Of a stretch of DNA of 61,474 bases, positions 1 to 61,474 are shown one piece after another (position 1 is the stretch's first letter; every line of letters begins with the position of its first letter). Below the pieces are notes generated by a model, which was given only the letters and a program-made list of their open reading frames with translations, was not told the DNA's origin and searched no databases. The translations under genes and the position numbers were made by a program. This DNA is from Clostridia bacterium. Its GTDB lineage: Bacteria > Bacillota > Peptococcia > DRI-13 > SV3-B141. The stretch covers positions 1-61,474 of the forward strand of contig JAHDSB010000028.1 in the NCBI GenBank assembly GCA_018433015.1. The letters run 5' to 3'.

Positions 1-303
1 AGTGTATTTGCTTAATAGGCCGAAAGTTAAACCACTTTTTGTACCAATGATGCCCATAATACTAGCTAACACAGCTAAAATCACGCTACTTAACAGGACA
101 GCCCAGAAAGCAGCCTTAAAGTTCAATGCTATACCGATGCTGCCACCGACCTGCATACTGGTAACGACGAATACATATCCCATTGCAACGAGGAGGATGT
201 TGCGAAAATTTTTGCGTTCAGAATGTGGTACCACGGACTTGCTATATTCATCCGATTGTGTTTGTTTAATTAGTTCATTTGTTTCCACTTTTTCTACACT
301 CAT
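1..303 (-). CDS. NCS1-family nucleobase/cytosine permease, N-terminal part (runs off the left edge)
   Basis: The minus strand is open from an ATG at 303 to the window edge (101 codons), with AGGAGG seven bases upstream. About 35 polar residues are followed by two hydrophobic segments with motifs such as MGYVFVVTSMQVGGSIGIAL and GIIGTKSGLTFGLLSKYT. The GG-x-IG helix followed by G-x-KSGL...LLSKYT is typical of the first helices of NCS1 transporters (cytosine, allantoin, hydantoin and uracil permeases), which import nucleobase-like compounds with a cation. It lies downstream of, and in the same orientation as, an isochorismatase-fold amidohydrolase, so a shared uptake and hydrolysis role is likely. 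The substrate cannot be told from the N-terminus. The plus-strand reading frame across the same bases looks like a shadow. Confidence 0.8.
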   Translation of the reverse strand, partial: MSVEKVETNELIKQTQSDEYSKSVVPHSERKNFRNILLVAMGYVFVVTSMQVGGSIGIALNFKAAFWAVLLSSVILAVLASIMGIIGTKSGLTFGLLSKYT

Positions 304-515
304 ATTTACGCCTCCTAAAATTATTTTTATAGGAAATTAGCCCTTCTAGCGATGGAGCACCCCCTCTGTATACGATTTCCTCAATTTTTCATGCCGTACA
401 GTGTCTTAAATAATCCACGAATATCTCTTGCTTGATTCTTTCATTACGATATATATAACGAAAATATTTTTTAATTATATTAAATATACTTGCCTACATT
501 AGGTGGGTATATTGC

Positions 516-1187
516 CTACTTGATACTTTTCTCACATGGACAGTTTAATTCTTTCATAACATCTTTTGCTGATAGTACCTGACCGAAAGCTTCAGCAAAT
601 AAATTCAGCTCCATTTTACACCAATCATCAGCAGATGCACCCGCATGGTCATACGAACTAACAGTATCAGAAACAACTACAACGTTATAATCCCTGTGAT
701 ATGCGCCCCTCACAGTACTGTCGACGCACCAATTGATAACAGTTCCTGTTATGAGTAGCGTTTTAATACCCTTTGATCGAAGTATATTATCCAAATCTGT
801 GCGAGCGAAACAATCATAACCACATTTTTTTATGACTGTTTCCCCAGGGAGGGGTCGAAGTGCTGCAGCGATTTCTGTTTCGGGTTTTCCTTCCCAAAAT
901 GCACAATCAGGACTTGTAATTTTAATTCCCCTTTGTTCTGCTATATTCCAATAAAAGTTATAATTGAAATCCGGTCCAACTGTAAAAGCTGTATACACAA
1001 CAGGAATATTCTTATTACGGCAAAATGAAATAAGTTCAGATAATACCGACACTTGATTGCGGGCCATTGGAACTTCCAATGGAGCCCCTTCATCTAAAAA
1101 ACCATTTTGCATGTCAATAACCAGGAGCGCAGTTTCTTGTGGCTTCAGCTGAAAGACAGGTTCCCATTCCCAATATTTTTTTCCCAT
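516..1187 (-). CDS. Isochorismatase-family cysteine hydrolase (probable amidohydrolase)
   Basis: A 223-residue isochorismatase-fold hydrolase. The family cleaves amides or related bonds (nicotinamide, biuret, ureidoacrylate, N-carbamoylsarcosine) with an Asp-Lys-Cys triad. Here the triad is D25 in LLVIDMQNGF, K121 in VIKKCGYDCF and C154 in TGTVINWCVDST. A GTG at 1199 would lengthen it by four residues, but the AAAGGTG Shine-Dalgarno overlaps that GTG and sits nine bases before the ATG at 1187, so the ATG is preferred. The NCS1 permease gene follows 212 bp downstream on the same strand, and the MerR-isochorismatase fusion is divergent upstream. Context suggests catabolism of an imported cyclic or linear amide such as a ureide. 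The exact substrate is unknown. Confidence 0.88.
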   Translation of the reverse strand: MGKKYWEWEPVFQLKPQETALLVIDMQNGFLDEGAPLEVPMARNQVSVLSELISFCRNKNIPVVYTAFTVGPDFNYNFYWNIAEQRGIKITSPDCAFWEGKPETEIAAALRPLPGETVIKKCGYDCFARTDLDNILRSKGIKTLLITGTVINWCVDSTVRGAYHRDYNVVVVSDTVSSYDHAGASADDWCKMELNLFAEAFGQVLSAKDVMKELNCPCEKSIK

Positions 1188-1268
1188 ATTTTGATTCACC
1201 TTTCATCAGTTTAATAATATTAGTAAAACATAATCTCTAAAATCAACCTATACAATTTCTTACTATTA

Positions 1269-1279
1269 GGATACTTCCA
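1269..1279 (-). promoter_or_regulatory. Candidate regulator half-site TGGAAGTATCC upstream of the hydrolase gene
   Basis: Read on the minus strand this is TGGAAGTATCC, about 80 bases before the hydrolase start. The identical 11-mer occurs in the same relative orientation upstream of the divergent MerR-fusion gene (1640-1650). Its core GGAnnnnTCC is itself palindromic. Presence at both divergent genes makes it a candidate operator; binding by the MerR-type protein is inference. Confidence 0.35.
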
Positions 1280-1505
1280 AAAACTATTTATGCTTGGATC
1301 CACCCTCCCCTCATTGTTATGGAAAGTAAAGTCACTTTCTTTCCTGCTCTCCGCTTCATCCTTCGAAAGCATCGAAAATATCTTTTTTACTGTTGAACAT
1401 ATTTTTTAATTACATTTACTATAAAACCCCCTCAGAAAATCAATTCATAGTGTGTATCATTTAAACTTGGGCTTAATTTATCATATGGGTTTTCAAAAAT
1501 CAATG

Positions 1506-1555
1506 AATGAGCCCGGATAAACATTGACCTGGGGTAATGTTTATCCGGGCTCATT
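1506..1555. repeat. Perfect 20-bp inverted repeat with 10-nt loop
   Basis: Positions 1506-1525 (AATGAGCCCGGATAAACATT) are the exact reverse complement of 1536-1555, separated by ten bases. It lies in the 498-bp gap between the hydrolase and MerR-fusion genes, which holds no convincing ORF. There is no T-tract on either side, so it is not an obvious intrinsic terminator. It could be an operator, a transcript-processing hairpin or a short mobile repeat. The rest of the gap is AT-rich with no other recognisable element except the paired TGGAAGTATCC sites. Confidence 0.75.
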
Positions 1556-1639
1556 ATAGATTTATACTTGCAAGCATTAACGATTATAGGTAACATATTA
1601 TTAAACGAATACTTATGATGATTAATAAACTATTTCTAC

Positions 1640-1650
1640 ATGGAAGTATC
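1640..1650 (+). promoter_or_regulatory. Candidate regulator half-site TGGAAGTATCC upstream of the MerR-fusion gene
   Basis: Second copy of the 11-mer, 36 to 46 bases before the start of the MerR-isochorismatase gene and in the same orientation relative to transcription as the copy at 1269-1279. This would fit coordinated control, or autoregulation of the regulator. No clear 19-20 bp-spaced MerR promoter was recognised around it. Confidence 0.35.
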
Positions 1651-1685
1651 CTCTCCTCGCATTTTACACAAAAGGGGTTTTTCTA

Positions 1686-2603
1686 ATGATAAACATAAAA
1701 AAGGCTTCTGAGATCACGGGTTTGACCCCAAAAAGCATTAGGCATTACGAGAAAATCGGCCTTATTCCTCTCGCTAAAAGGACAAGGTCTGGATACCGAC
1801 AATATTCCGAGGATGATATTGATCGTCTGCACAAGATTCGGTATTACCGGGATATGAAATTCTCACTGCAAGAAATAGCCTCTCTCATTAACTCATCACT
1901 ACAGGATATTGAAGCAACTCTGGAAAGACAGTTAAAGATTTTAAGTAATAGTTTGAATGAATACCACTATGCACAATCAATTATTTATTCGACCCTTCAC
2001 ATGCGGAGTGGACTTCGTAGCCAGAATCTAACGGGCAGTCACAACATAGGCATAATTGCTATCGACCTGCAAAATGATATAATGGAGGGCGGCTCGTTAC
2101 CCTCCAAACGCGTTATCACTATTCTTGATCCGCTGAAAAAGCTTTTTGATCATGCACGAGCTGAAGGCATCCCGATCATATATATCTGTGATTGCCACAA
2201 AAAAGGAGACCCTGAACTATTGATTTGGGGTGACCATATGATAGAAGGGACTTACGGTGCCCAAATTATAGATATAGTTGCTCCTTGCGAAAAAGACTTC
2301 ATCATCAAGAAAAACCTTTTCAACGGCTTTATTCATACCAACTTGCAAAATACTCTGGATATGCTTGACATAGATACCTTACTTTTTACCGGATGGCGTA
2401 CTGATGTCTGTATCGCTCAAACTGCCATTGAAGCATTCTACCGTGGGTATCGCGTTGCCATAGCGGAAGATGGAGTGAATTCCACTACCCAAAATGAGCA
2501 CGATTTCGGCATGTCCCTCATGGGAATTAATTATGACTTTACTTTTTATACTTGCGAAGACGCTATTAAAGCGCTTCTTGGCGGGGAAATCTTAGAACCT
2601 TGA
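1686..2603 (+). CDS. MerR-type DNA-binding domain fused to an isochorismatase-fold hydrolase domain
   Basis: 305 residues in two parts. Residues 1-75 are a MerR winged helix (SEITGLTPKSIRHYEKIGLI, then RSGYRQYSEDDIDRLHKIR), followed by a helical linker to about 110. Residues 120-300 form an isochorismatase domain with D127 in IIAIDLQND, K209 in IIKKNLFNGF and C242 in RTDVCIAQTA, the complete family triad. MerR proteins usually end in a small effector-binding part; here an enzyme fold takes that place. The gene is divergent from a separate isochorismatase gene, so the protein probably senses (and may turn over) a related amide and controls that operon. Whether the domain is catalytic or only ligand-binding cannot be decided from sequence. 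The start ATG follows the weak purine-rich stretch AAAAGGGG. Confidence 0.88.
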   Translation: MINIKKASEITGLTPKSIRHYEKIGLIPLAKRTRSGYRQYSEDDIDRLHKIRYYRDMKFSLQEIASLINSSLQDIEATLERQLKILSNSLNEYHYAQSIIYSTLHMRSGLRSQNLTGSHNIGIIAIDLQNDIMEGGSLPSKRVITILDPLKKLFDHARAEGIPIIYICDCHKKGDPELLIWGDHMIEGTYGAQIIDIVAPCEKDFIIKKNLFNGFIHTNLQNTLDMLDIDTLLFTGWRTDVCIAQTAIEAFYRGYRVAIAEDGVNSTTQNEHDFGMSLMGINYDFTFYTCEDAIKALLGGEILEP

Positions 2604-2687
2604 AAACTACTCCACTCTTTTACAAATTTTTTGTATGAGTCTATTACGGGTTTTTTCTTAATTTCATTAAATGAATTAAATAGAGAG

Positions 2688-2723
2688 TCGACAGATTATC
2701 ATCAGTCTGTCGATTTTTCTTTT
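2688..2723 (+). terminator. Intrinsic terminator after the MerR-fusion gene
   Basis: Stem TCGACAGA (2688-2695) pairs with TCTGTCGA (2706-2713), followed by TTTTTCTTTT. It lies about 85 bp after the stop codon and separates this module from cinA. Confidence 0.8.
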
Positions 2724-2868
2724 GGGCAGTACCTAGCGATAATGCCACATCTACTATTAGAATATCTCCCTAAATCCTGTGAAATATTAAACTGAAATTT
2801 CCTATACGCACAAGTAGGATTGAAAAATGTATTGTTTCAGCTAGAAAATAAATATAGATGGTCATAAT

Positions 2869-2897
2869 TTGATTTTTGAAGGATTTTTCTGTAAAAT
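2869..2897 (+). promoter_or_regulatory. Sigma-A promoter of cinA
   Basis: TTGATT (2869-2874), a 17-bp spacer and TAAAAT (2892-2897), ending 32 bases before the cinA start. Good match to the vegetative consensus. Confidence 0.6.
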
Positions 2898-2929
2898 AAT
2901 GCAAGCGGGGCAAAATAGGAGGAGACATC

Positions 2930-4180
2930 ATGATTGGGGAAATAATATCCATAGGAACTGAGTTGTTATTGGGACAAATTGTTAATACAAATGCCAGTTA
3001 TTTAGCTAATAAATTGGCCCAATTAGGTATTGATACATATTATCAAACTACCGTTGGTGATAATAAAAATAGATTATTAAATAGTCTTAAGATTGCTGCG
3101 GAAAGATCTGATCTAATTATATTAACGGGTGGTTTAGGTCCCACAGAAGATGATTTAACAAAAGAGACGGTAGCGGAATATTTAGGAATACCTTTAGAAA
3201 AATCTGCACAGGAATTATTAAAAATCAAACATTATTTTAAAGATAGAGGACTAGAGTGGATTGATACCAATGCGAAACAAGCTGACATAATCTCAGGCTC
3301 AGAAATTCTTGCTAATGAAATAGGAACGGCACCCGGTGTAGCCCTAGAACATAGCAATAAACTGTACGTATTGCTTCCGGGGCCCCCTTTAGAAATGAAG
3401 ACTATGTTTGAAAACCAAGTAATACCTTGGCTAAAAAATAAGACTTTTAAATCTGAAGGACATCTTTATTCTCATGTTTTAAAATTTGTAGGTGTTACTG
3501 AATCTAAATTAGAATATCTACTTATGGATTTATTTCAGAAGCAATCTCAACCTACCTTAGCACTGCTGGCAAAACCTCAGGAAATACAACTGAGAGTTAC
3601 GGCCAAAGCTAAGGATTGGAAAACTTTTTGTAAATTAATAAGTCCTTTTGTTAAAGAAATTAAACAAAGGGCGGGAGAATATTTATTTGCAGTTGATGAA
3701 GAAAGGGCGGAGGATATCATTGCTGAATATCTAACAGCTTTTAATCTTACCGTTGGAACTGCAGAATCATGTACAGGAGGAATGTTGAGTTCTGCTTTAA
3801 CTGCACTTCCCGGCTCTTCCCAGTATTATTTAGGCTCTATAATTTCTTATCATAATAAAATTAAGGCAGGGATATTGGGTGTACCGGAAGGGCTGCTAAA
3901 AGAGTATGGTGCTGTAAGTGAGCAGGTAGGTAGATCTATGGCGGAAAGAGCAAGAAAGCTGATGGGAAGTGACATTGGTATAGGTATTACCGGAATAGCT
4001 GGTCCCGGAGGTGGGAGTTGCGAAAAACCCGTGGGTTTAGTATACATTGCTCTAAACGCAAGAGAGACAAGCTGGTGTCAGCGTTATTATTTTTCAGGAG
4101 ATAGGGAAAATGTTCGTCAGCAAACAGTAGTAGCAGCACAATTATTGTTGTTAAAATATCTACGCAGCGTTAATCATTAA
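2930..4180 (+). CDS. cinA: CinA-family protein (nicotinamide-nucleotide amidase / competence-damage inducible)
   Basis: 416 residues, the usual two-domain CinA length. Residues 1-170 are the MoaB/MogA-like CinA-N domain (GEIISIGTELLLGQIVNTNA; LTGGLGPTEDDLTKE). About 255-416 is the CinA-C domain (TAESCTGGMLSSALTALPGS; GITGIAGPGGG), which in characterised members deamidates nicotinamide mononucleotide to nicotinic acid mononucleotide in NAD recycling. A strong AGGAGG precedes the ATG by six bases. In Firmicutes cinA commonly sits just upstream of recA; here a helicase and thpR lie between. Cytoplasmic enzyme. Confidence 0.95.
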   Translation: MIGEIISIGTELLLGQIVNTNASYLANKLAQLGIDTYYQTTVGDNKNRLLNSLKIAAERSDLIILTGGLGPTEDDLTKETVAEYLGIPLEKSAQELLKIKHYFKDRGLEWIDTNAKQADIISGSEILANEIGTAPGVALEHSNKLYVLLPGPPLEMKTMFENQVIPWLKNKTFKSEGHLYSHVLKFVGVTESKLEYLLMDLFQKQSQPTLALLAKPQEIQLRVTAKAKDWKTFCKLISPFVKEIKQRAGEYLFAVDEERAEDIIAEYLTAFNLTVGTAESCTGGMLSSALTALPGSSQYYLGSIISYHNKIKAGILGVPEGLLKEYGAVSEQVGRSMAERARKLMGSDIGIGITGIAGPGGGSCEKPVGLVYIALNARETSWCQRYYFSGDRENVRQQTVVAAQLLLLKYLRSVNH

Positions 4181-4221
4181 TGTATATGTTTAAATGAATT
4201 GAGAAAGGAGTTCCAATATAT

Positions 4222-5805
4222 ATGGAGAAATTCGGGGAACTAATATTATCTAAAAGAGTTATAGCAGCCCTTTCCGACATGGGCTTTGAAGAACCAACAC
4301 CTATACAAATGCAAACAATACCTTTAATTATGAGTGGTGTTGATGTAATTGGTCAGGCACAAACCGGTACAGGTAAAACGGCAGCCTTTGGTATACCAAT
4401 TGTTGAAAAAATCAATACAAGATCAAAGGATAGTCAAGCTCTAATTATTACACCTACGCGGGAGTTAGCTATACAAGTAGCTGAAGAAATCAGTAAGATT
4501 GGTAAACATAAAAGAATTAGAGTACTGCCCTTATACGGAGGACAACCTATAGATAGACAAATACGGGCTTTGCGTCGTGGGGTGCACGTTATCATAGGAA
4601 CTCCCGGCAGACTATTAGATCATTTACTCAGGAAAACCCTTACCCTGGACAAGGTAAAAATAGCAGTCCTAGATGAAGCTGATGAAATGCTAGATATGGG
4701 CTTTATTGAAGATATTAAAAGTATCTTAGAAAAAACCCCGGCCAATAAGCAAACCCTCCTATTTTCTGCCACCATGCCCCTGCCTATTCGCAAATTAGCA
4801 GAGAATTATTTGAAAAAACCGGAGCTTGTTACTATAAGCAGAGAAAAATTGACTGTACCTTTGATTCAACAATATTACTATGAAATACAAGGTTCTAAAA
4901 TAGACTCCCTCTGCAGAATACTAGATTATGAAAATTATGAGGCTGTTATAATATTTTGCCGGACAAAACGTGGTGTGGATGAATTGTCAGCGGGACTACA
5001 GACCCGAGGCTATCTTACCGATGGATTACATGGGGATATGACCCAGGCTCAACGTGATAAGACGATGAGGAACTTTAGAAAGGGAGATATTGAGATTTTA
5101 GTTGCTACAGATGTAGCGGCCCGAGGCTTAGACATTGATCGAGTGAGTCATGTAATAAATTACGATATTCCTCAAGACCCAGAATCTTACGTTCACCGGA
5201 TTGGTCGTACTGGTAGGGCTGGGAGAGAGGGCAAGGCTTTAACATTAATAATTCCTCCCGAATATAGGCAGCTAAGATTAATTGAAAAATTAATTAAAGC
5301 TAGAATAACTAAAGCAGAATTACCTACAGTGGAAGATTTATTGCAGCAACAAACAGACCATATCCATCAGACACTACGAGAAATAATGGAAAATGGTAAG
5401 TTAGAAAAATATCAAACTATTGCTTTAGACTTAATGAAGGATTTTGACCCGGTAGATATTACTTCTGCTGCCTTAAAATATGCATTTAATCAGCACGCTG
5501 AGGATCTTTCCGAGGAAGGTAGCTATAATGAACTTGGTAATACAGGAGCCAGAAAAGGTATGGTAAGGCTATTCTTTACCATAGGAAGACAGCAGAACAT
5601 CAAGCCTCTGGATTTTGTGAAAATAATTAGTGAGGAAACAGGTATTGATGGTAAAGATATTGGGACTATCAATATATATGATAAATTTTCTTTTATTGAA
5701 GTTCCCGAAGACCATGCCTTGCGAGTTATTAATATAATGGATCGGTCAAATATTTGTGGAAAACGAGTATCAGTACAATTAGCTCGAGCTAAAAACAGGA
5801 GGTAA
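4222..5805 (+). CDS. DEAD-box ATP-dependent RNA helicase with C-terminal DbpA-type RNA-binding domain
   Basis: 527 residues. Helicase core: Q-motif region (GFEEPTPIQ), motif I AQTGTGKT at 46-53, PTRELA, TPGRLLDH, DEAD near 152, SAT, IIFCRTKRG, ARGLDIDR and HRIGRTGRAGR. The C-terminus (about 450-525, from VRLFFTIGRQQ to RVSVQLARAK) resembles the RRM-like DbpA domain of the CshA/DeaD/CsdA group, which unwinds RNA in ribosome assembly, mRNA turnover or cold adaptation. AAAGGAG lies upstream of the ATG and thpR follows after four bases, so the two are probably co-transcribed. Confidence 0.95.
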   Translation: MEKFGELILSKRVIAALSDMGFEEPTPIQMQTIPLIMSGVDVIGQAQTGTGKTAAFGIPIVEKINTRSKDSQALIITPTRELAIQVAEEISKIGKHKRIRVLPLYGGQPIDRQIRALRRGVHVIIGTPGRLLDHLLRKTLTLDKVKIAVLDEADEMLDMGFIEDIKSILEKTPANKQTLLFSATMPLPIRKLAENYLKKPELVTISREKLTVPLIQQYYYEIQGSKIDSLCRILDYENYEAVIIFCRTKRGVDELSAGLQTRGYLTDGLHGDMTQAQRDKTMRNFRKGDIEILVATDVAARGLDIDRVSHVINYDIPQDPESYVHRIGRTGRAGREGKALTLIIPPEYRQLRLIEKLIKARITKAELPTVEDLLQQQTDHIHQTLREIMENGKLEKYQTIALDLMKDFDPVDITSAALKYAFNQHAEDLSEEGSYNELGNTGARKGMVRLFFTIGRQQNIKPLDFVKIISEETGIDGKDIGTINIYDKFSFIEVPEDHALRVINIMDRSNICGKRVSVQLARAKNRR

Positions 5806-5809
5806 AATC

Positions 5810-6376
5810 ATGAAATTACGAACTTTCTTAGCCCTGGATTTCCCCCCGGAAATTCTAAGAGTACTAACTCTTATACAGGAAAAGTACAAAAAATTAGTAC
5901 CTCAGGCTAAGTGGGTTCGTTCCAGTAATATCCATTTAACTCTTCATTTTTTAGGAGATATTAGCGAAACTGATGTGGCTCTAATAATCAAAGAGCTTAG
6001 GGAGCCCCTGACTAATAAAAGCGGTGTCCTTGCTAAATTAGGAGAACCAGGAGTTTTCCCAAGTTGGGATAATCCCAGAGTTTTGTGGTTATCTTTGGCG
6101 GGAAAGCTCCCACCTCTTTATGATCTTCATAATGTAACCTTACAAACTCTTGTTAAGAACGGCTTTACTCTTGTTAAAAGAGATTTTTGCCCCCATATAA
6201 CACTAGCTAGGATTTCTGCCCATAAAAGAAGTATCAGTCTTGATAGATCCGTAATTAACAAACTAGTACCAGGGAAAGGGCAGGAATTTAAATTAGATAA
6301 ACTAACATTATATACCAGCAAATTAACACCTACAGGTCCCATTTATACAAAGCAACATACTTTTTTGTTGCAATAG
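5810..6376 (+). CDS. thpR: RNA 2',3'-cyclic phosphodiesterase (2H family, LigT/ThpR)
   Basis: 188 residues with the two HxTx motifs that define the 2H phosphoesterases: HLTLHFLG near residue 45 and HITLARI near residue 125. Family members open 2',3'-cyclic phosphate ends on RNA and were first named 2'-5' RNA ligases. It begins four bases after the helicase stop with its own AGGAGG inside the helicase end, pointing to translational coupling and a shared RNA-metabolism role. Cytoplasmic. Confidence 0.92.
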   Translation: MKLRTFLALDFPPEILRVLTLIQEKYKKLVPQAKWVRSSNIHLTLHFLGDISETDVALIIKELREPLTNKSGVLAKLGEPGVFPSWDNPRVLWLSLAGKLPPLYDLHNVTLQTLVKNGFTLVKRDFCPHITLARISAHKRSISLDRSVINKLVPGKGQEFKLDKLTLYTSKLTPTGPIYTKQHTFLLQ

Positions 6377-6382
6377 TCACAA

Positions 6383-6411
6383 TTGACAAACCATGGGAAT
6401 AATTTTATAAT
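6383..6411 (+). promoter_or_regulatory. Sigma-A promoter of recA
   Basis: TTGACA (6383-6388), a 17-bp spacer and TATAAT (6406-6411): a perfect consensus promoter seven bases after thpR. Confidence 0.85.
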
Positions 6412-6419
6412 GTTAATGT

Positions 6420-6433
6420 CGAACAAATGTTTT
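6420..6433 (+). promoter_or_regulatory. Candidate LexA (SOS) box at the recA start site
   Basis: CGAACAAATGTTTT resembles the Gram-positive LexA operator CGAACnnnnGTTCG: the left half-site is perfect and the right half matches three of five. It starts nine bases after the -10 hexamer, covering the expected +1, the normal place for LexA repression of recA. Binding is inferred. Confidence 0.6.
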
Positions 6434-6453
6434 TGTAATAAGGAGGTTTCCCC

Positions 6454-7512
6454 ATGTCTGATAAAAAGAAAGCACTGGAGATGGCCCTATCATCAATAGA
6501 GAAACAATTTGGTAAAGGTTCAATAATGAGGTTAGGTGAGGCAGCTGGTAAATTTGATATAGATGTTATATCTACGGGAATTTTAACTCTGGATATAGCA
6601 TTAGGAGTAGGTGGTGTTCCGCGGGGACGAGTGGTAGAAATATATGGACCTGAATCTTCTGGAAAAACTACAGTGGCTCTACATATTATAGCGGAAGCCC
6701 AAAGAAATGGTGGATTAGCGGCTTTCATTGATGCAGAGCACGCTCTTGATCCCGTTTATGCAGGCCATTTAGGGGTAGATATAGAAAATTTACTCATTTC
6801 TCAACCTGATACAGGTGAGCAAGCCTTAGAAATAGCAGAAGCTTTAGTGAGAAGTGGAGCAGTTGATATTGTAGTTATTGATTCTGTTGCGGCCTTAGTA
6901 CCTCGCGCTGAAATTGAAGGAGAAATGGGAGATTCTCACGTTGGTTTACAAGCCCGCTTAATGTCCCAAGCTTTAAGGAAGCTAACGGGTGCTATTAGTA
7001 AATCTAAAACCACAGCTGTTTTTATTAACCAAATAAGAGAGAAAGTAGGAGTTATGTTTGGTAATCCGGAGACTACTACAGGTGGAAGAGCATTAAAATT
7101 CTATTCCACCGTACGTATGGAAGTTCGTCGTACAGAATCATTGAAACAAGGATCTGATATAGTAGGAAACCGTACTAAAGTAAAGATAGTAAAAAACAAG
7201 GTAGCACCTCCCTTTAAGCAAGCGGAATTTGATATTATGTACGGTTTAGGAGCCTCTAAAGAAGGAAGTATTGTAGATTTAGCTGCTGACTTAGATATTA
7301 TTAAGAAAAGCGGTACTTGGTATTCTTATGGAGATTTACGTTTGGGCCAAGGAAGGGAAAATGCTAAACAATACTTGAAAGACAATCCTGAGCTGGCTAA
7401 AGAAATAGATAATAAGGTACGAGCTAGTTATAATATGCAAATAAAAGAGGTAGAGACAAAGGATAAAGAAAAAGCAGAGAACAATGATGCTAAAAAAAAG
7501 GATAGTAAATAA
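6454..7512 (+). CDS. recA: Recombinase RecA
   Basis: 352 residues, the normal RecA length. Walker A is GPESSGKTT at 65-73; further signatures are [31 protein letters not shown] and [20 protein letters not shown]. RecA polymerises on single-stranded DNA, catalyses strand exchange and stimulates LexA self-cleavage. The C-terminus is a lysine/glutamate-rich acidic tail, as usual. The ATG follows AAGGAGG. A consensus promoter with a likely LexA box lies directly upstream, and recX follows after 12 bp. Confidence 0.98.
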
Positions 7513-7524
7513 GGAGTATGGCCT

Positions 7525-8004
7525 ATGACCAAAACTCCTATGACTAAAGCTCTCAACAAGCTATCTCGACGTGCATACAGTAAATATGAATTAGAGAAAT
7601 CCTTATTATCTTCAGGGTTTGCTAAAGAAGAAGTAGAGCAGGTAATAACGAGATTATGTGAGTGGGGATATATCAACGATAAAAAGATGGCAGAGGATCT
7701 TTTTTCTTACTATCTGCGTATAAAATATTTTGGGCCCCTAATGATCAGAAAAAAGATGCTGCAAAAGGGTATCCCTGAGAGCTATATAGCAGAAATATTA
7801 TTAGAATATGATGAAGATAAACAAACAGAAATGGCAAGAGAATTGGCTGAAAAATACCTTAATAAGAAAAAAGTAGCAGATAAAGAAGCACTGAAATATT
7901 CTTTAGCGCGATATTTGCTAAGAAAAGGTTTTTTACAAAACAACATTTTAAAAGTGATAAGCCAAGTGTTTACTGAACTTGACAGCACTTATAATAAAGA
8001 TTAA
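7525..8004 (+). CDS. recX: Regulatory protein RecX
   Basis: 159 residues. Family features are the repeated three-helix modules: ALNKLSRRAYSKYELEKSL at the N-terminus, then VEQVITRLCEWGYINDKKMA, GPLMIRKKMLQKGIPE and a final LARYLLRKGFLQNNILKVI. RecX binds the RecA filament and limits its activity. It starts 12 bp after recA without its own promoter, so it is probably made by read-through from recA. An alternative ATG five codons in (7540) is possible. Confidence 0.93.
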   Translation: MTKTPMTKALNKLSRRAYSKYELEKSLLSSGFAKEEVEQVITRLCEWGYINDKKMAEDLFSYYLRIKYFGPLMIRKKMLQKGIPESYIAEILLEYDEDKQTEMARELAEKYLNKKKVADKEALKYSLARYLLRKGFLQNNILKVISQVFTELDSTYNKD

Positions 8005-8031
8005 AATGAAAAAGGAGAAAACGGTTGATTT

Positions 8032-8180
8032 TTCTGCCATATCTGGATTCTAGCTATATATGTTTTAATTATAGATATATTAAGCTCTAATCCCTAACGG
8101 GTTATATATATAAAAAGTGAATACTAAGCCCTCAAAGGGGTAATAGTATGCTTATGTACCCGTACTAAAGTATGGCGGAA
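8032..8180 (+). ncRNA. Structured leader / candidate cis-regulatory RNA between recX and rny
   Basis: Manual folding gives a closed, multi-stem RNA. P1: 8032-8041 (TTCTGCCATA) pairs with 8171-8180 (TATGGCGGAA), one G-U. P2 hairpin: GGATT 8045-8049 with AATCC 8089-8093, extended inside by AGCT and ATATAT arms. P3: ACGGGT 8097-8102 with ACCCGT 8158-8163. P4 inside P3: ATACTA 8121-8126 with TAGTAT 8144-8149, and CCC 8129-8131 with GGG 8137-8139. Seven bases later comes an intrinsic terminator. The layout is riboswitch-like, but I do not recognise a known class. No ORF is seen here. Confidence 0.5.
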
Positions 8181-8187
8181 TATGATA

Positions 8188-8217
8188 ATAACCGAGTTTT
8201 CTCGGTTATATTTTTTT
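8188..8217 (+). terminator. Intrinsic terminator between recX and rny
   Basis: ATAACCGAG (8188-8196) pairs with CTCGGTTAT (8201-8209), four-base loop, then ATTTTTTT. It may simply end the recA-recX transcript or be the expression platform of the structured leader. Confidence 0.85.
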
Positions 8218-8265
8218 ACCTGTATAAGATATTAGTTATCTTTACTAGAATTTAATAAATAGGAG

Positions 8266-9810
8266 GTGAACACGATAGCATATTACATTTTAACAGCAAT
8301 AATTGCATGTTTCCTGGGAATACTTATAGGATACATTTTTAGAAAAAAGACAGCGGAAGCCAAAATAGCCTCTGCTGAAGAAGAAGCAGTTAAGCTCTTA
8401 GAAGAAGCAAAACGAAATGCTGAGTCAAGAAAGAAAGAAGCTATTTTAGAAGCTAAAGAAGAAAGCCACCGTATACGTCTGGAAGGTGAAAGAGAAATCA
8501 GGGATCGGCGCAATGAATTACAGCGCTTTGAACGACGTTTGTTACAAAAAGAAGAAAACTTGGATAAAAAGTCTGATTCTATTGAACGTAAAGAAGAAAG
8601 CTTGCAAAAATTTGAGGCTGAATTGAATACTCAAAAGAACAGCATTGCTGAAACTTTACAACAACAAATGTCTGAACTTGAAAGAATATCTAACCTTTCC
8701 TTCGATCAAGCTCGAGAAATTCTTTTAGCACGAGTTCAAGATGAAATTAAGCATGAGACAGCAATGATGATTAAGGAATATGAAACTCAAGCTAAAGAAG
8801 AAGCGGTGAAAAAAGCACGTGAAATTATATCTATGGCGATTCAGCGTTGTGCTGCGGACCATGTAGCAGAGACGACTGTTTCTGTAGTTGCTTTACCTAA
8901 TGATGAAATGAAAGGCCGTATAATTGGCCGTGAAGGACGTAATATTAGAACTCTGGAGACACTTACAGGCATTGATCTTATTATAGATGATACTCCTGAA
9001 GCTGTGATACTATCAGGATTTGATCCTATTAGGCGTGAAATTGCTAGGAATGCGTTAGAAAAACTTATTCTTGACGGAAGGATACATCCTGCCCGCATAG
9101 AAGAGATGGTAGAGAAGTCCCAAAAAGAAATAGAACAAAAAATCAGGGAAGAAGGAGAACAGGCTACTTTTGAGACTGGTGTTAACGGCCTTCATCCTGA
9201 ACTAGTGAAATTATTGGGCAGATTAAAATATAGGACCAGCTATGGTCAAAGTGTGTTAAAGCACTCCATTGAAGTGGCCCATTTAGCAAAAATCATGGCT
9301 GCAGAGATCGGAGCTGATGTTGTACTAGCAAAGCGTGCGGGTCTTTTACATGATATTGGAAAAGCAGTGGATCATGAAGTTGAGGGTCCTCATGTTGCTA
9401 TAGGTGCCGAACTGGCTAAGAAATATAAAGAAAGTCCGGAGGTAATCCATGCAATAGCAGCTCATCACGGAGATGAGCCCTTCCAATCAGTAGAGGCTGT
9501 ATTAGTTGCTGCCGCAGATGCCATTTCGGCTGCACGTCCTGGAGCAAGAAGGGAAACCTTAGAAGCCTACATTAAACGTCTGGAAAAATTAGAAGAGATA
9601 GCAAATGAATTTGAAGGAGTAGAAAAGTCTTTTGCTATTCAAGCAGGTAGAGAAATACGCATCATAGTTAAACCTGATAAAATTGACGATGCTTCATCGG
9701 TAAGTATGGCCCGTGATATAGTTAAAAAGATAGAAGAAAATCTCGAATATCCTGGGCAGATAAAAGTTGTTGTGGTGCGTGAGACAAGAGCCGTTGATTA
9801 CGCTAAGTAA
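8266..9810 (+). CDS. rny: Ribonuclease Y
   Basis: About 514 residues, the usual length. An N-terminal membrane helix ([20 protein letters not shown]) is followed by a long charged coiled coil (30-190), a KH RNA-binding domain with GREGRN at 221-226, and an HD domain with the catalytic HD at 362-363 ([15 protein letters not shown]). RNase Y is the membrane-anchored endonuclease that starts mRNA decay in Firmicutes. The start is odd: the only canonical in-frame start near the ribosome binding site is the GTG at 8266, which overlaps the AGGAGG (8261-8266) itself; ideal spacing points to ATA at 8275 (eight bases) or ACG at 8272. The gene has its own terminator and a structured leader. Confidence 0.95.
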
Positions 9811-9811
9811 A

Positions 9812-9837
9812 AAAAAAGCGACCTATGGTCGCTTTTT
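9812..9837 (+). terminator. Terminator after rny
   Basis: AAAAGCGACC pairs with GGTCGCTTTT around a TAT loop, with flanking A and T runs, directly after the stop codon. Confidence 0.9.
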
Positions 9838-9940
9838 CCATTATTGCCAATAAAATTTAAAACTTCTTGTTAAAAAGAAGGGTTTCCAAGCTAAAATGCA
9901 GAAACATAAGACGTACATATTTACTTAGGATGGTGCGGAC

Positions 9941-10459
9941 ATGAAAGATAGTTGTAAGAGTTATACTGCTGATGATAATAGTATTTGTTTGCTAACATCC
10001 CTTCTGGTACGTTATCCTGAAATTGGTACAATTAGATACTCTCCAGAGGGACAGTTGATTGAACTAAGCTTTATTATTAGAGATGTGCTGGATGATAAGG
10101 TAGTTAAAGAATTAGAAGAAGAATTATATATGTGTATGAATACATATATGTTTTATTTGCAGAAAAGAAAACCAGGATACTATAAGCTTGGTTGTGATAA
10201 AGGCTTAGGAATCAGTGTAGTTCAAATAACTCGTGACACCACCACATTGACTCAAAAAGAACTAGCGTTGATAATAAATTACTTACAAGATAAATTTTAT
10301 GATAAATTAATTGAAGACGAAAATAGTTTAGAAGAGGACTACTTGGTAGAACAAGATGATGTCATCAGTTATATTCTTGATAACATGCGGAGTAGAAAGC
10401 CGGAAAAGAAAGTAATTGCCTTAAGGGAAGAAGGTCGAGTCCTAGTATTTCAACGTTAA
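9941..10459 (+). CDS. Conserved-looking hypothetical protein between rny and ymdB
   Basis: A 172-residue soluble protein with no family I recognise. It opens with a cysteine-containing stretch (MKDSCKSY) and the segment CLLTSLLVRYPEIGTIRYSPE, has a helical acidic middle (VVKELEEELYMCMNTYMFYL) and ends in a hydrophobic/basic piece (KVIALREEGRVLVFQR). There is no signal peptide or membrane helix. Codon use looks like that of the neighbours. It sits alone between the rny terminator and ymdB, 67 bp before the latter and in the same orientation. A role linked to RNA turnover or cell-fate signalling would be a guess from position only. Confidence 0.75.
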   Translation: MKDSCKSYTADDNSICLLTSLLVRYPEIGTIRYSPEGQLIELSFIIRDVLDDKVVKELEEELYMCMNTYMFYLQKRKPGYYKLGCDKGLGISVVQITRDTTTLTQKELALIINYLQDKFYDKLIEDENSLEEDYLVEQDDVISYILDNMRSRKPEKKVIALREEGRVLVFQR

Positions 10460-10526
10460 CAAATGCCGGAAAATGGAAATAATAAAGTAGTGGTAGTAAT
10501 ACTTCTGTTGTTAGTGGGAGGAACAT

Positions 10527-11309
10527 ATGCTAAAAGTATTAATGGTAGGAGATATCTTTGGAAAGCCGGGTCGCAAAGCAGTAAAAGAGCTGATAAAAAC
10601 TTATAGAAATCAGTATGAATTAGATTTTGTTATTGCTAATGGCGAAAATGCGGCAGGCGGTAATGGAATTACCAGAGAAATTGCTAATGAATTGTATAAT
10701 GCACAAATTGATTTTATCACTATGGGTAACCATACATGGGATAAAAAAGAAATATTTCAATTTATAGATACTGATAAGAAAATAATTAGACCCGCCAATT
10801 ATCCTCCCGGTACTCCTGGGAGAGGATGGGCAATTGTTCCCTTAAGTAATGAGCTTAAAATTGGCATAATTAATCTTTCTGGTCGTGTGTTTTTGCCACC
10901 CCTGGATTGTCCCTTTCGGGTAGGTGAAAGAATTGTTGAGGAAATATCTAAAGAAACTCATATAATTATCGTAGATTTTCATGCAGAAGCCACATCGGAG
11001 AAAATTGCTATGGGTTGGTTTATGGATGGTAAAGTATCGGCAGTGGTGGGAACCCATACTCATGTTCAAACGGCAGATGAGCGGATTCTGCCTTATGGTA
11101 CAGGCTACATAACTGATGTAGGAATGACCGGCCCCCATGATTCAATTCTGGGAGTAAAAAGGGATATAGTGATACAGAAATTTCTTACTCAGCTTCCAGC
11201 TCGCTTTGAAACAGCACAAGGAGTTGCCCAGCTTAATGCTATATTACTTGAAATTGATGAAACAACAGGAAAAACCATGGGATTAAAAAGAATACAAGAC
11301 TATCTCTAA
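10527..11309 (+). CDS. ymdB: YmdB-like metallophosphoesterase (TIGR00282 family)
   Basis: 260 residues, the full family length. Metal-binding motifs run in order: GDIFGKPGR near residue 8, NGENAAGGNGIT near 38, GNHTWDKKE near 67, DFHAEATSEK near 150 and VGTHTHVQTAD near 175. B. subtilis YmdB hydrolyses 2',3'-cyclic nucleotides and influences biofilm versus motility programmes. The rny-ymdB-spoVS order is a conserved Firmicutes arrangement and is retained here with one extra gene inserted. Confidence 0.93.
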   Translation: MLKVLMVGDIFGKPGRKAVKELIKTYRNQYELDFVIANGENAAGGNGITREIANELYNAQIDFITMGNHTWDKKEIFQFIDTDKKIIRPANYPPGTPGRGWAIVPLSNELKIGIINLSGRVFLPPLDCPFRVGERIVEEISKETHIIIVDFHAEATSEKIAMGWFMDGKVSAVVGTHTHVQTADERILPYGTGYITDVGMTGPHDSILGVKRDIVIQKFLTQLPARFETAQGVAQLNAILLEIDETTGKTMGLKRIQDYL

Positions 11310-11350
11310 AAGAATATTTACCAAAATTTAATAATATATACTAATTTTAG

Positions 11351-11375
11351 AGGTGTTTAATAAACTTTATAGAAT
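11351..11375 (+). promoter_or_regulatory. Sigma-H-like promoter of spoVS copy 1
   Basis: AGGTGTTT (11351-11358), 13 bases, then GAAT (11372-11375), resembling the sigma-H consensus (AGGAwwT and GAAT). spoVS is a sigma-H gene in B. subtilis. The GAAT lies in the palindrome AGAATA-CA-TATTCT, conserved in both copies. Confidence 0.5.
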
Positions 11376-11457
11376 ACATATTCTAACATTAAAAGAAAAG
11401 TAAATTAAATGTAAACCAAATGTAAACCAAATCGTAATATCGAGGGAGGTTACAAGG

Positions 11458-11718
11458 TTGGAAGTGTTAAAAGTATCAGCAAAATCTAGTCCAAACGCAG
11501 TAGCAGGTGCTTTAGCCGGTGTAATAAGAGAAAGGAACCGCGCAGAAATACAAGCAATTGGTGCCGGTGCATTAAATCAGTCTGTAAAAGCGGTAGCGAT
11601 TGCCAGGGGATTTGTTGCTCCTAGTGGAATTGATTTAATTTGTATCCCGGCCTTTACAGATGTCGTAATTGACGGAGAAGAGAGAACAGCTATAAAACTA
11701 ATTATAGAACCTAGATAA
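11458..11718 (+). CDS. spoVS: Stage V sporulation protein S, copy 1
   Basis: 86 residues, the standard SpoVS length: starts MEVLKVSAKSSPNAVAGAL and contains AIGAGALNQSVKAVAIARGF. SpoVS is a small Alba-like protein needed for spore cortex/coat formation and septation control in B. subtilis. It starts with TTG, preceded by GAGGGAGG with good spacing. It differs from copy 2 at only three residues (N-R-A against N-C-A near 28, D-V-V against D-I-V, L-I-I-E against L-I-V-E). After the stop there is a hairpin (11727-11744) but no T-tract, so transcription may run on toward copy 2. Confidence 0.97.
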   Translation: MEVLKVSAKSSPNAVAGALAGVIRERNRAEIQAIGAGALNQSVKAVAIARGFVAPSGIDLICIPAFTDVVIDGEERTAIKLIIEPR

Positions 11719-12048
11719 AATAAGTACTTACATATTTATGTAAGCGTAAAACGAACCTCACTCTGCAGAAATGATGGGATTTATTTTGCGCTTTTTCCTC
11801 TTATGCCCATTGTTTACTGGGAAGTTGAGGTTGAGTAGTTAAACATGGTTTCAACGACAATCCTTTGTAGCCGAGATAAACTTATATACAGATATTTTTG
11901 AAACTAGATAAGAACTGAAAAATAATTATTACCAAAATTTAATATTTTTTTCTATATTTAAAAGGTATTTTATAAATTTTGTAGAATACATATTCTAACA
12001 TTTAAACCAAATCTAAACCAAATCGTAATATCGAGGGAGGTTACAAGG
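11719..12048 (+). other. 330-bp gap between the two spoVS copies
   Basis: Contains a short hairpin CTTACATA/TATGTAAG at 11727-11744 with no T-run, then about 180 bp with no ORF or motif I recognise, and from 11930 the duplicated promoter region of copy 2. Confidence 0.6.
11963..11987 (+). promoter_or_regulatory. Sigma-H-like promoter of spoVS copy 2
   Basis: AGGTATTT (11963-11970), 13 bases, GAAT (11984-11987): the same spacing and the same AGAATA-CA-TATTCT palindrome as the first copy, which supports it as a functional unit. Confidence 0.5.
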
Positions 12049-12309
12049 TTGGAAGTTTTAAAAGTATCAGCAAAATCTAGTCCAAATGCAGTGGCAGGTG
12101 CTTTAGCCGGTGTAATAAGAGAAAGAAACTGCGCAGAAATACAAGCAATTGGTGCCGGTGCATTGAACCAGTCTGTGAAAGCAGTAGCAATCGCAAGGGG
12201 GTTTGTAGCTCCTAGTGGAATTGATTTAATCTGTATTCCTGCCTTTACGGACATCGTAATTGATGGAGAAGAAAGAACAGCAATAAAATTGATTGTAGAA
12301 CCTAGATAA
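12049..12309 (+). CDS. spoVS: Stage V sporulation protein S, copy 2
   Basis: 86 residues, 83 identical to copy 1, with the same TTG start and GAGGGAGG site. The changes include an Arg-to-Cys substitution near residue 28 that gives this copy its only cysteine; the others are conservative. Unlike copy 1 it ends at a strong intrinsic terminator. Having its own sigma-H-like promoter, it can be expressed independently, so the pair may raise SpoVS dosage or be diverging in function. Confidence 0.97.
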   Translation: MEVLKVSAKSSPNAVAGALAGVIRERNCAEIQAIGAGALNQSVKAVAIARGFVAPSGIDLICIPAFTDIVIDGEERTAIKLIVEPR

Positions 12310-12320
12310 AATAAGTACTT

Positions 12321-12348
12321 GCCTGTTTAAATAAACAGGCTTTTTTTT
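12321..12348 (+). terminator. Terminator after spoVS copy 2
   Basis: GCCTGTTT / AAACAGGC with an AAAT loop followed by eight T. Confidence 0.92.
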
Positions 12349-12414
12349 ATTGCCAAAAAACTCTATACTATATAGGTAGATACATTCACAACTAATTAGA
12401 AAAGGGTGAACTAA

Positions 12415-13368
12415 GTGGAAAATTACTCAGATATACACAAGAATATGCTTGTGGTAGATGGACATTGTGATACCCTTTTAGATCTATATAACAATAATAG
12501 GTCTTTTTGGGAACACAACAAAGCGGGCCATCTCGATTGGCCTCGCTTAAAACTGGGAAAAATAAATTTGCAATTTATGGCCATATATATCGAGCCCCAA
12601 TATAAACCTTTTGGAGCACTATGTCGTACTTTGGAAATATTAGATTACTATCATAGTTTGAACCTTACTACCCTTACAAATAAAGAACATCTAAACTCAT
12701 TAAACCCTAATTCCCATCTTTTTTTACTAGCTATAGAAGGTGGAGAAGCCCTTGAAGGAAAACTCAGTACACTGCGTGTCTTATTTAAATTGGGAATACG
12801 CAGTATAACCTTAACCTGGAATCAAAGAAATAAGATTGCTGATGGGGTAGGTGAGAAAGAAAGTAGGGGAGGCTTAACGAATTTTGGTAGAGAAGTTATC
12901 AAAGAAATGAATAGATTAGGTATGCTAATCGATGTATCTCACCTCTCAGAACCAGGCTTTTGGGATGTAATATCATTAAGCAAGGCGCCCATAGCAGCTA
13001 CTCATTCATGTTGTAGCGCGTTGTATGACCATCCACGAAATCTAACAGATAAGCAATTAAAAGCCCTGGGAGAAAAGCAAGGAATTATAGGTATTAACTT
13101 TTTCCCTGGGTTTTTAGGGAATAAATCTGCTAAGATTGATGATGTTGTAGCCCACATAGAACATGCAGCTGAGTATGCAGGCCTTGATCATGTAGGTATA
13201 GGATCAGACTTTGATGGTATAGAAACAACCCCAGAAGGATTGGAAGATGCCACAATGCTACCAAAGCTTACAGAAGCCCTTTTAAAAAGAAATTGGCAAG
13301 AAGACAATGTACATAAAGTATTAGGAGGTAATTTTATTCGTGTCTTACAAGAAGTTTTACCAGAATGA
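12415..13368 (+). CDS. Membrane dipeptidase family (M19) zinc hydrolase
   Basis: 317 residues, typical of bacterial renal-dipeptidase homologues. Motifs: DGHCDTLLDLY (metal-binding HxD) near 20, IEGGEALEG (bridging Glu) near 107, DVSHLSEPGFWDV near 175, ATHSCCSALYDHPRNLTD near 197 and GIGSDFDGIE near 265. The enzyme cleaves dipeptides, including L-D or dehydro forms, by a binuclear zinc site. The start is GTG with AAGGGTGA upstream. There is no signal peptide, so it is probably cytoplasmic. Its end overlaps the next gene by 29 bp, indicating coupling. Confidence 0.93.
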   Translation: MENYSDIHKNMLVVDGHCDTLLDLYNNNRSFWEHNKAGHLDWPRLKLGKINLQFMAIYIEPQYKPFGALCRTLEILDYYHSLNLTTLTNKEHLNSLNPNSHLFLLAIEGGEALEGKLSTLRVLFKLGIRSITLTWNQRNKIADGVGEKESRGGLTNFGREVIKEMNRLGMLIDVSHLSEPGFWDVISLSKAPIAATHSCCSALYDHPRNLTDKQLKALGEKQGIIGINFFPGFLGNKSAKIDDVVAHIEHAAEYAGLDHVGIGSDFDGIETTPEGLEDATMLPKLTEALLKRNWQEDNVHKVLGGNFIRVLQEVLPE

Positions 13369-14206
13369 TGAAGTAATTAAGGGCGATTTACACTTACATA
13401 CAACGGCCTCTGACGGACGTTACTCCCCGGAAAAGGTGGTGGAGTTTGCTTATGAAAAGGGAGTCCGAGTATTAGCTATAACAGATCATGATACGACGGC
13501 GGGATTAAGTGCAGCTAAAAAGAAGACCCAAGAATATGGGCTGGATTTTATCCCCGGTATTGAGCTCAGTACAACATACGCCAAACACGAAGTTCACATT
13601 CTGGGATATTATATAGATGAAAATAATGAAGAAATGCAAGAAAACTTACAAGAAATAGCTTATTCCCGTATAAGTAGGGTAAAGAAGATAGTCAGCAAAA
13701 TAAAGGAATTGGGCTATCCTCTTACCTATGAAGATGTAAAGAAAAAATCATCATCTGGTACTATAGGAAGGCCCCATATCGCCTTAGCCATGATGGACTA
13801 TGGTATAATTAACGATGTGGAGGAAGCTTTTGAAAAATATCTTAATCCTGGCTGTCCCGCTTTTGTTCCCCGTTATCGACTTACCCCCCAAGATGCTGTG
13901 TTATTAATTACAAAAGCTGGGGGAGTTCCTGTTTTAGCCCATCCCGGTTTAGATTTTCCGGAACATTTATTACCGGAACTAGTTAGTTATGGTTTGAAAG
14001 GAATAGAAGTATTTCATCCCAGTCATTCTAGGGAAATTGAAGAAAACTATTATCATCAGGCCTGCCATTATGAATTAATAATTACAGGTGGTTCAGATTT
14101 CCATGGTCACACTAAAGAAGATTGGCAGCATTTCGGTGAGATGAGAAACCCTGTAAAAACTATTCAATATTTGAAAGAAATGTGGAAAGAAAACTCATGT
14201 GACTAA
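13340..14206 (+). CDS. PHP-domain phosphoesterase (nucleoside 3',5'-bisphosphate phosphatase / 5'-3' exoribonuclease type)
   Basis: 288 residues with PHP metal motifs: GDLHLHTTASDGRYSPE (HxH) near 16, ITDHDTTAG near 48, PGIELSTTY near 73, VLAHPGLDF near 205 and GGSDFHG near 263. Homologues (YciV/RNase AM type) act on 3',5'-nucleoside bisphosphates or short RNA 5' ends. The only usable start in this frame is the GTG at 13340 inside the dipeptidase gene; no nearer in-frame start precedes the first motif. Cytoplasmic. Pairing with the dipeptidase appears operonic, not functional. Confidence 0.88.
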   Translation: MSYKKFYQNDEVIKGDLHLHTTASDGRYSPEKVVEFAYEKGVRVLAITDHDTTAGLSAAKKKTQEYGLDFIPGIELSTTYAKHEVHILGYYIDENNEEMQENLQEIAYSRISRVKKIVSKIKELGYPLTYEDVKKKSSSGTIGRPHIALAMMDYGIINDVEEAFEKYLNPGCPAFVPRYRLTPQDAVLLITKAGGVPVLAHPGLDFPEHLLPELVSYGLKGIEVFHPSHSREIEENYYHQACHYELIITGGSDFHGHTKEDWQHFGEMRNPVKTIQYLKEMWKENSCD

Positions 14207-14265
14207 AAATCTCTGGTAAAGAATATAATAATGGCAAGAATCTCTAAATCAAAGAGGGCCTAGGT

Positions 14266-14556
14266 ATGAGCTGTGAACAGGAATTAAGTGAAATGGGTAA
14301 GCTGGTAGAACAATTACAACAACGAGTAGAGCATTTGCGAGTTAGCAGAAGGGTTTTAATGAACTTAATTGAAAAAATTGAAAGAGATAAGGCTACAACT
14401 ATTAGTAGATTAGAAAAAGAAAATAAAAAATTAACCCTCACTAATAAAAAATATGCTCGCTGGTTAATGGAATCAAATTATAGGCTACGACAAATGGAAA
14501 AACAGATAGGGGAAAATGAGTTATCAGAAACTGATAATGTTAATATAAATCTTTGA
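14266..14556 (+). CDS. Small coiled-coil protein of unknown function
   Basis: 96 residues, almost entirely predicted coiled coil: heptad-like segments LSEMGKLVEQLQQRVEHLRV and LEKENKKLTLTNKKYARWL, with a single Cys at residue 3. No signal peptide or membrane segment. It starts after an AGAGG site and ends nine bases before cobU, suggesting co-transcription with the cobalamin genes, but nothing in it suggests cobalamin chemistry. Function unknown. Confidence 0.7.
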   Translation: MSCEQELSEMGKLVEQLQQRVEHLRVSRRVLMNLIEKIERDKATTISRLEKENKKLTLTNKKYARWLMESNYRLRQMEKQIGENELSETDNVNINL

Positions 14557-14565
14557 GGAGGCACG

Positions 14566-15159
14566 ATGGGTAAACTTATACTTGTTACAGGTGCAGCTCG
14601 TAGTGGAAAGAGTACTTTTGCAGAAGAATTAGCAGTAAAAATGGACAAACCTGTAGCTTATTTAGCTACAGCCCAGGTACTGGATGAGGAAATGGCAGAA
14701 CGGGTAAGATTACATGTAGAAAGACGACCTTCTACGTGGAAAACTTATGAGGAACCATATCATCCTGCCCATGTAATAGCAGCACATAGTGAATATGACC
14801 AGGCTTGGCTTCTGGATTGTGTCACACTATATGTATCTAATCTACTTTTTTCTTTATTGGATGAGGAATCTTTACATGCTTTAGATAATAACGAAAACTA
14901 TATAGCTACTAATATTCAAAAGAAAATACTGAAGGAAATAGAAGATTTGATAAGGATAGTAAAACAGAAAAGTATTACGCTGATTGCTGTTTCTAATGAA
15001 GTGGGCTGGGGTTTAGTTCCTCCTGATCCTCTAAGCAGGGCTTATCGTGATATAATTGGTAAAGTTAATCAGAAAATAGCACAAGCAGCAACAGAGGTTT
15101 ATTTAGTAACAGTGGGAATCCCTCTTAAATTAAAACCCGCTACCGATAATAACCTGTGA
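14566..15159 (+). CDS. cobU: Adenosylcobinamide kinase / adenosylcobinamide-phosphate guanylyltransferase
   Basis: 197 residues. The P-loop is GAARSGKSTFAEELA at 7-21; further CobU motifs are YLATAQVLDEEM, VERRPSTWKTYEEP, LLDCVTLYVSNLLF and VSNEVGWGLVPPDPLSRAYRD. It phosphorylates adenosylcobinamide and adds GMP in the lower-ligand loop assembly of adenosylcobalamin. cobS follows after 33 bp and phosphatase genes come next, so this is a nucleotide-loop/salvage cluster. cobT and corrin-ring genes are absent from the window. GAGGAGG precedes the ATG. Confidence 0.96.
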   Translation: MGKLILVTGAARSGKSTFAEELAVKMDKPVAYLATAQVLDEEMAERVRLHVERRPSTWKTYEEPYHPAHVIAAHSEYDQAWLLDCVTLYVSNLLFSLLDEESLHALDNNENYIATNIQKKILKEIEDLIRIVKQKSITLIAVSNEVGWGLVPPDPLSRAYRDIIGKVNQKIAQAATEVYLVTVGIPLKLKPATDNNL

Positions 15160-15192
15160 TTATAAAGGTACTGACGTAAGGCTGGTGTAAAA

Positions 15193-15942
15193 GTGAAAGA
15201 ATTCATTATTGCTATGCAGTTTTTAACTCGACTTAATATTTTTAAAAATCAGGAAGTAACGGAAGAAACTTTTGGCCGTTCTTTGAGTTATTTTCCCCTA
15301 GTAGGGTTTATTATTGGGGGAATTATGTTATTAGTTGCCTACCTGAGTGCTTTTTGTTTTAATCCGTATACTACGGCCGTATTTATTGTAATAACTGAAA
15401 TTCTTGTAACGGGTGGTTTGCATTTAGACGGTTATATGGATACGTGCGATGGAATTTTTTCGGGCCGTCCCCGGGATAGAATTCTGGAAATAATGAAAGA
15501 TAGCAGGGTAGGTTCTATGGGAGTAGCAGCTTTGTTTGTAATGTTATTTTTAAAGATAGCATTTTTTACAGAACTACCCCTGAGGGAATATTGGTCTATA
15601 ATACTGCTCATGCCCTTTGTAGGTCGGTGGGCTATGGTTTATGTTGTAACTTGTTACCCTTATGCTCGACCCCAGGGTTTAGGGGGAATATTTCATAAAC
15701 AAGGGAATAAAAAACTATTTTTTATTGTATCTCTTTACAGCCTGGTTATTATTTTACTACTCCTACCATATAAATTGTGGATAGCACTTCTTCTAACAAT
15801 ATTAAGTAGTAGGGTAGTTGCCAAAAAAATCAGCAAAATATTACAAGGCCATACAGGTGATACTTATGGAGCAGTATGTGAAACTACGGAAATATTTTTT
15901 CTTTTTTGGTGTATCGTCGTATATAAATTATTAATTGTTTAA
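15193..15942 (+). CDS. cobS: Adenosylcobinamide-GDP ribazoletransferase (cobalamin synthase)
   Basis: 249 residues, polytopic membrane protein with the CobS signatures QFLTRLNI, GGLHLDGYMDTCDGIFSGR, DSRVGSMGVAAL and HTGDTYGAVCE. It joins adenosylcobinamide-GDP to alpha-ribazole (phosphate) in the inner membrane. The start is GTG (15193). It lies between cobU and a histidine phosphatase that could be alpha-ribazole phosphatase, as in the classic cobUSC order. Confidence 0.95.
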   Translation: MKEFIIAMQFLTRLNIFKNQEVTEETFGRSLSYFPLVGFIIGGIMLLVAYLSAFCFNPYTTAVFIVITEILVTGGLHLDGYMDTCDGIFSGRPRDRILEIMKDSRVGSMGVAALFVMLFLKIAFFTELPLREYWSIILLMPFVGRWAMVYVVTCYPYARPQGLGGIFHKQGNKKLFFIVSLYSLVIILLLLPYKLWIALLLTILSSRVVAKKISKILQGHTGDTYGAVCETTEIFFLFWCIVVYKLLIV

Positions 15943-15954
15943 GCAGGAGGAGCT

Positions 15955-16572
15955 ATGGCAATACGTTTAATCTTAGTAAGACACGGTATTACACCTTGGA
16001 ATTATGAATTTCGCTATCAAGGACATACTGATATTGAACTGCATCCTGAAGGAATTAAGCAGGCTTATGCTTTACAAAAAAAATTAGCTGGAGAGCAATT
16101 AACTGCTGTTTATTCCAGTGATTTAAAAAGAGCTGTACAAACGGCTAATATTATAGCAGAACCCCATAACTTAGAGACTAAGATTGTTCCGGAACTTAAA
16201 GAAATCAATTTTGGAGTGTGGGAAGGTCTAACTTATTATGATATCGAAAAACAATATCCTCAGCTTCTTAAGGTATGGTTGGAAACACCTCATCTCTTGA
16301 AAATACCTGAAGGCGAGTCCTTTGAGATACTACGTGATAGAGCTGTTACAGGCATAAAAAAAATACTAGCCTCACAACAAAAGGGAACACTAGCAGTAGT
16401 GACCCATGGAGGTACCATTGCAGCCTTAGTATGTGGTTTGCTGAAGGAACCTTTAGCTAATATGTGGCAGTATAAGCAAAAGAATACGGCCGTTACTGTC
16501 TTAGCAATAAAAGATGGTAAAGTTACTCTGGAATCATTAAATGACGTATCTCATCTTTCAGCCACATCTTGA
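15955..16572 (+). CDS. Histidine phosphatase family protein, probable alpha-ribazole phosphatase
   Basis: 205 residues with the phosphohistidine motif LVRHGITPWN near the N-terminus, YSSDLKRAVQTANIIAEPHN (second Arg), EINFGVWEGLTYYDIE (acidic proton donor region) and VVTHGGTIAAL (second catalytic His). Its place 12 bp after cobS favours a CobC role (dephosphorylation of alpha-ribazole phosphate), but the fold also covers phosphoglycerate mutase-like and other phosphatases. A paralogue lies 335 bp downstream. AGGAGGAG precedes the ATG. Confidence 0.85.
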   Translation: MAIRLILVRHGITPWNYEFRYQGHTDIELHPEGIKQAYALQKKLAGEQLTAVYSSDLKRAVQTANIIAEPHNLETKIVPELKEINFGVWEGLTYYDIEKQYPQLLKVWLETPHLLKIPEGESFEILRDRAVTGIKKILASQQKGTLAVVTHGGTIAALVCGLLKEPLANMWQYKQKNTAVTVLAIKDGKVTLESLNDVSHLSATS

Positions 16573-16586
16573 AAGGAGGTAATTTA

Positions 16587-16895
16587 ATGGGGGGGCGTAG
16601 CGGCAAAGGAAAAGTTATCTGGAATATTCCTCGCTTAATGAAAATGAGTTGGAAGCTCCTCACCAATAAAAATATACCCGGTAAGCGCAAATTGTTATTA
16701 ATAGCTTTAAGTCTGGGATATTTGATCTGGCCCCTGGATTTAATACCGGATATTCCCTTTATAGGTCAAATTGATGATTTAGGTATTATCTTTTTATTAT
16801 TAAATTGGTTTGTAAATACATCCTCTCGGGACAATACATTAGATGATACAATAGAAGCTGAATATTATATTGAAGATGACGAAGATAAGGTCTAG
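16587..16895 (+). CDS. DUF1232 (YkvA-type) small membrane-associated protein
   Basis: 102 residues. The DUF1232 signature is YLIWPLDLIPDIPFIGQIDD, on a hydrophobic hairpin preceded by a basic region (IPGKRKLLLIALSLGYLI). The longer frame from TTG at 16569 is rejected because AAAGGAGGT sits between it and the ATG at 16587. The family function is unknown. It is sandwiched between two histidine-phosphatase paralogues with short spacings, so the three are probably co-transcribed. The C-terminus is acidic. Confidence 0.85.
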   Translation: MGGRSGKGKVIWNIPRLMKMSWKLLTNKNIPGKRKLLLIALSLGYLIWPLDLIPDIPFIGQIDDLGIIFLLLNWFVNTSSRDNTLDDTIEAEYYIEDDEDKV

Positions 16896-16909
16896 AAAGA
16901 GGTGATATC

Positions 16910-17527
16910 ATGGCGAACCGGATATATTTAGTGCGACATGGCCTTACTCCTTGGAATAAAGAATTGCGCTTTCAAGGATATTCAGATATTGAGCTTCATA
17001 CTGAAGGAGTTAAACAGGCCAGAGCAGCGCAAAAAAAGCTTGCCTCCCAGGAAATACAAGCTTTTTTCAGTAGTGATTTGAAACGTGCATTAAAGACAGC
17101 TACTATCATAGCAGAACCTCATAAACTGAGGGTAAAAGCGTATAAGGGGTTAAGAGAAATAAACTTAGGGTTGTGGGAAGGTTTAACTAAAGAGTATTTA
17201 GTAAAAAACTATCCCCAGCTAGTAAATACATGGTATAAAAGCCCTCATTTATTTTCCATAACCCAAGGAGAAAGTTTTGCAGCCGTACAACAAAGGTCCT
17301 TACAAACTTTTCGGGAAATATTAATCAACCATCCCGTAGGAAATCTCGTGATAGTGGCCCACGGGGGAGTCTTGGCCGCATTAATTAGTGGAATTTTACA
17401 AAAACCTTTAGCTAATATGTGGCAGTTTAAAACCGATAATGCTGCTATTACTACGTTGATAAGAGCAGATGGTAGAATATTTTTGGATAGTTTCAATGAC
17501 ATATCCCATTTAAATAAAGTATCTTAA
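16910..17527 (+). CDS. Histidine phosphatase family protein, paralogue of the preceding one
   Basis: 205 residues, the same length as the upstream copy and similar throughout: LVRHGLTPWNKELRFQGYSD, FFSSDLKRALKTATIIAEPH, EINLGLWEGL and VIVAHGGVLAALISGILQKP. All histidine-phosphatase catalytic positions are kept, so it should be active. The pair arose by duplication; one may serve cobalamin assembly and the other an unrelated phosphate ester. It is followed by a terminator, closing the cob transcription unit. Confidence 0.85.
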   Translation: MANRIYLVRHGLTPWNKELRFQGYSDIELHTEGVKQARAAQKKLASQEIQAFFSSDLKRALKTATIIAEPHKLRVKAYKGLREINLGLWEGLTKEYLVKNYPQLVNTWYKSPHLFSITQGESFAAVQQRSLQTFREILINHPVGNLVIVAHGGVLAALISGILQKPLANMWQFKTDNAAITTLIRADGRIFLDSFNDISHLNKVS

Positions 17528-17542
17528 CTCTAGTTATAATTA

Positions 17543-17565
17543 ATGGTCATGTGCCATTTTTTTTT
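17543..17565 (+). terminator. Terminator at the end of the cob/phosphatase unit
   Basis: Short stem ATGGT / GCCAT (one G-U) followed by nine T. Weak stem but strong T-tract, before the guaB promoter. Confidence 0.65.
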
Positions 17566-17599
17566 GTAATAAAATTTTTCGCCAAAAAGTAAGGGAATG

Positions 17600-17608
17600 T
17601 GGTATAAT
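17600..17608 (+). promoter_or_regulatory. Extended -10 promoter of guaB
   Basis: TGGTATAAT (TG at 17600-17601, TATAAT at 17603-17608). No good -35, as expected for an extended -10 promoter. The 80-nt leader contains the palindrome TACTTATATAAGTA; no purine riboswitch was recognised. Confidence 0.65.
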
Positions 17609-17685
17609 GCCAATAATACTTATATAAGTACGCGTTTATTCACTATTAAACTACACCAAAGCAATGAACAAAGGAGGTTATCTAA

Positions 17686-19140
<1,455 letters not shown>

Positions 19141-19165
19141 GACCTGGATTTATCCAGGTCTTTTT
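19141..19165 (+). terminator. Terminator after guaB
   Basis: GACCTGGA / TCCAGGTC with a TTTA loop and five T, directly after the stop codon. Confidence 0.92.
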
Positions 19166-19184
19166 CTTATTTAAGGAATAGAGG

Positions 19185-20021
19185 GTGGAGAGATACATAA
19201 AATTAATATTATGGGGGGTGATTAAAATATCTATTATTTATTTATCTAAAAGAAAACTATCGTTATGGTTTCTAGGCTTAGTAATTATTTTGGCAGTTCT
19301 AATAATGTTTCCGACCTTACTAAAGAATACTGCTCAAGAAGTTGTCAGTGTTATCGTGGCCGGAGGTAAATTACATCCTATCTATGCAGTGGAAATGACA
19401 GAAAAAAGGGTTGCTTTTTCTTTTGATGCTGCTTGGGGATCTACCCGTACCCCGATCTTATTAAATATTTTGAAAAAATATGATATTAAGACTACTTTTT
19501 TCTTAACGAATATTTGGTTAAAACAATATCCTGATTTAGCTAAAGAAATTGCTGCAGCCGGTCATGAAATAGGCCTGCATTCGGCAAACCATCCTAAATT
19601 TACCACACTTTCAGAAGAGCAAATGAAGAAAGAACTTATCGATAATAAGGTGATGGTAAAGGAAATTACCGGCCAGGATGCTTATTTATTTCGACCACCT
19701 TTTGGAGATTATAATAATCGGGTAATCGAAGCAATAAAAAAAGAAAACCTCATACCCATTCAATGGAGTATTGATTCTTTAGATTGGAAAAATTTATCGG
19801 AGAATGAGATATACGATCGTGTTACTAAGGGAATAAAGCCAGGTGCTATTGTTTTATTCCACAATGATGGTGCCAATACGCCCAAAGCCTTAGAACCTAT
19901 TATTAAATATTTACTTGATAATGGGTATAGTGTAGTTCCCATCTCCGAGCTAATATATAAAGATAATTATTATGTTGATAATAACGGTATTCAGAAAGAA
20001 GAGTTACAGCAAAATCAGTAA
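19185..20021 (+). CDS. Polysaccharide deacetylase, membrane-anchored (sporulation PdaB-like)
   Basis: 278 residues. An N-terminal signal anchor (LSLWFLGLVIILAVLIMF, about 27-45) precedes a NodB domain: FSFDAAWG (metal/base Asp), HSANHPKF (HxxxH metal site), FRPPFGDYN, WSIDSLDW and GAIVLFHND. Such enzymes de-N-acetylate peptidoglycan or chitin-like glycans outside the membrane; this short form resembles PdaB-type sporulation deacetylases. The start is uncertain: GTG at 19185 has a weak site, and GTG at 19218, 11 codons in, lies directly after a run of G. Either keeps the anchor. Confidence 0.88.
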   Translation: MERYIKLILWGVIKISIIYLSKRKLSLWFLGLVIILAVLIMFPTLLKNTAQEVVSVIVAGGKLHPIYAVEMTEKRVAFSFDAAWGSTRTPILLNILKKYDIKTTFFLTNIWLKQYPDLAKEIAAAGHEIGLHSANHPKFTTLSEEQMKKELIDNKVMVKEITGQDAYLFRPPFGDYNNRVIEAIKKENLIPIQWSIDSLDWKNLSENEIYDRVTKGIKPGAIVLFHNDGANTPKALEPIIKYLLDNGYSVVPISELIYKDNYYVDNNGIQKEELQQNQ

Positions 20022-20066
20022 AAATGTGATAAAATATAGGGCATAACTAAACCAGGAGGGTTTTTT

Positions 20067-21137
20067 ATGCGTGCCAGTATAGCTAATCTAATACCATATA
20101 ATCCGGGGATGTCCAGCGAAGAGTTAGAAAAAAAGCTAGGTTTACCAGTTTATAAACTATCTGCTAATGAAAGTCTTTGGGGGCCTTCACCCCAAGTAGC
20201 TAATGCATTAAAAGAGGCTGTAAATCAGTTGAAATTTTATCCTGATGGAGCAGCCAGACAACTAAAAAAGGGGATTCAAGCCAAGTGGTGTGCAAATTCC
20301 GAAAATATTTGTCTCGGCAATGGAGCAGACGAAATTATCACTATCATTACCAATGCTTTTTTAAATCCAGAGGATGAAGTTTTAATACCGGTGCCAACTT
20401 TTAGCCAGTATGAGACGGCTGTTACCGTATGTGGCGGTAAGTGTAAGCTAGTACAGCAATCTAGTCTTACTTTTGATTTGAAGAGTATTAGGGCTAATAT
20501 CTCGGATAAGACTAAGATGGTGTTTTTGTGTAATCCTAATAATCCAACAGGAACTTATTTTTCCCATCAAGAACTAGTAGAATTCTTAAATAATGTCCCT
20601 CATAATATTTTAATAGTACTGGATGAAGCTTATTGCCAATATGCTACTGCCCCTGATTTTCCTAAATCTCAAGAACTCTTAAACAAATACAAAAATCTGA
20701 TTGTAACGCGCACATTTTCTAAAATATACAGTTTGGCTGCCTTGCGTGTAGGTTATGCAGTAGCGGATGAAGCTATAATTAAACAAATGGAGAAGGTAAG
20801 ACAGCCCTTTAATGTAAATACTTTTAGCCAAATTGCCGCCGTTGCTGCTCTGGCAGATCATGAATATTATCAGAACGTTAAAGAAAAGACTGTAGAACAG
20901 AGAAATAAGTTAACTAATACCTTGCAGCGTCTAGGCTTTGAAGTACAACCTTCTCAGGCCAATTTTATTTTAGCCTACTCTCCCCAAGGCACTAAGATGG
21001 CAGAGCAGCTCTTGCAAAAAGGTATCCTAATACGTGAAACTACTTCCTTTGGGCTGTCTAATTATTTACGTATAACTGTGGGTCCTGAAGAGATTATGAA
21101 TAAACTTCAAGAAGAGCTAGAGGCAATCATTTTTTAA
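20067..21137 (+). CDS. hisC: Histidinol-phosphate aminotransferase
   Basis: 356 residues of the class I/II PLP aminotransferase fold: YKLSANESLWGPSP at the N-terminus, GNGADEIITII, CNPNNPTGTY, VLDEAYCQYA, the PLP lysine in TRTFSKIYSLAALRVGYAV, and a C-terminal NYLRITVGPEEI (substrate Arg). It converts imidazole-acetol phosphate to histidinol phosphate; members may also act on aromatic amino acids. It stands apart from other his genes here. AGGAGGG precedes the ATG, and it converges with the mbl-like gene after three bases. Confidence 0.92.
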   Translation: MRASIANLIPYNPGMSSEELEKKLGLPVYKLSANESLWGPSPQVANALKEAVNQLKFYPDGAARQLKKGIQAKWCANSENICLGNGADEIITIITNAFLNPEDEVLIPVPTFSQYETAVTVCGGKCKLVQQSSLTFDLKSIRANISDKTKMVFLCNPNNPTGTYFSHQELVEFLNNVPHNILIVLDEAYCQYATAPDFPKSQELLNKYKNLIVTRTFSKIYSLAALRVGYAVADEAIIKQMEKVRQPFNVNTFSQIAAVAALADHEYYQNVKEKTVEQRNKLTNTLQRLGFEVQPSQANFILAYSPQGTKMAEQLLQKGILIRETTSFGLSNYLRITVGPEEIMNKLQEELEAIIF

Positions 21138-21140
21138 AAT

Positions 21141-22187
21141 TTAAGTGTGAAGGGTAAGTTTTTTTAAAAGTTTGATCTCTTCTAAAGCTCTGCCTGTTCC
21201 TCGGGCCACACAAGATAGAGGATCGTCAGCAATATAAACTTTTATGTGGGTATGCTGATTAATATAATCATCTAAATTTCGTAATAAAGCACCACCGCCG
21301 GTTAAGGTCATGCCTGATTCCATAATATCAGATGCTAACTCGGGAGGTGCTTTTTCTAATGTAATTCTGATAGCTTCTAGTATAGCCTGTAGTGATTCGA
21401 CTAAAGAAGAGGATACTTCTCTAGCTGATATTTCCACATGTTTGGGTAAGCCTGTGGTTAAATCCCTTCCCTTAATTAAATATTTTTCATCTTCCGGGGG
21501 ATTTAGGGCATAGCCAATATTAATTTTAGTTGCATTAGCAGTCCTTTCTCCTATCTCTAAATTATAAGATTTTCTGATATAGCGAATTAAAGCTTGATTC
21601 ATGTGATCTCCCCCCACACGGAGGGATTTTCCAACTACAATACCACCTAGGGACAATATGGCTACTTCTGTAGTACCTCCACCTATATCTACTATCATAC
21701 TGCCTTTTGGATCTTCCACGGGTAAACCTGCTCCTACAGCAGCTGCGATAGGTTCTTCAATTAAGTATGCTTCTTTAGCTCCTGCTTGATAGGAAGCTTC
21801 CAATACTGCCCGCTTTTCTATTTGGGTTATACCCAAGGGGACTCCTATTAAGACCCGGGGTTTTACTAGAGTTAATTTTTTTACTGCTTTATGAATAAAA
21901 TATTTTACCATCATGCGGGTTGTGTTAAAATCAGCGATAACACCATTTTTCAGAGGCCTGATTGCATTTATATTAGCAGGAGTTTTTCCTATCATTTCAT
22001 TAGCTTCATTACCTACTGCTAGAATATCACCTGTATTTTGATTGATAGCTACCACCGAAGGTTCATTCAAAACAATGCCTTTCCCTTTTACAAACACAAG
22101 GGTATTAGCTGTTCCTAAATCTATTCCGATATCTTTAAACATACGAAGATTGAAGGAGATTGATTTGTTCTTCTTTTTTATATTCAT
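21141..22187 (-). CDS. Rod-shape determining protein of the MreB/Mbl family
   Basis: 348 residues, bacterial actin: [20 protein letters not shown] (phosphate 1), [60 protein letters not shown] (phosphate 2) and [14 protein letters not shown] (adenosine motif). It forms membrane-bound filaments guiding lateral wall synthesis. No mreC/mreD nearby, so this fits Mbl or MreBH more than the mreBCD copy. GAGG before the ATG at 22187 supports a basic 15-residue extension ahead of the usual MFKDIGID start; an internal ATG at 22142 lacks a site. Isolated gene on the minus strand. Confidence 0.93.
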
Positions 22188-22343
22188 ATGTTACCTCATA
22201 TATATTTTATCTGCTTAGTATTAGTATTTAAAAAGACATTTTATATAATACATAAAAAAAATTAACTACCCTTAAAAAGTTCTTGCATCTCGTGTAAAAA
22301 TATGTTTAAATTAATTCATTCTGGGAAAAGAGGGTGGTTTAAT

Positions 22344-23855
22344 ATGAAGAAATTACAGCTTGAACAAAAAGAAACACCATTATTTACTGCCTTGATGAAT
22401 TATGCTGAGGAAGGAACCATCCCTTTTCATGTACCCGGGCATAAACAAGGCAGAGGTAATAAGGAATTAGAACAGATATTAGGATCTACTTGTATGAAAA
22501 TAGACTTAACTTGCTTGGAAGACACAGATAATATCTGTAATCCTGTTAGTGTAATTAAACAGGCCCAAGATTTGGCAGCCCAACTATATGGAGCAGATAA
22601 TGCTTACTTCTTGGTAAACGGTACTACGTGTGGCATACAAACCATGATTATGAGTGTTTGTAAGCCGGGGGATAAAATTATTATACCCCGCAATGCCCAT
22701 AAATCAGCTATAGGTGGAATTGTAATAAGCGGCGCAGAGCCTATATATATTAATCCCGAAATAGATGAAGATTTTGGTATTGCTATGGGAGTTTCTCCCG
22801 CAACAATTTTAAAAGCATTAGAAGAACACCCCGATGCTAAAGGTGTATTTATGATTAACCCAACGTATTATGGGATTGCCTCAGATCTTAAAGCTATTGT
22901 AGATATAGCCCATACTTATGACATTCCCGTGATAGTAGATGAGGCCCATGGAGCTCACCTAAGATTTAGTAACAAAGTGCCTCTATCAGCAATAGAAGCC
23001 GGGGCAGACTTAGTGGCCAGCAGTACCCATAAGTTGGGAGGGTCTTTAACACAAAGTTCCTTGCTTCTTCATCAAGGATCATTAATTAGCCCTCAACGGG
23101 TGAAAGCAGCCTTAAATATCACCCAAACTACAAGTCCTTCTTATATATTAATGGCATCTTTGGATATAGCCCGCAAACAGCTGGCAGAAAAAGGTACAGA
23201 GCTAGTAGAAAACAGCTATAATTTGGCTTTGTGGGCACGGGAAAAATTAGCAAAAATCGAGGGTTTACATCTTTTAGATGAGAAAGTATTAAATAAACCA
23301 GGTTCTTTTGCTATTGATCCTACTAAGATAGTTATTAATGTTAGAGCATTAGGACTTTCCGGTTATGAAGTTGAAAAGATCTTACGGAAAAAGTACCATT
23401 TGCAAATGGAACTTTCTGATCTCTTTAATATAATAGCCCTTGTTAGTATTGGTGATAGTCAGGAAACTCTTCAGTGTTTAATAAATGCTATGGAAGAAAT
23501 ATCTAAGGCCCAAATTATTAAGAATGTAGTAAAGTATACTATTCCAGTACCGACTATTCCGGAATCTGTGGTATTACCAAGGAATGCTTTCTATGGCGAT
23601 ACTAAAGTATTACCCCTCAATGAAGCGGAGGGAGAGATTAGTGCAGAAATAATCATGGTTTATCCTCCTGGAATACCCATAGTTTGTCCGGGAGAGAGGA
23701 TAACCAAAGAAATTATAGATTATGTCAATATACTACGCAATGAAGATGCAGAACTTCAGGGTACAGAAGATCTGGAAGTCAAAAATATTAAAGTGCTCAC
23801 TAATCGATTAGTGCTGTTACAAAATCATGAAAATATTGCAGAACAAGCGATTTAA
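22344..23855 (+). CDS. Orn/Lys/Arg decarboxylase family PLP enzyme
   Basis: 503 residues from the ATG at 22344; the longer frame from 22302 lacks a ribosome binding site, while AGAGGGTGG precedes 22344. Motifs: TIPFHVPGHKQGRG, YFLVNGTTCGIQTMI, VDEAHGAHL and the PLP lysine in ASSTHKLGGSLTQSS. This is the short Firmicutes form without the wing domain (SpeA/YaaO-like), which decarboxylates arginine, lysine or ornithine for polyamine synthesis. Substrate cannot be decided here. It ends at a shared bidirectional terminator. Confidence 0.9.
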   Translation: MKKLQLEQKETPLFTALMNYAEEGTIPFHVPGHKQGRGNKELEQILGSTCMKIDLTCLEDTDNICNPVSVIKQAQDLAAQLYGADNAYFLVNGTTCGIQTMIMSVCKPGDKIIIPRNAHKSAIGGIVISGAEPIYINPEIDEDFGIAMGVSPATILKALEEHPDAKGVFMINPTYYGIASDLKAIVDIAHTYDIPVIVDEAHGAHLRFSNKVPLSAIEAGADLVASSTHKLGGSLTQSSLLLHQGSLISPQRVKAALNITQTTSPSYILMASLDIARKQLAEKGTELVENSYNLALWAREKLAKIEGLHLLDEKVLNKPGSFAIDPTKIVINVRALGLSGYEVEKILRKKYHLQMELSDLFNIIALVSIGDSQETLQCLINAMEEISKAQIIKNVVKYTIPVPTIPESVVLPRNAFYGDTKVLPLNEAEGEISAEIIMVYPPGIPIVCPGERITKEIIDYVNILRNEDAELQGTEDLEVKNIKVLTNRLVLLQNHENIAEQAI

Positions 23856-23858
23856 GAC

Positions 23859-23893
23859 CATAAAAGGATTGGCTATAAGCCAATCCTTTTATG
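23859..23893. terminator. Bidirectional terminator between decarboxylase and L,D-transpeptidase genes
   Basis: A 16-bp perfect stem (CATAAAAGGATTGGCT with its complement) around a three-base loop sits between two convergent genes; A/T ends give U-rich tails on both strands. Confidence 0.88.
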
Positions 23894-23899
23894 ATTTAG

Positions 23900-24862
23900 T
23901 TATAGTCCTAGGTGAAGATATTCCTGGTAACCAACTTGACCAGTCACATGAAGTTGACAAGATTTCTGAAACTCTTTTACAGCCTTTTCCGTATTATGAC
24001 CAAAAATGCCATCAGCCTTCATTTCATAAAATCCTAGGCGCTGAAGCTTACCTTGAATATAAGCAACAGCAGAATTTTTATCTCCATTTTTTAACCTTTT
24101 CATTCCTCCCGACATATAGCCGAAAGGATTGCCCACAACATGAACAGGTGTTCCCGAGTTTATCCAGGAATAAAGCACTTCTACATCTTTGTTCCACATC
24201 CGAAAACATCCATGACTGGCCATAGAGCCTATAGACCAGGGCTTATTTGTTCCATGTATTCCGTAAATTCCCCAGGGAACGTTCAAACCTAGCCAGCGTG
24301 TACCGAAACCTGTACCCCAATTACTACCTTTATCAATTACTTTCCAATTACCAATAGGTGAAGGGGTTTTCGCTTTACCAATGGCTATGGGGAAAGTTGC
24401 AAAAGGCTGCATATCATTAAATACAGTAAGGCTGCGACGAAAGGTATCTATTACTAGAAATAACTCGCCCTCAGGTGGAGCTTTAGTCTCTTTTTTTAAG
24501 GACATTTTTTGTGATTCAGCGATAATCTTTATCCAGACATGATATCTTACAATTCCGTCAGGAGCTAAGCCTGTTTCTTCTTGAAAAATCTTTACCGCTT
24601 CAGCTGTTGGTTTGTCATATATTCCTGTAGGTTCCACCTGATTATATCCCAGCATAAAAAGAGCTTCCTGGATAGCTAGGACAGCAGAATTCTCCATACA
24701 AGGAACTTTATAATATAAGTCAGGATAACTATAATCACTGTCTATATCAGGGATAGATGGTAAATATTCGGCAGCCCAACAGATTTTAAATGGAACAATT
24801 AATAAAAGAGGTATAATTAATAAGAAGATAATCTGCTTGTACTTATTTAAATAATCATTCAT
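23900..24862 (-). CDS. L,D-transpeptidase with two peptidoglycan-binding domains
   Basis: 320 residues. A signal peptide (IIFLLIIPLLLIVPFKICWA, cleavage near 30) is followed by a PG_binding_1 repeat (about 55-115), a YkuD catalytic domain (133-240) with H203 in YGIHGTNKPW and the SHGCFRM motif (H217, C219), then a second PG_binding_1 repeat (255-318). It cross-links peptidoglycan 3-3, or attaches at meso-Dap, outside the membrane, and may serve the spore or vegetative wall. The ATG at 24862 has only a distant AGGGGTGA site, so the start is less certain than the rest. Confidence 0.93.
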   Translation of the reverse strand: MNDYLNKYKQIIFLLIIPLLLIVPFKICWAAEYLPSIPDIDSDYSYPDLYYKVPCMENSAVLAIQEALFMLGYNQVEPTGIYDKPTAEAVKIFQEETGLAPDGIVRYHVWIKIIAESQKMSLKKETKAPPEGELFLVIDTFRRSLTVFNDMQPFATFPIAIGKAKTPSPIGNWKVIDKGSNWGTGFGTRWLGLNVPWGIYGIHGTNKPWSIGSMASHGCFRMWNKDVEVLYSWINSGTPVHVVGNPFGYMSGGMKRLKNGDKNSAVAYIQGKLQRLGFYEMKADGIFGHNTEKAVKEFQKSCQLHVTGQVGYQEYLHLGL

Positions 24863-25089
24863 ATATTTATAAATGCTATATCACCCCTTCAGGCATTATA
24901 ACATTATTTATTATGACGAAATCTACACAAAAAATACTAGGATAAAGCTGTTAACCTTGGAAGATATTATATACAAATTAAAATTACATAATTTCCCAGG
25001 AAATAGGAAGATTCTTATTTTTTGCAGCAAATGAAGACCTGGTTTCATATATTGTATAAACATCCTTTTTAAAGTGAGGATTCTTTCTT

Positions 25090-25953
25090 ATGTCCTTTGG
25101 GTTAGTATTATCGGGCGGTGGCGTTAGGGGTAGTGCCCATATCGGCGTTTTAAAGGCATTGCATGAAGAAAAACTATATCCTACAATGGTATCAGGAACA
25201 AGTGCAGGCTCCATTGTGGCAGGACTTTATGCCTATGGATATACGCCTGATGAAATTTTTTTATGTGGTAAGCGGATTACAAAAGATTTTTTTGATGTTG
25301 ATTACAGCACTGTTGTCTGTTCTTTACTAAGTTACTTGTTTCATAATACTCTTGGTATCACTGGCTTAATAAAGGGTGATGTTCTGGAGAATTATTTATA
25401 TCATGTTACTAAAGGTGCTAAACTAAATGCCGCAAAAATTCCTGTGGCTATCACTGCTGTAGATATAAATAATACCCACATTGTCGTCTTCACCTCTAGT
25501 TTAACGCGACTTCAGCAGCGGGATAACTATATTTATAAACGAGGGAAGTATACTTTTGCTGAAGCAATCCGTGCTAGTATTGCCATACCTGGTATATTTA
25601 AACCAAAAATAGTTGATAAAATGCGGTTAGTAGATGGAGGTATTAGAGCCAATCTACCTGTAGAAATTATCCGTGAAATGGGAGCACGCAAAGTTATAGC
25701 CGTTAATTTAGGATATAGTGGCTATCCCGTACCCGGGGTGGACGATATTCTGGAAATATCCCTACAAGCCATTGACTTGATGGTATATCAAATTACAAGA
25801 CCTAGTATAGAATCTGCTGACCTTATTATTTCTCCACAAATTAATAATGTTAGATATAATGATTTACAAAAAATAGATCATATCTGTAATTGTGGTTATC
25901 TGGCAACAAAAAAGGCCATGCCTCATATTAAGGAACTGCTGGGCAGATACTAA
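25090..25953 (+). CDS. Patatin-like phospholipase family protein
   Basis: 287 residues with the complete patatin set: oxyanion loop LVLSGGGVRGSAHIGV at 6-21, nucleophile elbow GTSAGS (Ser39) and the catalytic Asp in RLVDGGIRANLPVE. Homologues are lipid acyl hydrolases (RssA/YlbK type). There is no signal peptide; it is probably cytoplasmic or peripheral on the membrane. A weak GAGG lies before the ATG. It is divergent from the L,D-transpeptidase; the 227-bp gap shows no clear element beyond AT-rich sequence. Confidence 0.92.
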   Translation: MSFGLVLSGGGVRGSAHIGVLKALHEEKLYPTMVSGTSAGSIVAGLYAYGYTPDEIFLCGKRITKDFFDVDYSTVVCSLLSYLFHNTLGITGLIKGDVLENYLYHVTKGAKLNAAKIPVAITAVDINNTHIVVFTSSLTRLQQRDNYIYKRGKYTFAEAIRASIAIPGIFKPKIVDKMRLVDGGIRANLPVEIIREMGARKVIAVNLGYSGYPVPGVDDILEISLQAIDLMVYQITRPSIESADLIISPQINNVRYNDLQKIDHICNCGYLATKKAMPHIKELLGRY

Positions 25954-26062
25954 AAGCAAGAAATTAACTTTAGATAAGGACAAGTGTTGACAAGGAGCAA
26001 TAGATATGATTTCCTTGTAAAGTATATAGTATAAAAAATAGTTGAAAAAATGAGGGATATAT

Positions 26063-27388
26063 ATGAAATATCATATTGCAACTTTTGGTTGCCAGGGTAA
26101 CGAACGGGATTCAGAAATGATTGCCGGCATTTTAGAAAAGAAGGGATATAAAGCTACAGAGAATATAAATGATGCGGATGTAATCCTTTTTAATACTTGT
26201 TGTGTAAGGGAAAAAGCGGAAAATAAAGTGTTTAGCAGGATTGGTAAATTAAAAGAATTGAAAGAAAAGAACCCCAACCTAATTATTGGAATTTGTGGCT
26301 GCATGGTTCAGCAGGAAAAAATGATAGAAAGGGTACGACACAGAACGCCCTACGTTGATTTGATTTTTGGTACACATAATATTCATGAGCTAACTAAGCT
26401 CTTAGATAATATTAGGGAACAAAAAAAAGCCCAGTATCATGTTTTAAATGACAGCGAAAATATAGTTGAAGGGTTGCCCAGCAAACGTCAATTTTCTTAT
26501 AAGGCTTTAGTAAATATAACATATGGCTGTAATAATTTTTGCACATACTGTATTGTTCCTTATGTAAGGGGTCGAGAGAAAAGCCGCAAGCCTGAATATA
26601 TCTTAGAGGAAGTCCGGGAGCTGGCTAATGATGGTGTTGTAGAAGTGATGCTGTTGGGCCAAAATGTAAATAGTTATGGCAAAGATCTGTCAGAAAAAGT
26701 ATCTTTCGCTCAGTTATTAAAGGAAGTTAACAAAATTCCTGGTCTGGCTAGGATACGTTATATGACTTCCCATCCTAAAGATTTTAGTGATGAGCTGATT
26801 CAGAGTATACTGGAATCAGAGAAGGTATGCCGGCATTTTCATTTACCTGTACAAGCAGGGAGCAGTCGGATTTTAAAGCTTATGAACAGAATTTATACTA
26901 GAGAACAATATTTAGAGTTGGTTGCTAAGATTCGAAATGCTTTTCCGGAGGCCAGTTTAACTACAGATATTATTGTAGGGTTTCCGGGAGAAACGGAGGA
27001 AGACTTTTCCCAAACCTTGGACTTAGTGCAAAGGGTCCGGTATGATTCTGCCTTTACTTTCAAGTATTCTCCCCGTACAGGGACTCCTGCTGCTACCATG
27101 GACAACCAGGTACCCGAACCTGTAAAAAAAGAACGGCTGCAGAGATTGATGGATGTACAAAACAAGATCAGCCTGGATATTAATAAGTCATTACAGGGAA
27201 AAGTGTTACCTGTTTTAGTAGAAGGGAGTAGCAAGGGGGAAGCTAATATGCTGACAGGGCGCACAGAAACTAATAAAGTAGTATTGTTTCCCGGCTCCCC
27301 AGAATTGACAGGTAAAATAGTAAATGTGGAAATAACAACTCCCCAAACCTGGATTCTCAAAGGAGAAATTAAAGAAAATAATATGTAA
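26063..27388 (+). CDS. miaB: tRNA-2-methylthio-N6-dimethylallyladenosine synthase MiaB
   Basis: 441 residues, full-length methylthiotransferase. N-terminal UPF0004 domain with [4Fe-4S] cysteines in ATFGCQGNERDSE, NTCCVREKAENK and GICGCMVQQE; radical SAM motif YGCNNFCTYCIVPYVRG near 155; C-terminal TRAM domain (about 375-436). It adds the 2-methylthio group to i6A37 of tRNAs, after MiaA, whose gene lies 9 kb downstream. The usual GCQMNEHDSE reads GCQGNERDSE here. Terminator follows. Confidence 0.96.
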   Translation: MKYHIATFGCQGNERDSEMIAGILEKKGYKATENINDADVILFNTCCVREKAENKVFSRIGKLKELKEKNPNLIIGICGCMVQQEKMIERVRHRTPYVDLIFGTHNIHELTKLLDNIREQKKAQYHVLNDSENIVEGLPSKRQFSYKALVNITYGCNNFCTYCIVPYVRGREKSRKPEYILEEVRELANDGVVEVMLLGQNVNSYGKDLSEKVSFAQLLKEVNKIPGLARIRYMTSHPKDFSDELIQSILESEKVCRHFHLPVQAGSSRILKLMNRIYTREQYLELVAKIRNAFPEASLTTDIIVGFPGETEEDFSQTLDLVQRVRYDSAFTFKYSPRTGTPAATMDNQVPEPVKKERLQRLMDVQNKISLDINKSLQGKVLPVLVEGSSKGEANMLTGRTETNKVVLFPGSPELTGKIVNVEITTPQTWILKGEIKENNM

Positions 27389-27421
27389 TTGCATTATACA
27401 AATGTTAATCATTATAAATGT

Positions 27422-27454
27422 TGGGCAAGCTTTAACAGGTAGCTGCCCATTTTT
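27422..27454 (+). terminator. Terminator after miaB
   Basis: TGGGC and AGCT arms pair with AGCT and GCCCA (one bulged A), then TTTTT. Confidence 0.8.
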
Positions 27455-27487
27455 ACTATATTTAGCCAATACTAAGAATTATCTCTA

Positions 27488-27496
27488 TGTTATAAT
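27488..27496 (+). promoter_or_regulatory. Extended -10 promoter of the mutS operon
   Basis: TGTTATAAT, 49 bases before the mutS ATG, with no strong -35. Probably drives mutS to hfq. Confidence 0.6.
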
Positions 27497-27545
27497 TAAG
27501 TAATAATACATGAAATATGACTATATTAAGGAGGGCATGTATTAA

Positions 27546-30191
27546 ATGTTGGGCCAAACGCCAATGATGAAACAATACCATAAAATAAAATTACAATATC
27601 CCGACACCATACTTTTTTTTCGTTTAGGGGATTTTTACGAAATGTTTGGTCCCGATGCTGAATTAGCGTCTCGGGAATTAGAAATAACATTAACGGGTAG
27701 AGATGCCGGTGAAAAACAAAGAATACCTATGTGCGGCGTTCCGTATCATGCTGCTGATAATTATATAGCCAGATTAATTCAAAAGGGATATAAAGTAGCC
27801 ATCTGTGAACAAGTAGAAGACCCTAAAAAAAGCAAAGGGATTGTGAAGCGGGAAGTAATAAGAGTTATTACACCGGGAACAAATCTGGATTCTCAAGTAT
27901 TACAAAGTAGCAGTAGTAATTATTTAGCAGCAATAATACAGAATGCTAATATCTGGGGCTTAGCTTTTTGTGATGTTTCCACAGGAGACTTTTGGGTTGC
28001 TGAATTTAAGGGGGAGGAAGGTACAACTGCCTTAAAAGATGAATTATGCAGGCTTAATCCGGTAGAAGTTTTAATTCCTGCTAATGATATCCAAAGCTAT
28101 CAACAGTTAAACTTATTTTGGGACCAGCAGGTCATTACCGCTTTTAAAGATGAAGCTTTTGTATATGGTAAAGCCAGGGAGACTTTGCTAAAGCACTTTG
28201 CTGTAACTAGTTTAGAGTCTTTCGGCTGTGACGATTTAAGACCGGCTATTTGCAGTGCAGGAGCTATTTTTTCCTATTTAGAAGAAACACAAATGGCCAG
28301 ACCTCAGCAGATAAAGATCCTTAAGCGCTACAGTTCTAATTCCTGTATGTTAATAGATGCCACAACTTTTCGTAATTTAGAGCTTGTTCGAACCATCCGC
28401 TTTAATGAAAAAAAAGGAACGCTTTTAGATGTAATGGATAAGACTAAAACGGCCCTAGGATTAAGATTGCTGAAATTGTGGTTGGAGCGGCCGCTTACTG
28501 ATAAAAAAAGCTTAGAAAAGCGATACAGTGCAGTAGAGAATATGGGAGAAAACTGGGCTGAACGTCAGGAAATTCGCAATTGTTTAGAACAAATTTATGA
28601 TTTGGAAAGGTTGATGACCAGAGTAATTTATGGACGAAGTCTTCCCAAAGAATTAATTGCGTTAAAAAAATCTCTAGCAGTACTGCCTCAAATAAAAAAA
28701 TTGTTGCAAGCCTTTCAAGAAGCGGATTATTTAAAGCAGTTATACCATGAATTTGATATCTTAGAGGATATTTATCAACTATTAGAGAAGGCCATTGAGA
28801 ATGACCCGCCTTTTAATTTAAAAGACGGTGGGGTAATAAAAACAGGTTATCGTGAGGAAATTGATAAGTTGCGCTTTTCTAGCCGCCATGGTAAAGAATG
28901 GATAGCGCGTTTAGAAAATGAAGAAAAAGAAAAAACGGGTATTAAATCCCTCAAAGTAGGATATAACAAGGTTTTTGGTTATTATTTTGAGGTTACGAAA
29001 GCTAATCTCAATTTAGTACCGGAATATTTTCAAAGAAAACAAACTTTAGCAAATGGGGAAAGATATGTTACAGAAGAACTGATCCGTTTGGAGAATCAAG
29101 TCTTAGGTTCCGAAGAGAAACTATTAGCTTTAGAAGAAGAGATCTATGCTGAAGTTTTACTCAAGATCGGACAGGCTGTAGAACGTGTCCAGCATACTTC
29201 TCAGGTCTTGGCACAGCTTGATGTCTTACAGTCTTTAGCAGAACTAGCCGTACAAAATGATTTTATACGGCCACAACTGTTAGCAAAGGAGAAGAATTGC
29301 CTGATCTTTGAGGATTTACGACATCCTGTAGTTGAAAAGTTAGGCACTGATAGCTTTTTTGTTCCTAATGACTTGGATATGCCTGCCGATACTAATTTAT
29401 TTGTCATCACAGGCCCCAATATGGGGGGGAAGAGTACATATTGCCGCAGCGTAGCTTTGGCCGTGATTATGGCCCAAGCGGGTAGTTTTGTTCCAGCCAA
29501 AAAAGCAGTTATTTCCCTGAGGGACAGAGTTTTTGCCAGGGTGGGTGCTAGTGATGATTTGCGAAGTGGCCAGAGTACTTTTATGGTAGAAATGAATGAA
29601 GTTGCTAATATTCTTCATCATGCCACACCTCATAGTTTAGTAATCTTAGATGAGGTGGGGCGCGGAACAAGTACTTATGACGGATTAAGTGTGGCCTGGG
29701 CCGTTAGTGAGTATCTCGTAAAAGTATTAGGTACTAAAACTCTGTTTGCTACTCATTATCATGAATTAACGGAATTAGAAAATCAGCATAACTCTATTAA
29801 AAATCTATCCCTGGCAGTAAAAGAAAAAGGACATGAAATTATTTTATTACATAAAATAATTTCTGGACCGGCAGATAAAAGTTATGGTATCCAAGTAAGT
29901 CGTTTAGCCGGATTACCTGATCCTGTTATTAGGCGAGCTCAAGAGATCTTGGAAACTTTAGAAGTAGAAAATATGGAGCAAGATGTAAGAAAGATTAATT
30001 TAGCTCAGAAAAGAACCTCTGAAAAACCAGCAGTTTCAAGGGATTCTATGCAAGATAATATCTATCGCCAAACTTGCCACAAGTTAGCGGAAATAGATTT
30101 ATTTAATATGACACCTATACAGGCTTTAAATCGTCTAGCAGAACTACAGGAAACAGTAAAAAAAGCTGAACAATCTCCCGCCGCTAAATAA
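27546..30191 (+). CDS. mutS: DNA mismatch repair protein MutS
   Basis: 881 residues. Mismatch-recognition motif FFRLGDFYEMF (Phe-x-Glu) near 24-34, connector, core/clamp, and the ATPase with Walker A ITGPNMGGKSTY near 618, Walker B LVILDEVGRGTSTYDG and FATHYHELTELE. It binds mispairs and recruits MutL. It starts a tandem block containing mutL, but two other genes lie between the pair. The C-terminal region from about 800 carries the usual HTH. AAGGAGG precedes the ATG. Confidence 0.98.
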   Translation: MLGQTPMMKQYHKIKLQYPDTILFFRLGDFYEMFGPDAELASRELEITLTGRDAGEKQRIPMCGVPYHAADNYIARLIQKGYKVAICEQVEDPKKSKGIVKREVIRVITPGTNLDSQVLQSSSSNYLAAIIQNANIWGLAFCDVSTGDFWVAEFKGEEGTTALKDELCRLNPVEVLIPANDIQSYQQLNLFWDQQVITAFKDEAFVYGKARETLLKHFAVTSLESFGCDDLRPAICSAGAIFSYLEETQMARPQQIKILKRYSSNSCMLIDATTFRNLELVRTIRFNEKKGTLLDVMDKTKTALGLRLLKLWLERPLTDKKSLEKRYSAVENMGENWAERQEIRNCLEQIYDLERLMTRVIYGRSLPKELIALKKSLAVLPQIKKLLQAFQEADYLKQLYHEFDILEDIYQLLEKAIENDPPFNLKDGGVIKTGYREEIDKLRFSSRHGKEWIARLENEEKEKTGIKSLKVGYNKVFGYYFEVTKANLNLVPEYFQRKQTLANGERYVTEELIRLENQVLGSEEKLLALEEEIYAEVLLKIGQAVERVQHTSQVLAQLDVLQSLAELAVQNDFIRPQLLAKEKNCLIFEDLRHPVVEKLGTDSFFVPNDLDMPADTNLFVITGPNMGGKSTYCRSVALAVIMAQAGSFVPAKKAVISLRDRVFARVGASDDLRSGQSTFMVEMNEVANILHHATPHSLVILDEVGRGTSTYDGLSVAWAVSEYLVKVLGTKTLFATHYHELTELENQHNSIKNLSLAVKEKGHEIILLHKIISGPADKSYGIQVSRLAGLPDPVIRRAQEILETLEVENMEQDVRKINLAQKRTSEKPAVSRDSMQDNIYRQTCHKLAEIDLFNMTPIQALNRLAELQETVKKAEQSPAAK

Positions 30192-30230
30192 AATTAACAT
30201 AAATAAATCTTTTGTAAAGGAGGGGTATAG

Positions 30231-31919
30231 TTGTATATCGGTATTGATGTAGGAGGAACTTTTACTGATGGAGTGCTTCTCGATGAAAATAATGATGTTT
30301 TGCAGTCCATAAAAGTACCAACTTATCAGGATTTAAGTAAGTCTATTGAAGAGGCTTTAGAACATCTAATTAGGGGTACGGACACTGCAAAGATTAAACG
30401 TCTGGTGCTAAGTACTACTCTGATTACTAATATTTTAGCCCAAAAACATTATGAACCTGTAGGCTTGCTATTGATACCGGGACCCGGCCTTAATCCTGAT
30501 AAACTGAATTTTATAGGTGATGTGGTTATAATCGATGGTGCCGTTGATTACCGTGGGCGCGTTATTGAAAAGCTTAATTTAAGTGATGTGGACAAAGCTG
30601 CTACATATTTCAGCAAAAAAGGGATCCACCACCTGGCAGTAGCCTGTAAGTTTAGTCAAAGGAACCCTGAGTTGGAAGATAAGGTAATAGCGTATCTTAA
30701 TAAGCATTATCCCCACTTTAATACTATGGCCAGCCACAATGTGAGCGGACTTTTAAATTGGGTACGACGTTCTAATGGAACTGCTTTTACCTTAGCTGTA
30801 AATGAGGCCTATCAAGGATTTATTCAGCAAGTAAAAGAAACTATACATAAGAGGGGGATCGCTTGTCCTTTACATATTCTGAAAGCCGATGGAGGGACAT
30901 TACCCTTAGAAGCATCTTTACGTTATCCTTTAGAAGGTGTATTTTCCGGACCGGCAGCTAGTACCATGGGAGCATTAGCTTTAACAGAGGAAAGCACCAC
31001 GGCCATAGTTATGGACATGGGGGGAACTACTACTGATCTAGCCTTAATTCTTAAAGGAGCGCCACTATTAGCGGATAAAGGTGCTTCTTTGGAAGGATAC
31101 CCTATACCTACCAGGGCTTTATCTGTAGCATCCCTAGCTTTAGGGGGAGATACGTCCATCAAAAGTAGTGACAATAAAATAGGTTTTGGTAAACGCCAGG
31201 GACCCGCCCTTTGCCTGGGAGGTCCTGTCATAACAATAACGGATATCTTAGTGTATGCAGGATTATGCCACATTGGAGAAAAAGATCGGATTAAACCCGA
31301 GTTGGACAAACTAGCCCAGAGTTTACAACTATCTGCTGAAGAGTTATGTAAACAAGTAACGGATTTAGTCATTGATAAGTTGGAAAAAAGCATTAATGCA
31401 ATGTTCAAAACATGGGAAGAAGAACCGGCTTACCGGATTTGGCAAGTTCTTTCTAAAAAAGAGAGGAGACCCCGACAGGTCATTTGTTTAGGTGGTCCGG
31501 CGGAAGCCTTGGGGTTAACGTGGGGCAGAAATAAGAATTGGAAAATCCTTGTTCCACCCCATGCTCAGGTGGCAAATGCTGTGGGAGCAGCTTTGGCAAA
31601 AAACACAATAAGGATGGATTTAATAGTAGATACGGAACAAAAGACTTATTCTACAAGTATCGGAGGAGTAGGGGATAAATTAAACAAACCCTTGAATACT
31701 GTGGAACAGGCCCATAATTTTGCCCTGGAGCTATTTGAAAAAACCAAAGATAAATGGGATATACAAGGGGATAACGCCAACGAAACAGAAATTCTCTATG
31801 AAGAAGGTTTTAATATAGTTCGGGGCTGGCATACAGCAGGTAAAATATTTCAGATTGGTGTTCAAACGACTCCCGGTTTAATCGGATATGTTGATAAGGG
31901 GGTAAAGACAAATGAATAA
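30231..31919 (+). CDS. Hydantoinase/oxoprolinase A-like (HyuA) ASKHA-fold protein
   Basis: 562 residues, TTG start with AAAGGAGGGG. The HyuA N-terminus is IGIDVGGTFTDGVLLDENND, followed by LSTTLITNILAQ, LKADGGTLPLEASLRYP, FSGPAASTMGAL, VMDMGGTTTDLALI and CLGGPA. The family comprises ATP-dependent cyclic-amide hydrolases such as 5-oxoprolinase and hydantoinase, usually paired with HyuB. No hyuB is present, so this is a lone HyuA of unknown substrate. It overlaps the HDAC gene by eight bases and sits between mutS and mutL. Confidence 0.88.
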   Translation: MYIGIDVGGTFTDGVLLDENNDVLQSIKVPTYQDLSKSIEEALEHLIRGTDTAKIKRLVLSTTLITNILAQKHYEPVGLLLIPGPGLNPDKLNFIGDVVIIDGAVDYRGRVIEKLNLSDVDKAATYFSKKGIHHLAVACKFSQRNPELEDKVIAYLNKHYPHFNTMASHNVSGLLNWVRRSNGTAFTLAVNEAYQGFIQQVKETIHKRGIACPLHILKADGGTLPLEASLRYPLEGVFSGPAASTMGALALTEESTTAIVMDMGGTTTDLALILKGAPLLADKGASLEGYPIPTRALSVASLALGGDTSIKSSDNKIGFGKRQGPALCLGGPVITITDILVYAGLCHIGEKDRIKPELDKLAQSLQLSAEELCKQVTDLVIDKLEKSINAMFKTWEEEPAYRIWQVLSKKERRPRQVICLGGPAEALGLTWGRNKNWKILVPPHAQVANAVGAALAKNTIRMDLIVDTEQKTYSTSIGGVGDKLNKPLNTVEQAHNFALELFEKTKDKWDIQGDNANETEILYEEGFNIVRGWHTAGKIFQIGVQTTPGLIGYVDKGVKTNE

Positions 31920-33234
31920 AACAGGATTAATTTTTTTCCCTGCCTTTGATTGGGCCATATCACCCACTCACCCTGAGCGGGAAGAACGCTTATTATACAC
32001 GCGAGATCAAATCTTTGAAGAGGGGATTTTAGATAATCCTAAGTTAGTGGAATATAAGCCGCGCTTAACAGAGAAAGCGGATATACAAAGAGTACACTTT
32101 TGTGTTCCCGATATTGAAACACAAACTACTACAGCTCATTTTATCTCGGCAGGCAGTGCTTTAAAATTGGGAGACGCATTGATGGCGGGAGAAATCAAGA
32201 ATGGTTTTGCTTTGGTTAGACCACCAGGGCATCATGCCATGCGCGTTGTTCACGGTAATAGAGGCTTTTGTAATATTAATAATGAGGCCGTTTTAGTAGA
32301 GTATTTAAGAAAAAAGTACGGATTAAAGAAGATTGCCATAGTTGATACGGACGTTCATCATGGAGATGGTACTCAAGATATTTTTTATCATGATCCCGAT
32401 GTTTTATATATTTCCTTCCACCAGGACGGACGTACCCTTTATCCCGGATCGGGATTCGTTGATGAAGCAGGCGGTCCGGGAGCCTATTTGAAGAATATTA
32501 ATATACCTTTACCTCCGGGAACAGGTGATGAGGGCTTATTGAAAATATACCAAGAAATAATTAAGCCGGCGTTAGCACTTTTTCAACCCGAATTAGTGAT
32601 AAATTCAGCGGGTCAAGACAATCACTTTACTGATCCCTTAGCCAATATGAAGGTTAGTGCCCAGGGATATGCTCAGTTAACTGAACAATTAAAGCCGGAT
32701 TTAGCCGTTCTAGAGGGTGGTTACGCTATTGAGACGGCTTTACCTTATGTTAACTTAGGAATACTTTTAGCTTTGATCCAGGAAGATTATACATATGTTT
32801 ATGAACCGGAATATAACAGTAAAAAGCTAAAGCAATCGTCAGAAGTTAATAGGTATATTGAGGAAATTATTACTTACTGGCACAATAAATTACAGGAAAA
32901 AGCGCCGGATAAAGAAAGCTTATTTGGTAAAGAGCATATTTTTTCCAGGCAACGCCGCATCTATTATGATACCGATCAAATAGAAGAACATCAGTTAGAG
33001 ACGGTGGAATACTGCCCCGATTGTCCCGGCATTTATTATGTGCGTTCTCGGGCTAGCAGGGGCTATGGACACGATGATAACATGTGGGGAGTTAGTGTAC
33101 CCCTATATGCTTGTCCTGCTTGCCAGAAGAAGGCTTATGAGTTGTGGGAGCGAACTAAAATAATGTCTAATTATGATTATTATTATTTGCAAGATAAAAA
33201 AGCTGATAATTATCTTCAAGAAAAAGGACGATAG
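31912..33234 (+). CDS. Histone deacetylase-family (AcuC-like) hydrolase with C-terminal CxxC/CxxC extension
   Basis: 440 residues. Arginase/deacetylase domain (about 1-300): RPPGHHAMR (H107, H108), DTDVHHGDGTQD (zinc ligands D147, H149), NSAGQDNHFTDP (zinc ligand D236) and LEGGYAIE (Y271), all active-site residues present. Then an acidic linker and a C-terminal part with C368-P-D-C371 and C401-P-A-C404, a likely zinc ribbon not usual in AcuC/HDAC proteins. Bacterial members deacetylate proteins, acetylpolyamines or small molecules. The target here is unknown. mutL starts three bases after its stop. Confidence 0.92.
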   Translation: MNKTGLIFFPAFDWAISPTHPEREERLLYTRDQIFEEGILDNPKLVEYKPRLTEKADIQRVHFCVPDIETQTTTAHFISAGSALKLGDALMAGEIKNGFALVRPPGHHAMRVVHGNRGFCNINNEAVLVEYLRKKYGLKKIAIVDTDVHHGDGTQDIFYHDPDVLYISFHQDGRTLYPGSGFVDEAGGPGAYLKNINIPLPPGTGDEGLLKIYQEIIKPALALFQPELVINSAGQDNHFTDPLANMKVSAQGYAQLTEQLKPDLAVLEGGYAIETALPYVNLGILLALIQEDYTYVYEPEYNSKKLKQSSEVNRYIEEIITYWHNKLQEKAPDKESLFGKEHIFSRQRRIYYDTDQIEEHQLETVEYCPDCPGIYYVRSRASRGYGHDDNMWGVSVPLYACPACQKKAYELWERTKIMSNYDYYYLQDKKADNYLQEKGR

Positions 33235-33236
33235 TA

Positions 33237-35192
33237 ATGTCAAGAATACATCTTTTAGACGATTTAACCGCAGACCAAATAGCAGCGGGGGAAGTTATAG
33301 AAAGACCCGTTTCTGTTGTGAAAGAATTGGTAGAAAACTCCCTTGATGCTGGTTCCGAGAATATAGTGGTAGATATACTTCAGGGTGGACTTAAACTTAT
33401 TAAAGTTAGCGATGATGGTTGTGGTATGTCGGAGGAAGATGTCAAGCTTGCTCTTAAGAGACATGCTACCAGCAAACTGCAAACCCTGGAAGATTTAAAT
33501 AGCTTGAGAACTTTGGGCTTTAGAGGGGAAGCTTTACCCAGCATAGTATCAGTTGCCAAGGTGGAAATAGTTACCCGTGAACATGATAAATTACACGGTA
33601 CGAAAGTTGAACTAACAGGAAATAATTTAACTAATATTGAACCGGCGGGAGCTCCTGTTGGTTCGAGCATTGCTGTAAAAGATTTGTTTTTTAATACCCC
33701 GGCTAGAAGAAAATTCATGCGTTCTCAAGGTTACGAGGCGGGCCTAATACATGAATTGATGCAACAATTCTCTTTAAGTCATCCTCAGGTTAATTTCCGT
33801 CTGAATAATCAAGGGAAACAAGTATTGAATACTATGGGTATAGATAAAATTGATAATTTATTACAACATTTTTATGGTAAAAGCATTTCCGAGTCGCTGA
33901 TACAGCTGGAAGGAGATATTCCTTACGGATATCTCTCCGGTTTTACGACGCAACATACATACTGCAGGGCAAATAGGAAAGGAATATACTTTTTCTTAAA
34001 TTCCCGCAGAGTATTTTCCCCGGAATTGCTAGCCGCTTTACAAAAAGCTTATGAAAATATTTTACCTAAAGGCAAGTTCCCGGTAGCGGCTTTTCATATT
34101 GAATTAGATCCGTCTTTAATAGATATCAATGTTCACCCCAATAAATTGGAAGTCCGCTTTCGTGAAACAACCTTTATTGAAGAGCTAACTAATATTGTAA
34201 AAAGAAATTTGGCCCAACAAAAGCAAGTTCCTTACTATGAACTAAAATTACCTAAACCTACATTCAATAATGAAAAAATTAAAACTCAAGAAAGTTGGCA
34301 AGAATTTTTCTCCTGGCAACCGGCTAATAATATAGAAAAAAAGGCTAGTGAAAATACAAAAAAGATAGAGAATAATATAGCAAATAATGGAGCGGAAGAA
34401 AGTAAAGTTAATTTCCGGAGAGAAGAAGCTACTCTAGTGAAAGAAAATGTTTCTTGTGAATCTGATGAAAATAGTTATGAAGAAAAAATAAATTTAGGTA
34501 AAAATATAAATATATTTAACGAAAATGAAACTTTTCCAGCCCAAGATGCTTACAATATAGAAAGGGAAAAATCCTTTCCGCAGGAAGTAGTTGTACCCCA
34601 CCAGGAAACTTTGCCTACTCTAAAAATTATAGGACAGTTAGCCCATACTTTTATATTAGCGGAAGGTGAAGAAGGGCTGTATATTATTGATCAGCACGTA
34701 GCTCATGAAAGAGTGCTATTTGAGAAATTAATTAAGCAGGCAGAAGAAGGCACTTTGGAAAGTCAGCTTCTCCTAACTCCGGTAACACTGCAACTAAGTA
34801 TGTTGGAGGAACAGATAGTTATTGATAAAATATTGCCCTTAACTGATCTGGGAATAATCTTAGAAAACTTCGGTTCCCGCACCTATTTATTACGGGCAGT
34901 ACCTGCTTGTTTAAAAGATAATCCCGAAACTTTTTTCTATGAATTACTACAGCGTTTAGATAATAACCAACAACCGTTAACTTCTGCTGATATTCGTAAA
35001 GAATTTCTTACTACAGCCTCTTGCAAAGGGGCCATTAAAGCACGGCAAAAGTTATCGTGGGAAGGTATGCACAATCTCCTAGAAGAATTGAGCAAAACTG
35101 TTAATCCCATGACCTGCCCTCACGGAAGACCTATTGTTTACCAAATACCATATAAAGATATTCTAAAAGCATTTCGTCGTAGTTCTTTTTAA
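33237..35192 (+). CDS. mutL: DNA mismatch repair protein MutL
   Basis: 651 residues. GHKL ATPase: IAAGEVIERPVSVVKELVEN, DDGCGMSEED, HATSKL, LGFRGEALPSI and DLFFNTPARRKF. A variable linker (350-450) is followed by the dimerisation/endonuclease domain with QHVAHERVLFEKL (DQHA-type metal motif), ASCKGAIKA and CPHGRPI near the C-terminus. These C-terminal motifs mark the nicking type of MutL found in bacteria without MutH. Closely packed with the HDAC gene upstream. Confidence 0.97.
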   Translation: MSRIHLLDDLTADQIAAGEVIERPVSVVKELVENSLDAGSENIVVDILQGGLKLIKVSDDGCGMSEEDVKLALKRHATSKLQTLEDLNSLRTLGFRGEALPSIVSVAKVEIVTREHDKLHGTKVELTGNNLTNIEPAGAPVGSSIAVKDLFFNTPARRKFMRSQGYEAGLIHELMQQFSLSHPQVNFRLNNQGKQVLNTMGIDKIDNLLQHFYGKSISESLIQLEGDIPYGYLSGFTTQHTYCRANRKGIYFFLNSRRVFSPELLAALQKAYENILPKGKFPVAAFHIELDPSLIDINVHPNKLEVRFRETTFIEELTNIVKRNLAQQKQVPYYELKLPKPTFNNEKIKTQESWQEFFSWQPANNIEKKASENTKKIENNIANNGAEESKVNFRREEATLVKENVSCESDENSYEEKINLGKNINIFNENETFPAQDAYNIEREKSFPQEVVVPHQETLPTLKIIGQLAHTFILAEGEEGLYIIDQHVAHERVLFEKLIKQAEEGTLESQLLLTPVTLQLSMLEEQIVIDKILPLTDLGIILENFGSRTYLLRAVPACLKDNPETFFYELLQRLDNNQQPLTSADIRKEFLTTASCKGAIKARQKLSWEGMHNLLEELSKTVNPMTCPHGRPIVYQIPYKDILKAFRRSSF

Positions 35193-35212
35193 TTTGAGGA
35201 GGAATAATTTTT

Positions 35213-35989
35213 GTGAAAGTTGCAGTAACCACTTCTCGAGAAGACGCTATTCTAATAGCTAAAGCACAAGATATAGCCCAAAGCTTAGCAATATCTTATA
35301 TTCCGCGCAAACGCAAGAGTATAGATAAGCTTAGAGAAGAAAATGATTTAAACTATCTATTAATTGTGGAGAAACAACAGGTCTTGTTAAAAGGCGAGAC
35401 AGTATTATTCTGGCATCCCAATATGGCGGTACCACGGTTAAAAGCTCTAAGACAAGGAAAAAATGACCCCATGGTGGAAGCAATGTCTTTAAAACCGGGC
35501 TACCAAGTCTTGGATTGTACCTTAGGTCTTGCTTCGGATGCTTTAGTAAGTGCTTATGCTGTAGGGCCGGAAGGACATGTTATGGGGTTAGAATCTAGTA
35601 GATATCTGGCTTTTATGACCAAATGGGGTTTAGAAAATTATCAGGGGCAGAATACTCACATTGTAGAACTGTTAAGTAGAATAACCGTCATTAACGAAGG
35701 CTATGAAGATTATTTACTGAAGCAAGATGATAATAGTTTTGATGTAGTCTATTTTGATCCTATGTTTGGGAAACCCTTAACCCGTTCATCATCCTTGAAT
35801 TCTTTACGTCCTTTAGCAAACTACAAATCCTTATCTCCTGAATTTGTAGCTAGAGCATTGCATGTAGCTAGATCTAGAGTTGTGATGAAGGATAATTCTA
35901 ACGGTGCTGAGTTTGCAAGGCTACAACCAGATATAATAGTGGGAGGACGCTATAGCTCTGTGGCATATGGGATATGGGAGAAAAAATAA
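35213..35989 (+). CDS. Class I SAM-dependent methyltransferase (RsmJ-like)
   Basis: 258 residues, GTG start after GAGGAGG. Methyltransferase motif I is VLDCTLGLASDALVSAYAVG near 100-120 and the post-strand-4 motif is VVYFDPMFGKPL near 180, a DPMF signature close to the RsmJ (16S rRNA m2G1516) family. The N-terminal 80 residues, with KRKSIDKLREEN, look like a small substrate-binding module. Lies between mutL and miaA in the same orientation. An RNA target is plausible but not proven. Confidence 0.8.
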   Translation: MKVAVTTSREDAILIAKAQDIAQSLAISYIPRKRKSIDKLREENDLNYLLIVEKQQVLLKGETVLFWHPNMAVPRLKALRQGKNDPMVEAMSLKPGYQVLDCTLGLASDALVSAYAVGPEGHVMGLESSRYLAFMTKWGLENYQGQNTHIVELLSRITVINEGYEDYLLKQDDNSFDVVYFDPMFGKPLTRSSSLNSLRPLANYKSLSPEFVARALHVARSRVVMKDNSNGAEFARLQPDIIVGGRYSSVAYGIWEKK

Positions 35990-36037
35990 GCAATAGTTTA
36001 TGCCAGTAGTGATATAAGAAGGGAGAGGAAGTGCTTC

Positions 36038-36985
36038 TTGCTGCCTTTAGTAGTAATTTTAGGACCTACGGCTGTAGGAAAAACGAAAATAAGTGTAGAA
36101 TTAGCTCAATGTATTAAAGGAGAAATAATATCCGGAGATTCTATGCAAGTTTATAAATACATGGATATTGGGACGGCTAAGATCCAACCTGAAGAAATGC
36201 ACAATGTCAAACATCATCTTATTGATATTAAAGAACCAGATCAATCCTTTAGTGTAGCGGAATTTCAAAGTCTTGCTGATTACCATATTAAAAATATTGC
36301 TACACAAAATAAGATTCCTATTATAGTAGGCGGTACTGGATTATATATTCAAGCGGTAATTGACCATTATAACTTTGCAGAAGAAGAGAATACCATTTCT
36401 TATAGAAATAAATTATATGCTGAAGCAGCAATGCATGGTAAGGCTTATTTGCATCAAAAATTAGCCCAGGTTGATAAAGTTTCCGCAGAAAAGATACATG
36501 TTAATGATGTAAAACGAGTTATCAGAGCACTGGAATTTTATTACGCTAATGGTAAACCCATTTCGGAAAACGATCTTGATTGTAAGAATAAAAATCCTAA
36601 ATATAATATGGTCCTGATAGGTTTAAATATGGATCGTGGCTTGCTTTATGAAAGAATTAATGAAAGAGTAGATAAGATGATGGAGGAAGGTTTTTTGGAG
36701 GAAGTTAAGAACTTACTCCAAAGGGGGTATTCTCCGGAAGCCCCTGCTCTTCAGGGATTAGGATATCGCCAACTTATATCTTATTTGCAAGGAAAAAATG
36801 ATCTTAATACAGCTATAGAATTAATTAAGAGAGATACGAGACGTTTTGCTAAAAGACAATTAACTTGGTTTCGTCGAGATTCTCGTATAAATTGGTTTAT
36901 TATGGACAAGAATACAGATTATGAACCCTTACTTTTAGAAATAATGTCCATAATTGGCAGGACTATCATGATTGATGTAGAATAA
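36038..36985 (+). CDS. miaA: tRNA dimethylallyltransferase MiaA
   Basis: 315 residues. P-loop [15 protein letters not shown] at the N-terminus, [68 protein letters not shown] and [14 protein letters not shown]. It isopentenylates A37 of tRNAs reading UNN codons, making the substrate for MiaB. The start taken is TTG at 36038 after GGGAGAGG; no ATG is available in frame. Followed by hfq after 34 bp, a conserved order. Confidence 0.96.
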
Positions 36986-37019
36986 TAACCATGAGCTATT
37001 AAGTATCGGAGGGACTATA

Positions 37020-37250
37020 ATGACCAAACAACAAATAAATTTGCAAGATGCTTTTTTAAATCAGGTAAGAAAAGAGAATATACCTGTTACTATTTATCTG
37101 ATAAACGGATTTCAATTGAAAGGCAATGTTAAGGGTTTTGATAATTTTACCGTTATCCTTGAGGTTGATGGCAAACAACAAATGGTATATAAACATGCTA
37201 TTTCAACGATAGCTCCTATGCGTTCTATTAATTTATCTATGGAAAAATAA
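37020..37250 (+). CDS. hfq: RNA chaperone Hfq
   Basis: 76 residues, typical Firmicutes Hfq: Sm1 region [20 protein letters not shown] and [20 protein letters not shown], Sm2 [14 protein letters not shown]. Forms a hexameric ring binding sRNAs and U-rich mRNA sequences. It ends the mutS-miaA unit, with a strong terminator 14 bp after the stop. Confidence 0.97.
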
Positions 37251-37263
37251 TACCTTAAATAAT

Positions 37264-37287
37264 AAAGTCCCTGTTACAGGGACTTTT
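37264..37287 (+). terminator. Terminator after hfq
   Basis: AAAGTCCCTG / CAGGGACTTT with a TTA loop and a T tail. Confidence 0.9.
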
Positions 37288-37404
37288 ATTATTTTATATA
37301 TGGAATATAAACAACCTTCTTTAATCAGAACCAATCATTTTTGAGGGCATATATTATCAGATAGAGGAACTTAAGATTGATATATATGCTGGGAGGTCTG
37401 TTTA

Positions 37405-38187
37405 ATGAGTTGGATTATGGATATTAGTAAACATGATATAAATTTTAAAGTTTATCGACAAACTGCTGCTCCTAATGTAACAGGAGCATTCTGGAATTGC
37501 GTTAATAATGGTTCATGGGAGGAAGAAACTTTTCTTATCTTAGACAGATTTTTAGATGCTAATCATTCATATCTTGATATCGGGGCTTGGATCGGACCAA
37601 CTTTAATTTATGGCGCTCATAAAGCAAAGCATGCTTATGGCATAGAGCCGGATCAAGCGGCATATCATGAACTCGTTAGGAATATTGAATTAAATCCTAA
37701 TATTTTATCCAAGACTACAAGCATTAATGTTGCCCTTGCTGCCAGTGCCGAAATTACACGTTTATATACTAAAAAGAGTCCGGGTGATTCCATGTCCAGC
37801 ATCATTCCCACTATTTCAGAAGATAATTATTATGACGTGAGGGGCTTGACCATAGATGAGTTGTCAGAGGAATATAATATTAGAGATGTTAATTTTATAA
37901 AAATGGATATTGAAGCGGGAGAATACTATGTGATTTCTTCTATGCAACGATATTTGAAAAATAATAGACCAACCCTTTATCTATCTTTGCACCCCAATAT
38001 TCTATTAGAGGAAAATAAGCACAATCCTTTATCGTATGATCAGGTGTTAAATTTAACAGAAAATTTATTGGAAAATCTTAATTTTTATAAATATATATAC
38101 GATATTAAAGGTAATTATGTAGATAAAAATATACTTTTAGAGAATAAAAATGGAGGGGCCTTTGTTTTTACTGATGAAAAATGGTAA
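37405..38187 (+). CDS. FkbM-family methyltransferase
   Basis: 260 residues. SAM-binding motif YLDIGAWIGPTLIYGAHKAK near 55, GIEPDQAAYHELVRNIELNP and the FkbM signature NFIKMDIEAGEYYVI near 165. FkbM proteins O-methylate sugars or polyketides, often in surface glycan or natural-product loci. No glycan genes are nearby, so its substrate is unknown. Its ATG follows GGGAGG, and its last bases overlap the region just before spoVK. It separates hfq from spoVK. Confidence 0.85.
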   Translation: MSWIMDISKHDINFKVYRQTAAPNVTGAFWNCVNNGSWEEETFLILDRFLDANHSYLDIGAWIGPTLIYGAHKAKHAYGIEPDQAAYHELVRNIELNPNILSKTTSINVALAASAEITRLYTKKSPGDSMSSIIPTISEDNYYDVRGLTIDELSEEYNIRDVNFIKMDIEAGEYYVISSMQRYLKNNRPTLYLSLHPNILLEENKHNPLSYDQVLNLTENLLENLNFYKYIYDIKGNYVDKNILLENKNGGAFVFTDEKW

Positions 38188-38273
38188 GAACCTCACAATT
38201 ATCACAGGCCAAGCACCAATCACCTTTCACTGCATATTTTGTAACTAGAGTTCAGCAGGGAGGTGACAGCTTA

Positions 38274-39242
38274 ATGTCTATGCGTTTTACCTTTAATACG
38301 CAAGAAAAAAACAAAATACCCCAAGTAATAGTGAAAAGACCTCCTCAAAAGCAGCAAAACATACCAAATATTCAAGTTTTTAAACCTATGGAGAAAAAGG
38401 CTTCTAATACTAAGTCAGAACTGAACAAAAGCAACAAAGTGGAGGAGATTTTACAGGAGCTTGACTCCTTAATAGGACTTACTTCTGTAAAACAATTAAT
38501 TTTAGAAATCCAAGCCTTTATTGAAATACAAAAAAAAAGAGCAAAAGAAAATTTATATACGGAAGCTTTAGTTTTGCACATGATCTTTAAAGGTAATCCG
38601 GGAACAGGGAAAACTACTGTAGCTCGTATCGTGGGAAAATTACTCAGAGAAATGGGAGTACTAGAAAAGGGTCACGTAATTGAAGTAGAAAGAGCAGATT
38701 TAGTTGGTGAATATATTGGTCACACGGCCCATAAAACTCGGGAGAGTTTAAAAAAGGCTTTAGGCGGTGTTCTCTTTATAGATGAGGCATATTCTCTAGC
38801 ACGAGGTGGCGAAAAGGATTTTGGCAAAGAGGCTATCGATGCCATGGTTAAAACGATGGAAGATCATAAAGACAATCTAATCCTTATCTTGGCCGGATAT
38901 AAAAGTGAAATGAAATGGTTTCTGGATTCTAATCCCGGTTTGAAATCCCGTTTTCCCATTCATATAGATTTTCCTGATTATACAACGGAAGAACTTATTG
39001 AAATTGCCGAGCTTATGCTTTCTCAGCGTCAGTATCAGATGACAGAAGAGGCTAAAGAAGAATTGGAAAACATCTTAAAAGAAAAAACTAAAGATCCCCA
39101 CAGTGGTAATGCGCGTCTTGTTCGTAATATTATAGAAAAGGCTATAAGGCGTCAAGCTCTGCGGCTCATGGAAGAAAAACATTTTTCTAGGAATGATCTA
39201 ATCTTAATATCTAAGTGTGATTTACCAAGTGACGACATTTAA
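38274..39242 (+). CDS. spoVK: AAA+ ATPase, stage V sporulation protein K
   Basis: 322 residues from the ATG at 38274, which has GGGAGGTGA upstream; the longer frame beginning inside the FkbM gene is rejected. A basic N-terminal tail precedes an AAA+ core: ELDSLIGLTSVKQLI, Walker A FKGNPGTGKTTVARI, VERADLVGEYIGHTA, Walker B VLFIDEAYSLARGGEKD, ILAGYKSEM and NPGLKSRFP. SpoVK is a mother-cell AAA protein needed for spore maturation; the fold is shared with CbbX. In Bacillus it lies next to hflX, but not here. Confidence 0.92.
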   Translation: MSMRFTFNTQEKNKIPQVIVKRPPQKQQNIPNIQVFKPMEKKASNTKSELNKSNKVEEILQELDSLIGLTSVKQLILEIQAFIEIQKKRAKENLYTEALVLHMIFKGNPGTGKTTVARIVGKLLREMGVLEKGHVIEVERADLVGEYIGHTAHKTRESLKKALGGVLFIDEAYSLARGGEKDFGKEAIDAMVKTMEDHKDNLILILAGYKSEMKWFLDSNPGLKSRFPIHIDFPDYTTEELIEIAELMLSQRQYQMTEEAKEELENILKEKTKDPHSGNARLVRNIIEKAIRRQALRLMEEKHFSRNDLILISKCDLPSDDI

Positions 39243-39269
39243 AAGGCCCTAATTTTGCGTGGGCCTTTT
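39241..39269 (+). terminator. Terminator after spoVK
   Basis: AAAAGGCCC pairs with GGGCCTTTT across an 11-base loop, overlapping the stop codon. Confidence 0.75.
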
Positions 39270-39399
39270 GGCAGTATTTGAGTAAAAATATTAAAATAGG
39301 GTTGCTTTTTATAGTTAGTAAGGGTTATTATTATTAATAAGAACACAAAAAGAATTAAAATATTATTATATTAAAATATACATATGGAGGAATAGGGAT

Positions 39400-40530
39400 A
39401 TGTCGAATTTTGTAAAAGCTAAGCTATATTTTTCGCTAGTCCATTTTGAATTAATGACTTATCAATCTCAACTTTTAGTTGAAGATACGTTGCAGAAGGC
39501 TTCAGAATTGGCAGCCATAAGTCAGCAGAACTCGGCTAGTACTGAGGAAGTAACTGCTTCAACCCAACAAATATCTTCAACTTTTGAAAAGGTCAAAGAT
39601 CATTCTATGAAAAGCTTAGAAACATTGAATGATTCTCTTGCTTTAAAAGCAAATGTTTTTCAGGAACTAGACACTATGGAAAATAACTTGACAGATCTTG
39701 TGCAGGATCTAGAAAAGATAGAAGGAGTCAGTAACGAAGTCGGTAGTATTGCAGATCAAACTAATCTGCTATCTTTAAATGCTGCTATAGAAGCTGCACG
39801 AGCAGGAGAACACGGGCGGGGTTTTTCCGTGGTGGCGGAAGAAGTTAGAAAATTAGCGGGACAAACTAAAAATGCGGTAAAAGAAGTAACCTCTCTCTCA
39901 AAAACGGTAAATAAAAAATCTCAGGAAACTTTTGATTCCGTAAAAACTGCTTCGAAAACATTTGAAACTTATTTAGGATACTCAGAACTAATTGGACAAG
40001 GTATTAAAGAAAATAATGAGCAAGTAATCCAGGTTAACGAGAGTGTGCAAAACATTTCTTTAGCCATGGCAGAACAAGCACGTGTTTCAGAAAGCTTGTC
40101 AAATTTAGCAAGTATGCTTGCAGAAACAGACAATTTTGGAGTTTTAATGAGAGAAGAGACTAGCGATTTAAAAGAAATTGTCATGTCCAGTTTGGAATTA
40201 CAAGATGATGATTCTTGTGAATATATGTTGGCTGCTCGCCTGATTGACCATGCAAAATTTTTACAAAATATTATTAAGATGGCCGGGAGCAAACAAAGGG
40301 TTACTACCCATAACGAGTGTGCATTTGGTAAATGGTATAACTCTAAGCGGCAAGAGTTAAAGCATCTGCAGGAATTTAGAGATATAGATCTTCCTCATCA
40401 AGAAGTACATTTAGCGGCTCAAAAAGTAATAGACAAGCCTTCCATTGAAAATGTACAAGGATTAATCAAAGCTTCATTAAATATCCTTTATTATTTTGAT
40501 AAACTGAATAAAAATTTGAGCTCATGCTGA
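39400..40530 (+). CDS. Soluble methyl-accepting chemotaxis-type protein with C-terminal CZB zinc-binding domain
   Basis: 376 residues with no membrane segment. The first 30 residues are too short for a sensor domain; 30-260 is the MCP coiled coil with the hairpin tip [20 protein letters not shown] (119-138) and the [18 protein letters not shown] signature. The C-terminus (275-370) is a chemoreceptor zinc-binding domain with H284, C307 in ECAFGKWY, H333 and H337 as the metal ligands. Such receptors sense zinc or oxidants (hypochlorous acid) through the Zn-Cys site. No che genes are near, so it must signal to an array elsewhere. Confidence 0.9.
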
Positions 40531-40566
40531 ATAGAATCTAATTGCTGAATATATAATCTAAGCATA

Positions 40567-40609
40567 AACAAAATGCATAATAGCCTCTCAAGGTATTATG
40601 CATTTTGTT
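40567..40609 (+). terminator. Terminator after the CZB chemoreceptor
   Basis: A long stem, AACAAAATGCATAATA plus CCT with a bulged G, pairs with AGGTATTATGCATTTTGTT. The T-tail is modest. Confidence 0.75.
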
Positions 40610-40740
40610 ATATGATAGGTGTTATCTTAGACAAAAATTACATGATTAAATTTAGGAAGATAGATGTTATATTTTTTAGTAGAATAGATATAAAAATACG
40701 AATTAATCATGTTAATAAGATCTTATCAAGGAGGTTGCTC

Positions 40741-41394
40741 ATGAGAAGAGTCTATGCACCAGGTTGTGCCCTAATGCTCTATAAACCCGGCCTGGCAGAG
40801 AAGGTGTCTATTTATTTAAATAATAATTTAGGTGACATACCCCAACATCTGATCTGCTGCAGGCATGACCCTAAATTAGAAAAGGATACACAGGTTATTA
40901 ATACTTGTCCGGGATGTGACAAGCGATATAGAGAGCTTTATGAGGGAATATCCACTATATCCCTCTGGGAATTATTGTCTGAAAGCCAAGACTTTCCCTT
41001 CCCGGATTACCAAGGGAAAGAGATGTCTATTCATGATGCCTGTCCTACACGTACGGAGGAAAGGGTACATGTTGCCCTTAGAAGATTACTGGAACGAATG
41101 AATATAAAAATAGTGGAACCTAAAAATACTCGTACTAAAGCAGTATGTTGTGGTGACAGCTTTTATGGTATTTTACCTATAAATAAAGTAAAAGCTCAGA
41201 TGAAAAAACGTTCTGAGGAAATGCCTTGTGAAGAAGTTGTGGTGTATTGCGTATCCTGTATTAAAGCAATGCACATTGGCGGTAAAAAGCCCCGCTATAT
41301 CATTGATCTATTGTTCAATGAGCCAACTAAAATTGATAATTTTGAGCCTGATGAATGGCATGATGAGCTACAAAAATTTATAGATGAACATTGA
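40741..41394 (+). CDS. CCG-type (HdrB-like) iron-sulfur cysteine-rich protein
   Basis: 217 residues from the ATG at 40741, which follows AAGGAGG; the longer frame from 40573 is rejected. Cysteine clusters: YAPGCALML, HLICCRHD, NTCPGCDKR, HDACPTRT, AVCCGDSFY and VVYCVSCIKAM. Two CCG-like modules as in heterodisulfide reductase subunit B, glycolate oxidase GlcF and LutA, where they bind noncubane 4Fe-4S clusters in redox enzymes. Here it is a single, stand-alone, soluble gene; its partner is not evident. The ada gene follows after 16 bp. Confidence 0.85.
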   Translation: MRRVYAPGCALMLYKPGLAEKVSIYLNNNLGDIPQHLICCRHDPKLEKDTQVINTCPGCDKRYRELYEGISTISLWELLSESQDFPFPDYQGKEMSIHDACPTRTEERVHVALRRLLERMNIKIVEPKNTRTKAVCCGDSFYGILPINKVKAQMKKRSEEMPCEEVVVYCVSCIKAMHIGGKKPRYIIDLLFNEPTKIDNFEPDEWHDELQKFIDEH

Positions 41395-41410
41395 CAAGGG
41401 GAGATAATTT

Positions 41411-41980
41411 ATGAAAAATCCTCTCCTGAGTTGGGATAACGAGAAATGGCAAGCAGTTATAAATTGTGATAAGAGTTATGATGGGATATTCTTTTATGGA
41501 GTTAGAACTACCGGAATTTTTTGCCGCCCTTCCTGTAGAGCTAAAAACCCTGCTCGTGAAAATGTGGTTTTTTTTGCTACTGTGGAACAAGCAATAAAAA
41601 AGGGGTTCCGTCCTTGTAAAAAATGCCGTCCGGATCTATTGGTTTTTGAACCGGAGCAAGACCTTGTTAAACAAGTCAAAAATATATTTGATTATAAAGG
41701 CCATACCTATCTTGAGCTAAATAAAATATCTAAGTCATTGGGAGTAAGTACCGGACATTTGATAAGACTTTTTAAACATTATCAGGGCCTTACTCCTGTA
41801 CAGTATCTTACCAAGCTAAGGATAAATAATGCAGCAGAATTACTAATTAAAAGTGATATGAATATTCTCGATATTGCCTATATGTCAGGTTTTCAAAGCT
41901 TATCAAATTTTTATAGATGCTTTAAAAAGTTAACTGGATATGCGCCTAATGAATATAGGAAAAGCAGAGGTGATCTATAG
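41411..41980 (+). CDS. Ada-type methylphosphotriester-DNA methyltransferase / AraC transcriptional activator
   Basis: 189 residues. N-terminal Ada zinc domain with the four ligands C38, C42, C69 and C72 (TGIFCRPSCRAKNPA; RPCKKCRPD), where C38 accepts methyl groups from DNA phosphotriesters and turns the protein into an activator. The C-terminal AraC double HTH is at 90-185 (LGVSTGHLIRLFKHYQGLTP; DIAYMSGFQSLSNFYRCFKK). It lacks the Ogt domain, as in B. subtilis AdaA; that function is in the next gene, whose GTG overlaps this stop by one base. It probably controls the operon itself. Confidence 0.93.
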   Translation: MKNPLLSWDNEKWQAVINCDKSYDGIFFYGVRTTGIFCRPSCRAKNPARENVVFFATVEQAIKKGFRPCKKCRPDLLVFEPEQDLVKQVKNIFDYKGHTYLELNKISKSLGVSTGHLIRLFKHYQGLTPVQYLTKLRINNAAELLIKSDMNILDIAYMSGFQSLSNFYRCFKKLTGYAPNEYRKSRGDL

Positions 41981-42441
41981 TGTTTCTATATTTTTATAAT
42001 TATGAGATCGGTAGAATCGGTATAGCTGAGAATTGCGGAAATATAACTCACGTATATTTTACTGAGTACTCAGTGCCCCAGGACATTCAAGAAGCTGAGA
42101 CTCCCCTAATTAAAGAAGCCGCTCAGCAGCTCAGTAGTTATTTCGCTGGTGAACTTAAAGATTTTTCCTTGCCTCTTGCCCCTGTTGGTACTAACTTTCA
42201 GAAAAAAGTCTGGAAGGCACTATGTGAAATACCTTATGGTAAAACTGCAAGCTACAAAGAGATTGCTGTAAAAGTTGGTTCTCCCCAAGCTGCACGGGCT
42301 GTAGGTCTTGCTAATAACCGTAATCCAATTCCTATCATTATTCCCTGTCATCGTGTAATTGGTGCTGACGGGTCCCTTACGGGTTATGCTGGAGGTCTTG
42401 CATTAAAACAAAGATTGCTTAATATAGAGAGAGTCACATAG
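41980..42441 (+). CDS. ogt: Methylated-DNA-[protein]-cysteine S-methyltransferase
   Basis: 153 residues. Active-site motif IPCHRVIGADGSLTGYAGGL with acceptor C123, helix-turn-helix part YGKTASYKEIAVKVGSPQAARAVG and the conserved FQKKVWKALCEIPYG. It removes alkyl groups from O6-alkylguanine by suicidal transfer. The start is GTG, overlapping the ada stop, so it is translationally coupled. Together with ada it is a split version of enteric Ada (AdaA/AdaB). Confidence 0.95.
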   Translation: MFLYFYNYEIGRIGIAENCGNITHVYFTEYSVPQDIQEAETPLIKEAAQQLSSYFAGELKDFSLPLAPVGTNFQKKVWKALCEIPYGKTASYKEIAVKVGSPQAARAVGLANNRNPIPIIIPCHRVIGADGSLTGYAGGLALKQRLLNIERVT

Positions 42442-42442
42442 C

Positions 42443-43045
42443 ATGAATATTTTTGAGTATGGATCCCAGGAAATATTATACTTAAAAAGCCAGGATAAAA
42501 TGTTAGGCGCTACTATTGATAAGATAGGTATGATCAAACGTAAGATTATGCCTGATCCTTTTACCGCTTTGGTATTAAATGTTGTCAGTCAGCAGATTTC
42601 CAAAAAAGCTGCAGAAACCGTAGGGAAGAGATTATATGAGATTTTGGATAATATTACTCCCGAAAGTGTTGTCCAGGCAGAATTATCAGAAATTCAGGGT
42701 TGTGGTATGACAAGGAAAAAAGCCGGATATATCAAGGGAATAGCAGAAGCTGCTATATCCGGTCAAGTAGATTTTAAAACCCTCCATCTTATGAGTGATG
42801 CAGAGGTGATAACAAAGCTTACCTCCTTGGCAGGGGTTGGGGTTTGGACTGCTGAAATGGTGCTTATTTTTTCATTATGTCGTCCTGATGTAGTAAGTTA
42901 TAAAGATTTAGCTATTCGGAGGGGAATGATGAAATTATACGGACTTACAGAAATATCCCAGGTCCAGTTTGAGCAGTATAGAAAAAAATATTCCCCTTAT
43001 GGCTCTGTGGCATCTTTATATCTATGGGCACTTGCGGGTATATAG
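42443..43045 (+). CDS. DNA-3-methyladenine glycosylase (AlkA-like, HhH-GPD)
   Basis: 200 residues. The helix-hairpin-helix motif LTSLAGVGVWTAEMVLIFSL near 130 is followed by RPDVVSYKDLAIRRG, in which the Asp corresponds to the catalytic Asp of AlkA. Short form without the N-terminal TBP-like domain. It excises N3-methyladenine and related bases. It starts one base after ogt, completing an adaptive-response operon: sensing, direct reversal and base excision. Confidence 0.92.
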   Translation: MNIFEYGSQEILYLKSQDKMLGATIDKIGMIKRKIMPDPFTALVLNVVSQQISKKAAETVGKRLYEILDNITPESVVQAELSEIQGCGMTRKKAGYIKGIAEAAISGQVDFKTLHLMSDAEVITKLTSLAGVGVWTAEMVLIFSLCRPDVVSYKDLAIRRGMMKLYGLTEISQVQFEQYRKKYSPYGSVASLYLWALAGI

Positions 43046-43068
43046 GTTTATATCTTTAGTAAGTAAAA

Positions 43069-43509
43069 TCAGCGGATAAAAGATTGTAGAGTAGGAGTAA
43101 GGGCATCTTTAAGCCAGCGAGGATGCATTTTTAAGATGTTCTCCGGCAAACGGTCACAGGGAAAATAGCGAAGATCCAGGGTTTCTGAAGAAGTCAAGTT
43201 GATTTCCCCACTTATTACTTCGGCTTGAAAACAACAAGTTATGAAATGAGTTACACGGCCGTCGGGGTAATGGAAAACTTGGGAATTTGGATCAGAATAA
43301 ACTCCGATCAACCGCAGTATTTTTACTGTAAGACCTGTTTCCTCAAAAACTTCTCTGATAGCAGCATTAGCCACTGTTTCGCCGGGTTCCACATGGCCGG
43401 AAGGTATACCCCATAGACCCACATCGGCCCTTTTTTGTAATAGCACCTCCTGTCTTTTATTAAAAATAATTACAGCTATACCCGGACGGATATCTTTAAT
43501 TTCTGTCAT
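43069..43509 (-). CDS. Nudix hydrolase
   Basis: 146 residues. Complete Nudix box GHVEPGETVANAAIREVFEE, then TGL, near 38-60. The N-terminus GIAVIIFNKRQEVLLQKRAD resembles ADP-sugar or 8-oxo-dGTP/NTP pyrophosphohydrolases. AAAAGGAGAG precedes the ATG at a normal distance. The leader (43555-43719) folds as a ykkC-family RNA. Subtype 2c of that family is known upstream of Nudix genes and senses (deoxy)ribonucleoside diphosphates, so this enzyme may handle nucleotides of that kind. Convergent with the alkA-like gene. Confidence 0.92.
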   Translation of the reverse strand: MTEIKDIRPGIAVIIFNKRQEVLLQKRADVGLWGIPSGHVEPGETVANAAIREVFEETGLTVKILRLIGVYSDPNSQVFHYPDGRVTHFITCCFQAEVISGEINLTSSETLDLRYFPCDRLPENILKMHPRWLKDALTPTLQSFIR

Positions 43510-43554
43510 CTGTATACTCTCCTTTTTTATATATGATAGATATGTTTAGTAAAA

Positions 43555-43719
43555 TGGGATAAAGTAAGGCCCGAAGAGGAAGATTCTGCGTATAAAAAAT
43601 ACGCTGAACCTTCCCCCTCGGGCCTTTTATGCCAATAGGTGCCTCCTGCTGCGGCAGGATCTGTAGCCCTCGGTCACGGACCCTTAACTTAAGGCGGAAC
43701 CCTAGCTACCCTTATCCCA
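43555..43719 (-). promoter_or_regulatory. ykkC-family riboswitch in the Nudix gene leader (candidate subtype 2c, NDP-sensing)
   Basis: Read on the minus strand. P1 pairs 43712-43719 with 43555-43562 (TGGGATAA / TTATCCCA). Then come CTAGGGTTCCG (the ykkC hallmark), GGGTCCGTGACCGAGGG (compare the GGTCCGAGAG block), a CCTGC/GCAGG hairpin, and GGCATAAAAGGCCCGAGG (compare the GGATAAAAGCCCGGGAG block), closing in a long P3 hairpin that includes GCGTAT/ATACGC. The next gene is a Nudix hydrolase, the documented partner of subtype 2c. Subtype assignment rests on context. No poly-U follows, so regulation may act on translation. Confidence 0.75.
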
Positions 43720-43737
43720 GTTCATAAGCATAATATA

Positions 43738-43746
43738 ATTATATCA
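43738..43746 (-). promoter_or_regulatory. Extended -10 promoter for the riboswitch-Nudix transcript
   Basis: On the minus strand TGATATAAT, about 20 bases before the riboswitch P1 strand. Confidence 0.55.
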
Positions 43747-43794
43747 GATTATTGAGAGTTATATTTCCTTTTAATTTTTTTGAATCATAATTTA

Positions 43795-43803
43795 TGCTAT
43801 ACT
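43795..43803 (+). promoter_or_regulatory. Extended -10 promoter for the acetyltransferase gene
   Basis: TGCTATACT on the plus strand, about 97 bases before the ATG and divergent from the Nudix promoter. Confidence 0.5.
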
Positions 43804-43899
43804 AAATAAGCTAAACATTTAATATTATCGCTATAAGAATTGGGCTTTAGCTACATATCATAGATAGATTTAAGAAAATGATCTTTATTGGAGGAAAAA

Positions 43900-44394
43900 A
43901 TGAACCTAGTAATTAGACAAGTAAAACCGGAAGATTTGCCTGCAGTAGCTGAGGTGGAGTTAGCCTGCTTTCCGGAAGCAGAGGCGGCCCCTCGAGAAGT
44001 ATTGGGAGAACGTATAAGAGTGTTTCCCGGTAGTTTTTTTGTGGCGGAAATTGATAATAAAATTGTAGGATTTATTAATGGTAGTGTTACTAATGATGAA
44101 GTTATTAGTGATGAGCTATTTTCTAATACGAATTTGCATTTATCCCAGGGCAAGTATCAAGCGATTTTTGGTTTAGATGTAGTGCCACAATACCGGAAAA
44201 AGGGTATTGCCGCTCAATTAATGAAGTATTTGATTCAGAAAGCGAAAGAAGCAGGGAGAAAAGGCGTGATCCTCACTTGCAAGGAACATCTAATACCATA
44301 TTATCAAACCTTTGGATATATGAATAAAGGTGTATCTCAGTCTACTCATGGTGGGGCTATCTGGTACGATATGATTTTGAAATTTGCAGATTAA
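43900..44394 (+). CDS. GNAT-family N-acetyltransferase
   Basis: 164 residues from the ATG at 43900, five bases after GGAGG; a TTG four codons earlier overlaps that site and is rejected. GNAT features: VIRQVKPEDLPAVAEVE at the N-terminus, the acetyl-CoA motif A region FGLDVVPQYRKKGIAAQLMK near 90-110 and the C-terminal ILTCKEHLIPYYQTFGYMNK. Substrate unknown; its divergent neighbour is the Nudix gene. Confidence 0.9.
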   Translation: MNLVIRQVKPEDLPAVAEVELACFPEAEAAPREVLGERIRVFPGSFFVAEIDNKIVGFINGSVTNDEVISDELFSNTNLHLSQGKYQAIFGLDVVPQYRKKGIAAQLMKYLIQKAKEAGRKGVILTCKEHLIPYYQTFGYMNKGVSQSTHGGAIWYDMILKFAD

Positions 44395-44427
44395 ATAATT
44401 ATTTAGAAACTGCAACAGGAGGGTATC

Positions 44428-45180
44428 ATGAAAAAGGAAATCTTACACGGAAACAACGGTTATGATATTTCGTGTCTGAATAATTTGGGTATCAATAATA
44501 AAATGGCTGTTATTGTCAGCCACGGTTTTGGAAGCAGTAAAGAGAGTCCTAGCACACAAGCTGTTATGACGGCGCTGTTGAAATACGGCATTGGAACCTA
44601 CAGCTTTGATTTTCCTGCCCATGGAGAAAGTCCGGTGGATGGAGAAAAATTCAGGATAGAAAACTGTTTAAATGACCTTGCTACAGTTGAAGGTCATGTG
44701 CGCAAGCTCATGCCAGAGGCGGAGATCGGTTATTTTTCGTCCAGTTTCGGAGCTTACATTAACCTAATCTACCTGGCCACTTTCCCCCATTGGGGAAAGA
44801 AATCTTTCCTGCGTTGTGCAGCGGTGGACATGCCGGGACTGTTCCGAGAAGCTGCTGCGCCGGAACAGCAAAGGCAACTTGAGGAGCAGGGATACGTCAT
44901 CATCAATCAGGGCTATGTCCGTTCTTTAAAAATCACACGGCAATTTTGCGATGACCTTGAGGCTCACAATGTGTTTAAGCTTTGCTGGCCTAATATGGCA
45001 GAAATCGCCATGATTCATGGCGATGCCGATGAAATTGCCGCGGTAGAGGATGCAAGGCAATTTGCAAAACTGTTCGGTGCGAAGCTGACGGAGGTCAAAG
45101 GTGCAGATCACAGATTTAGCATGCCAGGTGGAATGAACCAGGTCATCAATGCTGCAGTACAATTCTTTACTGGAAAGTGA
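44428..45180 (+). CDS. Alpha/beta hydrolase (serine), compositionally atypical
   Basis: 250 residues. VIVSHGFGSSKESPSTQ (oxyanion HG), YSFDFPAHGESPVDGE, nucleophile elbow GYFSSSFGAYINL (an S-x-S-x-G variant of GxSxG), acid MIHGDADEIAAVED and catalytic His in GADHRFSMPGG: a complete triad, with no signal peptide. Probably an esterase or acyl-hydrolase of unknown substrate. The gene is clearly richer in G+C and uses codons such as CTG, GCC and CGG more than its neighbours, which suggests recent transfer. Confidence 0.85.
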   Translation: MKKEILHGNNGYDISCLNNLGINNKMAVIVSHGFGSSKESPSTQAVMTALLKYGIGTYSFDFPAHGESPVDGEKFRIENCLNDLATVEGHVRKLMPEAEIGYFSSSFGAYINLIYLATFPHWGKKSFLRCAAVDMPGLFREAAAPEQQRQLEEQGYVIINQGYVRSLKITRQFCDDLEAHNVFKLCWPNMAEIAMIHGDADEIAAVEDARQFAKLFGAKLTEVKGADHRFSMPGGMNQVINAAVQFFTGK

Positions 45181-45224
45181 TCTCCTATAATCACAGAATA
45201 AACGCACACATTTATTATTTACTA

Positions 45225-45253
45225 TTGACAAAGAAAGAATAGTTTGATAGGAT
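45225..45253 (+). promoter_or_regulatory. Sigma-A promoter of the trp operon
   Basis: TTGACA (45225-45230), a 17-bp spacer and TAGGAT (45248-45253), just before the T-box leader. Confidence 0.75.
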
Positions 45254-45270
45254 TTATACAATTTAAAAGA

Positions 45271-45563
45271 GAAAAAGCGATGCGTGGAGAGAGTACCTAT
45301 ACTAAAAGTACTGCAGCGAGCCGGGTGTGGTGGAATGCCGGTGTACTATAAGTAGAGGGAATGGGTCCACAAGCAGTAGGACGAAATTGTTTAGTTTAAC
45401 AAGAGTAGCAACCTATCGGAGACCTTCACCGTTAAAAGAAGGCGGGTATCGGACGTAATGAGCTATGTCCCGTACTTTGCAGCAAGAGGATTGTTTATAC
45501 AGTCAATGAGGGTGGTACCACGGAAGGAATGCCTTTCGTCCTTTAAGGATGAAAGGTTTTTTT
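45271..45563 (+). promoter_or_regulatory. T-box leader 1, tRNA-Trp specific, with terminator
   Basis: Stem I is closed by GTGGA (45284-45288) and TCCAC (45366-45370). The specifier loop reads GAATGG, giving the codon TGG (Trp) at 45362-45364. The T-box sequence AGGGTGGTACCACGG is at 45509-45523. The terminator stem CCTTTCGTCCT / AGGATGAAAGG with seven T runs 45532-45563. Uncharged tRNA-Trp pairing with the specifier and the TGGTACCAC bulge would favour the antiterminator and allow trp expression. Confidence 0.93.
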
Positions 45564-45662
45564 GCTTCTTAAGGGTAGTATAAGTAGAATTTGCATTACC
45601 TCGTAAAGATATTTCCCGTGATACCGGTGTAATGTTTATAACCCTTTTTGACTTTGTAGGAC

Positions 45663-45769
45663 CATCATTAGGTTCCCGTACCCGTTATGAGTGAATGTTA
45701 ATGATGTAGTAGAGTGGTACAGCGAAAGCCCAGGCTTTTCGTCTCTATAGGAGACGAAAAGCTTTTTTT
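45663..45769 (+). promoter_or_regulatory. Partial second T-box unit (antiterminator/terminator) before trpE
   Basis: A stem III-like helix (CATCATTA 45663-45670 with TAATGATG 45699-45706) leads to a second T-box core AGAGTGGTACAGCG at 45711-45724 and a strong terminator GCTTTTCGTCTC / GAGACGAAAAGC with seven T at 45734-45769. The stretch before it (about 45570-45660) is too short for a normal stem I and shows no clear specifier. This matches the partially double T-boxes described for trp genes of Peptococcaceae-type Firmicutes, where two attenuators act in series. Confidence 0.8.
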
Positions 45770-45797
45770 ATTTTATCAAGAGAAAGGAGAGGTGAAC

Positions 45798-47285
45798 ATG
45801 ATTAAACCTTCTCGGGAAGAATATGAAAATTTAGCTCCCTATTATGATCTAATTCCTATTTATGAGGAAATATCTGCCGCTTTTACTACTCCTTTGAGTG
45901 CCTTCAGCAAACTAAAAGGGTCAGCTAAATTTTTATTAGAGAGTGTGGAAAGAGGAAAACAAGTGGGACGCTACTCCTTTGTGGGCTTTAATCCCTCCCT
46001 CATTTTTCAAGCTCAACAAGGAGTGGTAAGTATTATTACAGAGCAAGAAAAAAAGGAATATTGTAGTGAAGATCCTTTAAAGGATCTGGAACGCCTGCTG
46101 GGATGCCGGAAATCTCCTGAATATGAGGATTTACCTAGATTCAGTGGTGGTGCTGTAGGGTATCTGGGTTACAACATGACAAAATACTGGGAAGAAACTT
46201 TGCGATATCAGGAAAAACCCGAAGAATACCCCGATTGTGTTTTCATGTTAGCAGATACATTAATAATATTTGATCATGTACAGCAGACCATGAAAATTGT
46301 AGCTAATATTCCCGGAAAACAAGGGGAGAAAGGATCTTATGCAGAGGGGATTAAAATAATTAAGCAAATAAAGAACAAATTACAAGAACCGTTAGATCAG
46401 TCCCAGCTGCTACCGCAACAAAATAAGATTAAGCACATTGAGCTTTTAGAGGATAATTGTCAGGAAGCAGAGTTTCAAGAAATGGTAAAGAAAGCACAAG
46501 AATATATCTTGGCCGGAGATATATTTCAAGTAGTTTTAGCGAGAAAAACAAAATTTAAAGTAAAGGAAGATCCTTTACAAATATATATTAGTTTGCGGAA
46601 TTTAAATCCTTCACCCTATATGTTTTATTTACAATTTGCTGATCTCCATCTCATTGGCTCATCACCTGAAGTTTTAGTGAAAGTAGAGGAGGGGCAAGCA
46701 GAATTAAATCCTATTGCCGGAACTAGACCACGGGGGCGTTCCTTACAGGAGGATGCTGAGAATGCCCAAGATCTGTTGGCAGACGAAAAAGAGCGGGCAG
46801 AACATTTGATGCTGGTGGACTTAGCAAGAAATGACTTAGGTAGAGTTTGTGAATTTGGCAGTGTTGCTGTAGAGGAATTTATGCAGGTGGAGTACTATTC
46901 CCATGTAATGCATATGGTTTCCAGAGTTAAGGGTGTAAAGAAAAAAGATTGCACAAGTTTTGATGTTTTAAGAGCTGTTTTCCCCGCTGGTACTGTCTCA
47001 GGGGCTCCCAAAATTAGGGCCATAGAAATTATTGATGAACTAGAACAGGAGGGGAGAGGACCTTATGCAGGGGCAGTTGGTTGGTTTAGCTACACAGGCA
47101 ATATGGATAGCTGCATTACTATTCGCACCCTATTTATCAAAGGAGAGAAGGGTTATTTACAGGCTGGGGCGGGAATAGTGGCTGATTCTGATCCCCGTAA
47201 GGAATATCAAGAAACTAAGTCAAAAGCCCAAGCCTTGTTATTAGCTTTGCAGAAAGGAGTAGAGGACAGTGATTTTAGTAATTGA
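45798..47285 (+). CDS. trpE: Anthranilate synthase component I
   Basis: 495 residues from the ATG at 45798 (AAAGGAGAGGTG upstream); the longer frame starts within the leader terminator and is rejected. The LLES motif in KFLLESVERG is the tryptophan feedback site. Chorismate-binding signatures are PSPYMFYLQF, GSSPEVLVKV, PIAGTRPRGR, RAEHLMLVDLARNDLGRV and VFPAGTVSGAPKIRA. It makes anthranilate from chorismate and ammonia or glutamine with TrpG, whose gene overlaps by 17 bp. Confidence 0.97.
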   Translation: MIKPSREEYENLAPYYDLIPIYEEISAAFTTPLSAFSKLKGSAKFLLESVERGKQVGRYSFVGFNPSLIFQAQQGVVSIITEQEKKEYCSEDPLKDLERLLGCRKSPEYEDLPRFSGGAVGYLGYNMTKYWEETLRYQEKPEEYPDCVFMLADTLIIFDHVQQTMKIVANIPGKQGEKGSYAEGIKIIKQIKNKLQEPLDQSQLLPQQNKIKHIELLEDNCQEAEFQEMVKKAQEYILAGDIFQVVLARKTKFKVKEDPLQIYISLRNLNPSPYMFYLQFADLHLIGSSPEVLVKVEEGQAELNPIAGTRPRGRSLQEDAENAQDLLADEKERAEHLMLVDLARNDLGRVCEFGSVAVEEFMQVEYYSHVMHMVSRVKGVKKKDCTSFDVLRAVFPAGTVSGAPKIRAIEIIDELEQEGRGPYAGAVGWFSYTGNMDSCITIRTLFIKGEKGYLQAGAGIVADSDPRKEYQETKSKAQALLLALQKGVEDSDFSN

Positions 47286-47829
47286 TAATTATGACTCCTT
47301 TGTCTATAACTTGGTCCAGTATTGTGGCATTCTACAATTTCACCCGGAAGTAGTACGAAATGACAAAATTACTATTGAGGAAATAGCTAAAAGGGAACCG
47401 GAATATATCGTTATTTCTCCTGGTCCCGGTAAACCTGAAGATGCTGGAATATGTTTAGATTTAATTCGTACTTTTTCCGGTAAGATCCCTATCTTAGGTA
47501 TTTGTTTAGGACATCAAGCTATTGCTCAAGCCTATGGAGCTCAAATTAATCGTTGCGAAAAAGTATATCATGGGAAAACCTCTATCATTACCCTTAAGGA
47601 GAAAGGCATTTTCCAAGGTATACCCAAGGAACTGGAAGTAGCCCGTTATCATTCTCTAGAAGTAAAGAGAGAAGGTTTGCCGGAAGAGTTAGAAATTACT
47701 GCTGTTACTGAGAAAGGGGAGATTATGGGACTGCAACATAACATTCATCCTACTTATGGATTGCAGTTTCATCCGGAATCTATTGCTAGCCAATATGGCT
47801 TGGATATTTTAAGAAATTTTCTAAAATAA
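47269..47829 (+). CDS. trpG: Anthranilate synthase component II (glutamine amidotransferase)
   Basis: 186 residues, class I amidotransferase: IDNYDSFVYNLVQY, ISPGPGKPEDAG (oxyanion), nucleophile Cys in LGICLGHQAIA and the HPES motif in GLQFHPESIA. It feeds ammonia to TrpE. The start is GTG inside trpE, with the site AGAAAGGAG a few bases upstream, so the two are coupled. It could double as PabA for folate synthesis, as in Bacillus. Confidence 0.96.
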   Translation: MILVIDNYDSFVYNLVQYCGILQFHPEVVRNDKITIEEIAKREPEYIVISPGPGKPEDAGICLDLIRTFSGKIPILGICLGHQAIAQAYGAQINRCEKVYHGKTSIITLKEKGIFQGIPKELEVARYHSLEVKREGLPEELEITAVTEKGEIMGLQHNIHPTYGLQFHPESIASQYGLDILRNFLK

Positions 47830-47875
47830 AAATCTAATTAGATGAGTCGAGCTTAGCAGAGAGGAGAATGAATTT

Positions 47876-48907
47876 ATGATGAGAGAAGCTATTGAAAAGC
47901 TTGTAGCGGGGGAAAATTTATCATTTAGAGAAGCCCAAGGGGTTATGACCTGTATTATTGAAGGGAAGGCAACTGAGGCCCAGATAGGAAGTTTATTAAC
48001 AGCTCTAAGGATGAAAGGGGAGACCGTAGCAGAAATAACGGGTTTTGCTACGGTAATGAGGGATAAAGCTTTTACTTTAAACTGTAAGAAAAAGAAACTT
48101 ATCGATACATGTGGCACCGGTGGTGATGCTGCAGGAACCTTCAATATTTCTACTACAGCGGCTTTTGTTGTAGCTGCCGGGGGGGTGGCAGTTGCAAAGC
48201 ATGGTAATCGTTCTGTTTCTAGCCGGAGTGGAAGTGCTGATGTCCTGGAAGCTTTAGGTATCAATATTAACCTTACTCCACCTCAGATAGAGGAAATACT
48301 GCAGAAAATAGATTTAAGCTTTTTATTTGCTCCCATCTTCCATAAATCTATGAAGCATGCCATAAAACCACGTAAAGAAATCTATATCAGAACTATTTTT
48401 AACCTGTTAGGCCCTTTAACAAATCCAGCCCGTACATCGTATCAGGTTGTAGGGGTATATGATCCTTATTTGACAGAAATAGTTGCCGAGGTTCTAGGAA
48501 GTTTAGGAACAAAAAAAGCTTTAGTAGTGCATGGAGCAGGAGGTTTAGATGAAGTTTCTATCCTTGGTCCTACTAAGGTATCCCAGTTAGAAAACGGAAA
48601 TGTAAAAACATACACTATAACTTTAGAAGAGTTGGGATTTACCAGCAGAAGCTTATTGGATATTCAAGGTGGGGATGCTTACTATAATGCTAATATTGTT
48701 GAAAATGTACTGGCAGGAAAAAAAGGACCGGCTCGGGAGATAGTATTTCTTAATAGCGGAGTAGCCTTTTTTGCTGCAGAAGAAGTAGCAAGTATTAAAG
48801 AAGGGGTAGCAAGAGCTAAACAAGTCCTGGATTCAGGAAAAGCCTTGATGAAACTGAAAGAATTGCAAGAGATGAGCAACTCCTTTTTAGAGGAGGATGT
48901 TATATGA
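47876..48907 (+). CDS. trpD: Anthranilate phosphoribosyltransferase
   Basis: 343 residues. Signatures: DTCGTGGDAAGTFNISTTAA (PRPP loop), KHGNRSVSSRSGSADVLEAL, HKSMKHAIKPRKE, FNLLGPLTNPA and HGAGGLDEVS. Adds phosphoribose from PRPP to anthranilate. AGAGGAGA upstream; the ATG-ATG start leaves one residue uncertain. Its last four bases overlap trpC (ATGA). Confidence 0.97.
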   Translation: MMREAIEKLVAGENLSFREAQGVMTCIIEGKATEAQIGSLLTALRMKGETVAEITGFATVMRDKAFTLNCKKKKLIDTCGTGGDAAGTFNISTTAAFVVAAGGVAVAKHGNRSVSSRSGSADVLEALGININLTPPQIEEILQKIDLSFLFAPIFHKSMKHAIKPRKEIYIRTIFNLLGPLTNPARTSYQVVGVYDPYLTEIVAEVLGSLGTKKALVVHGAGGLDEVSILGPTKVSQLENGNVKTYTITLEELGFTSRSLLDIQGGDAYYNANIVENVLAGKKGPAREIVFLNSGVAFFAAEEVASIKEGVARAKQVLDSGKALMKLKELQEMSNSFLEEDVI

Positions 48908-49692
48908 TTTTAGAAAAAATCATTTCCCAGAAAATAGAAGATATAGAAAAGCGTAAGAAAACCTTATCTGAAAAGGAATTAAGGCAAAATATAAAAATAA
49001 GAGATAAAAATGTTTTAAAACAATCATTAATGAAACCAGGAGTACGATTAATAGCGGAAGTCAAGCGGGCTTCTCCTTCTAAAGGTATCTTAAGACATAA
49101 TTTAGATCCTGTTCAATTAGCGAAAACATATGAAAAGGCGGGAGCAGCAGCTATATCCGTGCTTACGGAACAGCCCTATTTTTTAGGAACAATAAAGGAT
49201 TTAACTAAAGTAAAGAGTGCAGTAAGTTTACCTGTCTTACAAAAAGACTTTATTCTTGATCCTTATCAAATCTACGAAGCAAATGTTCTGGGAGCCGACG
49301 CAATTCTCTTAATAGCTTGCATTTTGTCAAAAGAGAAATTAAAGCACTTTATCTGTTTGGCTAAAAGTTTAGGTCTTGATCCTTTAGTAGAAGTCCATAA
49401 CAAAGTAGAGTTAGAAAAAGCTTTGGCTTGTGAAGCAGAGATTATCGGCATCAATAATCGCGATCTCTGTACCTTTCAAACCACGATACGTACTACTATG
49501 GAATTAGCTCCTAAGATACCAAAAGATAAGCTGATCGTTAGTGAGAGTGGGATATTTTCTAAGGATGATGTAGAAAAAGTCAGGCAAGCAGGGGCAAAGG
49601 GGATTTTAGTAGGCGAAGGCTTAGTTAAAAGTGAAAATGTATTACGGAAGATTCAGGAATTAAGTCTAGGTGATTCCAACCATGTTTGTTAA
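48904..49692 (+). CDS. trpC: Indole-3-glycerol phosphate synthase
   Basis: 262 residues, TIM barrel: RLIAEVKRASPSKGILR near the N-terminal strand, AAAISVLTEQPYFLG, LPVLQKDFILDPYQIYEA, LDPLVEVHN, IIGINNRDLCTFQ and IVSESGIF. It closes the indole ring from CdRP. ATGA overlap with trpD and overlap with trpF indicate translational coupling. Confidence 0.97.
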   Translation: MILEKIISQKIEDIEKRKKTLSEKELRQNIKIRDKNVLKQSLMKPGVRLIAEVKRASPSKGILRHNLDPVQLAKTYEKAGAAAISVLTEQPYFLGTIKDLTKVKSAVSLPVLQKDFILDPYQIYEANVLGADAILLIACILSKEKLKHFICLAKSLGLDPLVEVHNKVELEKALACEAEIIGINNRDLCTFQTTIRTTMELAPKIPKDKLIVSESGIFSKDDVEKVRQAGAKGILVGEGLVKSENVLRKIQELSLGDSNHVC

Positions 49693-50326
49693 GATTTGTG
49701 GTTTTACTAATCAAGCAGATGCAGAAGCAGCAGTTGCACTAGGAATAAATGTGTTGGGGTTTATTTTCGCCGAGAGCAAGCGTCAGGTAGAGGTGGAAAA
49801 GGCAAGGGAAATAATTAAAGCACTACCCCCTAGGGTAGAGAAAATTGGGGTGTTTGTAGATGAAAAATCGGAAACAGTTAAGCGAATTGCAGCGTATTGT
49901 GGCTTAACAGGCTTACAGTTCCATGGTAACGAATCGGTAGAATATTGTCGTACCTTTGCAGATTATTTTGTTATCAAAGCCTTTAGGATAAAAGGAGAAA
50001 AGGATCTAGAGAAAATTGAACTATATCTTGAAAGCAGAGAAGTGGATATGATTTTACTGGATACTTTTGCGGAAGGGGTACAGGGAGGTACGGGAAAAAC
50101 ATTTCCCTGGGCTTGGGCAAAAAAGCTTGTCCAAAGGGGAATAAAGCCTGTAGTTGTAGCTGGGGGCATTACTCCTGGAAATATTTCTGTTGCCCTTAGA
50201 ACATCACAAGCCCTTGGTATAGATGTCTGCAGTGGAGTAGAGAAAAGAGCGGGAAAAAAAGATATACAAAGAATGAAAGCCTTAAGCAAGGGCATTCACC
50301 ATATTGGATGCAAAATGAAAAATTAA
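49682..50326 (+). CDS. trpF: Phosphoribosylanthranilate isomerase
   Basis: 214 residues from the ATG at 49682: FVKICGFTNQADAEAAVALG (catalytic Cys), GFIFAESKRQV, GVFVDEKSE, LQFHGNES, DTFAEGVQGGTGKTF (catalytic Asp), VVAGGITPGN and DVCSGVEKRAGKKD. A GTG four codons earlier (49670) is possible, but its AGGTG is better placed for the ATG. Overlaps trpC by 11 bp. Catalyses the Amadori rearrangement between TrpD and TrpC. Confidence 0.95.
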   Translation: MFVKICGFTNQADAEAAVALGINVLGFIFAESKRQVEVEKAREIIKALPPRVEKIGVFVDEKSETVKRIAAYCGLTGLQFHGNESVEYCRTFADYFVIKAFRIKGEKDLEKIELYLESREVDMILLDTFAEGVQGGTGKTFPWAWAKKLVQRGIKPVVVAGGITPGNISVALRTSQALGIDVCSGVEKRAGKKDIQRMKALSKGIHHIGCKMKN

Positions 50327-50360
50327 TTGATATAGAAAGGGATAGGAGGTAAGTATTAAT

Positions 50361-51545
50361 ATGAATAAAGGTTATTTTGGTAGTTTTGGCGGACAATTTG
50401 TTCCTGAAACATTGATGCCAGCCTTACAAGAGTTGGAGGAAGCCTATGAACGGAATAAAAGTGATAGTAATTTTCAAGAAGAATTGCAAAAATACTTAAC
50501 TTATTATGTAGGTAGACCTACACCTCTATATTATGCGGAAAAATTAAGTACCCATTTAGGGGGAGCTAAGATTTACTTAAAAAGGGAAGATTTAAATCAT
50601 ACAGGTTCCCATAAGCTTAACAATTGCATTGGGCAAGCTCTTTTAGCAAAAAGAATGGGAAAGAAGCGGGTAATTGCTGAAACGGGAGCGGGACAACATG
50701 GAGTTGCCACAGCTACGGCTGCAGCTTTATTGGATCTGGAATGTGAGATTTTTATGGGAGCACTGGATATTAAACGACAGGCCTTAAATGTCTTCCGGAT
50801 GGAATTATTGGGAGCAAAAGTAACGCCGGTCCACTCAGGTACAAAAACGTTAAAAGATGCTACTAATGAAGCCATGCGCCGGTGGGTTGCTACTGTAGAT
50901 GATACTCACTATATTATTGGTTCTGTAGTAGGCCCCCATCCTTATCCTGCCATGGTCAGGGATTTCCAGGCTATTATTGGCAAAGAAACAAAACAACAAA
51001 TCTTAGAATTAACAGGACAAAAGCCCGATTATTTGTTAGCTTGTGTGGGAGGAGGAAGTAACTCCATGGGGCTCTTTCATCCCTTCATAAAGGAAGAGGA
51101 CGTCAAGATGATTGGCGTAGAAGCCGGAGGCTGTGGTCTTGAGACTGATGCACATGCAGCTCCCTTGAGTGCGGGAAGCAAAGGAATTTTGCATGGAGCT
51201 TTAAGCTATATTCTGCAAAATCATGATGGTCAGATAACACCGGCCCATTCTGTTTCTGCAGGCTTGGATTATCCAGGTGTAGGTCCTGAGCATAGCTACT
51301 TAAAAGAAATAAAAAGAGCGGCTTATACAGCTATCACAGATCAGGAAGCTTTAAAAGCCTTTAAGTTATTATCAAGAATCGAGGGTATTATTCCTGCTGT
51401 AGAAAGTGCTCATGCTGTAGCTTATGCCTGTAAACTAGCACCGGAACTTGATCATAACAAGATTATTGTTATTTGTTTATCCGGACGGGGAGATAAAGAT
51501 GTTACGGAAGTTGCAAAACTGCTGGAGGTGGATAAAGATGAATAG
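50361..51545 (+). CDS. trpB: Tryptophan synthase beta chain
   Basis: 394 residues, TrpB1 type: [39 protein letters not shown] with the PLP lysine, [18 protein letters not shown] (catalytic Glu), [11 protein letters not shown] and LSGRGDKD. Condenses indole with serine. AGGAGGT upstream. It overlaps trpA by eight bases. Confidence 0.98.
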
Positions 51546-52344
51546 AATAGCTGCTGTTTTTACCAGGCTAAAGAAGGAAAAGAGAAAAGCTTTAATACCT
51601 TATATTTGTTGTGGTGATCCTACTATGGAATTTACTAAGCAGTTAGCTATAACTTTAGCCCAGAGTGGAGCTGATATAATTGAACTGGGAATACCTTTTT
51701 CTGATCCTGTAGCCGATGGCCCTGTTATTCAAAAATCCGCAGTGCGAGCTTTAGCAGGCGGCGCTACTTTAGATAAAATATTTACTATCGGGAAACAAAT
51801 CAGGGCCCAAGTTAGTACTCCTTTAGTGATAATGACTTACTTTAACCTTATCTATGTAAGGGGGATCAAAAACTTTATTAAAGATGCCAAATTTTCAGGA
51901 ATTGATGGTTTAATTGTGCCTGATTTACCGGTTGAAGAAGGGAAGGTGCTCTTAGAAGCTGCTGAGAAAGAAGGCCTAGCCCTAATATATTTAGTAACTC
52001 CTAACACTTCTGCAGAAAGAATAAAATTAATTGCCGAGAGGTCCCGAGGTTTTCTCTACTGTGTAAGCGTTAAAGGTGTGACAGGAGCCAGAAAAGAACT
52101 GGATAAGGAATTAGCAAATTTTGTACGCAGAACAAGAAATATAACTGATTTACCTATAGCGGTAGGCTTTGGCATCGCTAATCCCGAGATGGCAGGAGAA
52201 GTTGCATCTTTTGCCGATGGGGCTATTATTGGCAGTGCTTTAATAGAACAAATAGAAGAGCATATTACAGGGAGTGAGATAGCTTACGATCAAGCCTTAG
52301 ATCAGGCAGGTAATTTTATCAGGAGCGTGAGAGAAGTGTTATGA
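51538..52344 (+). CDS. trpA: Tryptophan synthase alpha chain
   Basis: 268 residues from the ATG at 51538, inside the trpB end, with CTGGAGGTGG upstream; the longer frame lies wholly within trpB. Signatures: [34 protein letters not shown] (catalytic Glu), [11 protein letters not shown] (catalytic Asp), [14 protein letters not shown] and VGFGIANPE. Releases indole for the beta subunit. It closes the complete trpEGDCFBA operon, followed by a terminator. Confidence 0.97.
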
Positions 52345-52366
52345 AGTGAAGAAATGAGCAGTAAAA

Positions 52367-52400
52367 AAAGAGAAGCACTAATATTAAAGTGCTTCTCTTT
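52367..52400. terminator. Terminator of the trp operon (possibly bidirectional)
   Basis: AAAGAGAAGCACT and AGTGCTTCTCTTT form a 13-bp stem, with an A-run before and TTT after, between trpA and a convergent gene. Confidence 0.88.
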
Positions 52401-52412
52401 AAAATGTAAAAT

Positions 52413-53165
52413 TTATAGAGTATTATAATCAGAGCTCTTAGTTATTTGAGGGCTATCGGCTATTTGAGGTGTAGTAGTAAAATCTAGATTTAAAAAGAAG
52501 ATGGTTAAAGCAATTATGGAAAAGCTAGTTACTGTATCTCTAATTATTCTAAATACTACAAAGAAAACAAAGTTAAGAGGGGCAAGATTATAGGTTAGAT
52601 TCAAAATAAAACTGGCTAATATTACTATTGTATAAATAACTAGGCTATAACCAAGCACTTTCCACCAGCGCCCATCTACAAGTCTTTTACTATATTCTCG
52701 TGCTTCTGAATGCTGTAGTTTTTTTAAAACAACGGCGTGTAGCACGAATGTATATCTGACAGTTAAATAGATTCCGGGTATAATTAATAATAAATACCCA
52801 CCTAATACTATTATGGTAGTTGTTATAATAGTTAGAATACTACTAAACAAAGGAGCAAAACCTTTATTTATGGCTTGTTTATAATTTATTGTATTACCAG
52901 TAACAGATTCCGTAGTAATATGAATTACAGCAAAATCTATCAGTATCAATAATAGCATAACAAGAATTTTTATTAATAATGATATATAGCTTAGGTGATA
53001 AGGATTCCAAGTATTAGCATAGATTATGTATGTTAATAAATATAGGGGTATTGTGATTATTGCCACTACTTTTACTATTGTTCCCAGTTGTTCTTTAAAT
53101 AAGGTAAAAGCAAGTGATAATATTTCTCCTAAAGATAACTCTTTTTTACTAAGGGGTTCAAACAT
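52413..53165 (-). CDS. Polytopic membrane protein of unknown function
   Basis: 250 residues from the ATG at 53165 (AGGAGG five bases upstream); a longer frame to 53222 lacks a site. An N-terminal amphipathic stretch (ELSLGEILSLAFTLFKEQLG) is followed by five or six hydrophobic helices, among them IIVLGGYLLLIIPGIYLTVR, whose GG-x-LLLIIPG-x-Y pattern resembles the glycerophosphodiesterase-type membrane domain (YciC/DUF975-like). The C-terminal tail is polar (TTTPQIADSPQITKSS). No catalytic motif. Possibly a membrane-integrity or transport factor; not assigned. Confidence 0.75.
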   Translation of the reverse strand: MFEPLSKKELSLGEILSLAFTLFKEQLGTIVKVVAIITIPLYLLTYIIYANTWNPYHLSYISLLIKILVMLLLILIDFAVIHITTESVTGNTINYKQAINKGFAPLFSSILTIITTTIIVLGGYLLLIIPGIYLTVRYTFVLHAVVLKKLQHSEAREYSKRLVDGRWWKVLGYSLVIYTIVILASFILNLTYNLAPLNFVFFVVFRIIRDTVTSFSIIALTIFFLNLDFTTTPQIADSPQITKSSDYNTL

Positions 53166-53325
53166 CATTTCCTCCTTATGTTTGAAAATAAATTTATATA
53201 CCATCATTATATTAAGGATCATGTAAAATGATTATGAATCAATGACTTAAATTATTGTATAATTGAAATAACTATATACAAGCCTAAGGTATTATGTATT
53301 TATTTAGGATTAAGGAGCATTTAGC

Positions 53326-53649
53326 ATGACAAATATAACTTGTTTGGATGATATCAAGAACAGTTTACAAGATAGGGGATTCGTAATTTTATATTTTTCC
53401 TCAAATAGTTGCAATGTGTGTCTCAACATTTTTCCTAAAGTTAAAGAAATGCTAAAGACATATCCTGATATTAACCTTGTGAAAGTAGATGTTGAGAAGA
53501 TTCCAAGAGTTGCAGGAGAGTTTAGTGTTTTTGCTTTACCTTGTATCATTATGTTTTTAGAGGGAAAAGAGTTAATGCGTCAAGCTAGATTTATTAGTCT
53601 TGAGGAATTAGAGAGGAATATCAAAAAAACAATGGAGTGCTATTATTAA
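53326..53649 (+). CDS. Thioredoxin-family protein
   Basis: 107 residues. Thioredoxin fold: FVILYFSSNSCNVCLNIFP with a CNVC redox motif (an atypical dipeptide between the cysteines), VKVDVEKIPRVAGEFSVFAL and the cis-Pro in FALPCIIMFLEGK. A thioredoxin-like thiol exchanger; the CNVC motif suggests a specialised partner rather than general thioredoxin. AAGGAG before the ATG. It converges with the next gene, overlapping by four bases. Confidence 0.88.
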   Translation: MTNITCLDDIKNSLQDRGFVILYFSSNSCNVCLNIFPKVKEMLKTYPDINLVKVDVEKIPRVAGEFSVFALPCIIMFLEGKELMRQARFISLEELERNIKKTMECYY

Positions 53650-53975
53650 TCCAAAGCTGTATTAAAATCAGATTCAAGCTTGAAAAAATTATTAAAAATG
53701 CCTAGGTATTTGTGTTCACAATTTGTACCCTTTACTTTATAAATACTGTAAATGTAATAATTATCTCTTTTAACGAGTATATCAACGGCAGTCTCCGTGA
53801 TATTACCTGAAAGTGATCCCAACAAAGAATTAAAGAAATCACTGGATGTTATTCCGGCATTTTTAATATCTGTTTTTACGGTTTCATAGGCAAATTCTTT
53901 AAAATCAAGCTTTGTTGGATTTGTAGCATATAAACCTAATAAAAGAATCACTAATAGCACAAATAGTTTTCTCAT
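53646..53975 (-). CDS. DUF4359-like small exported protein
   Basis: 109 residues. A signal sequence or anchor, KLFVLLVILLLGLYATNPTK, is followed by DFKEFAYETVKTD and a beta-rich end (DNYYIYSIYKVKGTNCEHKY). The TNP-x-x-x-D-F-x-E/F-A pattern resembles DUF4359 proteins of Firmicutes, function unknown. Probably outside the membrane. No partner is evident. Confidence 0.7.
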   Translation of the reverse strand: MRKLFVLLVILLLGLYATNPTKLDFKEFAYETVKTDIKNAGITSSDFFNSLLGSLSGNITETAVDILVKRDNYYIYSIYKVKGTNCEHKYLGIFNNFFKLESDFNTALD

Positions 53976-54265
53976 GGGATCAAATCCTTCCCTTATAACT
54001 TATATTCATCATTTTATTATTCCCAAATAAAGGCTTTGATAAAATTTAAATAAGTATCATAACCAAGTAAAAAGCATCCGCTTATAAAAAGGGAATGCTT
54101 CCTCTAACAATTTAGATCGCCAATTTTATATAATAATTATTGTAAAATCATGTCGATATTTGCGTATTTTCTCATGCAAATATATAATAGTTAGGTATCG
54201 AAATAAATTTATGTATTTTTTTACAACTAACCTCTAAATTATAAAATACTTGTGAGGTAATAACC

Positions 54266-55333
54266 ATGTATGATATAACAATTGTTGGCGCCGGACCAGC
54301 CGGTGCTACGTTAGCCAGATTATTGGGTAACAAATACAAAGTTCTACTACTAGATAGACGAGACCTTTTATCACCCCAAGAAGGTTCTTTTGCAAAGTGT
54401 TGCGGAGGTCTTATTGCACCGGATGCCCAATATATGTTGGCTAAAATGGGGTTGGGGGTACCAAAAGATGTGGTGGTAGGACCTCAATTGTTTACTGTCA
54501 GAACAATTGACATAGAAAATAGCTTGGAAAGGTTTTATCAAAGACATTATATCAATATAGATAGAGAAAAATTTGATAGATGGCTGGTTTCTCTGGTTCC
54601 TACATCCGTTGATATTTATTGTGGATCGCTATTCAGATCTTTTGAAGTTACTGAAAAAAATATAAAAGTAGCTTTTACACATAAGGGTAATACCTATGTT
54701 GAAGATACCAGGTATTTAGTAGGAGCCGATGGGGCCCATTCACTAGTTAGAAAAAAACTGATTCCTAATATTATGCCTAAATCATATATTGCTGTACAAG
54801 AATGGTTTAGTGTTAAACACCACCAACCATATTTCTCAGCTATTTTTGATAGTGATATCTCAGATTTTTATTCTTGGACAATACCTAAAGAAAACTATTT
54901 ACTCATTGGTGCTGCTCTGCAACCTGGGGATGATGCAAATTATAAGTTTGATCAATTAAAGAGTAAACTTGTGAAGTATGGTTATAAATTAGGAGAGAGT
55001 ATAAAAAGAGAAGGGGCCTTCATTAACAGACCCCAAAACATGCAAGATCTTTATTTAGGCCAGGGTAATATTCTTCTTATCGGTGAAGCTGCAGGATGGA
55101 TAAGCCCCACTTCTGCAGAAGGTTTTAGTTATGCTTTTAAAAGTGCTTTAGCTGCTGCTGATAGTTTACGAGATGAGAGAGAAAACCCTTTAAAGGGTTA
55201 TTATGCTAAAACAAAACATATTAAAAGAAATATAATTTTTAAAAATTTAAAAGCACCTTTTATGTATAATACGCTACTTCGTAAAGCAGCTATGAGATCA
55301 GGAGCTATGAGCATGAGTATATACAAAAACTAA
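54266..55333 (+). CDS. FAD-dependent oxidoreductase of the geranylgeranyl reductase family
   Basis: 355 residues. FAD-binding GxGxxG in DITIVGAGPAGATLARLLG, KCCGGLIAPDAQ near 48 (the CGGGLxP-like family motif), YLVGADGAHSLVRKKL, and the second FAD motif ILLIGEAAGWISPTSAEGFS near 270. Family members reduce prenyl chains (archaeol, chlorophyll, menaquinone side chains) or act as FixC-like flavoproteins; the bacterial substrate is uncertain. GAGGT precedes the ATG. The 290-bp gap upstream shows no clear element. Confidence 0.85.
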   Translation: MYDITIVGAGPAGATLARLLGNKYKVLLLDRRDLLSPQEGSFAKCCGGLIAPDAQYMLAKMGLGVPKDVVVGPQLFTVRTIDIENSLERFYQRHYINIDREKFDRWLVSLVPTSVDIYCGSLFRSFEVTEKNIKVAFTHKGNTYVEDTRYLVGADGAHSLVRKKLIPNIMPKSYIAVQEWFSVKHHQPYFSAIFDSDISDFYSWTIPKENYLLIGAALQPGDDANYKFDQLKSKLVKYGYKLGESIKREGAFINRPQNMQDLYLGQGNILLIGEAAGWISPTSAEGFSYAFKSALAAADSLRDERENPLKGYYAKTKHIKRNIIFKNLKAPFMYNTLLRKAAMRSGAMSMSIYKN

Positions 55334-55357
55334 TGTTTGGTTTACAATATATAATAC

Positions 55358-55816
55358 TTATTGTTGGGATTTGTACAAATCCATAAAATCTCCTTTGTTA
55401 TAAAATGTACCTCTGGCTACACCAATAAGTTCATCATCCTGATTTGACAGATAGGCCTGTACAATAATTATTTTTTTCCCTAATTCCAGCACTTTTCCTA
55501 CTGCTGTTAATATATTATCTTTATAAATCGGCTTTATATAATTAATATTCATCTCTATCGTTAATCCATATCGGTTTAAAGTTCTGATGGCCATTCCCAT
55601 AGCTGTATCCGCTAGGGAGTAAGCCACACCGCCATGAGCTATGTTCTGAGGATTAATATGCCGCTTGTTAATATACGTTTCTAAAGTTGCTTGGCCCAGT
55701 TCTAATTTTTTTATACGAATATCCATATGATTATGAAACGGACAAGCTTGATTGGTGTTAATTATGGCCGAGAATAAAGAGTTATCTAAATTTACATTTT
55801 CAGCATTTATTATCAT
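55358..55816 (-). CDS. PaaI-type hotdog-fold thioesterase
   Basis: 152 residues. Hotdog core with the PaaI signature NPQNIAHGGVAYSLADTAMG near 55-75 and IEMNINYIKPIYKDNILTAV. Probably an acyl-CoA thioesterase. AAGGAGG is well placed before the ATG. Convergent with the flavoprotein gene. Cytoplasmic. Confidence 0.9.
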   Translation of the reverse strand: MIINAENVNLDNSLFSAIINTNQACPFHNHMDIRIKKLELGQATLETYINKRHINPQNIAHGGVAYSLADTAMGMAIRTLNRYGLTIEMNINYIKPIYKDNILTAVGKVLELGKKIIIVQAYLSNQDDELIGVARGTFYNKGDFMDLYKSQQ

Positions 55817-55941
55817 TTAAAGACCTCCTTGTATGTTAAAGAATTAATATATAAAGTAAAATAATAGCAAGACTACCAATGTTAATTTATGGTAATATAA
55901 ATACAAGGATAATAATAAGTGCAATAGGGGGAATTATTCTC

Positions 55942-56076
55942 ATGTTTACAAAAATAGTAATACTTATTATTATGGCTACATTTACAACTTTAAGTACATA
56001 TATTATTAAGAAATCAAAAGAAGCTAAAAACAACATCTGTAAATTAACTAATGTAAGATATCCTCGTCTGAAGTAA
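55942..56076 (+). CDS. Small single-helix membrane protein (hypothetical)
   Basis: 44 residues from the ATG at 55942 (AGGGGGAA site). One hydrophobic helix, FTKIVILIIMATFTTLSTYI, is followed by a basic tail (KKSKEAKNNICKLTNVRYPR). A longer frame to 55879 has no ribosome binding site. Function unknown; coding status moderately likely. Confidence 0.45.
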   Translation: MFTKIVILIIMATFTTLSTYIIKKSKEAKNNICKLTNVRYPRLK

Positions 56077-56130
56077 AATATTATTTCCCAAGTGGCAAAT
56101 CTCCTGCATCTGGAATAATAATTTTTGGTA

Positions 56131-56139
56131 TGCTATAAT
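56131..56139 (+). promoter_or_regulatory. Extended -10 promoter of hflX
   Basis: TGCTATAAT. Transcription would start near 56146-56148, at or next to the ATG of a four-codon ORF. Confidence 0.65.
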
Positions 56140-56147
56140 TTGGATAA

Positions 56148-56190
56148 ATGAACACTCCCTGATCTCTGTAGATAAGAGTGGAGTGTTTTT
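56148..56190 (+). terminator. Leader terminator/attenuator of hflX overlapping a mini-ORF
   Basis: AACACTCC (56151-56158) pairs with GGAGTGTT (56180-56187), with an inner CTCT/AGAG stem and a T-tail. The left arm lies inside the tiny ORF ATG-AAC-ACT-CCC-TGA (56148-56162), which would be leaderless given the promoter position. A ribosome held there would mask the left arm and allow read-through into hflX. Confidence 0.6.
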
Positions 56191-56235
56191 CTTTTCTGTT
56201 TTTATTTTGTCATATTTGAAAGGAGATATAAGCCT

Positions 56236-58047
56236 TTGGATATTAGGGGCAATGTAGCAAATATAAAAAAGAGCGTTCTGATAAAAATAGAGGCCTTGGA
56301 AGATATAATTGTGCCTCGGCATTTATTAGTTAGCCCCGTACTGGCCCATGAACTTGCCTACTTAACTAATCTGATTAATGATAAAGAGATCGCTGTTTAT
56401 ATAGACCGTCAAGGAACTATTAGGAATATAATGATTGGTGATAAAAACTCAGCCTCTTTAGCTGAGAACCGTTTGTACAGAAATAAAAATAGACTATCGG
56501 GTTTGAGATGTGTCCATACCCATCCCAGCGGTGATAGTACCTTAAGTACCTTGGATTTAACAAGTCTTAGTCAATTGCGCTTAGATTGTATGGTAGCTGT
56601 AGGGGCTAAAGGCGGAAGAGTAACAAGTATTAGTGCCGCTTTTCTACAACCAAATAAGCAATTAATTCCTGAAGATAAGGGTTCCTATCAATTTTTTGGA
56701 CCTTTTAACTGTGAACAAGTTGTTGATTTTCCTTTTGATGAAATATTAGCTGATATTGAAAAGGACATAACAAAATCAGCTGATTATTTTAAGGATTCTC
56801 AGCATAATGAGTTTAAAGCATTACTCTTGGGTTTCAGTAGGCAAAAAGGTGCTTTATTAACTAGTGAAGAATCTTTAGAAGAATTAGAGGAACTTTCCAA
56901 GACTGCTGGTTTAGAAGTAAAAGAGAAATTAATTTTAAATATAAAAAAACCTGATACAGCTTTTTTTATTGGTACCGGAAAAGTAAAAGAGCTATCCTTA
57001 TACAGGCAGCAGCACAATATAGGGATAATTATTTTTGATGAAGAGCTTTCTCCTCGGCAGCAAAGTAATTTAGAAGATATTCTGGGTTGTAGTGTCATAG
57101 ATCGTACAGCTCTAATATTACAGATATTTGCCGATAGGGCTCGTACCAAAGAAGGGAAACTGCAAGTGGAACTAGCCCAATTGAATTATTTACTTCCTCG
57201 GCTAATTGGTCGTGGCCATGACTTATCCCGTTTAGGGGGAGGAATAGGTACACGGGGACCGGGAGAAACGAAGTTAGAGACGGATAGAAGGAAAATCTAT
57301 AAAAGAATTAGTACTTTAAAAAAAGAAATTACTGAAATTAGAAAGCAAAGAAACGTTTTAAGAAATCAACGAGAAAAAAATAGTGTTCCTGTGGTAGCCC
57401 TAGTGGGTTATACTAATGCAGGGAAATCATCATTATTGAACACGTTAACAGCAGCCGAAGTATTCTCTGAGGATAAACTTTTTGCTACTCTAGACCCTAC
57501 TACTCGACGCCTTGAAATGGAGGGAGGAGAACTTCTTATAACAGATACGGTAGGCTTTATTCAAAAATTACCTACCCAACTTGTTGCTGCCTTCCAGGCT
57601 ACCTTAGAGGAAATACAATATGCAGATATATTGCTGCATGTTATTGATAGTAGCAATAGTGCTTGGCCAACCCATATCACTGCAGTTAACATGATTCTAG
57701 AAGAACTTAAAATTATAGATAAACCCACAATACATGTTTTTAATAAATGGGATCTAGTAACTAACCCAGAAGATATGGAGCTTTATATCAATAAATATAA
57801 ACCTTCTATACCTGTTTCCGCACGGTATGGAACAAATATAGAATCTCTATTAGGATTAATATCTGAGTATTTACCGGAAAAACTTGAGCAAGTAAGGCTT
57901 TTATTACCATATTCAGAAGCATCACTGTTAAATACACTTTATAATAATTGCTCGGTAGAAGAAACGGATTACCAAGAGGAAGGGATTTATTGTACAGTTC
58001 GTCTTAATAATTATTGGTTACAAATGATGAAAAAGTATATGTGTTAG
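56236..58047 (+). CDS. hflX: GTPase HflX with N-terminal JAMM-like domain
   Basis: 603 residues, about 180 more than typical HflX. Residues about 235-580 are standard: FIGTGKVKEL, LSRLGGGIGTRGPGETKLE near 331-349, G1 GYTNAGKSSLL near 391, DTVGF and FNKWD. HflX splits stalled or hibernating ribosomes. Residues 1-150 include VHTHPSGDSTLSTLD with H94, H96, S104 and D107 in exact JAMM spacing (HxH-x7-S-x2-D) and a possible Glu at 51, as in RadC/JAB metalloproteins. TTG start after AAAGGAGAT, behind an attenuator-like leader. ynbB follows, as in Bacillus. Confidence 0.93.
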   Translation: MDIRGNVANIKKSVLIKIEALEDIIVPRHLLVSPVLAHELAYLTNLINDKEIAVYIDRQGTIRNIMIGDKNSASLAENRLYRNKNRLSGLRCVHTHPSGDSTLSTLDLTSLSQLRLDCMVAVGAKGGRVTSISAAFLQPNKQLIPEDKGSYQFFGPFNCEQVVDFPFDEILADIEKDITKSADYFKDSQHNEFKALLLGFSRQKGALLTSEESLEELEELSKTAGLEVKEKLILNIKKPDTAFFIGTGKVKELSLYRQQHNIGIIIFDEELSPRQQSNLEDILGCSVIDRTALILQIFADRARTKEGKLQVELAQLNYLLPRLIGRGHDLSRLGGGIGTRGPGETKLETDRRKIYKRISTLKKEITEIRKQRNVLRNQREKNSVPVVALVGYTNAGKSSLLNTLTAAEVFSEDKLFATLDPTTRRLEMEGGELLITDTVGFIQKLPTQLVAAFQATLEEIQYADILLHVIDSSNSAWPTHITAVNMILEELKIIDKPTIHVFNKWDLVTNPEDMELYINKYKPSIPVSARYGTNIESLLGLISEYLPEKLEQVRLLLPYSEASLLNTLYNNCSVEETDYQEEGIYCTVRLNNYWLQMMKKYMC

Positions 58048-58058
58048 AAGGGATGAAA

Positions 58059-59336
58059 ATGTCGTTATTATATGAGCAACTAAAAAATATATATAATGTT
58101 GACGATGATATTTTACTTAAACTAAGAGAAGCTATTTCCGCATGTGAAGAACATTTTAAAAATATACAACATAGCGTGGAGCTCAATCAGCTAAAGGTGT
58201 TAAGAGCTTTTCAGATTAACAATGTTAGTGATTATCATTTGAATGGTTCTACGGGTTATGGGTATGGTGATAGTGGTCGCGATACTTTAGAAGAGGTTTA
58301 TGCTTCAACTTTTGGTGGAGAAAAGGCTTTAGTTCGTGCTCAAATTGTATCGGGAACTCATGCCATTGCAGTAGGTTTATTAGGCAACCTGGATCATGGA
58401 GATGAGATGATCTGTGTCACAGGAACCCCTTACGATACTTTGCTTAAAGTAATTGGTATGCATAATGAATATGGGTCCCTCAAATATAATGGGGTAATCT
58501 ATAAAGAATTACCTTTGACTAGGGAACAAAAAATTGATATAGCTGGGCTAAAACAACTAATATCACCTCGCACAAAACTCGTTTATTTCCAACGTTCTAA
58601 AGGGTATCAATGGAGACCTTCTATCATGATCTCCGAACTTAAAGAAGCAATACAATACGTAAAACAACAATATCCTCATATTATCTGTATGGTTGATAAT
58701 TGTTACGGAGAATTTGTGGAAACACAAACTCCTTGTGAAATTGGGGCAGATTTAACTGCCGGATCATTAATCAAGAATCCCGGTGGTGGTCTTGCTTTGT
58801 CGGGTGGTTATTTAGTAGGCAGAGTAGATCTTATTGAGCGTGCAGCAGTCCGTTTATCTTCTCCTGGTATAGGTTTAGATGTTGGAGCGAGCTTTAACTT
58901 TAACCGCTCTGCCTATCAGGGCCTTTTCATGTCTCCTTTAGTAGTAGGAGAAGCCTTAAAAGGTGCTGTTTTAGCAGCTAAATTCTTTCAATTATTAGGA
59001 TATCCGGTATTACCCCAGTATAATGAAAAAAGAACAGATATTATTCAGGCTGTGCAAGTTGGTAGTAGAGAAAAGATGGTAGCATTCTGTCATGGTATTC
59101 AAAAAGCTTGCCCCCTTGATTCAGTATTTTTGCCTGAACCAGCCTTGTTACCGGGTTATGATAACGAAGTGATTATGGCGGGCGGAACTTTCATACAAGG
59201 TTCGTCCATCGAACTTAGCGCCGATGGACCCATTAGACCGCCTTTTAATATTTATTTGCAAGGAGGATTATCTTTTTCTCACATTAAAATAGGTTTAGCC
59301 TTAGCTGCAGCCGAAATAAAAAAACTGGAAAGGTGA
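58059..59336 (+). CDS. ynbB: YnbB / aluminium-resistance family PLP enzyme (methionine gamma-lyase-like)
   Basis: 425 residues from the ATG at 58059, six bases after GAAGGG. PLP-fold signatures: GSTGYGYGDSGRDTLEEVYA, VRAQIVSGTHAIAVGL, CMVDNCYGEFVE and the lysine in TAGSLIKNPGGGLALSGGYL. The family (Met_gamma_lyase, PF06838-like) is annotated as aluminium resistance; its chemistry is thought to be C-S lyase-like. It directly follows hflX, the same order as in B. subtilis. Confidence 0.92.
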   Translation: MSLLYEQLKNIYNVDDDILLKLREAISACEEHFKNIQHSVELNQLKVLRAFQINNVSDYHLNGSTGYGYGDSGRDTLEEVYASTFGGEKALVRAQIVSGTHAIAVGLLGNLDHGDEMICVTGTPYDTLLKVIGMHNEYGSLKYNGVIYKELPLTREQKIDIAGLKQLISPRTKLVYFQRSKGYQWRPSIMISELKEAIQYVKQQYPHIICMVDNCYGEFVETQTPCEIGADLTAGSLIKNPGGGLALSGGYLVGRVDLIERAAVRLSSPGIGLDVGASFNFNRSAYQGLFMSPLVVGEALKGAVLAAKFFQLLGYPVLPQYNEKRTDIIQAVQVGSREKMVAFCHGIQKACPLDSVFLPEPALLPGYDNEVIMAGGTFIQGSSIELSADGPIRPPFNIYLQGGLSFSHIKIGLALAAAEIKKLER

Positions 59337-59340
59337 TAGT

Positions 59341-59823
59341 ATGGAACCCTATTGGCAGTGGATAACTCTTGCTATCCTTATAATAGGAGCTTTAGGTACA
59401 GTGTTACCGGTGTTGCCGGGTTTACCCTTGATGGCACTATCTGTAGGGGCATTTGCATGGGCAGAAGGTTTTCAACAAATAACATGGGGCTATCTAGCTG
59501 TTATAATCTTTTTAGCATTACTCGGATCTTTGTTAGATTACATTTTAGGTACAGTGACAATTAAAAAGATGGGAGCATCAAAAGCCGGTATATGGGGTTT
59601 TGTCTTAGGAGGAGTAGGGGGTCTTATTTTTATGGGGCCTGTAGGTTTACTTCTTGGTCCGGTAATTGGGGCATTTTGTGGAGAAATTTTATTTGGTAAA
59701 AATATTAGAGAAGCAGCTAAAATTGGTATTAGCTCTTTGCTAGGCAATTTGTTAGCAGCCCTGGTAAAATTGGGCTTTTCAGTTACTATCATTCTAATCT
59801 TTGTTTTTCGAGTTATGCTTTAG
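59341..59823 (+). CDS. DUF456-family membrane protein
   Basis: 160 residues, four or five hydrophobic helices rich in glycine: IGALGTVLPVLPGLPLMAL, LLGSLLDYILGTVTIKKMGA and FMGPVGLLLGPVIGAFCGEI. The PVLPGLPL opening and LG-x-x-x-D pattern fit DUF456 (YqgC-like); function unknown. It starts four bases after ynbB with AAAGGTGA. Confidence 0.85.
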   Translation: MEPYWQWITLAILIIGALGTVLPVLPGLPLMALSVGAFAWAEGFQQITWGYLAVIIFLALLGSLLDYILGTVTIKKMGASKAGIWGFVLGGVGGLIFMGPVGLLLGPVIGAFCGEILFGKNIREAAKIGISSLLGNLLAALVKLGFSVTIILIFVFRVML

Positions 59824-59860
59824 TAATAATCTAAGGGGATAATGAAGGGTGGGCTTTAAA

Positions 59861-60946
59861 ATGAAAATAGCTGTTATTTTTGGAGGTCGTTCAGGAGAGC
59901 ATGAGGTATCTCGTAATTCAGCGTATACTGTTGCTCAGTCCTTAAGCAAAAATCATGACGTGGTGCCAATTGGCATCTCAAAAGCAGGGGACTGGTATGG
60001 TCCAATCCCCTTGGAAGATATAAAAAACTTTAGACCAGAAAATTATTTAAAAAACCAAGTTACTTTGTTACCCTCACCGCAAAGTAAAGGAAAGATTTAT
60101 AGTTTGCCGGATTTACAGCTTTTAGAAGAGGTTCAAGTTGTTTTCCCGGTATTGCATGGTACTTTTGGTGAAGATGGTACGATACAAGGTTTTTTTGAGA
60201 TGGCGGGAATTCCTTATGTAGGTTCTAATGTTCTGGGTACTGCCGTGGGCATGGATAAAATTATTATGAAGAAACTTTTTGCCCAGGCTAATTTACCACA
60301 AGTTCCGTTTCTATATTATTTGCGCAGGAAAATTGAAAACGATATTAATACAGTCATTGCAGATATAGAAAATAATTTAGAGTATCCTGTCTTTGTTAAG
60401 CCTGCTAATATGGGATCTAGCGTTGGCATTGCTAAAGCTGATAACACAGAGAAATTACAAGATGCTTTACGGGATGCTGCTCGTTATGACCGCAAAGTAG
60501 TTGTCGAAAAAGGCTACGATGTGCGGGAAATCGAAATAAGTGTTTTAGGTAATGATGATCCCAAAGTATCATTACCTGGCGAAATAGTGCCCGGTAATGA
60601 TTTCTATGATTATAAAGCAAAATACGTAGATGATAATTCAGTTTTATACATTCCGGCCAGATTAGATGAGGAACAAATAAAACATCTACAAAAAATAGCC
60701 ATTGAAGCTTATAAAACTCTTGATTGTTCTGGATTATCACGGCTTGATTTTTTTGTACGGAAAGATAATGGGGAAATTTTAATTAATGAAATAAATACTC
60801 TCCCCGGGTTTACTAACATCAGTATGTATCCTAAGCTTTGGGAACATTCCGGTATATCATTGGATGAATTAACTAGCGAACTAGTTAATTTGGCCGTTGA
60901 AAGATGGAGAGACGTTAACCGTAATGTAACATCCTATACAGACTAG
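59861..60946 (+). CDS. ddl: D-alanine--D-alanine ligase
   Basis: 361 residues from the ATG at 59861 (GAAGGGTGGG upstream; a GTG four codons earlier overlaps that site). Signatures: VIFGGRSGEHEVSRNSA, FPVLHGTFGEDGTIQG, VFVKPANMGSSVGIAKAD, FYDYKAKYVDD and NEINTLPGFTNISMYP. The FYDYKAKY loop with its tyrosine is typical of D-Ala-D-Ala rather than D-Ala-D-Lac ligases, so the wall precursor is expected to be vancomycin-sensitive. Cytoplasmic step of peptidoglycan synthesis. Confidence 0.96.
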   Translation: MKIAVIFGGRSGEHEVSRNSAYTVAQSLSKNHDVVPIGISKAGDWYGPIPLEDIKNFRPENYLKNQVTLLPSPQSKGKIYSLPDLQLLEEVQVVFPVLHGTFGEDGTIQGFFEMAGIPYVGSNVLGTAVGMDKIIMKKLFAQANLPQVPFLYYLRRKIENDINTVIADIENNLEYPVFVKPANMGSSVGIAKADNTEKLQDALRDAARYDRKVVVEKGYDVREIEISVLGNDDPKVSLPGEIVPGNDFYDYKAKYVDDNSVLYIPARLDEEQIKHLQKIAIEAYKTLDCSGLSRLDFFVRKDNGEILINEINTLPGFTNISMYPKLWEHSGISLDELTSELVNLAVERWRDVNRNVTSYTD

Positions 60947-61034
60947 TTTGTAATAATCTTGGGGTTTCTCACATGAATCAGGATAATAAGATTCCTTACG
61001 CAAGACAGTTCTTTGCTGTTAGGAGGCAACTTTT

Positions 61035-61208
61035 ATGAAAAAGCAACAAGATTATAAAAATGTATCTCTTTTAATTTCTAGTTTAGTGGTACTAATAATA
61101 GCTATATTGAATATATTATCTGAAAAATATTTTTATGGTGTCAGCATGTTATTAGTATTCGCTATAGCCTGTCATGAATTATATAAGAGATATAAACAGA
61201 GTTCTTAG
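61035..61208 (+). CDS. Small two-helix membrane protein (hypothetical, 57 residues)
   Basis: MKKQQDYKNVS, a first helix (LLISSLVVLIIAILNIL), a turn with SEKYFYG, a second helix (VSMLLVFAIACH) and a basic end ELYKRYKQSS. An AGGAGG site seven bases before the ATG supports translation. Function unknown; it lies between ddl and the IS256-type element. Confidence 0.65.
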   Translation: MKKQQDYKNVSLLISSLVVLIIAILNILSEKYFYGVSMLLVFAIACHELYKRYKQSS

Positions 61209-61286
61209 CACCGCGAAGGCTTCTAACACTTAATTTTTGAAGAAATTTTAGTGATAGTGTCATAAATGTGAAACAGACAATAAATA

Positions 61287-61319
61287 GCTCTTAGAGAAGC
61301 ATTATGATCCTCTAAGAGC
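61287..61319. repeat. 10-bp inverted repeat between the small membrane gene and the IS element
   Basis: GCTCTTAGAG (61287-61296) and CTCTAAGAGC (61310-61319) with a 13-base loop, followed by AAAGTTTT. Could be a weak terminator for the preceding small gene. Confidence 0.6.
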
Positions 61320-61340
61320 AAAGTTTTGCAAAAATTAAGA

Positions 61341-61474
61341 GGACGTCTGAAATCTTGTGTAAATGGTAATAATAACCAATAAAAAGGAGTGACCATTTAT
61401 GCAAAATTTACAAGAAGCAACAATCAGAGATTTAGCCAAAAATTGTCGAAGCGTAGAGGAAATTCAAGAGGCTC
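61341..61474 (+). mobile_element. Left end of an IS256-family insertion sequence
   Basis: The sequence ACGTCTGAAATCTTGTGTAA resembles the terminal repeat of IS256/mutator elements (reverse reading TTACACAAGATTTCAGAC) and lies about 50 bp before a transposase start. The other end is outside the window. Confidence 0.65.
61399..61474 (+). CDS. IS256-family transposase, N-terminal fragment (runs off the right edge)
   Basis: Twenty-five codons visible: MQNLQEATIRDLAKNC, then RSVEEIQEA. This is the opening style of mutator-type transposases (normally about 400 residues, DDE type) and precedes the usual DLFKETIQ region, which is cut off. AAAGGAGTGA precedes the ATG. Intactness cannot be judged. Confidence 0.65.
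   Translation, partial: MQNLQEATIRDLAKNCRSVEEIQEA

Follow-up and report, generated by a model that had tools for sequence, protein, structure and literature searches.

The effector regions of MerR-type regulators are described in the accessible part of a review of the family as metal loops, redox loops and GyrI-like pockets (PMC9909328), and the words "isochorismatase" and "catalytic" are absent from the text examined. According to the available portions of two further papers, MerR regulators use promoters with 19–20 bp spacers (PMC8113463; PMC7911910), copA being a gene controlled by CueR (PMC7911910). The isochorismatase fold is known from enzymes such as the S. pneumoniae nicotinamidase (SpNic), for which the excerpted report gives the zinc ligands Asp53, His55, Glu64 and His71 and a triad of Asp9, Lys103 and Cys136 that works via a thioester, the zinc of nicotinamidase holding the ring nitrogen of the substrate (PMC6271260). 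Neither a fusion of these two modules nor MerR regulation with an isochorismatase effector domain was found described in the literature searched, which comprised titles and abstract openings on MerR with isochorismatase or nicotinamidase, in journals mostly outside the subscription titles. The window analysed here, a stretch of 61,474 nucleotides, carries such a fusion.

Domain architecture and distribution of the fusion

The MerR-isochorismatase fusion regulator is encoded on the forward strand at positions 1686..2603, in one open reading frame that begins with ATG and is translated into 305 amino acids. The MerR winged-helix DNA-binding domain occupies residues 3–69 (1692..1892, +) and was recognized by two Pfam models, MerR_1 (PF13411, E 1.1e-17) and MerR (PF00376, E 3.3e-13), both above cut-off. 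The isochorismatase domain, residues 123–279 (2052..2522, +), matched PF00857 with E 3.9e-35 and 121.9 bits against a cut-off of 27. A GyrI-like effector domain was absent, as MerR_1, MerR and Isochorismatase were the only Pfam matches at E ≤ 0.001. None of the NCBIfam families listed for the fusion reached its curated cut-off: the nearest for the DNA-binding half were NmlR (64.1 vs. 175 bits) and CueR (TIGR02044; 61.9 vs. 147.4 bits), the nearest for the enzyme half was BiuH (59.7 vs. 370 bits), and the nicotinamidase (PncA) equivalog NF008623 scored 40.8 bits, below its cut-off of 174.

An AlphaFold2 model was built from an alignment of 35 sequences taken from the window and the named loci; its mean pLDDT is 89, and its confidence drops to 54–65 across residues 91–120. 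As modeled, the protein contains a complete isochorismatase domain. In a fold search this C-terminal domain matched 3hb7 (Z 28.8, 1.4 Å over 179 residues) and 3eef (Z 27.7), with nicotinamidases also among the matches; the list was filled by isochorismatases, so the search tells little about the MerR half. Two helices of the monomer model, residues 72–86 and 90–109 (1899..2012, +), lie in a stretch of low confidence and may represent the MerR dimerization helix and linker. Pfam, the structural model and the fold matches thus agree with the preliminary description of this gene as a MerR winged helix joined to a full isochorismatase domain.

Five distinct fusions were identified: that of the window, a paralogue on a second contig (C62) of the same genome (G000), and one in each of the related genomes G017, G022 and G023, with identities to the window protein of 37% (C62), 78%, 52% and 51%, respectively. 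The bearers amount to 4 of the 25 genomes of the order, spanning three genera, and the identical four were recovered among 46 genomes of the class. No further fusion was present among the open reading frames of at least 100 amino acids in all loci collected for comparison. Broader genome draws were run at thresholds of 1e-45 to 1e-50 with the best few candidates per genome scored, a setting that diverged fusions may escape and in which an empty draw lacking any positive match carries no weight. A draw of 398 genomes of the phylum at 1e-50 gave three matches, namely two fusions (G000 and G022) and one stand-alone protein, and a second draw of 398 genomes, around another Bacillota genome, returned the same two non-own hits and therefore overlaps the first. 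Around the genome of locus L081, an alphaproteobacterium, 0 of 349 genomes matched, while 15 of 346 did so around that of L068, an actinomycete, none of them with a fusion, since all these matches start at query position 92 or later. In GTDB contigs, a single-protein scan found no relative; an alignment scan found three fusions among the best 80 of 335 relatives, matching contigs of a Peptococcaceae bacterium and two Clostridia MAGs. Regarding mobile elements, two of the 20 listed among 1498 matching plasmid records cover at least 80% of the query, both starting at residue 44 with 23% identity, and correspond to a gene for a cysteine hydrolase whose neighbour encodes a GlxA-family regulator. 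Among the 10 phage matches listed of 42, none covers 80%, the longest listed being an unannotated one over 28–262 at 23%, and the single IMG/VR relative is confined to the MerR part. Other MerR fusions were seen as well, one with an RDD domain in the genome of the window (L004 343–1800, −, on contig C99 of G000) and one with M48 peptidase domains in Kitasatospora (L095 6986–9547, +).

Active-site residues and selective constraint

The catalytic triad of the fusion is encoded within 2064..2411 (+) by the codons of D127 (2064–2066), K209 (2310–2312) and C242 (2409–2411). In an alignment of the isochorismatase domain with 57 rows (5 fusions, 5 neighbouring enzymes and 47 others), the first position is D in 57, the second K in 56 and the third C in 56, one row lacking the equivalents of both K209 and C242. 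The three residues named in the preliminary description were correctly placed and fall on the near-invariant D, K and C of the family. Four further residues, D169, H171, E177 and H184 (2190..2237, +), are putative metal ligands: in sequence alignment they fall on the D-x-H...E...H of the S. mutans nicotinamidase 3s2s, an Asp-His-Glu-His set like that of the zinc ligands of SpNic. At D169, H171 and H184, 55 of the 57 rows agree, and the two that differ are the neighbouring enzyme of the window and its G017 counterpart; E177 is E in 5/5 fusions and in 50 of the 52 other rows. All seven residues are retained in all five fusions, so that homologues without the triad, which would have spoken against the earlier reading, were not encountered among them. 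Such a retained active site allows catalysis, although it is no proof of hydrolysis. The fusions also share residues that are rare elsewhere, namely Q129 (2/52), F212 (2/52) and N213 (0/52), which suggests a pocket modified relative to that of most enzymes.

The dN/dS ratios were computed for the two closest fusion pairs. For G022/G023 they were 0.062 in the DNA-binding domain, 0.156 in the linker and 0.058 in the enzyme domain; for the window/G017 pair they were 0.089, 0.258 and 0.065, respectively, these latter ratios being rough because synonymous distances reached 1.1–1.4. Judged by these ratios, the enzyme half appears constrained about as strongly as the DNA-binding half. The linker is poorly conserved, with 13–24% identity between distant fusions. 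A separate observation concerns the loop before the catalytic cysteine, which reads GLH in the C62 sensor (L017 932–1867, −) and in its neighbouring enzyme (163–705, +) and GWR in the other four sensors, a hint that the pockets of sensor and neighbour may track each other.

Neighbouring genes and promoter regions

In the window, a stand-alone isochorismatase-family hydrolase is located at 516..1199 (−); it was recognized by Pfam and is RutB/BiuH-like by NCBIfam scores below the cut-offs, and the residue alignment shows it to be without the metal-site residues. Beyond it, the contig edge truncates a gene resembling NCS1 cytosine permeases, of which the initial 101 codons are present at 1..303 (−) (PF02133, E 2.4e-7); the encoded part shares 83% identity with its G017 counterpart. 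In G017 and G023, where the permease is complete, it scores 323.3 and 312, respectively, just below the cytosine-permease cut-off of 326. A separate enzyme of the same fold does stand beside the regulator, as the preliminary description had reported, and the proposed search for MerR plus isochorismatase architectures, with their neighbours tabulated, yielded five fusions, among which an association with isochorismatase and permease genes is seen repeatedly rather than being missing. Four of the five loci have a stand-alone isochorismatase next to the fusion, and the fifth (G022) is divided by contig ends. In the window and in G017 the fusion is transcribed divergently from enzyme and permease; permease (PF02133), isochorismatase and fusion form one same-strand run in G023; in G022, permease and enzyme end one contig and the fusion begins another, adjacency being inferred from the G023 arrangement. 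On C62 (3,658 bases) the enzyme is convergent with the fusion and no permease is present on the contig. G000 has four isochorismatase matches, accounted for by its two fusions and the enzyme beside each; G017, G022 and G023 have 3, 4 and 7 matches, respectively, some away from the fusion loci.

Several further genes were noted around these loci. The G022/G023 permease-enzyme-fusion operon seems to lie inside the ribosomal protein–rpoB cluster (L016 4528–15325 in G023; L018 778–6048 in G022), the genes being recognized by sequence. A sigma-54-dependent activator with a PAS domain adjoins the second fusion of G000 and runs off the C62 contig (L017 2808–3658), and in G017 (L014 4142–6245) the opposite flank of the fusion carries genes for an Asp/Glu/hydantoin-racemase-family protein and a DctM-family transporter.

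The relationship between sensor and neighbouring enzyme differs between loci. In a quick isochorismatase tree, with long branches flagged and the placement of the C62 sensor unsure, the sensors of all five fusions cluster together (SH-aLRT 94), away from every neighbouring enzyme, and the neighbours are spread over three separate places; the linkage is consequently not that of one inherited pair. Sensor and neighbour are 25% identical in the window, 44% in G023 and 41% in C62; both members of the G023 and C62 pairs carry the same metal-site residues, which the neighbour in the window lacks. The sensor as a recent duplicate of the adjacent enzyme is unsupported in the window, given the 25% identity and the separate grouping of sensors in this long-branched tree, and an older common origin is left open by the G023 and C62 pairs. 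The earlier proposal that the regulator recognizes the same amide as the adjacent enzyme, or a related one, is weaker in the window itself than for those two pairs, because of the low identity and the different metal site.

Candidate promoters with MerR-type spacing were detected at other fusion loci. The sequence TTGACC-19-TAGAAT precedes the permease in G023, TTGACA-19-TAGAAT does so in G022, and TTGACT-19-TAAACT precedes the C62 enzyme. Under a strict criterion (TTGAC, 19 bases, then TA with at least 4/6 matches to TATAAT), which was set after the sites had been seen, 3 of 10 scanned regions contain a site (G022, G023 and C62), with Markov-shuffle frequencies of 0.0043, 0.0037 and 0.0063 in those three; the G022 and G023 sites are not independent, leaving two contexts in all. 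The whole 61-kb window holds two sites by the same criterion. The scanned regions of the window and G017 have no MerR-type promoter with a 19-bp spacer by the strict criterion, and a 20-bp spacer gave none either. By hand count, the G022 and G023 sites are each identical to the E. coli copA promoter at 25/31 bases, although their left and right half-sites (the latter GGATGCT) do not mirror each other as those of copA do. Searching with a pattern derived from these sites gave a single exact match in each of G022 and G023; the one match in G000 has three mismatches, and G017 has none.

In the window, the divergent intergenic region includes a block at 1464..1600 that is kept in G017 (72% vs. 50% for the remaining intergenic region), its edges having been chosen after the alignment was seen. 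A DNA search with 1455–1620 at E ≤ 1 did not recover the G017 block and gave only matches of 16–26 bases elsewhere in G000, so the conservation of the block rests on the alignment between flanking genes. At 1506..1555, two perfectly matching 20-nt arms flank a 10-nt centre, forming a palindrome that is a candidate operator or RNA hairpin; its 15 core pairs are all preserved in G017, where 3 pairs have changed at both positions, and the outer arms are not kept. Its RNA folding against shuffles gave z −5.1 (+) and −6.8 (−), with −3.9 for G017, and thus an RNA hairpin is possible instead of an operator; Rfam returned nothing near the gathering score on 1190–1700, the lowest E-value belonging to PK-repBA (23.5 bits vs. 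45). In both the window and G017 the palindrome sits between two candidate 17-bp-spacer promoters assigned by eye: that of the hydrolase and permease, TTGATT-17-TAAATT at 1475..1503 (−), with TTGATT-17-TAGATT at the same place in G017, and that of the fusion gene, TTGCAA-17-TAACAT at 1568..1596 (+), with TTGTAA-17-TATCAT at the corresponding place in G017. Also by eye, the inner part of the palindrome resembles copA half-sites in G017, where it reads ACCTT...AAGGT; the window has ACATT...AATGT at this point. An inverted repeat with perfect 12-nt arms, AGGATACTTCCA / TGGAAGTATCCT, was likewise seen by eye at 1268–1279 and 1641–1652 of the window, near both ends of the divergent intergenic region, and is not at the same places in G017.

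Proposed mechanism, alternatives and comparison with known systems

The fusion is probably a ligand-gated MerR regulator with a whole nicotinamidase-like domain as effector that controls the adjacent uptake and breakdown genes. Sequence and modeling show the domain architecture, the conservation of the active-site residues, the linkage of the genes and the 19-bp-spacer promoters of two contexts (G022/G023 and C62), and we infer the binding of metal and DNA, the ligand class, the direction of control and the role of the window palindrome. The effector domain would be a complete metal-dependent amidohydrolase, and the winged helix would contact an operator within the promoter region of the neighbouring hydrolase and permease genes. 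The ligand would be a small amide or ureide, probably an N-heterocyclic one transported by the NCS1 permease; it would enter the Asp-Lys-Cys/metal pocket, and its binding would alter the dimer and switch the promoter on. In the relatives, activation may proceed by re-phasing of the 19-bp spacer, the MerR device; in the window, where the earlier reading placed binding within 1200–1685, the palindrome at 1506–1555, kept in one relative, would serve as operator. NCS1 permeases carry N-heterocycles; this cargo and the hold of the nicotinamidase zinc on a ring nitrogen underlie our guess, made by analogy, of an N-heterocyclic amide or ureide as ligand. The locus is consistent with a one-component regulator that senses through a domain derived from an enzyme and controls an operon for uptake and hydrolysis. 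The preliminary reading as a whole survives in its fusion, triad and gene linkage, to which the MerR promoter spacing in two related genomes is added, and is weakened for the window where it assumes one and the same amide.

As a special case of this explanation, in line with the signal destruction raised in the preliminary description, the domain might be a working amidase that hydrolyses its inducer while promoter-bound and so switches itself off, which we consider rather unlikely. The seven active-site residues in 5/5 fusions and the strong purifying selection speak for it, as does the GyrI-like family, which includes both hydrolases and MerR effector domains (PMC5684135, in excerpt). However, a binding-only pocket may require the same residues, all five fusions carry F212 (2/52) and N213 (0/52) beside the catalytic lysine, unlike most enzymes, and BmrR, a MerR member with a GyrI-like domain, hydrolysed none of the compounds tested according to the same excerpt (PMC5684135). 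Within this special case, acylation of Cys242 could even define the ON state; that an inducer–Cys242 thioester on the DNA-bound regulator drives the uptake/breakdown operon until hydrolysis resets it, as a self-timing switch, is a still more doubtful idea.

It is improbable that the protein is mainly an enzyme, a hydrolase whose tethered DNA-binding domain represses its own locus in the absence of substrate (a trigger enzyme), with sensing secondary. The enzyme domain is complete and constrained, as this would demand, but the DNA-binding domain is equally constrained, a separate same-fold hydrolase already adjoins the fusion in 4/5 loci, and the spacing of the G022/G023 promoter is of the activator type. 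Equally hard to credit is that the fusion controls something else, with another regulator such as CueR reading the copA-like sites and the linkage being incidental. The window has no MerR-type promoter beside the fusion, copA is under CueR (PMC7911910, partial text) and G000 has other MerR proteins; yet the linkage recurs with three different neighbour enzymes, and the copA-like site occurs once each in G022 and G023, before the fusion operon, when a copper regulon would be expected at copper genes too. An assembly or annotation artefact, conceivable as the fusions come from draft assemblies with three in MAG records, was rejected as having a negligible chance, given that five distinct fusions, each in a single frame, come from four genomes belonging to three genera and that dN/dS is low in the DNA-binding and enzyme domains alike.

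Returning to the ligand-gated regulator, a whole amidohydrolase that retains its active-site residues and is linked to different enzymes of its own fold offers a natural case for the evolution of an enzyme into a sensor. It poses the question of whether one domain can combine catalysis and sensing, and it could yield an amide-responsive genetic switch.

When compared to described MerR proteins, the winged helix is nearest to CueR/NmlR-like regulators in NCBIfam and the G022/G023 promoters resemble that of copA, but the fusion stays far under the curated cut-offs and an isochorismatase domain replaces their short metal-binding tail. It shares with the BmrR/EcmrR/TipA type a MerR DNA-binding domain followed by a large C-terminal small-molecule domain, and 19-bp-spacer promoters (PMC8113463, in part), whereas their effector is GyrI-like or TipAS, neither of which was found by Pfam in the fusion. 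The GyrI-like cyclopropanoid hydrolases likewise show a single domain family acting as hydrolase and as MerR effector; however, their fold is another one, and in the portion of the report available catalysis belongs to other members, BmrR being inactive on the compounds tested (PMC5684135). Outside the MerR family, MocR/GabR regulators, as described in excerpts, also join a winged helix to a whole enzyme-fold sensor, but with a GntR-type helix, an aminotransferase fold and no MerR mechanism (PMC5320631, PMC4944035). Finally, the nicotinamidase/3eef-type cysteine hydrolases have the fold, the Asp-Lys-Cys triad and the metal-ligand residues found in the fusion; they differ in being stand-alone enzymes, while the fusion bears F212 and N213 beside the catalytic lysine.

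What the first reader, a model, noticed from the sequence alone, without database searches (positions are those of the whole stretch)
56236..56700. HflX carries an N-terminal JAMM (RadC/JAB-like) domain
The motif VHTHPSGDSTLSTLD gives H94, H96, S104 and D107 in exact JAMM spacing, and E51 lies 43 residues upstream, where the JAMM glutamate is expected. A metal-dependent hydrolase domain on a ribosome-splitting GTPase might cleave a nascent-chain tag or a modified factor on stalled ribosomes. The usual HflX part remains intact.
Basis: partly seen in the sequence, partly recalled or inferred. Interest (0 to 1): 0.66.

Follow-up and report, generated by a model that had tools for sequence, protein, structure and literature searches.

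The report
HflX ribosome-splitter with JAMM metalloprotease domain
In many Firmicutes the GTPase that splits stalled ribosomes (HflX) carries an extra front domain that looks like an active zinc protease of the deubiquitinase (JAMM) type, a combination that no held paper or domain database describes and that suggests an unknown cutting reaction at the ribosome.

Summary
Confirmed and extended. The 603-aa ORF at window 56236-58047 is a complete HflX (TIGR03156, 465 bits, cut-off 216.75) with an extra ~190-residue N-terminal domain. E51, H94, H96, S104 and D107 fit the JAMM motif EXnH(S/T)HX7SXXD exactly. An AlphaFold2 model (pLDDT 84.7) matches CSN5, Rpn11, archaeal JAMMs and RadC; a family profile finds AMSH deubiquitinases in PDB at E = 8e-4 and aligns with RadC at 95.9% probability. 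Across 69 diverse homologues the only invariant columns are E51, G60, G68, H94, T95, H96, P97, S104 and D107. Of 300 sampled genomes of the phylum, 232 have HflX; 57 carry the domain, always fused to HflX. Pfam gives it no family above cut-off.

New beyond the finding: three lineages (12 sampled genomes) keep the domain under purifying selection but have lost the metal site, like eukaryotic MPN- domains. So the domain also has a catalysis-independent role.

The genome has RadC and an RqcH-like protein but no ThiS-type ubiquitin-like protein and only a TcdA-like E1. Best reading: a flexibly tethered metal-dependent amide/peptide hydrolase delivered by HflX to the large subunit; substrate unknown.

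The parts
56220..56225 (+). Shine-Dalgarno-like AAGGAG, 10 nt before the TTG start
   Evidence: sequence
56236..58047 (+). hflX gene, 603 aa, N-terminal JAMM domain + complete HflX
56236..56775 (+). N-terminal JAMM (MPN+) domain, residues 1-180
   Evidence: AF2 model pLDDT 84.7, pTM 0.82; fold matches CSN5/Rpn11/AfJAMM/PfJAMM1/RadC; profile hits
56386..56388 (+). E51, predicted general acid/base glutamate, at start of strand 51-57
56515..56523 (+). H94-T95-H96, predicted zinc ligands at end of strand 90-96
56545..56547 (+). S104, predicted oxyanion-stabilising serine
   Evidence: role from PMC300881
56554..56556 (+). D107, predicted third zinc ligand, start of helix 105-113
56776..56814 (+). 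Flexible linker, residues 181-193 (pLDDT <50 at 185-190)
56866..57132 (+). HflX N-terminal domain (PF13167, residues 211-299)
57136..57372 (+). HflX middle/helical domain (PF16360, residues 301-379) with SRLGGGIGTRGPGETKLETDRR, the loop region that other HflX insert towards the peptidyl transferase centre
   Evidence: HD-loop role from PMC12493154
57394..57747 (+). GTPase domain (PF01926, residues 387-504), G1/G3/G4 motifs GYTNAGKS, DTVGF, NKWD intact
57799..58005 (+). HflX C-terminal domain (PF19275, just below cut-off, residues 522-590)
58014..59336 (+). Downstream neighbour ynbB-like (PF06838 Met_gamma_lyase), a common hflX neighbour, indicating that this is the resident hflX locus

Best explanation
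The protein is the cell's normal HflX with a JAMM-family (MPN+) metallohydrolase domain tethered to its N terminus by a flexible linker. Shown here: domain identity, an intact five-residue metal/catalytic signature under strong constraint, and an intact HflX. Inferred: the domain binds zinc and hydrolyses an amide or isopeptide bond; HflX-GTP brings it to stalled or idle 70S and free 50S, where its attachment point (near uL16, H38 and H69-H71, by analogy with the mycobacterial N-terminal extension) places it at the subunit interface, so the likely substrate is a polypeptide or peptide adduct exposed there while the ribosome is split, rather than a nascent-chain tag at the tunnel exit. The domain also has a binding role that does not need catalysis, because some lineages keep it under selection after losing the metal site.
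For: Exact JAMM motif and spacing. Invariant E51, H94, H96, S104, D107 in 16 motif-unselected homologues and in 69 diverse domains, where they are five of only nine invariant columns. AF2 model places E51 on a strand, HxH at a strand end and D107 at a helix start, as in AfJAMM. Foldseek best hits nearly all JAMM proteins, probability up to 0.98. Profile to AMSH-type JAMM structures E 8e-4 and to RadC, hhalign 95.9%, E 6e-9; single members reach Prok-JAB at 5e-5. Domain only ever found fused to HflX. dN/dS mostly 0.10-0.20 in the domain. HflX motifs intact. Flexible attachment: full-length pTM 0.62, linker pLDDT <50. Position on 50S from the mycobacterial extension (PMC12493154).
Against: No biochemical evidence of metal binding or hydrolysis. 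The window sequence alone is below cut-off for every Pfam JAB family. Foldseek TM-scores are modest (about 0.2-0.4 by query, up to 0.51 by target), with large rmsd for many hits, so the identification rests on motif + topology + profile together. HflX without the domain is common, even in the same order, and 12 sampled genomes kept the domain without its metal site, so catalysis is dispensable to HflX as such. Placement near uL16/H69-H71 is by analogy with an unrelated 39-residue extension.
Confidence: 0.65

Rival explanations
1. Non-catalytic ribosome-contact domain: the JAMM fold works as a docking or rRNA-remodelling element, like the mycobacterial HflX N-terminal extension or the MPN- subunits of eukaryotic complexes; the metal site is structural or a relic.
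For: Three lineages (f86; f47+f93; f85) keep the domain without both zinc histidines with dN/dS 0.11-0.21. Mycobacterial HflX uses an N-terminal extension to disorder H68-H71 (PMC12493154).
Against: In every other lineage all five catalytic residues, including E51 and S104, which are not metal ligands, are invariant across very divergent sequences; E51/S104 constraint is expected for catalysis, not for a structural metal. Residue loss is concerted: all 12 degenerate proteins lack H94, and none of the sampled proteins has lost only one of the five.
Confidence: 0.18
2. Isopeptidase of a ubiquitin-like conjugation system: it removes a beta-grasp modifier from a translation factor or ribosomal protein.
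For: Closest solved sequence relatives are AMSH deubiquitinases; bacterial JAB domains are encoded beside Ub-like proteins and E1-like enzymes (PMC1779556).
Against: The 99%-complete genome has no ThiS/MoaD-family protein, no other Prok-JAB protein and only one E1-like protein, a 234-aa TcdA-like tRNA-modification enzyme by appearance.
Confidence: 0.1
3. RadC-type domain acting on nucleic acid (rRNA, mRNA or tRNA) rather than on a peptide bond.
For: Profile similarity to RadC is strong and RadC was named as a repair protein; HflX works on rRNA surfaces.
Against: HTHP...LSxxD and the PDB sequence hits are AMSH-like; no JAMM protein has a proven nuclease activity that I know of; RadC's own biochemistry is unsettled.
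Confidence: 0.06
4. Chance motif in a lineage-specific extension of no defined fold.
For: No Pfam family above cut-off for the window sequence.
Against: Invariance of the motif in unselected homologues, predicted fold, profile hits.
Confidence: 0.01

Closest known systems
HflX GTPase (TIGR03156; E. coli, Listeria, mycobacterial HflX)
   Same: Complete GTP-bdg_N, GTP-bdg_M and GTPase regions, PTC-loop region, and often the ynbB neighbour
   Different: Additional ~190-residue N-terminal JAMM domain, absent from E. coli-type and most HflX
Mycobacterial HflX N-terminal extension (PMC12493154)
   Same: An N-terminal addition to HflX that changes what it does on the 50S
   Different: 39-58 residues, no JAMM fold or metal site. 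That review notes extensions in some Clostridium and Paenibacillus HflX without naming a domain
AMSH / AMSH-LP / Sst2 JAMM deubiquitinases
   Same: Best sequence hits in PDB; iHTHP...lSxvDl core, same motif spacing
   Different: Eukaryotic, K63-ubiquitin specific (general knowledge); similarity only over about 55 residues; no GTPase
RadC (PF04002)
   Same: JAMM core, HxHPSGD..S..D, hhalign 95.9%
   Different: HTHP instead of HNHP, no RadC N-terminal region; true RadC is a separate gene in the same genome at maf-radC-mreB
AfJAMM, PfJAMM1, Caldiarchaeum Rpn11 homologue
   Same: JAMM fold and motif, Foldseek hits
   Different: Stand-alone small proteins; those with known partners act with ubiquitin-like modifiers
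MPN- domains (e.g. eIF3f/h, Rpn8; from general knowledge)
   Same: Parallel to the lineages here that keep the domain without the metal site
   Different: Eukaryotic complexes; no relation to HflX

Membership tests
JAMM/MPN+ superfamily | EXnH(S/T)HX7SXXD motif | tested here: met
   definition from PMC300881
JAMM/MPN+ superfamily | JAB1/MPN fold with catalytic residues in the right elements | tested here: met
   AF2 model, Foldseek to CSN5, Rpn11, AfJAMM, PfJAMM1, RadC; by prediction only
JAMM/MPN+ superfamily | Statistically significant profile similarity to JAMM families | tested here: met
   AMSH-like E 8e-4, RadC hhalign E 6e-9, Prok-JAB best member 5e-5; the window sequence alone is below cut-off
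JAMM/MPN+ superfamily | Zinc binding and amide/isopeptide hydrolysis | not testable with these tools
   needs biochemistry
HflX | Over the curated HflX cut-off with GTP-bdg_N, GTP-bdg_M and GTPase domains | tested here: met
   TIGR03156 465.3 vs 216.75; PF13167, PF16360, PF01926 over cut-off
HflX | HflX C-terminal domain PF19275 | tested here: inconclusive
   24.5 bits vs cut-off 26.4
HflX | Splits 70S ribosomes | not testable with these tools
   inferred from orthology
RadC (PF04002) | Curated score cut-off | tested here: not met
   14.4 vs 22.1 bits
RadC (PF04002) | RadC N-terminal region and locus | tested here: not met
   N-terminal region absent; own RadC found elsewhere
Prok-JAB (PF14464) | Curated score cut-off | tested here: not met
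   12.3 vs 25 bits; several relatives reach E 1e-4 to 5e-5
Ub-like conjugation system | Beta-grasp modifier and E1 partner in the genome | tested here: not met
   no ThiS family; the only ThiF match looks TcdA-like

The most novel reading that the evidence does not exclude
A large part of the Firmicutes couples ribosome splitting to a ribosome-targeted JAMM protease, a bacterial counterpart of having a deubiquitinase-type enzyme on the translation machinery, acting on an unknown peptide or isopeptide adduct; some lineages turned it into a pseudoenzyme.
Probability: 0.45. Interest if true: 0.82.

Novelty: new variant of a known kind. Interest (0 to 1): 0.64.

Why it matters
HflX is nearly universal and much studied as a ribosome-splitting, antibiotic-tolerance factor. 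A conserved protease-type active site on it in many Clostridia and Negativicutes, including cultured genera (Acetivibrio, Heliobacterium, Anaerovibrio, Anaerobacterium), implies a chemical step in bacterial ribosome rescue or recycling that has not been described. It is directly testable with point mutants, and the natural metal-site-dead lineages provide built-in controls.

Tried and rejected
Single-sequence scan of genome contigs with the window domain found nothing; the alignment query succeeded. A weak S19 match in PDB and a TPK match in Pfam were judged chance. A weak bVLRF1 match (E 0.14) in one metal-site-dead domain was followed to the release-factor literature, where 'JAMM' turned out to be the word 'jammed'. 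No held paper links HflX to JAMM or RadC; the survey of prokaryotic JAB domains does not mention HflX. Apparent long HflX ORFs without the domain (L161-L164, L166-L170) are open-frame read-through in GC-rich genomes or other additions, except L165, which a degenerate-domain profile recovers at E 2e-20. One-clade origin of domain-bearing HflX was tested and rejected on the core tree (AU p = 1e-11).

Full report
Observation. Residues E51, H94, H96, S104 and D107 fit the published JAMM definition EXnH(S/T)HX7SXXD with the same spacing as AfJAMM (PMC300881). The rest is a complete HflX: TIGR03156 465 bits, GTP-bdg_N, GTP-bdg_M and GTPase domains all above cut-off, with the G motifs and the SRLGGGIGTRGPGETKLETDRR loop. 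The N-terminal 190 residues reach no Pfam or NCBIfam cut-off; the best weak hits are RadC (E 0.037) and Prok-JAB (E 0.16).

Is it a JAMM domain? A search of 60 related genomes with the full protein, which did not select for the motif, returned 16 long HflX proteins (including the window's own) at 42-60% identity. In their aligned N-domains twelve columns are invariant, including all five JAMM residues. A scan of GTDB genomes gave 467 confirmed loci; the 80 kept are all HflX fusions, nearly all Bacillota (Clostridia, Negativicutes, Heliobacterium, Acetivibrio, Christensenella-type) and one bin labelled Deltaproteobacteria. In 69 diverse domains only nine columns are invariant: E51, G60, G68, H94, T95, H96, P97, S104, D107. 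AlphaFold2 gives pLDDT 84.7 and pTM 0.82, with E51 at a strand start, HxH at a strand end and D107 at a helix start, as in AfJAMM. Foldseek against PDB returns CSN5, Rpn11, archaeal Rpn11, AfJAMM, PfJAMM1 and RadC (modest TM-scores). The broader profile finds AMSH-type proteases at E 8e-4, and profile-profile comparison with RadC gives 95.9%. The profile also picks up RadC-like 235-aa proteins in genome scans at E 5e-6 to 1e-3; the two that were read are RadC.

Distribution. In 300 genomes drawn from the phylum, 232 have HflX. 56 have the domain at E <= 5e-10, and a 57th was found with a degenerate-domain profile; always inside an HflX ORF, never alone. Among domain-bearing proteins sampled without regard to the motif, those that are intact have all five residues and 12 have lost the site (the intact class was defined by the motif, so the informative point is that there are no intermediates). 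Six genomes of one genus-level group (f86) have H94F and H96R with E51 kept; families f47, f93 and f85 have lost most or all of the site. dN/dS in the domain is mostly 0.10-0.20, in intact and in metal-site-dead lineages alike (one intact pair 0.48). So the dead domains are still maintained.

History. A tree of 123 HflX cores needs 13 changes of domain state; well-supported branches force at least 4. Holding all domain-bearing cores together is rejected (AU p 1e-11). Domain-lacking families lie next to domain-bearing ones in the window's own order, and near the f47/f93 metal-site-dead clade two domain-less families branch with a dead one, which looks like intact -> dead -> lost. Because the fusion point and domain are homologous, one old fusion with repeated loss is the simplest reading; gene transfer is not excluded. 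The downstream ynbB gene is kept beside 36 of 52 intact loci (window neighbour PF06838), so this is the resident hflX locus, not a mobile copy.

Mechanism. Shown: domain identity, constraint on catalytic residues, intact HflX, and a flexible linker (full-length model pLDDT 85.9 but pTM 0.62; residues 185-190 below 50). Inferred: zinc-dependent amide or isopeptide hydrolysis on the ribosome. In mycobacteria the HflX N-terminal extension starts near uL16 and H38 and reaches H69-H71 at the subunit interface (PMC12493154). By analogy the JAMM domain would lie there, not at the tunnel exit, which disfavours a nascent-chain tag outside the ribosome as substrate. The genome has RadC at maf-radC-mreB and an RqcH-like NFACT protein, but no other Prok-JAB protein, no ThiS-family modifier and one TcdA-like E1. 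A ubiquitin-like conjugate is therefore not the favoured substrate here, although a divergent modifier could be missed.

Novelty. No held paper links HflX to JAMM or RadC; the survey of prokaryotic JAB domains does not mention HflX; the mycobacterial review only notes that some clostridial HflX have N-terminal extensions. Most subscription papers were not searchable. I rate it a new variant of a known kind: known domain, known GTPase, undescribed and widely conserved combination, with a pseudoenzyme branch.

Noticed in passing
L112-L115, L117, L118 (genomes G290, G181, G204, G227, G330, G310): HflX with a retained N-domain in which H94 and H96 of the JAMM site are F and R; E51 kept; domain under purifying selection.
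   Followed up: yes
L116, L121-L124, L165: HflX with a retained N-domain but metal site fully or mostly lost; domain-less families branch with L116 in the tree.
   Followed up: yes
G036:C183:28464-30242 and G036:C242:14208-15410: One genome carries both a long JAMM-HflX and a second, short HflX without the domain.
   Followed up: no
L029, L125, L126 (family f15): JAMM-HflX of only 535-537 residues, about 65 shorter than the others although the JAMM domain is full length, so the C-terminal part may be reduced.
   Followed up: no
L111 (JAGUVT010000109.1): JAMM-HflX in a metagenome bin labelled Deltaproteobacteria: transfer, or a wrongly binned or labelled contig.
   Followed up: no
genomes G006, G007, G016 and others without PF13167 match: Several nearly complete genomes of the window's own order have no HflX at all.
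   Followed up: no
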